From Rhizobium sp. Q54 (GTDB taxonomy: Bacteria > Pseudomonadota > Alphaproteobacteria > Reyranellales > Reyranellaceae), in the NCBI GenBank assembly GCA_945903635.1, contig CAMDOT010000028.1:1-40149 (forward strand): 40,149 nt of DNA, written 5' to 3'. Positions 1 to 40,149 of this stretch are shown in pieces. The position numbers and the translations under genes are program-made. The notes beneath the pieces were generated by a model that was not told where the DNA came from, searched no databases, and saw only the letters and a list, made by a program, of their open reading frames with translations. The stretch's first letter is position 1. Every line of letters begins with the position of its first letter.

Positions 1-3000
1 TTGTCGCCGGCATTGCCGATCAGCTTGTCGTTGAAGGCGGATCCCGCAAGGCGCTCGATGCCTATGTAGGTGTCGCCGATAGCCTCGCCCGTGTTCTCCG
101 ACGAGTCGGCGAGCGATGCCGTCAGGCCCATGGTCGCGTTGATATAGTAGGCGTAATCCAGGCCCGCGCCGCCGTTCAGGATATCGGCGCCCACGCCGCC
201 GATCAGCGTATCGTTCCCGTCGCCACCCAGCAGCGTGTCGTTGCCGCCGAGGCCACTCAACGTGTCCGCGGCAGCGCCACCGGTGATCGTGTTGGCAAGT
301 GCATTGCCGGTGCCCGTGAACGACCCGTCGCCGATGAACGTCAGGTTGTCGGTGACGGCGTCCAGCGTGTAGCTCGCGTCTGCCGTCTCGACCGTCGTGG
401 AGTTGCTCTGGACCTGGTCGATCCCCTTCGCTGCAAGTGCGGCGGTCTCGGCCGGCGTGAGCGTCGCCAGGTTCGCCGGGGAGTCGGCCAGGGTCACGAA
501 GTCGGCCTGGGTCAGGGCGATTGCACTTCCCGCGCGGTACTGTGCCACCGAGATCGTCAGCACGTCGTCCGTGGCATCGATCCTGTCGATCCCCTTGCCG
601 GCCAGCGCGGCAATCTCGGCCGGAGTGCCCGATTCAAAAACGGCGCCAGTATCGGCGAGCGTCACCACATCCGCGGACGTGAGCGTCACCGTCCCCAGAG
701 CCAGGTACTGGTCCACATTGAGCGTCAGCACGTCGTCGGTGGCATCGATCCGGTCGACGCCCTTGCCCGCCATCCCGGCGATGACCGCAGCCGCCAGGCC
801 GCCGATATTGGCGCTGGTGTCGCGCAGGAGAACCAGGTCCCCCGTGGTCAACACCACGCTCCCGAGCACCTGATACTGAGCCACTGTGAGGTTGAGCCCG
901 TCGTTGGTCGAGTCGATCCGGTCGATACCTGCAGCGGCAAGCCCCGCGATCTGCGCCGGGGTCATGGCCGACAACTGACTGTTCGAGTCAGCCAGCACGA
1001 CGACGTCGGCGGCGGCCACCGTCATCGTCCCCAGCGCAAGGACCTGCGCCTTGGTCAGCGTCAGCACGTTGTCGGTCGCATCGAACTTGTCGACGCCCTT
1101 GCTCGCCAAAGCGGCGATCTGCGTGCTCGTGAGGGCGGCAAACGCCGCGCCCGTGCCGACCACCGTCACCGCATCGGCGGCCGTCAAGGTCACCGTGCCC
1201 AGAGCCTGGGCCTGCGCCACGGAGAGCGTCAGCGTGTTATCGGTGGCGTCGAGCTTGTCGATGCCCTTGCCTGCCAGGGCGGCAATATCGGTCGTCGACA
1301 ACGCTTGCAGGGTCGCCGCCGTGTCGGCGAGCGTCACCACGTCCGCGACCGCCAGCGTGACCACACCCAGCGCCTGGAGCTTGGCCACAGAGAGAGTCAG
1401 CGCGTTATCCGTGGCGTCGAGCTTGTCGATGCCCTTGCCCGCCAGGGCCCCGAGCTGCGCCAGCGACAATGCGGCCAATGCGGCACCTGTATCGGCCAGC
1501 GTCACCACGTCGGCAGCGGTCAGCATGCCCGCGGGCAACCCCGCGACCTGAGCCGCCGTCAGGGTCAGGACGTTATCGGTGGCGTCGAGCTTGTCGATGC
1601 CCTTGCCTGCCAAGGCCGTGAGTTGCGCGGCCGACAAGGTCGCGAGGTTGGCCCCCGTGTCGGCGATCGTCACCACATCCGCGGACGCCAGCGTCACCGT
1701 CCCCAAGCCCAGGTACTTGGCCACCGTGAGCGTCAGCACGTCGTCCGTGGCATCGATCTTGTCGACCAGCTTGCCGGCCAGTTCCGCGAACTGCGGACCT
1801 GACAAAGTCGCCAGGTTGGCTCCGGTATCGGCCAGCGTTACCAGGTCCGACGACGTCAGGACCACCGTACCCAAGGCCAGATACTTGGCCACCGTGAGCG
1901 TCAGCACGTTGTCCGTGGCATCGATCCTGTCGACGCCCTTGGTTGCCATCCCGCCCAGGACCGCAGCCGACAGGCTCTCGATATTGGCGCCGGTGTCGCG
2001 CACGCTAACGTCGTCGCCCGCCGTCAACACCACGGTCCCGAGCGCCTGATACTGGGCCACGGAGAAGCCCAGCACATCGTTCGTGAGGTCGATCCGGTCG
2101 ACACCTGCCGCGGCAAGACCCGCGATCTGCGCCGGCGTCATGGCGGACACCTGACTGTTCGAATCTGCCAGCACCACGGTGTCGCCTGCGGCCACCGTCA
2201 TCGTCCCCAACGCGAGGACCTGCGCCTTGGTCAGCGTCAGCACATTGTCGGTCGCATCGAACTTGTCGACGCCCTTGCCCGCCAAGGCAGCGATCTGCGT
2301 GCTCGTGAGGGCGGCAAACGCCGCGCCCGTGCCGACCACCGTCACCACATCCGCGGCCGCCAAGGTCACCGTTCCCAGGGCCTGGGCCTGCGCGATGGAG
2401 AGCGTCAGCGTGTTGTCCGTGGCGTCGAGCGTGTCGATGCCCTTGGCCGCGAGGGCTGCAATATCGGTCGTCGACAGCGCTTCCAGGACCGCCGCCGTGT
2501 CGGCAAGCGTCACCACGTCAGCAGCCGCCAGCGTGATCGCGCCCAGCGCCTGGAACTTGGCCATCGAAAGCGTCAGCACGTTGTCCGTGGCGTCGAGCTT
2601 GTCGATGCCCTTACCCGCGAGGGCTGCAATATCGGTCGCCGACAGCGCTCCCAGCGCCGCCCCCGTGTCGGCCAGCGTCACGACATCCGCGGCGGTCAGC
2701 ATGCCCGCGGGCACCGCCGCGACCTGCGCCGCCGTCAGGGCCAGGACGTTGTCCGTGGCGTCGAGCTTGTCGATGCCCTTGCCCGCCAAGGCGGCGAGCT
2801 GCGCAGCCGACAAGGTCGCGAGGTTGGCTCCCGTGTCGGCGAGCGTCACGACATCCGCAGCAGCCAGGGGCACCGTCCCCAAGGCCAGGTACTTGGCCAC
2901 GGTGAGCGACAGCACGTCGTCCGTGGCATCGAGCTTGTCGACGAGCTTGCCGGCCAGCGCGGCGATATCGGCCGCGGTGAGGGCACCCAGGTTCGCGCCG

Positions 3001-6000
3001 GTATCGGCCAACGTCACCACATCCGCGGCCGTCAGGACCACCGTCCCCAACCCCAGGTACTGGGCCGCCGTGAGCGTCAGCACGTCGTCCGTGGCATCGA
3101 TCCTGTCGACGCCCTTGGTTGCCATCCCGGCCACCGTCGCAGCCGACAGGCTCGCGATATTGGCACCGGTATCGCGCAGGAGAACCAGGTCGCCCGCCGT
3201 CAATACCACGGTCCCGAGCGCCTGATACTGGGCCGCCGTGAAGCTGACCGCGTCGTTGGTGGAATCGATCCGGTCGACGCCCGCGACGGATAGCCCCGCG
3301 ATCTGCACCGGCGTCATGGCGGACAGCTGACTGTTCGAGTCCGTCAGCACCACGGTGTCGCCCGCAGCCACCGTCATCGTCCCCAGCGCAAAGACCTGCG
3401 CCTTGTTCAGCGTCAGCGCGTTGTCGGTCGCATCGAACTTGTCGACGCCCTTGGCCGCCAAAGCGGCGATCTCCGCGCTCGTGAGGTTCGAGAACGCGAC
3501 ACCCGTGCTGACCACCGTCACCACGTCGGCAGCCGTCAAGCTCATCGCGCCCAAAGCCTGGGCCTGCGACAGGGAGAACGTCAGCGTGTTGCTTGTGGAG
3601 TCGAGCTTGTCGATGCCCTTGGCCGCCAGGGCGGGAATATCGGTCGTCGACAGCGCTTCCAGGACCGCCGCGGTATCGGCAAGCGTCACCACGTCCGCGG
3701 ACGCCAGCGTCACCACGCCCAGCGCCTGGAGCTTGGCCATCGAGAGCGTCAGCACGTTGTCCGTGGCATCGAGCTTGTCGATGCCCTTGGCCGCCAGGGC
3801 GGCAATATCGGCCGCCGACAGCGCTCCCAGGGCTGCCCCCGTGTCGGTCAGCGTCACCACGTCGGCAGCGGCCAGCGTGACCGCGCCCAATCCCTGGTAC
3901 TGCGCCAAGGAGAGGGTCAGCACATCGTTCGTGGCGTCGATCTTGTCGATGCCTTTGCCGGCCAGGGCCGCGAACTGCGGACCCGTCAAGGTCGCGAGAT
4001 TTGCCCCCGTATCAGCGAGTGTCACCACATCCGCGGCCGTCAGGGTGGCCGTCCCCAGACCCAGGTACTTGGCCACCGTAAGTGTCAGCACGTCGTCGGT
4101 GGCATCGATCCTGTCGACACCCTTGGTCGTCAGCGCTGTCAGGGCCGCAGCCGACAGGGTCCCGATATTGGCGCCGGTGTCGCGCAGGAGAACCAGGTCG
4201 CCCGCCGTCAACGCCACGTTGCCAAGCGCCTGAGCCTGGGCCACCGAGAGGACGAAGCCGTCGTTGGTGGAGTCGATCCGGTCGACACCTGCCACGGCAA
4301 GCCCTGCGATCTGCGCCGGCGTCATGCCGGACAGCTGACTGTTCGAATCCGCCAGCACGACGGTGTCGTCCGCCGCCACCTTCATCGCTCCCAGCGCGAT
4401 GTACTGCGCCTTGCTCAGCGTCAGCACATTGTCGGTGGCGTCGAGCTTGTCGACGCCCTTGGCCGCCAACGCGGCGATCTCCGCGCTCGTGCGGGCCGAG
4501 AACACCGCGCCCGTGTCAACGACCGTCACCACGTCGGCCGCGGTCAGCATGCCGACAGGCAACGCCGCGACCTGCTCCAAAGTGAGGGTGAAGACATTGT
4601 CGGTAGCGTCGATCTTGTCGATGCCCTTGCCCACCAGGGCGGCAAGACTGGCCGGCGACATCGCCGCCAGATTGGCGCCCGTGTCGGCCAGAGTCACCAC
4701 GTCGGCAGCAGTCAGCATGCCGGCGGGCAGTCCCTCGACCTGCGCCACAGTCAGGACCAGGAGATTGGTGGTTGAGTTGATCTTGTCGACGCCGCCGCTG
4801 GCCTGCAGGGCGGCGAAATCTGACGCCCTGGCAGCCAGGTTGGCGCCGGTGTCGGTCAGAGTCACCACGTCCCCATCGGTCAGCGCGACCGAGCCAAATG
4901 CCTCGTACTGCGCCACGGAGAATGTCAGAACGTCGTTCGTGGCGTCGATCCGGTCGACGCCCTTGCCCGCCAGCGCCGCGATATCGGCCACCGACAGGGC
5001 ACTGAAGCGCGCGGAGGTATCCGCCACCGTCACCGTTGGACCGGCGGAGATGGAAGTGAATTTGGCGAGCTGCGCGAGGCTCATCCTGACGCTGCCGGTG
5101 CCCGACAGAGTCACGTACTCAACGTTGTACAAATCGGGGAAGCGCGCCGCGAAGTCGACGTCCTCGCCGTTCATCGTGACGTGCAGAGTATCGACCCCAT
5201 CGGACAGGTAGAAATCGTCAACCCGGGTGAACTGCTCCATCTTGACGGTAAGCGTATCGTCTCCGGTTCCGCCCAAAACCTGCAGGGTTTCGACGTTCAG
5301 GAGCTCGGGCTTAACCGCGCCCGAAACATCGCCAACACCGGCGAACTTCACTTTGACCGTGTCGACGCCGGCGCCGCCATCGAACGTGTCGAAGGAAGTG
5401 AACTGCTCGGCGGACAGCGTAATGGTGTCGTTGCCCGTGCCACCGAACCCCTGAAGGACTTCGACGTTCAGAAGTTCGGGTTTGGTTACCGCGGCAACAT
5501 TTACGGCGCCGTCGAACTTGAGCTTCACCGTGTCGGTGCCGCCGCCAAGGTCAAACGTGTCGAAGGACACGAACTGATTGGCAGTCAGCGTGACGGTGTC
5601 GTCGAAATTGCTGCCGATAAAATGCTCCAGGCTCGTCAGCGTGACACCGGAGAAGTCGGGGTCTTCATCACCTCCGCCGAAGATCTCCAGCGTGTCGGTG
5701 CCAGTGCCGCCGTCGAAGACCTGGCCACTGCCCACGTTGGCGGCGGTGAGCCAGTCGTTGCCTGTCCCGCCCATCAGCTTGTCGTTGCTGCCCATGGCCA
5801 TCAGCCAGTCAGCGCCACCGTTGCCGAACAGCGTGTTGGTACCGCCGGTAAGCCCGAACAACTGGTCGTCGTCGGTGCCGCCGTGAATGGTCAGATTCTC
5901 GACTGAATGCAGAATGTAACGTGCGCTTCCGAGAATTTGATGCCCGCCGCTTACTCCTCCTGCTTCGACGCTGTCAGCGTAAGCAGAAAAGTCGAAGATC

Positions 6001-6665
6001 GCGGTATCCGAGTCCGCGCCGCCGTCCCAATCGAGATTGCCCGGACCCGACGCATAGAAAGTGATCTCGTCGTCGCCGGCGGCCGTGGAGAAATAACTGG
6101 TGTACCCGGTGGAGGGGAAGAAGCTGACCGGGCCGCTCTGGTGGAAGGTGACTATATCGTCGCCGGAACCCAGCTTCAGTGTGTCGACAAGCTCGATATT
6201 GGCGATGCTGGCATTGGGAATGCCGTTGACGTGTCCGTCGGCCGTGATGTTCACCACCAGGTCTGTCGTGGTGTAGGAGGCGTCGAAATACAGGGCATCG
6301 TACCCCGTGCCTCCATCGACGACATAGCTGTGAAGGGCGCTGCCCACGACCGATATGTAGTCGTTGTCGTCGCCGCCCTGCAGCGTGTCGGTCCCGGCCC
6401 CGGTGACTTGGGTGTAAAGGAAGTCATCGCCGGCGTCGCCGTAGAGAAAGTTGGTGCCGCCGCTAGATGTTACGCCCGAGAAGGTGTGGTCATTCTGCCA
6501 AATCTGGTCGTTTTCCGTACCGCCGGACAGCGTGTCGCTGCCACCTTCGCCATAGATATGGTCGTCGCCGCCATTGCCGTAGATGAAGTCGTCATAAACG
6601 AACTCGTTGCTGGGCTGATTGCCGATCAGTGTATTGCCGAATTGGTCGCCGTTAATCGTTGCCAT
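1..6665 (-). CDS. Giant RTX-type repeat protein, probably secreted by a type I system (3' end outside window)
   Basis: This reading frame is open from the ATG at 6665 to the left edge, giving 2,221 residues and no stop, so the C-terminus and any secretion signal lie outside the window. The start is supported by AGGAG eight bases upstream. Residues 1-352 are acidic and Gly/Asp-rich with RTX-like stretches (GNGGDD, GGTGND). Residues 353-523 are three 57-residue repeats, 524-567 a partial module, and 568-2079 are 27 tandem 56-residue modules. From 2080 on there is a linker and then classic calcium-binding nonapeptides (GGNDTLLGG, GDGNDTLIGG) at about 170-290. There is no signal peptide, as expected for type I secretion substrates. 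Known family behaviour is calcium-dependent folding outside the cell, often as an adhesin or S-layer-like protein. The specific role is unknown. RTX membership is secure; the function of the central modules is not recognised. Confidence 0.9.
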   Translation of the reverse strand, partial: MATINGDQFGNTLIGNQPSNEFVYDDFIYGNGGDDHIYGEGGSDTLSGGTENDQIWQNDHTFSGVTSSGGTNFLYGDAGDDFLYTQVTGAGTDTLQGGDDNDYISVVGSALHSYVVDGGTGYDALYFDASYTTTDLVVNITADGHVNGIPNASIANIELVDTLKLGSGDDIVTFHQSGPVSFFPSTGYTSYFSTAAGDDEITFYASGPGNLDWDGGADSDTAIFDFSAYADSVEAGGVSGGHQILGSARYILHSVENLTIHGGTDDDQLFGLTGGTNTLFGNGGADWLMAMGSNDKLMGGTGNDWLTAANVGSGQVFDGGTGTDTLEIFGGGDEDPDFSGVTLTSLEHFIGSNFDDTVTLTANQFVSFDTFDLGGGTDTVKLKFDGAVNVAAVTKPELLNVEVLQGFGGTGNDTITLSAEQFTSFDTFDGGAGVDTVKVKFAGVGDVSGAVKPELLNVETLQVLGGTGDDTLTVKMEQFTRVDDFYLSDGVDTLHVTMNGEDVDFAARFPDLYNVEYVTLSGTGSVRMSLAQLAKFTSISAGPTVTVADTSARFSALSVADIAALAGKGVDRIDATNDVLTFSVAQYEAFGSVALTDGDVVTLTDTGANLAARASDFAALQASGGVDKINSTTNLLVLTVAQVEGLPAGMLTAADVVTLADTGANLAAMSPASLAALVGKGIDKIDATDNVFTLTLEQVAALPVGMLTAADVVTVVDTGAVFSARTSAEIAALAAKGVDKLDATDNVLTLSKAQYIALGAMKVAADDTVVLADSNSQLSGMTPAQIAGLAVAGVDRIDSTNDGFVLSVAQAQALGNVALTAGDLVLLRDTGANIGTLSAAALTALTTKGVDRIDATDDVLTLTVAKYLGLGTATLTAADVVTLADTGANLATLTGPQFAALAGKGIDKIDATNDVLTLSLAQYQGLGAVTLAAADVVTLTDTGAALGALSAADIAALAAKGIDKLDATDNVLTLSMAKLQALGVVTLASADVVTLADTAAVLEALSTTDIPALAAKGIDKLDSTSNTLTFSLSQAQALGAMSLTAADVVTVVSTGVAFSNLTSAEIAALAAKGVDKFDATDNALTLNKAQVFALGTMTVAAGDTVVLTDSNSQLSAMTPVQIAGLSVAGVDRIDSTNDAVSFTAAQYQALGTVVLTAGDLVLLRDTGANIASLSAATVAGMATKGVDRIDATDDVLTLTAAQYLGLGTVVLTAADVVTLADTGANLGALTAADIAALAGKLVDKLDATDDVLSLTVAKYLALGTVPLAAADVVTLADTGANLATLSAAQLAALAGKGIDKLDATDNVLALTAAQVAAVPAGMLTAADVVTLADTGAALGALSATDIAALAGKGIDKLDATDNVLTLSMAKFQALGAITLAAADVVTLADTAAVLEALSTTDIAALAAKGIDTLDATDNTLTLSIAQAQALGTVTLAAADVVTVVGTGAAFAALTSTQIAALAGKGVDKFDATDNVLTLTKAQVLALGTMTVAAGDTVVLADSNSQVSAMTPAQIAGLAAAGVDRIDLTNDVLGFSVAQYQALGTVVLTAGDDVSVRDTGANIESLSAAVLGGMATKGVDRIDATDNVLTLTVAKYLALGTVVLTSSDLVTLADTGANLATLSGPQFAELAGKLVDKIDATDDVLTLTVAKYLGLGTVTLASADVVTIADTGANLATLSAAQLTALAGKGIDKLDATDNVLTLTAAQVAGLPAGMLTAADVVTLADTGAALAALSLAQLGALAGKGIDKLDATDNALTLSVAKLQALGVVTLAVADVVTLADTAATLQALSTTDIAALAGKGIDKLDATDNTLTLSVAQAQALGTVTLTAADAVTVVGTGAAFAALTSTQIAALASKGVDKFDATDNVLTLTKAQVLALGTMTVAAADVVVLADSNSQLSAMTPAQIAGLAAAGIDRIDSTNDGLNLTVAQYQVLGSVVLTTGDLVLLRDTSANIGGLAAAVIAGMAGKGVDRIDATDDVLTLNVDQYLALGTVTLTSADVVTLADTGAVFESGTPAEIAALAGKGIDRIDATDDVLTISVAQYRAGSAIALTQADFVTLADSPANLATLTPAETAALAAKGIDQVQSNSTTVETADASYTLDAVTDNLTFIGDGSFTGTGNALANTITGGAAADTLSGLGGNDTLLGGDGNDTLIGGVGADILNGGAGLDYAYYINATMGLTASLADSSENTGEAIGDTYIGIERLAGSAFNDKLIGNAGD
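429..4964 (-). repeat. 27 tandem 168-bp (56-residue) modules with a 7-module higher-order period
   Basis: Module boundaries fall exactly every 168 bp, so 27 x 168 = 4,536 bp and the frame is never disturbed. A typical module begins K-G-[IV]-D-[KR]-[ILF]-D-A-T-D and contains an AQ helix-like segment, then ADVVTLADTGA. A distinctive variant carrying ADSNSQ or TDSNSQ recurs as modules 4, 10, 17 and 24. Its marker DNA starts at 4321, 3313, 2137 and 961, separated by 1,008, 1,176 and 1,176 bp (6, 7 and 7 modules). Order is therefore conserved within super-units, which implies that blocks of seven modules were duplicated together. Confidence 0.93.
5097..5609 (-). repeat. Three tandem 171-bp (57-residue) repeats preceding the main module array
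   Basis: The units occupy 5609-5439, 5438-5268 and 5267-5097. Each has a D-T-[ILV]-T-[LV] strand, an EQF or NQF segment, F-D or D-D-F, a V-D-T strand, then PELLNVE or PDLYNVE. The marker bases gaactg recur at 5571, 5400 and 5229, exactly 171 apart. They align by eye with the 56-residue modules (LT-x4-Q[FY]) and look like divergent relatives. A 44-residue partial module at 4965-5096 bridges to the main array. Confidence 0.85.
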
Positions 6666-6671
6666 TTCAGA

Positions 6672-6800
6672 CTACTCCTGCTCGCGAGTGTGCTTGATGC
6701 GACCCAGTCGGGCGGCTGCTGATCGGTGCATCGAAACGGTGTCGTCGAATTCGGTGGCGATGAAGGTGTCGTTGGCCGAAGTACCATTGGACGTCGCCAT
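6672..6800 (-). CDS. 42-codon ORF with an RTX-like N-terminus just upstream of the giant repeat gene
   Basis: An ATG at 6800 opens a short frame ending in TAG at 6672, six bases before the start codon of the RTX gene. The first ~23 residues (MATSNGTSANDTFIATEFDD, then TVS) look like the beginning of an RTX or cadherin-like repeat protein and resemble the neighbouring start (MATINGD). The remaining residues are basic and unlike RTX sequence (RLGRIKHTREQE). The ribosome binding site of the large gene lies inside its last codons. It may be the truncated 5' remnant of a duplicated RTX gene, or a translated leader peptide coupled to the large gene. A chance ORF cannot be excluded. Confidence 0.4.
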   Translation of the reverse strand: MATSNGTSANDTFIATEFDDTVSMHRSAAARLGRIKHTREQE

Positions 6801-7179
6801 ATTCGCTCGCCCCCCAAACTTAGCCCGAACATACGGACCGACCGCTTTACGCGGCTGCGCGTTTCATGTTGTCGGGATTGGAGGCGTCACAATGCATCTC
6901 GGGCAGTCTCCTGCCTTCGATAGCCAACGCCCTAAAATAGAGCCTCTCAAGTCACCCAAACTTGAAAAGCCAAACCCCAACAACTCACTACATTCCCAAT
7001 GCTATTAAGGGGGTACCACGGCTAGTTGTAAATACGGATTCGCCCGGAAATGCGATTTGTTCACATCTCAGCAATCCAGCCGCGCGCAGTGACGATCCAC
7101 ATCGCTTTCCCACGCGGGATGTCACTTCTTACACCTCGCCACGAATGGCATGATCGCTCTCTAAACGAGGGAATATCGG
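6801..7179. promoter_or_regulatory. 379-bp divergent intergenic region between the RTX gene and a CoA-transferase gene
   Basis: No convincing gene is present. The part from about 6930 to 7080 is noticeably more AT-rich than the surroundings, as expected for promoters serving the leftward RTX transcript and the rightward CoA-transferase transcript. I could not assign -35/-10 elements with confidence. Confidence 0.4.
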
Positions 7180-8373
7180 ATGGATCACGGGATATTTACC
7201 GGCCTGAAGGTTATCGATTGCGCGAGCTGGATCGCCGGGCCGGCGGCGGCAACCATCCTTTCGGACTTCGGCGCCGAGGTGATCAAGATCGAGCCGCCGG
7301 GTGCCGGCGATCCATGGCGGGCGTCGGCGGCGGTGCCTGGCAAGACCACGGACTACTGGTGGCAATTGACGGCCCGCAACAAGCGGAGCCTGGCCATCGA
7401 TCTCAAGCACCCCGACGGACTGGCGGTCCTTCAACGCCTGATCGCCACGACCGACGTCTTCATCACCAACTTCCCGCTGCCGGTGCGCGAGCGCCTGAAG
7501 ATCGCCGCCGCCGACCTCCTGGCGATCAACCCCAAGCTCATCTACGGCTCCATCTCGGCCTATGGCGAGCTGGGTGAAGAGGCGGCCCGGACAGGCTTCG
7601 ACGCGACCGCCTACTGGGCTCGCACCGGCCTGATGGACATGGTGCGGGCCACCCCCGAGACGGAGCCGGTCCGCTCCATGCCGGGCATGGGCGACCATCC
7701 AACCGCCACCGCCCTGTACGCGGCCATCGTGACGGCGCTCTACCGCCGCGAGAAAACAGGGCAAGGCGGCGTGGCGCAGACCTCGCTGCTGCAGAACGGC
7801 CTGTGGGCCAACGGCTGCTACGTGCAGAACAGGTTGTTCGGCGAACACGTCGCGCACCGGCCGCCGCGGACCGAGACGCCGAGCGCGCTCGCCAATCACT
7901 ACCGCTGCCGCGACGGGCGGTGGTTCCTGATGGCGCTGCACAACGAGGCCCGCCAGCTCGCGAGCTTCCTGAAGGCGATCGAGGCCGAGCACCTCGAGGC
8001 GGATCCACGATTTGCCTCGACCCTGTCGCGGCGCGCCAACGCCAAGGCGCTGAGCGCGATCCTCGAAGGCATCTTTGCCAAGCGCGATCTCGCCGAATGG
8101 CGGCCCATCCTCGAAAAAGCCGGCGTGACGTTCGGTGCGGTGTACTCGGTCGACGAAGCAGCGGACGACCGCCAGGCCCGCGAGATCGGCGCCCTGGTTC
8201 CCTTCGCCGACGGCGCCGGCCTCACCGTGTCGAGCCCCTTCCACGTCGACGGCGAGACCAAGGTCGCGCCGCGCCGGGCGCCGGCCGTCGGCCAGCATTC
8301 GGAGACGGTGCTGCGCGACGCCGGCTATGCCGCCGACGAGATCGCCCGGCTGAAGGCGCACGGCATCGTCTAG
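7180..8373 (+). CDS. CaiB/BaiF family (class III) CoA-transferase
   Basis: This 397-residue protein has the family's usual length. It would move CoA between an acyl-CoA donor and a carboxylic acid acceptor in the cytoplasm. The N-terminus has the characteristic GLKVID...AGPAAATILSDFGAEVIKIE block, followed by NKRSLAIDLK. Asp172, in GMGDHP, sits where class III enzymes such as formyl-CoA transferase carry the catalytic Asp169, and TGQGG follows as expected. The start is the ATG at 7180 with a GAGGG ten bases upstream. A VOC-family gene follows 60 bp downstream on the same strand and may be cotranscribed. The substrate cannot be deduced; several subfamilies (carnitine, bile acid, racemase-like) share these features. 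Confidence 0.9.
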   Translation: MDHGIFTGLKVIDCASWIAGPAAATILSDFGAEVIKIEPPGAGDPWRASAAVPGKTTDYWWQLTARNKRSLAIDLKHPDGLAVLQRLIATTDVFITNFPLPVRERLKIAAADLLAINPKLIYGSISAYGELGEEAARTGFDATAYWARTGLMDMVRATPETEPVRSMPGMGDHPTATALYAAIVTALYRREKTGQGGVAQTSLLQNGLWANGCYVQNRLFGEHVAHRPPRTETPSALANHYRCRDGRWFLMALHNEARQLASFLKAIEAEHLEADPRFASTLSRRANAKALSAILEGIFAKRDLAEWRPILEKAGVTFGAVYSVDEAADDRQAREIGALVPFADGAGLTVSSPFHVDGETKVAPRRAPAVGQHSETVLRDAGYAADEIARLKAHGIV

Positions 8374-8433
8374 GTTGTCGGCCGCATTTGCGATACACTC
8401 CCCGGCCGATAGCTGATGGAAGGGAGCAAGTCG

Positions 8434-8973
8434 ATGACCGCTCAGACCAAAGGCCGCATCCGTCACGTTGCACTCAGCGTCAAGGACCCCTGGGAGACCG
8501 CCGAATTTTATAAGCAGGCCGTCGGTCTGCAGGAAGTCATGGAACTCGACGGCCCGCTGGCCGAGGGCGTGTTCCTGACCGACGGCGTGGTCAACCTCGC
8601 CATCCTCCACTTCAAGAATGACGAGGCCGCACAGGGCACCGGCACGGACTTTGTCGGCATCCACCATATCGGCTTCTGGGTCGACGACGTGGTGGAACAG
8701 GGCAAGATCGCGCGCAACACCGGCGCCACCTGGATCATGGGCGACACCAACAACCCGAACGGCTACGAGATCAAGCACACCGACCTCGACGGCATCATCT
8801 TCGACATCGCGGCACATGGCTGGGTCGGTTCGCAGAAGAACCCGGGATCGGAAGACAACGTCGTGCAGCGCAACCCGCAGCGACGGCTGGCGAAGTTCGA
8901 CGAGCGTCGCGCGCGTGCCCAGGCGAAGATCGCCGCGATTCGGGCGAAACAGGTCGCTGTCGCCGCCGAGTGA
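8434..8973 (+). CDS. VOC (glyoxalase/bleomycin-resistance/dioxygenase) family protein
   Basis: A 179-residue protein with a beta-alpha-beta-beta-beta fold signature: RHVALSVKDPWETAEFY at the N-terminus and HHIGFWVDDV in the second half, each providing a putative metal-binding His. The last motif ends in IIFDIAAHG, with Asp where many family members have Glu. I prefer the ATG at 8434 because AAGGGAG lies seven bases upstream; an in-frame ATG at 8416 would leave that Shine-Dalgarno inside the coding sequence. The ~40-residue C-terminal tail is basic and Ala/Arg/Gln-rich beyond the VOC fold. Family members isomerise, dioxygenate or bind small metabolites. The proximity to a CoA-transferase suggests acyl or organic-acid metabolism, but the reaction is unknown. 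Confidence 0.85.
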   Translation: MTAQTKGRIRHVALSVKDPWETAEFYKQAVGLQEVMELDGPLAEGVFLTDGVVNLAILHFKNDEAAQGTGTDFVGIHHIGFWVDDVVEQGKIARNTGATWIMGDTNNPNGYEIKHTDLDGIIFDIAAHGWVGSQKNPGSEDNVVQRNPQRRLAKFDERRARAQAKIAAIRAKQVAVAAE

Positions 8974-8981
8974 CTCGTTGA

Positions 8982-9857
8982 TCAGTCGGTCTCGATCGGC
9001 AGCGACTCCGTCTTCGCCCACTCGCCCATCGAGGCGTCGTAAAGCGTGATGTCGTCGTGGCCGAGCTGGTGCAGCAAGAACAGGTCGATGGTGGCCGAGA
9101 TGCCGCCGCCACAGTAGCAGATCGTGCGCTTGTCCTTCGACACCCCCTGGGCCGCGAACTTTGCCGCGGCGTCAGCGAGCGTGGTGAAGCCCTTGGTTGC
9201 GGGATCGACCAGCGTGGCCGCCGGCACGTTGACGCTGCCGGGCACGCGGCCGGGCCGGCCGTAGCGGCTGGGCTCCAGTCCGCGATGGAACTGCGGCCCC
9301 AGCGCGTTCAGGGTCACGGTGTCGCTACGCCCGATGGCGGACTTCACCGCCGCGGCATCGACGAACAGGCCGTCCCGAGGGGCCGCCACGAAGATCGCGG
9401 CCGGGTAGCCGCGCGACGCGCCTGTTTCGAGAGGCCGGCCTTCGGCCTTCCATTTGTCGAGTCCACCGTCGAGCACCGCCGCACCGTCGAAGCCGAGCGC
9501 GTGCAGCATCCACCAGAAGCGCGTCGCCCACATCATCGTGCCGATGCTGTAGAGCACCACGCGCGTGCCGGGCCCTACGCCGTGCCGGCCGAACGCCGCC
9601 ACCAATCGCGCAGCCGATGGCATCATGAAGTGCAGATGCGTGCCGGTGTCGGAGAACTCGCCCTGCAGGTCGAGGAAGTCGGCGCCGGGAACGTGGCCGT
9701 CCTCGAACGTCTTGCGGCCGGGCACGGCGATGTAGGGCTCGACCGCGCCGGCCGGCGCCGGCTCCAGATAGGTCGTGCAGTCGAACACGCGCAGCGACGA
9801 ATCGCCGAGTGAATCGGCCAAGGTGGCGGTGTCGATCAGGGCCCGTGGGTCGCGCAT
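8982..9857 (-). CDS. Tandem-rhodanese sulfurtransferase (thiosulfate/3-mercaptopyruvate type)
   Basis: The 291-residue length fits two-domain sulfurtransferases. An inactive N-terminal rhodanese domain contains GHVPGADFLDLQGEFSD. The C-terminal catalytic domain has GRVPGSVNVPA and the active-site loop CGGGIS with Cys249, which would carry the persulfide. The loop differs from the CRKGVT of thiosulfate sulfurtransferases and is closer to the CG-x-G type of 3-mercaptopyruvate sulfurtransferases, so the donor is uncertain. The gene starts 13 bp after the end of the upstream acyl-CoA dehydrogenase gene, implying cotranscription. It converges on the VOC gene with an 8-bp gap. No signal peptide is evident. 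Confidence 0.88.
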   Translation of the reverse strand: MRDPRALIDTATLADSLGDSSLRVFDCTTYLEPAPAGAVEPYIAVPGRKTFEDGHVPGADFLDLQGEFSDTGTHLHFMMPSAARLVAAFGRHGVGPGTRVVLYSIGTMMWATRFWWMLHALGFDGAAVLDGGLDKWKAEGRPLETGASRGYPAAIFVAAPRDGLFVDAAAVKSAIGRSDTVTLNALGPQFHRGLEPSRYGRPGRVPGSVNVPAATLVDPATKGFTTLADAAAKFAAQGVSKDKRTICYCGGGISATIDLFLLHQLGHDDITLYDASMGEWAKTESLPIETD

Positions 9858-9870
9858 GCGGGTGTCCTCT

Positions 9871-11046
9871 TCATGTCGATGCAGACTTCGCGGCGTCTCG
9901 CTTGATCTTCTTGGCCAGCGACCATTTATGGACTTCGGTCGGCCCGTCGTAGATGCGGAAGGCCCTGACCTCCCTAAAAACCTGCTCGACGATCGTGTCG
10001 GTGGAGACGCCGGTGCCGCCCATCACCTGAACGCAACGATCGGCCACGCGATACAGCGCTTCCGACACGGCCACCTTGGCCATCGAACTCTCGGCCGTTC
10101 CGAGCACGCCCGTGTCGAGAACATCGGCGCACCAATCGATCATCAGCTCGGCCTGCTTCAGGTCGATCAGATTGTCGGCCAGCATGAAGCCCACGCCTTC
10201 ATGATCGATCAAGGGCTTTCCGAAGGCATGGCGCTTGACCGCATAGGCCGTGGCGATTTCGTTCGCCCGCTTGGTCGCGCCGAACCAGCGCATGCAGTGC
10301 GACAGCCGGGCCGGGCTGAGGCGCACCTGGGCGTAGTTGAAGCCTCCACCATTCTCGCCGAGCATCTGGTCCGCCGGCACCCGGAGATTGTCGATCGTCA
10401 CCATGGAGTGGCCGCCGGGCATCGAACTGTCGATCGTGTCGATGACGCGGTCGATGCGGATCGCCGGATCGGGAAGGTCGACCACGAACATGCAGGCGCC
10501 CGCGGTGGATTTCGCCATGACGATGCCGACCTTCGCACCCTTCGCGCCGGTGATGAAGGTCTTGCGGCCGTTGATCACCCAATGATTGCCGTCCTGCACC
10601 GCCGTGGTCTGCATCATCGACGGGTCGGAACCGGCGCCACCCTCCCCGGCCGGTTCGGTCATGAAGAACGCCGAACGCGCGCGCCCTTCGATCATGGGCT
10701 TCAGGAAGCGCTCCTTCATCTCCGAACTGCCGACCTTGCCCAGCAGGTACATGTTGCCTTCGTCCGGTGCCATCGTATTCACCGCCACGGGACCCAGCGG
10801 CGACAGGCCGGACGCCTTCAGGACGGTCGCCGTCTCGCGCTGCGTCAGGTGGCTGCCATCGGCAAGGATGTGCGGCGTCAGGACGCCTGCCGCACGCGCC
10901 TTCTCCCGTAATTCAGCGACCAACGCGTCGGTCGGGCCGTGGTTGCCGCAGCGCGGATCTTTTTCGTAGGGCACGACGACGTCACGAACGAATGCCTCGA
11001 CCCGCGCGGCGATCTCCGCGGTCTTCGCAGCGCCTGCGCCACTCAT
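9871..11046 (-). CDS. Acyl-CoA dehydrogenase family protein (ACAD10/11-like)
   Basis: A 391-residue flavoenzyme of usual family length, expected to oxidise an acyl-CoA at the alpha-beta position using FAD and electron-transfer flavoprotein. The central block FFMTEPAGEGGAGSDPS and WVINGRKTFITGA match the FAD-binding beta domain. The C-terminal domain includes RHAFGKPL and QVMGGTGVS. The loop that carries the catalytic Glu in medium-chain enzymes (YEGT) reads YDGPTEVH, as in ACAD10/11-type proteins, so the base may be Asp. It is the first gene of a probable two-gene leftward operon with the rhodanese. It is divergent from an aldo/keto reductase across a 140-bp region containing palindromes. Confidence 0.92.
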   Translation of the reverse strand: MSGAGAAKTAEIAARVEAFVRDVVVPYEKDPRCGNHGPTDALVAELREKARAAGVLTPHILADGSHLTQRETATVLKASGLSPLGPVAVNTMAPDEGNMYLLGKVGSSEMKERFLKPMIEGRARSAFFMTEPAGEGGAGSDPSMMQTTAVQDGNHWVINGRKTFITGAKGAKVGIVMAKSTAGACMFVVDLPDPAIRIDRVIDTIDSSMPGGHSMVTIDNLRVPADQMLGENGGGFNYAQVRLSPARLSHCMRWFGATKRANEIATAYAVKRHAFGKPLIDHEGVGFMLADNLIDLKQAELMIDWCADVLDTGVLGTAESSMAKVAVSEALYRVADRCVQVMGGTGVSTDTIVEQVFREVRAFRIYDGPTEVHKWSLAKKIKRDAAKSAST

Positions 11047-11104
11047 CTGCCCACCCTGCGACTCATTTCTTTCAGCCTTTCGATATCAGATGACTTCCTG
11101 CGCC

Positions 11105-11133
11105 ATGATCATCTACGTCATGACTATGGTACC
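11105..11133. promoter_or_regulatory. Candidate operator: clustered palindromes in a divergent promoter region
   Basis: Between the divergent acyl-CoA dehydrogenase and aldo/keto reductase genes lie ATGATCAT (11105-11112) and GTCATGAC (11117-11124), perfect 8-bp palindromes whose centres are 12 bp apart. GGTACC follows at 11128-11133. The arrangement suits a dimeric repressor, but no regulator gene is adjacent and chance is possible. Confidence 0.3.
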
Positions 11134-11186
11134 GGCGCGGGCGGATTAGTACGACACTATATGCCGCCAGCGACCAGGAGTGTGTG

Positions 11187-12143
11187 ATGGAATACCGGCC
11201 TCTCGGAAATACCGGCCTCAGCGTAAGCGTCGCCGGACTCGGGTGCGGCGGCAACAGCCGTCTGGGCCTCGGCCGCGGCGCCAGCTTCGACGACTGCGTG
11301 GTGATCGCGCGGACGGCAATCGAGGCCGGTGTCAATTTCCTCGACACCGCCGAGGTCTATGGAACCGAGGAGATCGTGGGTGCTGCCGCCCGCTTCTATG
11401 ACCGCGACAGGCTGGTCATCTCGACCAAGGCGATCTTCAGGTCAGGTGACGATACGGCCGAAGCGGTGACCCGTCGGGTGGACGCGTCGCTGCGACGGCT
11501 GGGCCTCGACTACGTGGATGTCTTCCATTTCCACGCCGTCAACCCGGCGGCCTACGACCATCATCGCGATGTGCTGGCGCCCGCTCTCCTGAAGCTCAAG
11601 GAGCAAGGCAAGGTGCGCCATGTCGGCATCACCGAGACGGGGCCCCGCGATCCGGAACAGAAGATGCTGGCTCGGGCGGTCCAGGAAGCACCCTGGGAAG
11701 TCATCATGCTGGCCTACAGCCTCATGAATCAGGGTGCGCGTCGCAATATCTTTCCGGTGACCCAGCGTCGGGGGATCGGCACGCTGCTGATGTTCGTCGT
11801 CCGCAACATCTTCAGCAACGCCGCCTACCGCCGCGACGTCTCCGCCAGGCTGGTCGAGCAAGGGCTTCTCGAGGCGTCGGTCCTAACCGACGGCGATCCG
11901 CTCGGGTTCCTTGTTTCAGAAGGTGCCGCGGAAAGCATCACGGATGCCGCCTATCGCTACGCGCGCCACGAACAGGGCGCCGATGTCATCCTGTTCGGCA
12001 CCGGCAACAAGGATCACGTCAGGGCAAACATCGACTCGATCCTGCGGCCGGCATTGCCGGCACAGGTGATCGAGCGGCTTCACGCCACGTTCGGACATCT
12101 GACGGGAGTCGGGCTCGACCTGCCGGGACCGGTGAAGGCGTGA
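11187..12143 (+). CDS. Aldo/keto reductase family protein
   Basis: The 318-residue protein carries the aldo/keto reductase tetrad: Asp53 and Tyr58 in FLDTAEVYG, Lys81 in ISTKA, and His116 in VFHFHAV. RPLGNTGLSVS at the N-terminus is typical. It would reduce carbonyls or oxidise alcohols with NAD(P)H in a TIM barrel. The ATG at 11187 has CAGGAG six bases upstream and is preferred over the in-frame GTG at 11184. The stop codon overlaps the next gene's GTG by four bases, so the two are translationally coupled. The substrate is unknown; the family includes sugar and L-galactose dehydrogenase-like members. Confidence 0.9.
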   Translation: MEYRPLGNTGLSVSVAGLGCGGNSRLGLGRGASFDDCVVIARTAIEAGVNFLDTAEVYGTEEIVGAAARFYDRDRLVISTKAIFRSGDDTAEAVTRRVDASLRRLGLDYVDVFHFHAVNPAAYDHHRDVLAPALLKLKEQGKVRHVGITETGPRDPEQKMLARAVQEAPWEVIMLAYSLMNQGARRNIFPVTQRRGIGTLLMFVVRNIFSNAAYRRDVSARLVEQGLLEASVLTDGDPLGFLVSEGAAESITDAAYRYARHEQGADVILFGTGNKDHVRANIDSILRPALPAQVIERLHATFGHLTGVGLDLPGPVKA

Positions 12144-12430
12144 TCCGTTTCGTCGTTGCCGCACTGGCCTCGATCAACGTCGCGGGCTTCCTCGGCCTCG
12201 GATGGTTTGCGTCCAAGGTGGTGTTCCATGACGGCGTGATGTGGGTGGAGCTTGCGATCTGCGCCGTCCCGATGGCCGTGCTGGCCCTGACCACGATTGG
12301 CGGCCTGGCGCTCAGGCGGCGCGGCCATTCAGGGGCCGCCATCGCCCTGCTGGCGGTCGCGGCGCTGCCGACGCTCGCCGCCTTCGGGTTCCTGCTCTAT
12401 CTCGACAGAAATCCGATCGACTGGCGCTGA
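12140..12430 (+). CDS. Small three-helix membrane protein, unknown function
   Basis: A 96-residue hydrophobic protein starting at a GTG that overlaps the preceding stop (GTGA). I see three likely transmembrane segments, at about residues 3-25, 35-58 and 66-86, separated by short polar loops (a basic RRRGHSG stretch before the third). The four-base overlap argues that it is genuinely translated by coupling to the aldo/keto reductase. I do not recognise a family. The gene ends 9 bp from the end of the convergent D-aminoacylase-type gene. Confidence 0.65.
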   Translation: MIRFVVAALASINVAGFLGLGWFASKVVFHDGVMWVELAICAVPMAVLALTTIGGLALRRRGHSGAAIALLAVAALPTLAAFGFLLYLDRNPIDWR

Positions 12431-12439
12431 CCAGCCCCC

Positions 12440-14158
12440 TCAGCCCGCCGAGCGGACGAGCTTGCCGGGCCTGGCGCCGGTCTCCTGGCCCTTCTCGAAG
12501 ATGGGCATGCCCGAGCAGATCGTCATGTCGTAGCCGTCGACATGCTGGACCAAGCGTCGTCCGCCGGCCGGCAGGTCGAAGATCATCTTCGGCGAATGCA
12601 GCGTGAGGCCGTCGAAGTCGATCACGTTCACATCGGCCTTCTTGCCCGGTTCTAGCCGGCCGCGATCCTTGAAGCCGTAGAAATCCGCCGTGCTGCTGGT
12701 CATGCGCTGGATCGTGCGCTCGAGCGGCATGCGCGGCCCGCGCGTGCGATCGCGCACCCAGTGGCTCAGCATCGAGGTGTTGAGCGAGGCATCGCAGATC
12801 ACGCCGCAATGCGCGCCGCCATCCGACAGGCCAAGAATGGTATGCGGGTGCTCGATTAGTTCCCGCACCACCTCGAGGTCGCCGTGCACGTAGTTGGTGA
12901 CGGGGAAGTACACCATGCGGCTGCCGTCGCCGCCGACCAGATAGTCGTAGCAGAATTCGGCCGGGGTCACGCCGTCGCGTGCCGCCATGGCGGCGATGCT
13001 GCGCTCCGGCGGCGGCTCGTAGTCCGGTTGCTCACCCAACAGGTACATGCGGTCCCAGCGCGTCGCGATCTGGCGCGATAGCGGCGGCAGCACGTCCATA
13101 AGGCGGGGCGAGGCTTCCTGCGACAGCACGAGGCGGCGCGTCTCGGGATCGCGCAGCCTGGCTAGCATTTCGGCGGGCGGCAGTTTGGCGAGCGCGGCGA
13201 AGGCTTCGCGCAGCGCGAAGGGATTGAGCGAGGTGCCGAGGCCGAGCGTCAGCCCCACCGGGCGTCCGGCGACCTGGGCATAGACTGGCAGGTTGTCGGC
13301 CCGGGCGGCGCTCACGCCGTCCATCAGGCGGCGCCAGCGCTCGGGGTCGTAGCTGCGATCGGTCAGCAGGAACCAGACGGGCCGGCCGCTGTCCTTGGCC
13401 ACCTGGCGTATCCAGCGGAACTCGGACGCCTCATCCTCGAAGTCGGAGAGCATGCCGAACGTGCCGCGGCCGGCGCGGCCCATCGCCTTGCCGATGGCGA
13501 TCAGCTCCTCGTGCTCGGCATAGCGGCCCGGCACCAGCTCGCCGGCCAGCGTCTTGTGCTGGTCGCTGCGGCTGGTGGTGAAGCCAACAGCGCCGGCCTT
13601 GAGCGCCTCCTCGGTGAGGCGAGCCATGACCTCGATGTCCTCGGCCGTCGCCTGCTCGCGGGCAATGGCGCGATCGCCCATGGCGTAGACGCGCAACGGG
13701 TGATGGGCGATCTGGGCGGCGATGTCGATGGTGCGCGGCAGCTTCGCGAGCGAGTCCAGGTATTCGGGGAAGCTCTCCCAATCCCACTTGAGGCCCTCGG
13801 TCAGCACGATGCCCGGGATGTCCTCGACCCCTTCCATCATTTCGATCAGCGCCTGCTGGTGCTGTTGGCGGACGGGTGCGAAGCCCACGCCGCAATTCCC
13901 GAACACGATGGTCGTGGCGCCGTGCCACGAGGACGGCGCCAGGACGGGATCCCAGGTGGCCTGGCCGTCATAGTGCGTATGCACGTCGACCCAGCCCGGC
14001 GTGACCAGCCGCCCGTCGGCCTTGACCTCGCGCCGGCCGGGGCCTGCCTTGCCGCCGACCTGAACGATGCGGTCGCCGTCGATGGCGACGTCGCCCTGGG
14101 ACGCTGTCGCCCCCGTGCCGTCGACGATGGTGCCGCCCCGGATGACGATGTCGTGCAT
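12440..14158 (-). CDS. D-aminoacylase / N-acyl-D-amino-acid deacylase family amidohydrolase
   Basis: The 572-residue protein begins MHDIVIRGGTIVDGTG, the standard metal-dependent hydrolase opening. It contains DVHTHYD (His60, His62), then GNCGVGFAP with Cys89, the bridging cysteine ligand typical of D-aminoacylases. DGGAHCG near residue 480 supplies the catalytic Asp. Family enzymes hydrolyse N-acyl-D-amino acids or related amides in a zinc-dependent TIM barrel. The frame stays open upstream to 14740, but the ATG at 14158 follows GGAAGGGA at a suitable distance and matches where family homology starts. It is divergent from another amidohydrolase gene across 99 bp. The precise amide substrate is not known. 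Confidence 0.9.
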   Translation of the reverse strand: MHDIVIRGGTIVDGTGATASQGDVAIDGDRIVQVGGKAGPGRREVKADGRLVTPGWVDVHTHYDGQATWDPVLAPSSWHGATTIVFGNCGVGFAPVRQQHQQALIEMMEGVEDIPGIVLTEGLKWDWESFPEYLDSLAKLPRTIDIAAQIAHHPLRVYAMGDRAIAREQATAEDIEVMARLTEEALKAGAVGFTTSRSDQHKTLAGELVPGRYAEHEELIAIGKAMGRAGRGTFGMLSDFEDEASEFRWIRQVAKDSGRPVWFLLTDRSYDPERWRRLMDGVSAARADNLPVYAQVAGRPVGLTLGLGTSLNPFALREAFAALAKLPPAEMLARLRDPETRRLVLSQEASPRLMDVLPPLSRQIATRWDRMYLLGEQPDYEPPPERSIAAMAARDGVTPAEFCYDYLVGGDGSRMVYFPVTNYVHGDLEVVRELIEHPHTILGLSDGGAHCGVICDASLNTSMLSHWVRDRTRGPRMPLERTIQRMTSSTADFYGFKDRGRLEPGKKADVNVIDFDGLTLHSPKMIFDLPAGGRRLVQHVDGYDMTICSGMPIFEKGQETGARPGKLVRSAG

Positions 14159-14257
14159 TGTCAGTCCCTTCCGCTCTGAGATGGGATCACAAGCTTTCCA
14201 TACATCGATGGGCACGGAAAGGCGGAAGTCCGGTAGACTTGTCATAGGAGGTTCCCG

Positions 14258-15103
14258 ATGCCGATCATCGATTCGCAAGTCCACGCCTATGAGGCGAACA
14301 CCCCGAAGCGGCCCTGGGCCACGGTGCCCAACTGGCCCGATCACGTCACCGGTGACGAGATGGTCGCGGCGATGGACAAGGTCGGCGTCGATGGCGCGAT
14401 CTTCATTTCCGCCTTCTCCCAGTATCGATACGACGCCAGCTACGCGGTGGAGGTGGCGCGGGCCCATCCCAAACGGATGGCCATCGTCAAGCCGGTCGAC
14501 CCGGACGACCCGGCGGTGGCCGACGTCGTCGCCGACTGGAAGAAGACGCCGGGCACGGTCGGCATCCGCATCATGCTGACGAAGGAAAACGGGCGCGGGC
14601 CAGACCATCCCGGCCTCGGCCGCATCGCTCGCGCTGCCGTCCAATACGACTTTCCGGTCAATGTCCTGTGCTGGGACAATGTGGACGCGGGCACCGCGCT
14701 GGTCGATCGCTACCCTGAGACCCGCTTCATCATCGATCACCTCGCCATCCTGCAGCCGCGCGTGCCGCCCGCGTCGCCGCAGCCGTGGGCTGATCTGCCG
14801 AAGGTGCTGGAACTGGCAAAGCGCCCGAACGCGGTCATCAAGGTCAGCGGCGCCTGCACGCTGTCGCGCGAGTCCTATCCCTTCAACGACATCTGGGACC
14901 CGCTGGCCCGCGTGTTCGATGCCTGGGGCTTCGAGCGCTGCCTGTGGGGCACGGATTGGACGCGCGCGTTCGCCGTGGTCAACTACGAGCAGGCGGTAAA
15001 GCCGTTCCTCGAGACCAAGCGCCTGAGCGACAGCGAACGCGCCATGCTGATGGGCGGCGCGTGCGCCAAGGCCTATGGCTGGTCACCTGCACCAAAAAAG
15101 TAA
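14258..15103 (+). CDS. Amidohydrolase-2 family (TIM-barrel, PF04909-like) hydrolase
   Basis: The 281-residue protein starts with IDSQVHAYE, the version of the metal motif in which Gln replaces the first His of HxH. It continues with FIIDHLA (metal His) and LWGTDW (metal-binding Asp) near the C-terminus, the normal order for this family. Members include decarboxylases and lactonases such as 2-pyrone-4,6-dicarboxylate hydrolase. AGGAGG precedes the ATG by about six bases. A carboxymuconolactone-decarboxylase-like gene starts 18 bp downstream, so the two are likely cotranscribed and may act in the same aromatic- or lactone-degradation route. That pathway link is inference. Confidence 0.87.
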   Translation: MPIIDSQVHAYEANTPKRPWATVPNWPDHVTGDEMVAAMDKVGVDGAIFISAFSQYRYDASYAVEVARAHPKRMAIVKPVDPDDPAVADVVADWKKTPGTVGIRIMLTKENGRGPDHPGLGRIARAAVQYDFPVNVLCWDNVDAGTALVDRYPETRFIIDHLAILQPRVPPASPQPWADLPKVLELAKRPNAVIKVSGACTLSRESYPFNDIWDPLARVFDAWGFERCLWGTDWTRAFAVVNYEQAVKPFLETKRLSDSERAMLMGGACAKAYGWSPAPKK

Positions 15104-15121
15104 CTAAACGGAGGAACACCA

Positions 15122-15685
15122 ATGTCCGAGACCCCGACTTTCGGCCGCTTCACCGAGATCGCCTACGACAAGATGAATCCGGAGCAGCAGGCTGCGTACA
15201 AAGACATGATGGCGTCGCGCGGCGGCCTGCCGGGCCCCAACAAGATTCTGGTGCACAACCCGAAGCTCGCGAACGTCATCGGCCCATACGGTGCTTATCA
15301 CCAGACTGGCGGCGGCAATTCGATCTCCGAGCGCGAACGCGAGATCGCGGTCTGCATCATCACCAGCCACTGGCGCTCGGCCTATCCGACATCTGCGCAC
15401 GAACGCATCGGCAAGAAGGCCGGGCTGCCCGCCGCCAAGGTGGATGCGATGATCGGTGGCCTGCCGACCAGTTTCGACGACGAGCGCGAGCAGGTCGTCT
15501 ACGAGATCGCGATGGTGCTAACGCAAGGCCGCTGGGTGCCGCGTGGTCTGTACGACCGCGCCGTCAAAGCGTTGGGTCACAACGGCATTACCGACGTCAT
15601 TACCTTGATGGGCCACTACAGCACCGTCGCCATGACGCTCGCCTTCTACGATGTTCCGGACGGTGCGACGGGCATGGCGCGCTGA
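15122..15685 (+). CDS. Carboxymuconolactone decarboxylase (AhpD-fold) family protein
   Basis: The 187-residue all-helical protein contains EREIAVCIITSHWRSAYPTSAHERIGKKAG in the position of the family core motif (residues ~70-100). The CxxC pair used by AhpD-type peroxidases is absent; the equivalent positions read AYPTSAH. It therefore belongs with the non-redox branch, which includes gamma-carboxymuconolactone decarboxylases and many uncharacterised proteins. GGAGGA lies about seven bases before the ATG. It sits directly after the amidohydrolase gene and converges on the next gene with a 7-bp gap. Decarboxylase activity is plausible but unproven. Confidence 0.85.
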   Translation: MSETPTFGRFTEIAYDKMNPEQQAAYKDMMASRGGLPGPNKILVHNPKLANVIGPYGAYHQTGGGNSISEREREIAVCIITSHWRSAYPTSAHERIGKKAGLPAAKVDAMIGGLPTSFDDEREQVVYEIAMVLTQGRWVPRGLYDRAVKALGHNGITDVITLMGHYSTVAMTLAFYDVPDGATGMAR

Positions 15686-15692
15686 AGCCGGA

Positions 15693-16964
15693 TCAATGTA
15701 GCCGCCGCACATGCGGCGGCCCCTCGCATGGCACGTAGCGCACGCCGCCTTTCATGATCATCGCGAGCCGCGTCTTGTCCTCCAGCACGCGCACGTCATG
15801 CAGCGGGTCGCCGTCGACCAGCAGGAGGTCGGCAAGGAAGCCCGGCTTGACCTGGCCGAGTTCGTGACCGCGCGTCATGATCTCGCCGCCGGTGCGGGTC
15901 GCGGCCTGCAGCGCCTCGCTCGGGGAGAAACCGAAGTGGGTCACGAAGTGCGCGAGGTCGCGCGCATTGGTGCCCTGGGGCGTCGCGGCAAAGCCGTAGT
16001 CGCCACCGACCACGATGCGGATGCCGCGCTTGCGCATCTCGACATGGACGCGGCAAGTCGCCTCGTAGAGCGGCTTCAGCCGCTCGAGCGCGACTTGCCC
16101 TTGCAGCGAATTGTCACCGCGCAGGCTCTCCAGCCGGTTGACCACGAGACCGATCGCCGGACCGGTGAAGATGCGGTCCTTGGCGGCTTCCAGCATGTCG
16201 AGCGCCTCGTCGTCGGCGAAGTCGCAGTGATAGATGATGTCGACACCGTTGCGCAGTGCCCGCTTCACCGATTCGGAGGCGCGGGCATGGGCGGCGACCC
16301 GGCGGCCGATCGTGTGGGCGGCCTCGACGCCGGCCGCGATTTCGGCGTCGGTCATGACCGTGGCTTCGGCCAGCGCCGATTCGGTGCCGGTGTCGCCCGA
16401 GATATTGAGCTTGATGGTGTCGCAGCCCTCGCGCAGGCAGAGCCGCGCCATGCGCCGGACTTCGTCGGGCCCGTCGACGGCGACACCGAAACTATCCTGG
16501 TGCAGGTGCAGGCGGCGGCCATCACCCAAGCCGCCGGTAACGGTGAGCTCGGGGCTTGCCGTGAGCAACCGCGGCCCATCCGTATGGCCGCGCTCGATGG
16601 CGTCGCGCACCGCGACGTCGAGACGGATCTTGGCCGCCGCCGCCGAGCAGGCGCTGGTGAAGCCGGCGCCCAGCAGTTTACGCGCCGCATCCATGGTGAG
16701 GAGTGCATGGTCTTCCGGCGGCAGTTCGCCCAGCGCGGTGCCGCGCGGCGTGTCGACGAAGGAGAGATGGGCGTGGCCCTCGATCAGGCCGGGCATCAGG
16801 AATTTTCCACCGGCATCGAGCCGCGTGGCGCCCTCGGCCGCCGACACGACCTCAGCGGCGGGCGCCACCGCCACAATGCGCTCGCCCTCGATCAACACCT
16901 GGCCCGGAAACGGCGCCGCGCCGCTGCCGTCCCACACCGTCGCGTGCTCGATCAGCAGCCGCAT
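15693..16964 (-). CDS. Metal-dependent amidohydrolase, imidazolonepropionase/prolidase-like family
   Basis: The 423-residue protein opens MRLLIEHATVWDGSG and contains GLIEGHAHLSF (HxH metal site), TIKLNISG (Lys, possibly carboxylated), AHARA and YHCDF (metal His residues) and GGDYGFA (catalytic Asp). A composite-domain C-terminus ends GFLADLLLVDGDP. This layout matches amidohydrolases related to Xaa-Pro dipeptidases and imidazolonepropionases. I choose the ATG at 16964, preceded by GGGAGG, over an upstream in-frame codon at 17006. It is divergent from a CoA-transferase gene. Together with the genes at 12440 and 14258 it makes three amidohydrolases of different subfamilies within 5 kb. Substrate unknown. 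Confidence 0.88.
   Translation of the reverse strand: MRLLIEHATVWDGSGAAPFPGQVLIEGERIVAVAPAAEVVSAAEGATRLDAGGKFLMPGLIEGHAHLSFVDTPRGTALGELPPEDHALLTMDAARKLLGAGFTSACSAAAAKIRLDVAVRDAIERGHTDGPRLLTASPELTVTGGLGDGRRLHLHQDSFGVAVDGPDEVRRMARLCLREGCDTIKLNISGDTGTESALAEATVMTDAEIAAGVEAAHTIGRRVAAHARASESVKRALRNGVDIIYHCDFADDEALDMLEAAKDRIFTGPAIGLVVNRLESLRGDNSLQGQVALERLKPLYEATCRVHVEMRKRGIRIVVGGDYGFAATPQGTNARDLAHFVTHFGFSPSEALQAATRTGGEIMTRGHELGQVKPGFLADLLLVDGDPLHDVRVLEDKTRLAMIMKGGVRYVPCEGPPHVRRLH
15701..15720. terminator. Perfect GC-rich hairpin at a convergent gene junction
   Basis: GCCGCCGCA and TGCGGCGGC form a 9-bp perfect stem with a two-base centre. It lies just past the stop of the CMD-family gene and inside the last codons of the convergent amidohydrolase. 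There is no T-tract, so intrinsic termination is doubtful; it may still block read-through in both directions. Confidence 0.35.
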
Positions 16965-17095
16965 CCTGGCCTCCCTCGTGCTTTCTTGAGCGGGACTATA
17001 GCGCACCCTGCCCTTTCCCGTCGTCGCCCCGCTTTACGGGCGTGCGCCGTCTCTTTACCAACATCGGAAGACACAGCGTCGGAGAGAGAGGCATC

Positions 17096-18235
17096 GTGAC
17101 ACTACCGCTCGACGGAATTCGCGTGATCGAGGTGGGGCAGGCCCTGGCAGGGCCGCTTGCCGGTGTGCTGCTGGCCGATATGGGCGCCGACGTGATCAAG
17201 ATCGAAAAGCCCGAGGGCGACGATGCCCGTATCTGGGGCCCTCCGTTCGCCCACGACGGCGCCTCGCTCTATTTCCACAGCCAGAACCGCAACAAGCGTT
17301 CGGTCGTGCTCGACCTGAAACTGCCGGCGGACATCGAGGCGCTGAACAAGCTCTGCGAGGGCGCCGACATCCTGATCCAGAACCTGCGCCCCGGCGTGGT
17401 CGACGAGATCGGCATCGGCCCCGAGGCGATGCTGAAGCGCCACCCGAGACTGATCTACTGCTCGATCTGGGCCTTCGGCTACGAAGGGCCGCTGAAAATG
17501 AAGCCGGGCTTCGATCCACTGCTGCAGGCCTATGGCGGCATGATGAGCATCACCGGCCGGCCGGAGGATCCACCGACCTTCTGCGGCGCCTCGATCAACG
17601 ACAAGGCGACCGGCATGTTCTGCACCATCGGCGCGCTGGCGGCACTCCGCCTGCGCGACAAGACCGGCAAGGGCTGCCTGGTCGACACCTCGCTGTTCGA
17701 CTCGGCGGTGCATTGGGTCGAGGGCTCGGTGAACAACTACATCGCCAACGGCACGATCTCGCAGCGCCACGGTACAGGCAGCCCGGTGATCGTGCCCTAC
17801 CAGACCTTCGACACGGCCGACCATCATCCGATCTGCCTGGCGCCCGGAAACGACCGGCTATGGGCGCGCTGCGCGGCGGTGCTGGGGCGGCCCGACTGGG
17901 CGACCGATCACCGCTTCGCCAAGAGCGCCGAGCGCGTCGCCCACAAGACCGAGTTGCTGCCGATGATCGCGGCGACGCTCAAGCAGAACACGCGCGCGCA
18001 TTGGCTGGCGGCGATGGACAAGGCGGGGGTGCCGTGCGCGCCGGTGAATGACATCGGCGAGGTCGCGACCAGCGAGCAGTTGGCCGCGTCCAAACTGGTG
18101 CAGCAGCTCCCCGAGGGTGGGCCCAAGGTCGTCGGCCTGCCCATCACCTTCGACCACGTGCGTCCGCGCTCTGCCCGTCCCTCGCCCAAACTCGGCGAGC
18201 ATACGGCAGAGGTCTTGGGGCGGCCGGCGAAGTAA
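17096..18235 (+). CDS. CaiB/BaiF family (class III) CoA-transferase, second copy
   Basis: The 379-residue protein has the family N-terminus (GIRVIEVGQALAGPLAG, ADMGADVIKIE) and Asp169 in INDKATG at the catalytic position, the same number as in formyl-CoA transferase. NRNKRSVVLDLK and TGKGCLVDTSL are further family marks. The start is the GTG at 17096, preceded by GAGAGAGG; the open frame extends further upstream but lacks family sequence. It differs clearly from the first copy at 7180, so it is not a recent duplicate and probably serves another acid. Its promoter would lie in the 131-bp gap shared with the divergent amidohydrolase. Confidence 0.9.
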   Translation: MTLPLDGIRVIEVGQALAGPLAGVLLADMGADVIKIEKPEGDDARIWGPPFAHDGASLYFHSQNRNKRSVVLDLKLPADIEALNKLCEGADILIQNLRPGVVDEIGIGPEAMLKRHPRLIYCSIWAFGYEGPLKMKPGFDPLLQAYGGMMSITGRPEDPPTFCGASINDKATGMFCTIGALAALRLRDKTGKGCLVDTSLFDSAVHWVEGSVNNYIANGTISQRHGTGSPVIVPYQTFDTADHHPICLAPGNDRLWARCAAVLGRPDWATDHRFAKSAERVAHKTELLPMIAATLKQNTRAHWLAAMDKAGVPCAPVNDIGEVATSEQLAASKLVQQLPEGGPKVVGLPITFDHVRPRSARPSPKLGEHTAEVLGRPAK

Positions 18236-18324
18236 CGCGTCGGGAGGCTGCCCTCGCACCATCGCCTTCGTCGTGTAATATCGCAGCGCCTTTTCATGAC
18301 CTGCATCATGGGACGCTCGAACGT

Positions 18325-18696
18325 ATGCCAATCTATCTCGACATCTCCCGGATCGATCGCCTTGTTGTCATCTCCGCCCACGGCCACGTCGCGCCCGAAG
18401 AGATCGTCGCCAACCTCAAGGAAATAAAAGAAGAGAACGTGCTTCACTTCGGCAAGATCATCGACCTTACCCTCGCCCACTACGAACTTACGAAGGACCA
18501 GATCGAGAGCCTCGCGACAATGCTGCGAAGCCAGGCAGGCGACAAATCGAGAGGCCCACTCGCCTTCGTCATCGATCCGAAACGCGAAAGTTTCGCCAAT
18601 GCCTTTGCCGAAGCGACCAAGGGCGACCGGCCTGTGATGATCTTTCACACCATCCATGCCGCCCGCCAATGGCTAGGTCTTCAAAAGAAAACCTAA
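18325..18696 (+). CDS. Small STAS/SpoIIAA-like domain protein, hypothetical
   Basis: A 123-residue soluble protein. The pattern is a short beta hairpin (IYLDISRIDRLVVISAHGHV), a helix, HFGKIIDLTLAHYEL, a second helix, PLAFVIDP, then a helix and VMIFHTIHAARQWLGL. This resembles the small alpha/beta STAS- or SpoIIAA-like proteins common in alphaproteobacteria, whose C-terminus usually ends in a similar W-L-G. No enzymatic residues are evident. The ribosome binding site is weak. It lies between the CoA-transferase and the lasso-leader-like peptide gene, convergent with the latter. Function unknown. Confidence 0.7.
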   Translation: MPIYLDISRIDRLVVISAHGHVAPEEIVANLKEIKEENVLHFGKIIDLTLAHYELTKDQIESLATMLRSQAGDKSRGPLAFVIDPKRESFANAFAEATKGDRPVMIFHTIHAARQWLGLQKKT

Positions 18697-18729
18697 ATCA
18701 TTGCGGGAAGATGGGTCGGCGCGAATGGC

Positions 18730-18939
18730 TCAACCACCGGACAAATAGTTGCCGCCGCGCCCGGTCCGCCTTTTGTTCCCGGTTTTTGCGCCGTCCTGAG
18801 TTCCCTGACTAGACACCGACATGGTCATGTCTCTCAGAGAACCCAATCTGGCCAAGACAGGTTGCTGGTAAGGTCTCTTTGCTTGCGCTTGAAGCGAGCT
18901 CGAAGCAGCGTCCGCCTCATCCGGTAATTGTTCAGTCAT
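18730..18939 (-). CDS. Putative RiPP precursor with a complete lasso-peptide leader motif
   Basis: A 69-residue peptide with GGAAGG-like bases five nucleotides before its ATG at 18939. It contains the pattern Y-x2-P-x-L-x3-G-x5-T-x used by lasso peptide leaders: Tyr24, Pro27, Leu29, Gly33 and Thr39. If cleaved two residues after that Thr, the core is 29 residues beginning SVSSQGTQDG, and Asp49 falls at core position 9, a normal acceptor for the macrolactam. Ser at core position 1 is less usual than Gly. The core ends in a basic Gly-rich tail (NKRRTGRGG). No lasso cyclase, protease or RRE gene is in the window, so maturation is unproven. It is divergent from a fucosyltransferase-like gene 85 bp away. 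Confidence 0.7.
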   Translation of the reverse strand: MTEQLPDEADAASSSLQAQAKRPYQQPVLARLGSLRDMTMSVSSQGTQDGAKTGNKRRTGRGGNYLSGG

Positions 18940-19024
18940 CGCACCTTCCCGTCATCTACGGATACCCGGACCCACGTGAGAAGGATTGCATCAAGCGCTT
19001 TGTAGGTCAAAGGATCGAGGTCGG
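18940..19024. promoter_or_regulatory. 85-bp divergent promoter region between the RiPP-like gene and the glycosyltransferase-like gene
   Basis: The two genes are transcribed away from this short gap, which must hold both promoters and both ribosome binding sites (GGGAAGG leftward, GAGG rightward). The head-to-head arrangement suggests co-regulation. No clear operator was seen. Confidence 0.4.
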
Positions 19025-20056
19025 ATGATGCCAAAGCGGGATTTGCCGAGGTTTCTGGTCCGGGGCTTTCGTGGATTCGGGCTGCGCTTCGTGAAGAGCG
19101 CCATGAAGCTCGCCATTGGCCGGAAACCACTTTTCTATCCCCAGGACCTGTTTTTCCTCGCCTATCTTCGGCACCTCCTGGCACTCTCCCGGATGTGCAT
19201 CAGCAGCAAACTGGTCGATTACTCGAGCGAAGGCGGTGGTTCGCATGCGCTCTTGACGATGACCGTCATCGATTTTGCCCGGACCCTCGGTCTCGATTAT
19301 GCCCACACCCCCTTCATTGAAATCCATCACGCCGATCGGCCAAGGGAGGCGTGGCTTGCCGCCTGGGAGGGCCTCTTCAACTTCGGGGCGGGAGAAGCCC
19401 GAGCCGCGGACACCGATCGCGATGTCTTTTCGATAACCCCGACCAACTTCGATCCAATTCGTTCACTCTTTGGTGAGCTGCGCCCCTACAATGAGCATGA
19501 CACCCATTTGATTCCGCAATTCTCGCCCGAGATCGTGAAAGAGTTTCGACGCAAGTACTATTCAAACAAGTCGCCGCGCGAGAGCGCCAAGCTCACCGTT
19601 TGCGTTCATGTGCGCCGCTTCAATGCCGGCGACGACAACATCTCGTACATCGCCTCTTTCTCCAGAATGGGCCGGACCCTGGCCGATGTTCGAGCAATCC
19701 TGACAGAACAGCGCATCGACCATGTCGTCCGGATAGTCTCCCAGGGGCACGTCTCGGAGTTTCCGGAGAGCCTCCTGGCCGGGGCCGAGCTTCTCATCGA
19801 CGCCGATCCGATCCGGAGCCTGGAGGAACTGATTGAAGCCGATGTCCTCCTCTCGAGCAGAGGCAGCTTCAGCTATGTGGCGGGAGTGCTGTGCGACGGT
19901 ATCGTGATCTGCGAGCCGTTCTATCCGCCGCAGCGCGATTGGCTGGTCTGCGAAGCCGGCGGGGCATTCGATGCCAATGCTTTCACAAGACGACTAGATC
20001 AGACCGCCACCCGCGCCGGCGGCAGCGCCAGCCCCGCCACATCGACCCTCGTGTGA
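19025..20056 (+). CDS. Putative glycosyltransferase, fucosyltransferase-like
   Basis: A protein of about 343 residues. The C-terminal half shows a GT-B-like layout reminiscent of alpha-1,2/1,6-fucosyltransferases (GT11/NodZ type): VCVHVRRFNAGDD, where those enzymes have HVRRGD, then SLEELIEADVLLSSRGSFSYVAGVL, where they have a similar Ser-rich segment before a hydrophobic stretch. The N-terminus is basic, with hydrophobic patches but no clear signal peptide. Adjacent ATGs at 19025 and 19028 are both possible; GAGG lies four or seven bases upstream. The last ~19 codons overlap the end of the convergent SMP-30-like gene by 58 bp. The assignment rests on short motifs and is tentative. Confidence 0.6.
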   Translation: MMPKRDLPRFLVRGFRGFGLRFVKSAMKLAIGRKPLFYPQDLFFLAYLRHLLALSRMCISSKLVDYSSEGGGSHALLTMTVIDFARTLGLDYAHTPFIEIHHADRPREAWLAAWEGLFNFGAGEARAADTDRDVFSITPTNFDPIRSLFGELRPYNEHDTHLIPQFSPEIVKEFRRKYYSNKSPRESAKLTVCVHVRRFNAGDDNISYIASFSRMGRTLADVRAILTEQRIDHVVRIVSQGHVSEFPESLLAGAELLIDADPIRSLEELIEADVLLSSRGSFSYVAGVLCDGIVICEPFYPPQRDWLVCEAGGAFDANAFTRRLDQTATRAGGSASPATSTLV

Positions 20057-20847
20057 AAGATGCTGCCGCAGTTTTCGTGCGGGCCGCCGCGTGAGCCAGT
20101 GACGATGTAGAGGTCACGCAGGTCGTCGCCGGCAAAGCAGAGGCTGGTGACCATCGGCAGCGGCACCGCGATGTCGTGGCGATACGTACCGTCGGCATCG
20201 AACACCGCGACACGTCCGCCATGGGCATCGGCCACCCAGACCGACCCGTCACTCGCCACCTTGAGGCCATCGGGAACACGGTCGTCGCCCAGCGATGCGA
20301 ACTTGCGCCACGGACCGACCGAACCATCCTCCTTCACGTCGTAGGCCCGCACCAGCGGCGCGCGGGCATCGCTGTGATAGAGGCGCCTGCCGTCGGGCGA
20401 GAAGCCGAGGCCGTTGGTGAGCATCACGCCGTCCGACAGGGTGCGCATCGTGCCGTCCAGATCGATGACATGCAGATATCCGGGCCTGGGCGCCTCGCCA
20501 CCGAACACGCGGTAGGCAAGCGAGCCGACATAGATGCGGCCCGCGCGATCGGCCGTGAGGTCGTTGAAGCCGGTCGCGCCGGGAATGGCGTCGAGCGACA
20601 GCAAAGTGCGTGTCGAACCGTTGTCCAGAGACACGCAGGCGATGTCGCGTCCGCCCACCACCAGCCCGCCCTTCTCATGCAGCGCCATGCCACCGATACC
20701 GCGCCGCTTCGGCACAACCAGCGACACGGCACCGGCGCGGTCCAGCAGATGAACGCCACCGTTGATGACGTCGCTGAAATAGAGTCCGCGGGCCGGATCC
20801 CAGACCGGACCTTCGATCAGGCCGTAACCGGTGGCTACCTGTTGCAT
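19999..20847 (-). CDS. SMP-30/gluconolactonase/LRE-family protein
   Basis: A six-bladed beta-propeller of about 282 residues. Metal-binding signatures are present in order: EGPVWDPA near the N-terminus (Glu), FNDLTADRAGRIYVG, TNGLGFSPDG (Asn) and VPDGLKVASDG (Asp). Family members hydrolyse lactones such as gluconolactone using calcium or zinc. I prefer the ATG at 20847 with GGGAG five bases upstream; an in-frame ATG at 20859 is an alternative. It begins 12-24 bp after the RND pump gene and is probably the third gene of that transcript, an unusual partner for an efflux system. No signal peptide is evident. Confidence 0.87.
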   Translation of the reverse strand: MQQVATGYGLIEGPVWDPARGLYFSDVINGGVHLLDRAGAVSLVVPKRRGIGGMALHEKGGLVVGGRDIACVSLDNGSTRTLLSLDAIPGATGFNDLTADRAGRIYVGSLAYRVFGGEAPRPGYLHVIDLDGTMRTLSDGVMLTNGLGFSPDGRRLYHSDARAPLVRAYDVKEDGSVGPWRKFASLGDDRVPDGLKVASDGSVWVADAHGGRVAVFDADGTYRHDIAVPLPMVTSLCFAGDDLRDLYIVTGSRGGPHENCGSIFHTRVDVAGLALPPARVAV

Positions 20848-20870
20848 GGCGTCTCCCATCAGGCGTTGCG

Positions 20871-23800
20871 CTAGCCTCCGCTTTTCACTTCGGAAGCTTC
20901 GGCTGCCGGCTTCACCGATCTTTTGCGCATCAGCAGGCTGAAGAACAGCGGCACGAACAGGATGGCGACGAAGGTCGCGGCGATCATGCCGCCGATCACG
21001 CCCGTGCCGATCGAATGGCGGCTGGCGGAGCCCGCGCCGGTGCTGATGGCGAGCGGCAGAACGCCCAGGATGAAGGCGAGCGAGGTCATGATAATCGGAC
21101 GGAAGCGCAGACGCGCCGCTTCCATGGCGGCATCGTAGGCAGACAGGCCCTGCTGATAGCGCTGTGAAGCGAACTCCACGATCAGAATGGCGTTCTTCGC
21201 CGCCAGGCCGATCAAGGTCACCAGGCCGATTTGGAAGTAGACGTCGTTGTCCAGGCCGCGCAGCCAGATGGCGACCAGGGCGCCCAGGACGGCGAATGGC
21301 ACCGCGGTGAGGACGGCGAGCGGCAGCGACCAGCGCTCGTACTGCGCGGCCAGGATCAGGAACACCATGACCAGGCCGAACAGGAAACCCAGCGACCCCG
21401 TGCCCGCCGTGGCCAGCTCCTGGTAGGCCGAGCCCGTCCAGCCGATGCTGAAGTCGCTGGAAAGCGTCGTGGCCACGACCTGCTGCATGGCGGCGATCGC
21501 CTGGCCCGACGAGTAGCCAGGCGCCGGGCTGCCGATGATCTTGGCCGCCGGGAAGATGTTGAAGCGATCGACCGTGTCGGGCCCCAGGATACGGGTGAAG
21601 GTCACCAGCTCATTGAGCGGCACCATGGCACCACCGTCGGCGCGCACGAAGACGTGGCGCAGATCGTCCGGCTTCTCGCGGAAGTCCGCCTCAGACGACA
21701 GGCTGACGCGATAGGTCCGCCCGAACAGCGAGAAGTCGTTGACGTAGAGACTACCGAACGAACTCTGCATCGTCTCGAAGATGGTGTTGATCGGGATGCC
21801 GAGCGCCCGCGCCTTCTGGCGATCGACGTCGGTGCGATACTGCGGCACGGCGGTAGTGAAGGTGGTCGAAACCCCGCGCAACTCGGCCCGCTGGTTGGCC
21901 GCCAGCACCACCTTCTGCGCCGCCTCCGAGAGGCCGTTCAGCGAACCGCCCGACCGGTCCTGCAGGAACATTTCGAAGCCGCCGGTGACGCTGATGCCCT
22001 GGATCGGCGGCGGATTGAAGCCGATCACCACGCCGTCTCGGAAGTTGGCGTTGATGGCGCCGATCGCCGGCGCCACGTTGCGTGCATCCTGGCTCGGCTC
22101 CTTGCGCTCCGACCAATCCTTCAGCGTGACGAAGGAGATGCCGGAATTGGACTTGAGTGCCCGCGACAGGAGATCGAAACCGGAGAAGGTGACGACGTTG
22201 GCGACCGCCGGGTTCTTCTGAAGTGCCTCGGTGGCCTTGGCCGTGACCTCGCGCGTGCGCGAGATCGCGGCCGCCGGCGGCAGCACCGTCACGACGAAGA
22301 CATAGCCCTGATCCTCGGCCGGCACGAGACTGCCGGGGATGCGCTGGAACAGGACAAACACCAGGCCCAGCACGATGACGAAGCCCGTGACGCCGATGAC
22401 CGCGCGGCGCAGCAGGAAACTGACACCACCGGTGTAACGCGCCGTTACCCACGCAAAGCCGCGGTTGAACTTCCTAAAAAACCAGGCCGGGTCGCCATGC
22501 ACGGGCTGCAGGATCAGCGCGGCAAGCGCCGGCGTCAGCGTGAGCGCCACGATGCCGGAGATCACGACCGAGACGGCGATGGTGACGGCGAACTGGCGGT
22601 AAAGCTCGCCTGCCAGGCCACCGAGGAACGACACGGGAATGAACACCGCGCAGAGGACCAGGACGATGGCGATGACCGGGCCCGTGACCTCTTGCATCGC
22701 CTGAAGCGCTGCCTCGCGCGGCGACTTGCCTTGCGTCGACATGATGCGTTCGACGTTCTCCAGCACGACGATGGCGTCGTCGACGACGATGCCGATGGCG
22801 AGAACCAGCCCGAACAGCGTCAGCAGGTTGATCGAGAAGCCCAGCACGTACATGCCGGCAAAGGTGCCGATGATCGACACCGGGATGGCGACAACCGGGA
22901 TGATCATCGCCCGGACGTTCTGCAGAAACAGGAAGACCACCAGCACGACCAGCGCGATCGCCTCGACGAAGGTGATCGCGACCTCCTCGATCGAGACCTC
23001 GACAAAGCGCGTGGTGTCGAAGGGAATGTCGTAGCGCAGGCCCACCGGGAAACGCTTGGAGATGCGCTCCATCGTCTCCCTGACCGTCGCCGCGACCTGC
23101 AGCGCGTTTGCGCCGGGCTGTAGGTAGACGGCAATGGGGACAGCCGGCGAACCGTTGAAGGTGCCGGAAAAACCATACTGAAGCGCCCCCAGCTCGACGC
23201 GGGCCACGTCCTTCAACCGCAGGGCGCCGCCGTTCTCCTCGGAGCGGATGATAATGTCCTCGAACTGGGTGCGGTCGACCAGCCGGGGTGGCGTCGTCAC
23301 CGAATAGGTGAAGACCTGCGGCTTGTTCATCGGCTCCTCGCCGAAACGACCGGCGGCGAACTGCTGGTTCTGCTCGCGCACTACGGCGGCGATGTCGGCG
23401 GGCGTGAGGTTGTACTGGGCCACCTTGTCGGGTCTGAGCCAGATTCGCATCGAATAGTCCGACGCGCCGAACAGCGAGGCATCGCCGACGCCCGGCAGGC
23501 GGCGGATTTCGTCGAGCACATTCACCAGCGCGTAGTTGCTGATGTAGATCGTGTCGTAGCGGTTGCCCGGCGACGACATGGTCAGCACCTGCAGGATCGA
23601 CGTCGACCGCTTCTGCACGACCAGGCCCTGGCGGCTCACCTCGCTCGGCAACAGCGGCAGCGCGCGCTGAACGCGGTTGTTTACGTTGATGGCGTTCTGG
23701 TCGGGATTGGTGCCGATCTCGAAGGTCACCGTGAGGTTCATCGTGCCCGAGCCGGTCGAAGTCGACTGCATGTAGATCATGCGCTCGACGCCGTTGATCT

Positions 23801-24005
23801 GCTGCTCGAGCGGTGCCGCGACGGTGGCGGCAATGTTCTCGGCAGTGGCGCCTGGGTAGGTCGCCGAGATCACGACTTCGGGCGGAACGATCTGCGGATA
23901 CTGCGAAATCGGCAAGACCCGCATCGCGACCAGCCCCGCCAGCACGATCACGATCGACAGCACCGACGCGAAGACCGGCCGGTCGATGAAGAACTTGGAA
24001 ATCAT
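20871..24005 (-). CDS. RND efflux transporter permease, hydrophobe/amphiphile (HAE1) family
   Basis: The 1,044-residue length is normal for AcrB/MexB-type pumps. It starts [18 protein letters not shown], the standard first transmembrane helix, and continues with [14 protein letters not shown] and the porter-domain TYPGA. The proton-relay aspartates are present in [16 protein letters not shown] (about residue 405), and the partner lysine in [14 protein letters not shown]. The pump would export lipophilic compounds across the envelope by proton antiport, with the adaptor encoded upstream. The frame stays open upstream to 24236, but that part overlaps the adaptor gene and lacks homology, so the ATG at 24005 is used. 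No outer-membrane channel gene is in the window. Confidence 0.95.
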
Positions 24006-24015
24006 AAGGGCGAGT

Positions 24016-25209
24016 TCACGGCTTGGCGCCGGCGGCGGGCGTGGTGGTGGCCGACGCCGGTCGAACGAAAGGCACCGGCCGGACGACATTGCCCGGCCTG
24101 ACCCGGATAACGCCATCGACCACGATCCGGTCACCCGACTGGAGGCCCTTGCGAACGATCCAGCCGTCATCCAGTTCGCGCGCGAGACGAACCTGTCTTG
24201 CACGGGCGACGTTGTCGGGCTCGATGAGATAGACAAAGGCGCCGAGCGGCCCTTGCGAGATCGCGGCCTTGGGCACCACGATGGCGTCGGGCATGGTGAT
24301 GCCCGTCATGTTCACGCGCACGAACTGGCCCGGCAACAGGCCACCCTCGTGGTTGGGGAAGACGGCGCGGACCAGGATCGTTCCGGTCCTTGGATCGACG
24401 GTGCGCGAGCGCGTATCGACCGTGCCGAGCTGCGGGTAGACCGAACCGTCGCCGAACTGCAGCTCGACCTTGACGTCGTCCGAATTGAAAAGGGTTTCGC
24501 GCGACTTGTTGATCTCCTGCAGGGCGCGCAGTTCGCTGTCCGTGAAAGTGAAATTCACGTAGGCGGGATCGAGCTGCGTGATCGTGGTCAACAGGGTCTG
24601 CTGGGCCTGCACCAGCGTGCCTTCCGGTGGCGAGACGATGCTGGTGGGACCGGTCACCGGCGCCTTGATGACGGTGTATTCGAGGTTCAGCTTGGCCGTA
24701 TCGACGTCGGCCTGGGTCGACTGGATCGTGGCACGGGCCTGGTCGCGGGCGGCGATGGCGTCCTCCAGCGATTTCTGCGCCGAGACCTTCTGGGTCACGA
24801 GTCCTTCGACGCGCTTATAATTTTCCTCGGTCTGCGTGAGCGTGGCCTTGGCCTGCGCCGCCTGCGCCTGCGCGCGCGACAACGCCGCCTCGTAGGACCT
24901 GGGATCGATTCGGAACAGCACGTCGCCCAGAGTGACGATCGCGCCTTCATTGAACTCGCGCTTGAGAAGGATTCCGCTCACCTGGGAGCGAATCTCAACG
25001 ACGCGAAATCCGGCGACCCGCCCGGCGAACTGGAGCGGCAGGGGCACATCGGCTGCCGTCAGCGTGACGATCCCGACTTCGGGCGGCAGCGGCACGACGG
25101 CAGCGGCCGGCCGCGATGCAGGCCGGGTCCACCAATAAGCCCCTGCGCCCAGGAGCGCCGCGATCACACACACCGCAACGATGCGCCCGCCCCAGGCTCG
25201 CGCCGCCAT
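24016..25209 (-). CDS. RND efflux periplasmic adaptor (membrane fusion protein)
   Basis: A 397-residue AcrA/MexA-like protein. A hydrophobic N-terminal segment (about residues 9-25, no lipobox Cys) anchors it in the inner membrane. The lipoyl-like half-motif reads [18 protein letters not shown], the Ala/Gln-rich coiled-coil hairpin spans about 105-170, and [10 protein letters not shown] returns to the lipoyl domain. A beta-barrel and membrane-proximal domain follow, with [10 protein letters not shown]. The ATG at 25209 has GGGAG nine bases upstream; an upstream TTG at 25218 is less likely. The pump gene starts 10 bp after its stop, confirming an operon. The Ala/Pro-rich tail is unstructured. 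Confidence 0.93.
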
Positions 25210-25364
25210 GAATCTCAACTCCCAGGTTCGGGCGGCCGCTTCGGGTCACGCCGAAAAATAAGTCCTTGCTGACTTACCATAGACGCCAGCTGGCCGTCCT
25301 CCCTCCGCATGACGGCCGCCGGAGCCTGAAGTCCCCACATGGCGCTTGATCTTGCGGGCGCGAC

Positions 25365-25403
25365 CCGTTCTGATTGTGAGGTAAAGCCTCATTCCCCGAA
25401 CGG
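25365..25403 (+). promoter_or_regulatory. Candidate 5' leader hairpin upstream of the molybdopterin-subunit gene
   Basis: CCGTTC (25365-25370) pairs with GAACGG (25398-25403), enclosing an inner TGAGG/CCTCA stem (25377-25381 with 25387-25391). The 3' arm ends at the AGGA ribosome binding site, 15 bases before the ATG at 25419, so folding could influence translation. This is a structural prediction by eye only; it could equally be a binding site in the shared promoter region with the divergent RND adaptor. Confidence 0.3.
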
Positions 25404-25418
25404 ACAGGACCATTCACC

Positions 25419-27680
25419 ATGACCGTGACCGAAAAGCCCGACACCAACTGGATCGGCAAGCGTACCCCCCGGCCCGACGGCGCCGACAAGGTGACGGGCC
25501 GCGCGTCCTACGCCGCAGACACCAACATGCCCGGCATGATCTGGGGCAAGGTCCTGCGCAGCCCCCACCCGCATGCCCGCATCAAGTCGATCGACACCTC
25601 CAAGGCCGAAAAGCTGCCGGGCGTGAAGGCGGTCATGACGTCCAAGGACATCGTCGAATTCCCGATCGACAAGGGAGCGGTGATGCTGGGCATCCAGGAC
25701 ATGCGCTGGATGTCCCGCAACGTAATGGCGCGCGACAAGGCGCTGTTCCACGGCCATCCGGTGGCCGCCGTCGCCGCCATGACCCAGCGGATCGCCGAAG
25801 AGGCCTGCAAGCTGATCAAGGTCGACTACGAGGTGCTGCCCTGGGCAATCGACGTCGAGGACGCGATGAAGCCCGGCGCCACCCCGCTGCACGACCACGT
25901 CAGGTTCGAAGGCAAGCCCTCCAACATCGCGGGCACGCTCGAGCACAAGAAGGGTGACATCGAGGCGGGCTTCAAGGAAGCCGACGTGATCGTCGAGCGC
26001 AGCTTCAAGACCGAGGCCGTGCACCAGGGCTATATCGAGCCGCATGCCTGCCTGGTCAGCGTCACTGACGGCAAGGCCACAATCTGGAGTTCCAGCCAGG
26101 GCCAGTTCATGGTCCGGGCCATGTCGGCCCTGCTCACCGGCATCCAGCAAAGCGACATCCGCGCCATTCCGGCCGAGATCGGCGGCGGCTTCGGCGGCAA
26201 GACCATCATCTACCTCGAGCCGCTGGCGTTAGTGCTGGCCCACAAGTCGGGCTTGCCGGTGAAGATGGTGATGAGCCGCGAGGAAGTGATGCGCGCCTCC
26301 GGCCCGACCTCGGGTTCGATCAGCAAGGTCAAGATCGGCGCCAAGAAGGACGGCACGATCGTGGCCGGCCAAGGTACCTACTGGCTGCAGGCCGGCGCCT
26401 TCCCGGGCTCGCCAATCCGCGGCGCCGCGGGCTGCGCCTTCGGCCCCTACGATATCCCGAATGCCTACACGCTGGGTTACGACGTCGTCTCCAACCGCTC
26501 CAAGGTCGCGGCCTACCGCGCGCCCGGCGCGCCGATCGGCGCCTATGCCGTGGAATGCGTCCTGGATGAGCTGGCCGAGAAGCTCAAGATGGATCCGCTC
26601 GAGCTCCGCCTGAAGAACTCCGCCAAGCAGGGCACCAAGGCGGTGCATGGTCCGGTCTATCCGGTCATGGGCTACCAGGAGACGCTGAAGCAGGCGCTCG
26701 CCCATCCGCACTACAAGGCGCCGCTCAAGCCCAACCAGGGCCGCGGCGTGGCCTCGGGCTACTGGTTCAATGCCGGCGGCGAGTCGAGCGCCCAGATGAG
26801 CATCAACGAAGACGGCTCGGTCGTGGTCATGACCGGCCATCCCGACGTCGGCGGCTCCAGGGCCTCGACCGCCAACATCGCGGCCGAACTGCTCGGCATC
26901 GCCCACTCCAAGGTGCAGGTGCTGATCGGCGACACCAGTAGCATCGGCTTCTCGAACCTCACCGGCGGTAGCCGCGTCACCTTCGCTTCCGCCATGGTGG
27001 TCACGCAGGCCGCGGAGAAGGTCATCACCGACCTGCGCCGCCGCGCCGGCCTGATCTGGAAGATCGATCCCGAGGCCATCACCTGGGAGAACGGTGAGGC
27101 GAAGCCCGCCGGCGACAACGCCGGCAAGTTCGATCCGCTGTCGCTGGCCCAGCTTGCCGCCCGGGCGACCGAGACCGGCGGGCCGATCGGCGCCGGCTCC
27201 TCGATCAACACCACCGGCGCCGAAGGCGGCTTCGGAACGCACATCTGCGACGTCGAGGTCGACCCCGACACCGGCCGTATCTGGGTCACCCGCTACACCG
27301 CGTTCCAGGACGTCGGCCGGGCGATCCATCCCGACTACGTCGAGGGCCAGATACAGGGCGGTGTCGCCCAGGGTATCGGCTGGGCGTTGAGCGAGGAGTA
27401 CATCTACAACAAGCACGGCAAGCTCGATAACGCCGGCTTCCTCGATTACCGCATGCCCGTCACCTCGGACCTGCCGTTCCTCGATGCCGTCATGATCGAG
27501 ATTCCCAATCCGAAGCATCCGCAGGGCGTGCGCGGCGTCGGCGAGGTGCCGCTGGTGCCGGTGATGGCGGCGGTGGCGAACGCGGTCCACGGCGCACTCG
27601 GCCAGCGTTTCTACAGCCTGCCCATGTCGCCGCCCAAGGTGCTGGACGTGCTGGAGCCGGAATTGAAGGCGGCGGACTAA
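25419..27680 (+). CDS. Xanthine dehydrogenase family molybdopterin-binding (large) subunit
   Basis: The 753-residue length matches large subunits of molybdenum hydroxylases. GKRTPRPDGADKVTGRASYAAD opens the domain. IGGGFGGKT is the pterin-cofactor loop, and VAAYRAPGAPIGAYAVE corresponds to the AFRG/AYRGAG active-site region rather than the CO-dehydrogenase CSFR loop. GVRGVGEVPLVP supplies the catalytic Glu near the C-terminus. Such enzymes hydroxylate aldehydes or N-heterocycles in complex with FAD and 2Fe-2S subunits. Neither partner gene is adjacent here, so the complex must be completed from elsewhere or the subunit acts differently. AGGA sits ten bases before the ATG. Substrate unknown. 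Confidence 0.92.
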   Translation: MTVTEKPDTNWIGKRTPRPDGADKVTGRASYAADTNMPGMIWGKVLRSPHPHARIKSIDTSKAEKLPGVKAVMTSKDIVEFPIDKGAVMLGIQDMRWMSRNVMARDKALFHGHPVAAVAAMTQRIAEEACKLIKVDYEVLPWAIDVEDAMKPGATPLHDHVRFEGKPSNIAGTLEHKKGDIEAGFKEADVIVERSFKTEAVHQGYIEPHACLVSVTDGKATIWSSSQGQFMVRAMSALLTGIQQSDIRAIPAEIGGGFGGKTIIYLEPLALVLAHKSGLPVKMVMSREEVMRASGPTSGSISKVKIGAKKDGTIVAGQGTYWLQAGAFPGSPIRGAAGCAFGPYDIPNAYTLGYDVVSNRSKVAAYRAPGAPIGAYAVECVLDELAEKLKMDPLELRLKNSAKQGTKAVHGPVYPVMGYQETLKQALAHPHYKAPLKPNQGRGVASGYWFNAGGESSAQMSINEDGSVVVMTGHPDVGGSRASTANIAAELLGIAHSKVQVLIGDTSSIGFSNLTGGSRVTFASAMVVTQAAEKVITDLRRRAGLIWKIDPEAITWENGEAKPAGDNAGKFDPLSLAQLAARATETGGPIGAGSSINTTGAEGGFGTHICDVEVDPDTGRIWVTRYTAFQDVGRAIHPDYVEGQIQGGVAQGIGWALSEEYIYNKHGKLDNAGFLDYRMPVTSDLPFLDAVMIEIPNPKHPQGVRGVGEVPLVPVMAAVANAVHGALGQRFYSLPMSPPKVLDVLEPELKAAD

Positions 27681-27697
27681 ACGCGGCTTCCGTCGTC

Positions 27698-27728
27698 CAC
27701 GCCCCGCTCCTCAAGAGCGCGGGGCGTG
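27698..27728 (+). terminator. Strong intergenic hairpin after the molybdopterin-subunit gene
   Basis: CACGCCCCGC (27698-27707) and GCGGGGCGTG (27719-27728) form a perfect 10-bp stem with an 11-base loop, 17 bp past the stop and 14 bp before the next start. No U-tract follows, so it may act as a Rho-assisted terminator, an mRNA 3' stabiliser or a processing site rather than a classic intrinsic terminator. Confidence 0.5.
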
Positions 27729-27741
27729 CTAAAGTCGGCCG

Positions 27742-28716
27742 ATGAAAACCAAACTCCTCGGCCGAACCGGCGTCTCCGTCTCCGAACTCTGCTTCGGCAC
27801 CATGTCGTTCGGCGGCGATGCCGACGAGGCGACGTCAGCCGCCATGTACAAAGCCGTCCGCGATGCCGGCATCAATTTCTTCGACTGCGCCGACGAGTAC
27901 AACAAGGGCAAGTCGGAGGAGATCCTGGGCCGCCTGGCCAAGGACCATCGAGACAATCTCGTCCTCACCACGAAGTGTTTTAGCCCGCAGAGCGACGACA
28001 TCAACGCCCGCGGCAGTTCCCGCCGCCATGTGGTCCGCGCGGTGGAGCGAAGCCTGAAACGCCTGCAGACCGACCGCATCGACGTGCTGTTTCTGCACAA
28101 GTTCGATCCCCTGACGCCGATCGAGGAGATGATGCGCGGGCTGGAAGACGTAGTGCGCGCGGGCAAGGTGCTCTATCCCGCCGTCAGCAACTGGTCGGCG
28201 TGGCAGACCCAACGCGCGGTCGATATCCAGGAGCGCAACAACTGGGCGCGGCTGCAAGTCGTCCAGCCGATGTACAATCTTGTGAAGCGCCAGGCCGAGG
28301 TCGAGATTCTGCCGATGGCCCAGGCCAACGGCATCGGCGTCATTCCCTACAGTCCGGGCGCGGCGGGGCTTCTTTCCGGCAAGTATCTCGGTCAGGCGAG
28401 CGGACGCCTGAAGACCAACAAGATGTACGAGGCGCGCTACGGCGAGGCCTGGATCTACGAGGTCGCGGAGAACTTTGTGACCTTCTGTAAGCAGCAGGGC
28501 CTGCATCCGGTCAGCACGGCGATCGCCTGGGTCGGTTCCCATCCCGGCATCACCGCGCCCATCATCGGCGCGCGCAACCTCGACCAGCTGAAGGACTCGC
28601 TCGCCGCGGTGAAGGTGAACATGACGCCTGAGCTGCGCGCCGAGATCGCCGACCTCTCGCCCACGCCGCCGCCGGCCACCGACCGGCTGGAGGAGCAGAA
28701 GCCGCCGAAGAGCTGA
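27742..28716 (+). CDS. Aldo/keto reductase family protein (Tas/YajO-like)
   Basis: A 324-residue oxidoreductase with the complete tetrad: Asp48 and Tyr53 in FFDCADEYNKG, Lys78 in TTKCFS, and His119 in FLHKFD. The C-terminal NADP-binding segment includes VIPYSPGAAGLLSGKYLG and PIIGARNLDQLKDSL, normal for the Tas/YajO branch. It would reduce aldehydes or ketones. The gene follows the strong hairpin at 27698 and is followed 22 bp later by dihydroxyacetone kinase. This makes a cotranscribed pair and hints at triose or sugar-derived carbonyl metabolism, which is inference. Confidence 0.9.
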   Translation: MKTKLLGRTGVSVSELCFGTMSFGGDADEATSAAMYKAVRDAGINFFDCADEYNKGKSEEILGRLAKDHRDNLVLTTKCFSPQSDDINARGSSRRHVVRAVERSLKRLQTDRIDVLFLHKFDPLTPIEEMMRGLEDVVRAGKVLYPAVSNWSAWQTQRAVDIQERNNWARLQVVQPMYNLVKRQAEVEILPMAQANGIGVIPYSPGAAGLLSGKYLGQASGRLKTNKMYEARYGEAWIYEVAENFVTFCKQQGLHPVSTAIAWVGSHPGITAPIIGARNLDQLKDSLAAVKVNMTPELRAEIADLSPTPPPATDRLEEQKPPKS

Positions 28717-28738
28717 AGCCGGCGGATAAAGCCGTCTC

Positions 28739-30418
28739 ATGAAGAAGCTGGTCAACGACCCCCGTTCGATCGTCCGTGAAATGCTCGAAGGCCAGGTTGC
28801 GCTGAACGCAGGCCAGGCGCTGCTCGACGGCGAGAACGTGGTGCTGCGCGCCGATCAAGGTCCGCCCAGCGCGCGCCAGGTCGCCATCATTTCCGGCGGC
28901 GGCAGCGGCCACGAGCCGGCGCACGCGGGCTATGTCGGCGTCGGCATGCTGCATGCGGCCGTCGCGGGCGATGTCTTCACCTCGCCTTCCAGCGACGCCG
29001 TGCTGGCCGCCATCCGCGCCGCCGCAGGCCCGGCCGGCGCGCTGCTGGTGGTGAAAAATTATACCGGCGACCGGCTGAACTTCGGGCTGGCGGCAGAAAT
29101 GGCGCGCGCCGAAGGCATCGCGGTCGAGACCGTGGTGGTGGCCGACGATGTCGCCCTGCGCGACACGGTGGAGCCGGCGCGTCGGCGCGGCATCGCCGGT
29201 ACGGTGCTTGTGCACAAGGTGGCGGGCGCCGCCTCGGCAGCCGGTCTCGATCTCGCCTCGGTCGCAGCCGAGGCGCGGGCGGCGGCGGCAACGCTCGGCA
29301 CGATGGGCGTGGCGCTGGGTGCCTGCACGGTGCCGGGCGGCCGGCCGGGCTTCGTGCTGGCCGACGACGAGATGGAACTGGGCCTGGGCATCCATGGCGA
29401 AGCGGGCGTTCGTCGCGCAAAGCTCTTGCCCGCCGATTCACTGGTCGATGAACTTCTCGAAACAATCCTGGCCGACCTCGCCCTGCCGAACGGCACGCGC
29501 GTGGCCCTCCTGGTCAACGGTCTCGGCGGCACGCCGCCCATGGAACTGGCGGTGGTCGCGCGACACGCGCTCACGACGCTCCGCGCGCGCGGGCTTGATG
29601 TCGTGCGGGCATGGTCCGGCAATCTCCTGACGGCACTGGAGATGCCCGGCATGTCGCTCAGCGTGCTGGCCGTTGACGATGCGCGCCTCGCTCGCCTCGA
29701 TGCGCCGACTGAAGCGGCAGCGTGGCCTGGCAGTGGCCGACTCGGCGTGGCGAGGCGCCCGGCACACACGCCTGCGCCGACGCGAGCTTCGATTTCCCAG
29801 CCAGCAACTGCAGCCGGGTTGGCCGTGAAGCGCGCCGCCATGGGCGCCGCCGATGCGCTCGCCCGCGCGGAGCAGCGGCTGACGGAGCTGGACGCGATCG
29901 CAGGCGATGGCGACCTCGGCCTCAGCATGACACGCGGCGCGGCGGCCATCCGCGCCTTGCCCGCGTCCGCATGGGCCACGCCCGCCACGGCGCTCGGACA
30001 GATGGCGGCAGCACTCGGTCGCGCCATCGCCGGCAGTTCCGGTCCCTTCTATGCGACTGCCCTGCTGCGCGCCGCCCGCGACCTTCCGGATGAGCCCACT
30101 GCCACCGACTGGGCGGCGGCGTTTGCCGCAGCGGTGTCCTCGATCAGCGAGCTGGGCGGCGCCAAGCCGGGTGACCGCACCATGCTAGATGCCCTCCTCC
30201 CCGCCGCGACCATCCTGACCTCCGAACTGGCTGGTGGCACGGCGCCGAGCGTAGCCTGGGCGCAAGCGGTGCAGGCTGCACGTGACGGCACCGCGGCCAC
30301 CGCGCAGATGCATCCTCGCCTGGGCCGCGCAGCCTACCTCGGCGACCGCGTGCTGGGCACGCCCGATGCCGGTGCCGAAGCCGTCGTCGTCTGGCTGGGT
30401 GCGATCGAGGTTACGTAG
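28739..30418 (+). CDS. ATP-dependent dihydroxyacetone kinase, fused DhaK-DhaL type
   Basis: The 559-residue protein joins a DhaK domain (residues ~1-325) to a DhaL domain (~350-555) through a Pro/Ala-rich linker. In DhaK, ISGGGSGHEPAHAGYVG holds His58, NYTGD holds Asp111, and GLGIHGEAG holds His219, the residue that binds dihydroxyacetone covalently. In DhaL, AIAGDGDLG and GAKPGDRTMLDALLP provide the Mg-ATP site. The fusion marks the ATP-using enzyme rather than the PTS-dependent three-subunit system, and no DhaM is nearby. The product would be dihydroxyacetone phosphate, although related kinases act on other trioses or tetroses. It ends 4 bp from the convergent monooxygenase gene. Confidence 0.93.
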   Translation: MKKLVNDPRSIVREMLEGQVALNAGQALLDGENVVLRADQGPPSARQVAIISGGGSGHEPAHAGYVGVGMLHAAVAGDVFTSPSSDAVLAAIRAAAGPAGALLVVKNYTGDRLNFGLAAEMARAEGIAVETVVVADDVALRDTVEPARRRGIAGTVLVHKVAGAASAAGLDLASVAAEARAAAATLGTMGVALGACTVPGGRPGFVLADDEMELGLGIHGEAGVRRAKLLPADSLVDELLETILADLALPNGTRVALLVNGLGGTPPMELAVVARHALTTLRARGLDVVRAWSGNLLTALEMPGMSLSVLAVDDARLARLDAPTEAAAWPGSGRLGVARRPAHTPAPTRASISQPATAAGLAVKRAAMGAADALARAEQRLTELDAIAGDGDLGLSMTRGAAAIRALPASAWATPATALGQMAAALGRAIAGSSGPFYATALLRAARDLPDEPTATDWAAAFAAAVSSISELGGAKPGDRTMLDALLPAATILTSELAGGTAPSVAWAQAVQAARDGTAATAQMHPRLGRAAYLGDRVLGTPDAGAEAVVVWLGAIEVT

Positions 30419-30422
30419 GACG

Positions 30423-32195
30423 CTACTGTGGTGCCAGGCCCACGTCCTGGGCCTTGATCTGCAAGGCGAGGTACTTGGAATACATCCGGCACTGCGCGAA
30501 CGAGCCGCCGGTGAACCAGAGGCCGGGCTGCGCCGTGGGCACCCACATGTTGTTCAGTTCCTGCGTGCGGGCGTCGAAGCCCCAGACCGGCCCGACCTTC
30601 TTCGCCACGTCCTGGCCGAACAGCGCTCCCACCAGATGGCCCTGGCCCTTGTAGCCGGTGGCCAGCACGATGAGGTCGGCGGGCCGTTCGCTGCCATCCT
30701 TCATCTTCATGCCGGTCGCCGTGAACTCGGCGATATCGGCATACTGGATCAGGCCGATCTCCCGGCGGGCGATCAGGTCCGAGGCGCCGACATTGAAATA
30801 GTAACCGCCGCCGCGCGAGCGATACTTCAGCGGCCAGCCCGTGCCGTTCTCGCCGAACTCCAGCCGGAACCCCACCTTCTCCAGCCCCTGCAACAGAGGG
30901 GCGTCGAGCTCGCGGGTCTTGTCGGTCAGGATCTTGTGCGCCTGCTTCATCACCCGCAGCGGCACCGAGACGTTGATGAGGTCGCGATCCTCATAGGTCG
31001 GACCCTTGCCGTAGTAGATGGCGTCGTAGAGCTGGGCACTGGGCTCGACATTGACGATCAGCGTCGGGCTGCGCTGCACGATGGTGGTGTGCGCACCGTT
31101 GCCGTGCAGGTCCTGGGCGATGTCGTGGGCGCTGGTGCCCGTGCCGAAGACATAGACGTTGCGGCTCTTCCACTGGCCGCCGTTGGAGAATTTGCTGGAA
31201 TGGACGACCTCGCCCTTGAAGCGGTCGAGCGTCGGGATCTCGGGAATGTTGGGCGTGCCGCTGACGCTGGTCGCCATCACGATGTGGCGCGGATGCAGGA
31301 TGCGTACGCTGCCGTCGGCGCGTTCGACACGTGCTGTCCAGCGCTTTGCAACAGCGTCCCAGGTCGCTCCCTCGAAGGTCGTGCGCGTCCAGAAATCGAT
31401 TTCTAGCGTCTCGACGTAGGATTCGAGCCAGTTCGCGATCTTGTCCTTGGGAATGTACTTGGGCCAGGTCTTGGGGAACGGCAGATACGGGAAGTGATTG
31501 CTGTGCTTCTGATTGTGCAGTTTTAGCCCGTGGTAGCGCTTGCGCCAGTTGTCGCCGACCCGCTCCATGCGATCGACCACCAGCGACTCGATGCCGAGCC
31601 CTTTCAGCCGTGCCGCCGCCGTCACGCCGGCATGGCCACCGCCCACGATCAGCACCTGGGGGTCGCGATCGGCATAGGCCGACTCCTGCTGCCGCCGATC
31701 GAGCCAGTTGGGACCGTGGAAGTCGCGCTCGAAGGCGGGCTCCTCGGCATCTTCGAGGATCGTCTCTTCCTCGTAGCCTTTCAGCTCGTCGAGCGTCGTG
31801 AGCAGTGTCCAGGCGAGCGCCTCGCCGGTGCGGCAGTCGCTGCGCTTCAGCCGTACGATGCCGGCACCCCGCCCAACCTCGGTTTCGAACTTGATGATCG
31901 CCTCGACGCAGTCCTCGCCGGCGCGCTCGACGTCGCGCGGCGGATGGCGATCGGGATCGATGGCGAAGTTGCGGGCGCCAGTCTTCGCCGCGGCCTCGAC
32001 AAGACGCTCGGCGACCTGCGCCCGGTCGCTGATCGTCTCGATGGTCCAGGTGAGCGCCACGATATCGCGCCACTCGCCATCGGGTCGGAACAACATCGCC
32101 ACGCGCTGCGTGTCTTTCGCGGCCAAGGCGGCGTTCAGGCCATTGAGCCAACTGCCGGCGATCTGTTTCGCATCACGGTTAAGTTCGATGTCCAT
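30423..32195 (-). CDS. FAD/NAD(P)-dependent monooxygenase with an N-terminal NTF2-like domain
   Basis: A 590-residue protein. Residues 1 to about 145 resemble a SnoaL/NTF2-like domain (AGSWLNGLNAALAAKD, LFRPDGEWRDIVALTW). From 181, VLIVGGGHAG is the FAD-binding GxGxxG, followed by DRMERVGDNWRKRYHGLKLH, typical of flavin-containing and Baeyer-Villiger-type monooxygenases. VYVFGTGTSAHD near 365 is the NADP site, and VLATGYKGQ is the usual C-terminal motif. The two-domain layout is a recognised subfamily, but its substrates are poorly known. I use the ATG at 32195 (AGGG about nine bases upstream); the frame remains open further upstream without homology. It is divergent from an SDR gene across 61 bp. 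Confidence 0.9.
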   Translation of the reverse strand: MDIELNRDAKQIAGSWLNGLNAALAAKDTQRVAMLFRPDGEWRDIVALTWTIETISDRAQVAERLVEAAAKTGARNFAIDPDRHPPRDVERAGEDCVEAIIKFETEVGRGAGIVRLKRSDCRTGEALAWTLLTTLDELKGYEEETILEDAEEPAFERDFHGPNWLDRRQQESAYADRDPQVLIVGGGHAGVTAAARLKGLGIESLVVDRMERVGDNWRKRYHGLKLHNQKHSNHFPYLPFPKTWPKYIPKDKIANWLESYVETLEIDFWTRTTFEGATWDAVAKRWTARVERADGSVRILHPRHIVMATSVSGTPNIPEIPTLDRFKGEVVHSSKFSNGGQWKSRNVYVFGTGTSAHDIAQDLHGNGAHTTIVQRSPTLIVNVEPSAQLYDAIYYGKGPTYEDRDLINVSVPLRVMKQAHKILTDKTRELDAPLLQGLEKVGFRLEFGENGTGWPLKYRSRGGGYYFNVGASDLIARREIGLIQYADIAEFTATGMKMKDGSERPADLIVLATGYKGQGHLVGALFGQDVAKKVGPVWGFDARTQELNNMWVPTAQPGLWFTGGSFAQCRMYSKYLALQIKAQDVGLAPQ

Positions 32196-32256
32196 ATCGG
32201 CAACCCTGTCGAATAGACTGACCCAAGACAAGGCCCGCTTAGACAGGGGAGAAACG

Positions 32257-33018
32257 ATGGCTCGGCTGGATGGGAAAGTAGCGTTGGTCACAGGCGCGAG
32301 CCGCGGGCTCGGCGAAGGGACGGCGCGGGCGTTGGCCGCCCAAGGAGCCGCCGTAATGCTGCTGGCCCGTGATGGTGCCGCTGTCGAAACGGTGGCGCGC
32401 GACATCGTGGCGGCTGGCGGCCGCGCCGAGGCACGCGCCTGCGATGTCGCCGACTATGCCGCCGTCGAACGTGCCACCCAAGCGACGCGCGAACGCCTGG
32501 GCGGTCTCGACATCCTGGTCAACAACGCCGGCGTCATCGAGCCGATTGCCGAACTGGCAACCTCCGATCCCGCCGCCTGGGCGAACAACATCCAGATCAA
32601 TCTCGTCGGCGCCTACCATGTCGTGCGTGCGGTGCTGGCCGGCATGCTGGCGGGCGGCGGCGGCACCATCGTCAACATCTCCTCCGGCGCCGCCCACCGG
32701 CCGCTCGAAGGCTGGAGCGCCTACAGCGCAGGCAAGGCGGGCCTCGCGATGGTGACCCGCGCCATTGCCTTGGAGACGGCCGGCCGCGGCATCCGCATCT
32801 TCGGCTTTTCCCCCGGCACGATTGACACAGAGATGCAGGTGAAGATCCGCGCCTCGGGCATGAACCAGGTGAGCCGCATCCCGCGCGCCGACCTCTCGCC
32901 GGTCGAGCATGCGGTGCGCGGCCTGCTCTATCTCTGCGACGGCGCCAGCGACGACCTGATCGGCCAGGACGTTTCCATGCGCGACGCAGCCTTCCGCCCC
33001 CGCATCGGTCTCACTTGA
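32257..33018 (+). CDS. Short-chain dehydrogenase/reductase (SDR) family oxidoreductase
   Basis: The 253-residue classical SDR has LVTGASRGLGEG for NAD(P) binding, NNAG, the catalytic Ser in NISSGAA, and YSAGK for the Tyr/Lys pair. GFSPGTIDTEM follows as expected. The ATG at 32257 is preceded by GGGGAG at six bases; the frame is open to 31798 but that stretch is antisense to the monooxygenase. A NIPSNAP gene starts 13 bp after its stop, making a two-gene operon. The substrate is unknown; the pairing with a divergent monooxygenase suggests alcohol/ketone interconversion in a degradative route, as inference. Confidence 0.92.
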   Translation: MARLDGKVALVTGASRGLGEGTARALAAQGAAVMLLARDGAAVETVARDIVAAGGRAEARACDVADYAAVERATQATRERLGGLDILVNNAGVIEPIAELATSDPAAWANNIQINLVGAYHVVRAVLAGMLAGGGGTIVNISSGAAHRPLEGWSAYSAGKAGLAMVTRAIALETAGRGIRIFGFSPGTIDTEMQVKIRASGMNQVSRIPRADLSPVEHAVRGLLYLCDGASDDLIGQDVSMRDAAFRPRIGLT

Positions 33019-33031
33019 GGAGGACACGTAC

Positions 33032-33358
33032 ATGACACTCTACGAACTCAGGACCTACACGCTCTATATCGGCAAGATGGGCGAGGCGGTGAAGCTCTAC
33101 CAGGAGTTCGGCTTCCCCGCGCTCGACAAGGGCGGCCACGCCAGGAACCTGGTCGGCTACTTCCAGGGTGACACCGGCACGATCAACCAGCTCGTCCATC
33201 TGTGGAAATTCAGCGACGACGCCCACCGTCGCGCCCATTGGGCCGCCGTCTTCGCCGACCCTGCCTTCATGGACGGCTTCGCGGTAAAATTCCGGCCGCT
33301 GGTGATGAGCCAGGAAGTGAAGCTCTTGAACGCCGCCCCCTGGGGGCCACACCCCTAG
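33032..33358 (+). CDS. NIPSNAP family protein
   Basis: A 108-residue small alpha/beta ferredoxin-like-fold protein. It begins MTLYELRTYTLYIGKMGEAVKLY and has QLVHLWKFSDDAHRRAHWAA in the middle, both characteristic of bacterial single-domain NIPSNAP proteins. These are often encoded beside oxidoreductases and have no established catalytic role. GAGGAGGA lies about nine bases upstream of the ATG. It is the second gene of the SDR operon; a probable intrinsic terminator lies ~130 bp downstream. Confidence 0.88.
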   Translation: MTLYELRTYTLYIGKMGEAVKLYQEFGFPALDKGGHARNLVGYFQGDTGTINQLVHLWKFSDDAHRRAHWAAVFADPAFMDGFAVKFRPLVMSQEVKLLNAAPWGPHP

Positions 33359-33484
33359 TACCTCGCAGACGAAGCAGCTCCCCGCACGCCGAAGAGCCGT
33401 TGTCCTGATCGCGTGTCACAACCCAATGTGTCACACCAAGTTGAGACAAATGTTGTGACAGCGACATGCCCGGAGTCCGGGCCG

Positions 33485-33506
33485 AGCCCGGTTTTACGGG
33501 CTTTTT
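33485..33506 (+). terminator. Rho-independent terminator after the SDR-NIPSNAP operon
   Basis: AGCCCG and CGGGCT form a 6-bp stem around a GTTTTA loop, followed immediately by TTTTA. Sequence and position, ~127 bp after the NIPSNAP stop, fit a rightward intrinsic terminator. Confidence 0.7.
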
Positions 33507-33730
33507 AGGCGTCGTTTCTTCTTCTGGTGTCACACGCCCGGTATTGCCTGTGACAGTATTCCCAGTGACAGGCAGCGCCATGTGTCCGTTCCGAGTCTTA
33601 TCGATGCTCGGTGGGGACGGGCTAAAACGGACTCGTTACGGCCTGGCGTGACGTACCATCCGTGTGACTACACCCTCGCCCTCGAGCGTCTGCCCGCGGC
33701 ATGCGCGGGAGGGTCTTGTCCAAAGCAGAA

Positions 33731-33758
33731 AGACTGGAAGCGGTCCAACCGCCAGTCT
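33731..33758 (-). terminator. Probable terminator of the sulfatase operon
   Basis: On the leftward transcript AGACTGG pairs with CCAGTCT and an inner CGGT/ACCG stem closes a three-base loop, with a small bulge. The hairpin is followed by TTTCTGCTTT. It lies about 80 bp past the stop of the DUF333 gene, the last gene of the operon. Confidence 0.5.
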
Positions 33759-33836
33759 GCCTGAAGCAATAACATCTTTCTGCTGAACCTGCTCATCACA
33801 TCCACGTGAACGAATGCTTGCAGTGCATGCACTCCG

Positions 33837-34247
33837 CTATCGGCTGCAGGTGCCGGCGAAATAAGCGGCGGCGTCGCAGGCCTTGCCGCCCGGCAGCGCG
33901 CAGGCCCCGTGCTCGTCCGCGACACCGCTGTTCGCCACCACCGTGTAGCGGCCGCCGGTGATGGCGCAGTACCGCGCGTCGGGCGTGATGTAGCCCGTGA
34001 CGCGCAACCCGCCGGCCGGACACTCGCCCCGGAACAATGCCCATTCCTCGCATTGGTAATTGTCGACGAAGATACAGATGCCGTATTGGCCTCCATCGGG
34101 ACGCTGCTCGATCTGCAGAGTCCCACCCTTCTGCGTGCAGTTCACGGAGGCCGGGTTGGCAAGCTGCGGCGGCGACTGGGCCTGTGCGTCGACGTCGATG
34201 CCGAACACCGCCGCTACGCCGCACGCCATGGCCGCCATGCGGGTCAC
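33837..34247 (-). CDS. DUF333-domain secreted protein
   Basis: A 136-residue protein with an N-terminal signal peptide (hydrophobic ~residues 4-18, likely cleavage after AQA). The DUF333 signature follows: NPASVNCTQKGGTL, DGGQYGICIF, then CEEWALFRGEC. Six or more cysteines in the mature part could form disulfides in the periplasm. A second Cys-containing segment (GYITPDARYCAITGG) lies after the DUF333 core. The GTG at 34247 overlaps the stop of the sulfatase gene by four bases (GTGA), so it is coupled; an in-frame ATG at 34238 is possible. DUF333 proteins have no established function despite occasional hemolysin labels. It is the last gene of the sulfatase operon. Confidence 0.85.
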   Translation of the reverse strand: MTRMAAMACGVAAVFGIDVDAQAQSPPQLANPASVNCTQKGGTLQIEQRPDGGQYGICIFVDNYQCEEWALFRGECPAGGLRVTGYITPDARYCAITGGRYTVVANSGVADEHGACALPGGKACDAAAYFAGTCSR

Positions 34248-36040
34248 CGCCGGCCGCGCTCGCGCAGCTGGTCCTCGATCATCCTGTTGATGCCTTGGCG
34301 GATGCGCTCCACGTCGAGACCATCCTTCAGTCGCTTGTCTTCCTTCATGCCGTTCAGCACGCTTTCCATGACGTTCGCCGGGTTGAAGCTCGGCGGGAAA
34401 GAACGTGGCGGGAAGTCCTTGAACGTCGCCACGAACTGGAAAACCTCGTCCATCATCCCGTAGGCGCTGCCGATGTGGTTGAGCTGCCAGTCCCAGAAGG
34501 TGTTGGAGGTGATATCGGCCCGTTCGAAGGGATCCTGCATAACATTAAAGATCTTCTGCAGGCGGAGCGTGGTGAAAGGCTCGGCCCACAGGGCCATCGT
34601 GCCCTCCTTGCGCTGTTCGGAAAAGACGTACTTGTAGTCGCCCTGGCGCATGGCCACGAGCAGGCCGTCGTCATCGGAATAGAAGAACTTGTCGCGGGCG
34701 CTCTTGGTGCCGTTGTTGTTGCCGGCGGTACCACTGACATTGCGCAGGAAGGCGGACTGGTCGTAGCCGTCGAGATGCACCTTGTAGGTGACGCCGTTGG
34801 CGGCGTAGCCGGCCTTGCACTTGGCCACGATGTCCGGCTCGCCGGCGACCGCACAGAGCGTCGGGATCCAGTCGTTGTGGCTCATGATCTCGTTGCTCGC
34901 CGTACCGGGCTTGATATTGCCCGGCCAGCGGACGAGGCACGGCACGCGGAACGCGCCCTCCCAGTTGGTGTTCTTCTCGCTGCGGAACCAGGTCATGGCG
35001 CCGTCGGGCCAGCTGTTCATGTGCGGGCCGTTGTCGCTCGAATAGATGACGATGGTGTCGTTCGCGAGGCCCATGTCGTCGAGCGCCTTGAGCAGGGTGC
35101 CGACCGTGTCATCGTGCTCCTGCATGCCGTCGATGTACTCGCTGTCGCCGTGCTTGTAGCGGCCGCGATGCTCGGCGCGGACATGCGTCCTGAGATGCAT
35201 GCGGGTCGCGTTGAACCAGGTGAAGAACGGCTTGCCGGCCGTTTGCTGGCGCTTCATGAAATCGATGGCGGCAGCCGACGTCTCATCGTCGATCGTCTCC
35301 ATGCGCTTCTTGGTCAACGACCCGGTATCCTCGATGGTCTGCTTGCCGATCTTGCCGAAGCGCGGATCGACCGTGGGATCGTCACGGTCGGAGGCCTTGC
35401 ACTTCAGCACGCCGCGCGGGCCGAACTTGGTGCGGTAGGCCGGGTCCTTCGGATAGTCCGGCAGCTCCGGCTCTTCCTCGGCGTTGAGATGATAGAGGTT
35501 GCCGAAGAACTCATCGAAGCCGTTCACCGTCGGCAGCGATTCGTTGCGGTCGCCGACATGGTTCTTGCCGAACTGGCCAGTGGCATAGCCCAGGCTCTTG
35601 AGCAGGCCGCCGATCGACGGGTCGAGCTGGCTCATGCCCATCGGGGCGCCGGGGTAGCCCACCTTGGTCAGGCCCGTGCGGATGCCATGCTGGCCGGTGA
35701 GGAAGGCAGCGCGGCCCGCGGTGCAGGACTGCTCGCCGTAATAGTGCTGGAGCTTGATACCCTCGCGCGCGATGCGGTCGATGTTCGGCGTCTCGTAGCC
35801 CATCAGGCCGCTCGAGTAGGCGCTGATGTTGGCGATGCCGATATCGTCACCCCAGATGATGAGGATGTTGGGCTTGCGGCCGCCAGCCGGAGGCGTCGCT
35901 TGTGCCTGTTGCGTCTGCTGTGCCTGGGCGAGCCGAGTCCCCCCCAGCCCGACCGTGCCGAGTACAGTGAGCGCCGAGCCGCCGAGCAGCAGGTTGCGGC
36001 GTCTCGCGTTGATGGGCTCGTTCTTCTTGTCGTCGCTCAT
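34244..36040 (-). CDS. Arylsulfatase-type sulfatase, Tat-exported
   Basis: The 598-residue enzyme has a Tat-like signal (ARRRNLLLGG then a hydrophobic stretch ending AQA at ~40). The alkaline-phosphatase-superfamily metal site starts with IWGDDIG (Asp65, Asp66). Cys106 in CTAGR, with Arg110, is the residue to be converted to formylglycine; Ala in the third place instead of Pro is an accepted variant. FGKNHVGD and SSDNGPH supply further active-site residues. It would hydrolyse sulfate esters in the periplasm. The start overlaps the FGE stop (ATGA), with AGGAG seven bases upstream. It is clearly a paralogue of the sulfatase at 37002. Confidence 0.94.
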   Translation of the reverse strand: MSDDKKNEPINARRRNLLLGGSALTVLGTVGLGGTRLAQAQQTQQAQATPPAGGRKPNILIIWGDDIGIANISAYSSGLMGYETPNIDRIAREGIKLQHYYGEQSCTAGRAAFLTGQHGIRTGLTKVGYPGAPMGMSQLDPSIGGLLKSLGYATGQFGKNHVGDRNESLPTVNGFDEFFGNLYHLNAEEEPELPDYPKDPAYRTKFGPRGVLKCKASDRDDPTVDPRFGKIGKQTIEDTGSLTKKRMETIDDETSAAAIDFMKRQQTAGKPFFTWFNATRMHLRTHVRAEHRGRYKHGDSEYIDGMQEHDDTVGTLLKALDDMGLANDTIVIYSSDNGPHMNSWPDGAMTWFRSEKNTNWEGAFRVPCLVRWPGNIKPGTASNEIMSHNDWIPTLCAVAGEPDIVAKCKAGYAANGVTYKVHLDGYDQSAFLRNVSGTAGNNNGTKSARDKFFYSDDDGLLVAMRQGDYKYVFSEQRKEGTMALWAEPFTTLRLQKIFNVMQDPFERADITSNTFWDWQLNHIGSAYGMMDEVFQFVATFKDFPPRSFPPSFNPANVMESVLNGMKEDKRLKDGLDVERIRQGINRMIEDQLRERGRR

Positions 36041-36984
36041 GGCTCACTCCTCTTCGATCTCACGATACACCTGAAGCCCACATGGCTCGTCGTCGTGTCG
36101 ACGTCTTCGGCATGGCGTGCGGCCGGCCGGTAGCGCTTGCAGTAGCTCGGCGCGCAGAGATGCGAGCCACCTTTCAACACCTTGCGCGGGATGCGGACGT
36201 TCGGCTGGCGGGCGTTGTAGCTCGCCTTCATCGGTCCGCCGCGCGGGTTCTGCGGCACGCAGCACGCCTTGCCGGCATCGGCCTCGTGCTGGGCCGAATA
36301 CCAGTCGGTCGTCCATTCCCAGATATTGCCGATCATGTCGTGGATTCCGTAGCCGTTCGGCGGATACGCCCGCACCGGCGAGGTGCGCGCCCAGCCGTCC
36401 TCGCGCGTGTTCTCGTGCGGGAACTGGCCCTGCCAGATGTTGGCCATGTGCCTGCCGCCGGGCATGAACTCATCGCCCCAGGCATATTCGGCGCCGTCGA
36501 GCCCGCCGCGCGCGGCGAACTCCCATTCGGCCTCGGTCGGCATCTCCTTGCCGGCCCATTTGGCGTAGGCTTCGGCATCGCGAAAACCGACCTGCACGAC
36601 GGGATGGTCGTCGAGCCCACCGATATGGCTGCCCTTGCCGTAGGGCCGTCGCCAGGTCGCGCCGAAGGTGAAGCGCCACCACTGGCTCCAGTCGCCGAGA
36701 TCGACCGGCCTGGAGGGCGGCGTGAAGACGAGGCCGCCGGCCTTCAGCATCTCGGGCCGGGCACCTGGATAGTCCTTGGGGTCGGGATCGATCTCCGCCC
36801 AGGTGACATGGCCAGTCGCGGCCACGAAGGTGCGGAACTGCGCATTGGTGACCGGTGTCGGATCGATCCAGAAGCCATCGACCGTGACCGCATGGACGGG
36901 CTTCTCCTCCGCGTAATGCCTGTCCGAGCCCATGCGGAAGGTACCGCCTGGGACATGGATCATGCCGGGTTGAGCGTCTGCCAT
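36037..36984 (-). CDS. Formylglycine-generating enzyme (SUMF1 family), sulfatase activator
   Basis: A 315-residue protein that oxidises the active-site Cys of sulfatases to formylglycine. It opens MIHVPGGTFRMGSD after a short leader and continues with DGFWIDPTPVTNAQF, MPTEAEWEFAARGG, GNIWEWTTDWY and KGGSHLCAPSYCKRYRPAAR. Cys277 and Cys282 match the two catalytic copper-binding cysteines of true FGE, which many SUMF1-domain proteins lack, so activity is likely. There is no signal peptide, so it acts in the cytoplasm before export. The ATG at 36984 is chosen by homology; its ribosome binding site is weak, 17 bp after the upstream sulfatase stop, suggesting coupling. The frame is open further upstream, to 37305. 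Confidence 0.94.
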   Translation of the reverse strand: MADAQPGMIHVPGGTFRMGSDRHYAEEKPVHAVTVDGFWIDPTPVTNAQFRTFVAATGHVTWAEIDPDPKDYPGARPEMLKAGGLVFTPPSRPVDLGDWSQWWRFTFGATWRRPYGKGSHIGGLDDHPVVQVGFRDAEAYAKWAGKEMPTEAEWEFAARGGLDGAEYAWGDEFMPGGRHMANIWQGQFPHENTREDGWARTSPVRAYPPNGYGIHDMIGNIWEWTTDWYSAQHEADAGKACCVPQNPRGGPMKASYNARQPNVRIPRKVLKGGSHLCAPSYCKRYRPAARHAEDVDTTTSHVGFRCIVRSKRSEP

Positions 36985-37001
36985 CGCGTCGTCGATCCGT
37001 T

Positions 37002-38606
37002 CTAGTTCGCCCCTTGCGGTGGCGACGTCAGCTTTTGCAGTACGGCATCGAGATTGAACGAGGCCGGTTTCTGGCGGGGCGGGAACTCGGCCAGGGTCTG
37101 GATGTAGCGCATGACATACGCTTGTGCGGGCACCAGCGCGAAGATGCGGTCGATGCGCCAACGGCCGTAGCCCATGCCTTCGTGATCGGCCCGTTCGAAG
37201 GGATCCGCCCTGAGGTCGAACAGCTTCGGCACGCGTAGAGTCACCAATGGATCTTGCCAGACGTCGAAGCCGTGCTTGCGCTGCTCCATGAAGACGAGCT
37301 TCCACTTGTCGTAGCGCAGGCCGGCCAGTCCGCCGTCGTCGGTCCAGTAGAGGAACTCCTTGCGCGCGCTGCCCGTGCCGTTGCGCAACAGCTCGCGCTG
37401 GTCGTAGCCGTCGAGATGGACCTTGAAGGTCTTGGCGCCGAACGTGGCGCCCTGCTTCAGCTTGTTGCCCAGGTCAGTTTCGCCGACCGCCGCCATCAGG
37501 GTCTGCATCCAATCCTCGGCCGAGAAGATCTCGTTGATCTCCGTGCCCGGCTTCACAAGGCCCGGCCAGCGCACCATCGCAGGCACGCGATAGCCACCTT
37601 CCCAGTTGGTGTTCTTCTCGCCGCGGAAGGGCGTGGTGCCGCCATCCGGCCAGCTCATCACCTCAGCGCCGTTGTCGGTCGTGTAGATCACGATCGTGTT
37701 GTTGGCGATGCCGAGATCGTCGAGCTTCTTCAGGAGTTGCCCGACCTGGCCGTCATGCTCGACCATGCCGTCGGCATAGACGCCGAACCCGGTCTTGCCG
37801 AGCGACGCCGGCTTGAGATGGGTCCAGATGTGCATGCGCGTGGAGTTGGTCCACACGAAGAACGGCTTGCGGTCACGGTTGCTGCGGTCGATGAAGTCCA
37901 TCGTCGCAGCGAGGAACTCCTCGTCGACCGTCTCCATGCGCTTGACGGTGAGCGGTCCTGTATCCTCGCAGCGCTGCTTGCCCCATTTGCCGAAACGCGG
38001 ATCCTCGCCCGGCGTGTCGTTGGGCTGAGCGACGCACTTCAACACGCCCCGTGGCCCGTACTTGGCCTTGAAGGTCGGGTCCTTCGGGTAGTCGATGTTC
38101 TCCGGTTCCTCCTCGGCATTGAGGTGGTAGAGGTTGCCGAAGAACTCGTCGAAGCCGTGCACGGTCGGCAGGAACTCGTTGCGGTCGCCGAGATGGTTCT
38201 TGCCGAACTGTCCGGTGGCGTAGCCCTTCGACTTCAGGAGGTCGGCGATGGTCGGGTCTTTCTCCGAGAGTCCCTCCGGCGTACCCGGCAGGCCAACCTT
38301 CAGAAGGCCGGTGCGGATCGGCGACTGGCCGGTGATGAAGGCGGCGCGGCCGGCGGTGCAGGATTGCTGGCCGTAATAGTCGGTGAAGATCGCGCCTTCG
38401 CGGGCGATGCGGTCGATGTTGGGCGTGCGGTAGCCCATCATGCCGCGATTGTAGGCGCTGATGTTCCAGAGCCCGACATCGTCACCCATGATGACAAGGA
38501 TGTTGGGTTGCGCGGGCGCCTGTGCGCCGGCGGGAAGCGCCACCGCCGAGAGCCCGCCAAGCAGCGCGGTCGCCGACAGCAATCGGTTGAGTTTTTTTCT
38601 GATCAT
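37002..38606 (-). CDS. Arylsulfatase-type sulfatase with a Sec-type signal peptide
   Basis: A 534-residue sulfatase. The N-terminus MIRKKLNRLL plus a hydrophobic segment ending AGAQA is a Sec-like signal without twin arginines. The metal site starts IMGDDVG (Asp42, Asp43). Cys83 and Arg87 form the CTAGR motif read by FGE. FGKNHLGD and TTDNGAE follow. Many segments match the other sulfatase (for example NLYHLNAEEEPE and GPRGVLKC), pointing to an old duplication around the FGE gene. GGGAGG lies six bases before the ATG. The gene begins 15 bp after the HAD phosphatase stop, within the same operon. The sulfate-ester substrate is unknown. Confidence 0.94.
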   Translation of the reverse strand: MIRKKLNRLLSATALLGGLSAVALPAGAQAPAQPNILVIMGDDVGLWNISAYNRGMMGYRTPNIDRIAREGAIFTDYYGQQSCTAGRAAFITGQSPIRTGLLKVGLPGTPEGLSEKDPTIADLLKSKGYATGQFGKNHLGDRNEFLPTVHGFDEFFGNLYHLNAEEEPENIDYPKDPTFKAKYGPRGVLKCVAQPNDTPGEDPRFGKWGKQRCEDTGPLTVKRMETVDEEFLAATMDFIDRSNRDRKPFFVWTNSTRMHIWTHLKPASLGKTGFGVYADGMVEHDGQVGQLLKKLDDLGIANNTIVIYTTDNGAEVMSWPDGGTTPFRGEKNTNWEGGYRVPAMVRWPGLVKPGTEINEIFSAEDWMQTLMAAVGETDLGNKLKQGATFGAKTFKVHLDGYDQRELLRNGTGSARKEFLYWTDDGGLAGLRYDKWKLVFMEQRKHGFDVWQDPLVTLRVPKLFDLRADPFERADHEGMGYGRWRIDRIFALVPAQAYVMRYIQTLAEFPPRQKPASFNLDAVLQKLTSPPQGAN

Positions 38607-38621
38607 TGTTTGCCTCCCTGC

Positions 38622-39626
38622 CTACTTCAGTTCGAACGGGTAGATGACTTTCCAGTCGTTCTTCATGTCGACGATGGCCCACTTGCGGCGGACCGCCTCG
38701 TCCCATGCCTTGTCCAGCCGGCCGATGTGCGACTGCCGGTCGTAGGCGTATTCGCGCACGGCGTCGGTGTGATGAACGAGGCCCATGAACCGGGCACCGG
38801 TGCCCGCCGCCGTCCATTCCAGCATCTGCTGGTCGCCGTCGGAATTGCCGAAAGCGAAGACCGGTCGCCGGCCGATGAAATGGTTGATGCCGACCGGCTT
38901 GCCGGGGCCATCGTCGACGAATTCGACCTTCGCCTCCTTCATCAGCACCGGCACTCCGTCGGACTGCAGGACGAATTTGGTGACGCCGGAGGAGCCCACC
39001 ACCTGTTCCGGCGGGATGCCGTAGATCCGCTCCGTCCACGGCCGCATGAATTCGATGCCGCCGCCCGAGACGATGAAGGTCTTGAACTGGTTGGCACGCA
39101 GATAGGTCAACAGTTCGAGCATCGGCTGATAGACGAGGTCTGTATAGGGACGCTTGAAGCGCGGATGCCGCGCCGTCGCGATCCAGTCATTGACGGCCTT
39201 GGCGAACTCCGCCGTCGTGAGGCCCGCGTGGGTCGCGGCCATGATGGCGAGCAGACTCTTCTCGCCCATTACCGCAAGCGCTGCCGTGTCGTCGGCCAGG
39301 ACCGATCTGAAGGGTTCGCGCTCCTTCCATTCGGGATGCTGCGGCGCCAGCGCCTTCACGCGATCCATGGCGAAGGTGACCTGGAAGTAGATCGGCTGCT
39401 CGGTCCACAAGGTGCCGTCGTTGTCGAAGGTGGCGATCCGCTCGGGCACCGGCACGAAGTCGGGGCCGCCAGTCGCAGTGGTTCGGGCGACAAAATCGAG
39501 GATCGCCTTCTTCACCGGCCCGTCGTTCCACGATGGCAACGGATCCGCCTGACCAAAGGACGGCAGAGCGGCGGAAAAAACGACAGCCGCGGCGGCAAGG
39601 CTCGTGACGACGGCTCTGCGGCGCAT
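38622..39626 (-). CDS. Secreted HAD-superfamily phosphatase, first gene of the sulfatase operon
   Basis: A 334-residue protein with a signal peptide (MRRRAVVTSL, hydrophobic to ~20, cleavage likely after SFGQA). HAD motif I is FDNDGTLW (Asp68 nucleophile, Asp70), motif II is in FIVSGGG, a Lys occurs in VLMKEAKVEF, and motif IV is FGNSDGDQQML. This set fits HAD phosphatases of the phosphoserine-phosphatase-like group, exported to the periplasm. GGGAGG lies five bases before the ATG at 39626; an in-frame GTG at 39632 would overlap that site and is rejected. Its association with sulfatases suggests joint removal of sulfate and phosphate groups, as inference. Confidence 0.9.
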   Translation of the reverse strand: MRRRAVVTSLAAAAVVFSAALPSFGQADPLPSWNDGPVKKAILDFVARTTATGGPDFVPVPERIATFDNDGTLWTEQPIYFQVTFAMDRVKALAPQHPEWKEREPFRSVLADDTAALAVMGEKSLLAIMAATHAGLTTAEFAKAVNDWIATARHPRFKRPYTDLVYQPMLELLTYLRANQFKTFIVSGGGIEFMRPWTERIYGIPPEQVVGSSGVTKFVLQSDGVPVLMKEAKVEFVDDGPGKPVGINHFIGRRPVFAFGNSDGDQQMLEWTAAGTGARFMGLVHHTDAVREYAYDRQSHIGRLDKAWDEAVRRKWAIVDMKNDWKVIYPFELK

Positions 39627-39675
39627 GAACACCTCCCGAGCCCCGACTCTACCGCATCAGGTCCCTGCCGCGCAT

Positions 39676-39709
39676 CAATTGCAATTGAATGGCCAGATAT
39701 GCATGGCCA
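39676..39709. promoter_or_regulatory. Candidate operator in the divergent promoter of the MFS exporter and sulfatase operon
   Basis: CAATTGCAATTG (39676-39687) is a perfect 12-bp palindrome. It is followed by ATGGCCA at 39689-39695 and again at 39703-39709, with TGGCCA itself palindromic, 14 bp apart. The cluster lies in the 94-bp gap between the divergent operon starts, where a repressor such as a TetR- or MarR-type protein would be expected. No regulator gene is visible. Confidence 0.35.
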
Positions 39710-39720
39710 CAGTGCCCGGC

Positions 39721-40149
39721 ATGACAGCGACACCCTCGGCAAGACCGGACGACGCCACCAAGAAGCTGCTGCCCTGGCTCGTCGCAGTGGCCTTCTTCAT
39801 GCAGTCGCTCGACACGACGATCCTGAACACGGCGGTGCCAGCCATCGCCAAGGCAATGGACGTAACGCCGCTCAGCGTGAAGTCGGTGCTGGCGAGCTAT
39901 ACGCTGAGTCTCGCCGTCTTCATTCCCATCAGCGGCTGGATGGCCGACCGATTCGGCACGCGACGTGTCTTCGCGACCGCAATCGGTCTGTTCACCTTGG
40001 GCTCGGTGCTCTGCGGCCTCTCGACCGACATCGACATGCTGGTCGCCTGCCGCGTCCTGCAGGGCGCGGGCGGCGCCATGATGATGCCGGTCGGCCGCAT
40101 GACGCTCGCCCGCACCTACGACAAGGCCGACCTGGTCCGCGCCATGAGC
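39721..40149 (+). CDS. MFS transporter, DHA2 (EmrB/QacA-like) family, N-terminal part
   Basis: The frame runs off the right edge after 143 codons. TM1 ends in QSLDTTILNTAVPAIA, the DHA2 family motif. Motif A reads WMADRFGTRR in the first cytoplasmic loop, and RVLQGAGGAMMMPVGR is the TM4 region. These mark a 14-helix drug/proton antiporter family. Neither the ATG at 39721 nor an in-frame ATG at 39703 has a clear ribosome binding site. I prefer 39721 because the candidate operator then lies upstream; a leaderless or weakly initiated mRNA is possible. The gene is divergent from the sulfatase operon. Substrate unknown. Confidence 0.9.
   Translation, partial: MTATPSARPDDATKKLLPWLVAVAFFMQSLDTTILNTAVPAIAKAMDVTPLSVKSVLASYTLSLAVFIPISGWMADRFGTRRVFATAIGLFTLGSVLCGLSTDIDMLVACRVLQGAGGAMMMPVGRMTLARTYDKADLVRAMS

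Follow-up and report, generated by a model that had tools for sequence, protein, structure and literature searches.

An unclustered lasso-type precursor gene in Rhizobium sp. Q54 that is probably matured in trans

Mining for lasso peptides usually seeks precursors inside biosynthetic clusters, and the precursors of paeninodin and pseudomycoidin are clustered. A precedent for scattered precursors is found in a different chemistry, that of the prochlorosins, lanthipeptides with lanthionine rings whose many scattered precursors are served by one tolerant enzyme, ProcM. The bsf cluster of Bradymonas sediminis (PMC10368454) resembles the system described here in its precursor with a YxxPxL leader, discrete RRE (B1), B2, C, ABC transporter, HPr-kinase-like protein (K) and nucleotidyltransferase (N). 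However, the bsf precursor is encoded in the cluster and has Ile at position −2 and Asp8, while the precursor reported here lies outside the cluster and has Thr at position −2 and Asp9. An HPr-like kinase is also part of the lasso clusters of paeninodin and pseudomycoidin, the latter with a nucleotidyltransferase-like gene as well, and tail phosphorylation and hexose addition are described for this type (PMC9266682). There the modified residue is a C-terminal Ser; this phosphate acceptor is absent from our precursor, which has Gly-Gly at its end and a conserved Thr in its tail, and we do not assign it to the kinase-bearing subtype. Multi-precursor lasso clusters (PMC13381572) combine divergent cores, like leaders and one shared enzyme set, but as described they encode the precursors in the cluster, whereas here the precursors are scattered and the usual slot lacks one in some clusters. 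Finally, in lanthipeptide systems with unclustered proteases (PMC8960859) part of the maturation is encoded elsewhere, as is the case here, although the gene found outside the cluster is that of the protease rather than that of the precursor.

Lasso clusters with a kinase and a nucleotidyltransferase, as well as clusters with several precursors, were already known, and the new part appears to be the scattered precursors, probably matured in trans, of which we have seen no earlier report. None was recognised among open-licence PMC titles and abstracts, and one may exist elsewhere; the expressions “in trans”, “elsewhere in the genome” and “multiple precursor” do not occur in a 2026 review (PMC13352647).

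The precursor gene and its surroundings

The window, that is, the whole stretch of 40,149 nucleotides that was analysed, is the entire contig C28 of a 6.38-Mb assembly in 384 contigs that is 91% complete. The features around the precursor gene are as follows.

18730..18939, minus strand: lasso-type precursor gene, 69 amino acids, ATG start
18820..18939, minus strand: predicted leader, residues 1-40, with Y24, P27, L29, G33 and Thr39 at position −2
18793..18819, minus strand: predicted ring of nine residues, SVSSQGTQD, from core Ser1 to Asp9, ring closure inferred
18730..18792, minus strand: basic tail GAKTGNKRRTGRGGNYLSGG followed by the stop codon; the tail contains TGRGG and, at residue 59, a conserved Thr
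18944..18950, minus strand: ribosome-binding-like stretch GGGAAGG, read from the sequence, just upstream of the ORF
18940..19024, no strand: divergent intergenic region of 85 bp that separates the precursor from the likely start of the glycosyltransferase-like gene
18986..20056, plus strand: GT-B-like glycosyltransferase-type gene, 356 amino acids from a TTG, divergent from the precursor
18325..18696, plus strand: conserved hypothetical gene, 123 amino acids, convergent with the precursor, a synteny marker

The precursor consists of MTEQLPDEADAASSSLQAQAKRPYQQPVLARLGSLRDMTM followed by SVSSQGTQDGAKTGNKRRTGRGGNYLSGG, divided at a predicted cut after Thr(−2)-Met(−1), the exact position of which follows from the Thr(−2) rule. 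Residues 24 to 40 (Y-QQ-P-V-L-ARL-G-SLRDM-T-M) match the motif Y-x2-P-x-L-x3-G-x5-T-x throughout, in agreement with an earlier reading of this DNA made from the sequence only. That reading had also placed a ring-forming Asp at core position 9, and in the predicted core, which begins at Ser41, this residue is Asp49. The acceptor of lasso rings is Asp or Glu at core position 7-9 (PMC10368454), a range that includes Asp9. That the Ser at the start of the core is an oddity, as the sequence-only reading implied, is not supported, as serine is listed among the usual first ring residues of lasso peptides (PMC12670498). Compared with the NCBIfam lasso-leader model NF033521, a 20-position model that is an aid and not a defining feature of lasso peptides, the window precursor scored 13.2 bits, below the cut-off of 19.

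The gene is not inside a biosynthetic cluster, a location that is usual for lasso precursors without defining them. tblastn searches of the 40-kb window, for which the queries were the kinase fragment, B2, C, B1, nucleotidyltransferase and ABC transporter of the same genome and four homologues from genomes G043 and G028, gave no match to a lasso maturation gene, so the earlier statement that none is nearby stands. The divergent neighbour, which likely starts at the ATG at 19025 or 19028, resembles GT-B glycosyltransferases and has a 67% identical homologue labelled Reyranella sp.; homologues of it lie inside the lasso clusters of other species. Our guess is that this putative enzyme may glycosylate the precursor tail, perhaps at the conserved Thr. 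The 123-amino acid hypothetical gene is not thought to be part of the lasso system. The window also includes a gene for an AcrB-type RND efflux pump (20871-24236), unlinked to the precursor finding.

An orthologue 85% identical to the window precursor is found at the same place in the metagenome-assembled genome RH-20apr16-174 (L002, Alphaproteobacteria), which is apparently the same genome as G021, where contig C291 carries the same protein. The dN/dS between the two precursors is 0.13 (leader 0.10, core 0.20), and of the 30 nucleotides that differ 19 are at third codon positions; that of the glycosyltransferase-like gene is 0.20 over 304 codons. A chance ORF is ruled out by the orthologue, by the dN/dS of the precursor and by a paralogue in the same genome, described below. 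No B2, PqqD or C was detected in G021 (93% complete) despite the orthologous precursor; the precursor may be maintained in that genome in the absence of the enzymes, or the assembly may lack part of the genome. A 28-bp part of the intergenic region (18996-19023) is identical at the orthologous locus, and among the precursor loci examined it was found, with up to six mismatches, only at these two. A search for sigma-70-like promoters near the window precursor and in the intergenic region was negative, and no 8-mer was found upstream of the precursors in more than 12 genomes.

A maturation locus on another contig

Pfam-type matches in the genome of the window comprise one Transglut_core3, one PqqD and two Asn_synthase domains, the latter on contigs C67 and C70. 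The search proposed in the sequence-only reading, for an RRE, a transglutaminase-like protease and a cyclase, leads to the single lasso maturation locus of this genome, on C67, where a PqqD-type RRE (B1), B2 and an AsnB-like C are found together. The ABC transporter gene is on the strand opposite to that of the other genes.

C67, contig start: HPr-kinase-like gene, C-terminal part, cut by the contig end
C67 437-886: B2 peptidase
C67 889-2673: C, AsnB-like cyclase
C67 2765-3043: B1, PqqD-type RRE
C67 3126-3335: C67 precursor
C67 3452-4606: NTP_transf_5 nucleotidyltransferase
C67 4603-6333, opposite strand: ABC transporter

Against the lasso models of NCBIfam, the C67 B2 (80.4 bits, cut-off 33) and precursor (19.3 bits, cut-off 19) pass, while C (166.7, cut-off 525) and B1 (54.2, cut-off 80) remain below. 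The kinase fragment has no Pfam match, and by tblastn it maps to the same genes as the kinase of the G043 cluster, which reaches 33.0 bits with Hpr_kinase_C (E 5.5e-8) against a cut-off of 33.3. The window and C67 precursors are 45% identical (E = 1.2e-12); identity is 63% over the 19 leader residues up to the cut and 38% across the core.

Since leader-peptidase and leader-binding genes were found in this assembly only on C67, where they accompany a sister precursor, we consider it likely, with a probability of about 0.8, that the window ORF is a lasso-type precursor matured in trans by the single C67 enzyme set. Both the lasso-type assignment of the sequence-only reading, which now rests on the leader, Asp9, and a paralogue and many relatives within lasso clusters, and its proposal of maturation in trans are thereby retained, the latter as the best explanation. 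We infer a sequence of steps in which B1 would bind the YxxPxL leader, the cysteine peptidase B2 would cut after Thr-Met (residues 39-40), C would link the amine of Ser1 to the side chain of Asp9, and the ABC transporter would export the product.

A precursor family with scattered members

The window precursor used as a query matched 45 of 146 genomes, 44 of them from the same genus, its own included. To judge by the label of the 67% identical homologue of the neighbour gene, this genus is probably Reyranella. A profile built from 25 sequences gave 94 matches in 44 of the 65 genomes of the genus, again including its own, and the conservation in relatives that the sequence-only reading had asked about is thus found. 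Four matches without the leader pattern were dropped (G017, G003:C27, G031:C5 and G039:C115). In the 90 that were kept, the constancy of Y/F/H, P, G and Thr is a consequence of this filter, which demands them; Asp9 or Asp10 was not filtered for. In the 25 aligned members, most of them chosen with the leader pattern, the leader Y, P, Gly and Thr(−2) are invariant and Leu nearly so. Asp is at core position 9 in 81 of the 90 and at position 10 in the other 9, and core positions 1-8 of the whole set are otherwise free of acidic residues except for one Glu. The tails include TGRGG (22/90) or a basic residue and a Thr near the C-terminal end (66/90), with two of other kinds, and beyond TGRGG they vary; by a simple residue count the net charge is at least +3 in 84 of the 90 cores. 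The first core residue is Thr in 29 of the 90, Lys in 6 and Phe in 2, one of which is the C67 paralogue. As these residues are unusual at the start of lasso peptides, the cleavage site may be a different one in some members of the family.

All nine Asp10 precursors lie near B2 or PqqD (G008, G015, G029, G031, two in G043, G045, G057 and G060; e.g. L156 and L102) and have Thr as core residue 1, the numbering assuming the Thr(−2) rule. A cut two residues later would again leave Thr at −2 and would give a ring of eight residues, as against ten if the cut is not shifted.

Precursor and B2 were found together in 39 of the 65 genomes, precursor only in 5, B2 only in 1 and neither in 20 (Fisher test, p = 3.5e-11, a value that assumes the genomes to be independent, which they are not). 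In three of the precursor-only genomes (G001, G006 and G056) the precursor is at most 2.4 kb from a contig end with PqqD and C adjoining, and G006 shows a fragment of B2; the remaining two are G017, counted solely by its dropped match, and G021. Across the class, with up to 15 candidates scored per genome, the profile matched at least 5 of 385 genomes at E ≤ 0.001, three of them from the genus, the window's own included, and the match L158 from outside the genus is a precursor with Asp9 as read by eye.

The location of the 90 precursors differs: 33 are within 10 kb of B2, 15 are near PqqD and not B2, and 42 are near neither on their contig. Half of these 42 are separated from the contig ends by 10 kb or more, a filter applied against assembly artefacts, and three of these 21 were removed for an adjoining C gene (G015:C12 twice and G029:C21). 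The resulting 18 orphan precursors, the one in the window among them, belong to 11 genomes and have no maturation gene in the flanks searched by tblastn, mostly about 4 kb on each side, 1.5 kb for G036:C42:159367 and 40 kb for the window; PF13471 and PF05402 were searched genome-wide. All 11 genomes have B2 elsewhere. In G022, which is a single contig, two precursors are approximately 2.68 and 2.84 Mb from B2 and a third is at 8.5 kb.

Co-evolution of the orphan leaders with the cluster of their own genome was considered and is unsupported. In the 9 of 18 orphans whose genome has a precursor within 5 kb of B2, the leaders were barely nearer to that of their own cluster than to others (mean percentile 0.56). 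No Pfam family dominates among 117 genes neighbouring orphans (at most 5/117), which were called by a simple script, with genes of 700 amino acids or more excluded beforehand and 14 of 131, mostly small ORFs, dropped. Tandem arrays of three scattered precursors are present at L141, L135 and L140 (G035, G029 and G027), with no enzyme gene found by tblastn in the fetched flanks.

Gene order was mapped at 30 of the 40 B2 loci; the other ten (G005, G018, G028, G029, G034, G037, G040, G041, G054 and G060) were left out because the locus is split, at a contig end or covered over a short stretch only. In 24 of the 30, an intact precursor occupies or adjoins the slot flanked by C, B1 and the nucleotidyltransferase. 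The six clusters without an intact precursor in this slot probably represent about three independent events, an estimate judged from the likeness of the cores, with base-by-base inspection for the G027/G035 deletion only. In G022, G036 and G038 the gap between the B1 and nucleotidyltransferase matches is only about 50-60 bp. In G027 and G035 (L167 and L166) the linked precursor, between B1 and the nucleotidyltransferase, has an identical internal deletion that leaves a frame-broken stub of the start and the last codons, and in G003 the leader of the linked precursor no longer has its Gly and Thr. Intact precursors outside the slot, some of them near contig ends, are present in each of the six genomes: three in G022 (one of them that at 8.5 kb), four in G036, two in G038, three in G027, six in G035 and two in G003.

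Between G027 and G035 the dN/dS is 0.18 for the kinase, 0.36 for B2, 0.22 for C, 0.08 for B1 (nine changes) and 0.32 for the nucleotidyltransferase; three pairs of scattered precursors gave 0.48, 0.16 and 0.52 with few changes. The identical break points suggest that the deletion is ancestral, and if so purifying selection on the enzymes continued after the linked precursor was lost. In our reading, this combination of selected enzymes and a lost linked precursor is the strongest argument for enzymes that act on scattered precursors. The cleaner case is G027 (84% complete, about 1030 contigs), in which only the three scattered precursors were found, since G035 has a second C-B1-precursor-nucleotidyltransferase group, without B2.

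Groups of this kind without an adjoining B2 are also present at L127 (G005), L103 (G043), L108 (G015) and L019 (G028), in genomes with a single PF13471 match elsewhere, and the B2 peptidase may also work in trans on them. The only PF13471 match in G028, G037 and G005 (L047, L043 and L054) is a divergent protein of 142-161 amino acids, and no lasso gene was recognised in the 3.3 kb around it. A conserved gene that looks PhyH-like and is divergent from the kinase is found in lasso clusters at L153 (3008-3820) and many other B2 loci.

Alternative explanations and significance

The window could instead hold the decaying remnant of a second lasso cluster that lost its middle genes and whose precursor is no longer processed. 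The relative orientation of the precursor and the glycosyltransferase-like gene is that of most complete clusters that include the latter (ABC-GT-PhyH-kinase-B2-C-B1-A-NTase), with the middle missing, and G021 retains both genes while showing no B2, PqqD or C. We nevertheless regard decay as unlikely, in view of the low dN/dS of both genes between the two genomes (0.13 and 0.20) and of a leader, Asp9 and tail that are all intact. Furthermore, the fetched orphan loci, with flanks of mostly 1.5-4 kb, showed no match to the glycosyltransferase-like gene except at the orthologous locus, so that the scattered precursors in general are unlike cluster remnants.

Two other explanations have a very low probability. 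The sequence-only reading had raised a different RiPP class that reuses a YxxP leader, for instance the LPP type of Bacillota, and both a RiPP family with leaders that share the lasso RRE-binding motif and the presence of the same motif in PQQ leaders have been described (PMC13381572). This was set aside, as 33 of the 90 members have a PF13471 B2 gene at a distance of 10 kb or less, Asp is kept at core position 9 or 10 in 90/90, the paralogue and many relatives belong to lasso clusters and the single PqqD of the genome lies in the lasso locus. LPP-type clusters have a signal-peptidase-like leader peptidase, and B2 and C are present in the clusters mapped here. The variable tails after TGRGG would fit a functional full-length product of 69 residues, such as a decoy or competitor for the RRE; conservation of Asp9 and of a basic, Thr-containing tail besides the leader makes this highly improbable, since a decoy acting by its leader only would not need them.

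Maturation of the window precursor in trans by the C67 enzymes remains the preferred reading. A more extended proposal, which we put forward tentatively and hold to be possible rather than probable, is that in this genus a single enzyme set matures scattered and diversifying precursors from all over the genome, that several species dropped the precursor of the cluster itself, and that the window carries a satellite in which a POFUT1/TibC-like GT-B enzyme glycosylates the tail of a TGRGG-type peptide.

Cluster-based mining would miss many precursors of this family, as neither B2 nor PqqD is found on the same contig within 10 kb of 42 of the 90, 21 of them far from contig ends, and it would label clusters such as those of G036 and G038 as precursor-less. 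If maturation in trans is true, the genus would provide evidence from nature for a tolerance of B1, B2 and C towards many cores, and a testable case of the expansion of a RiPP repertoire.
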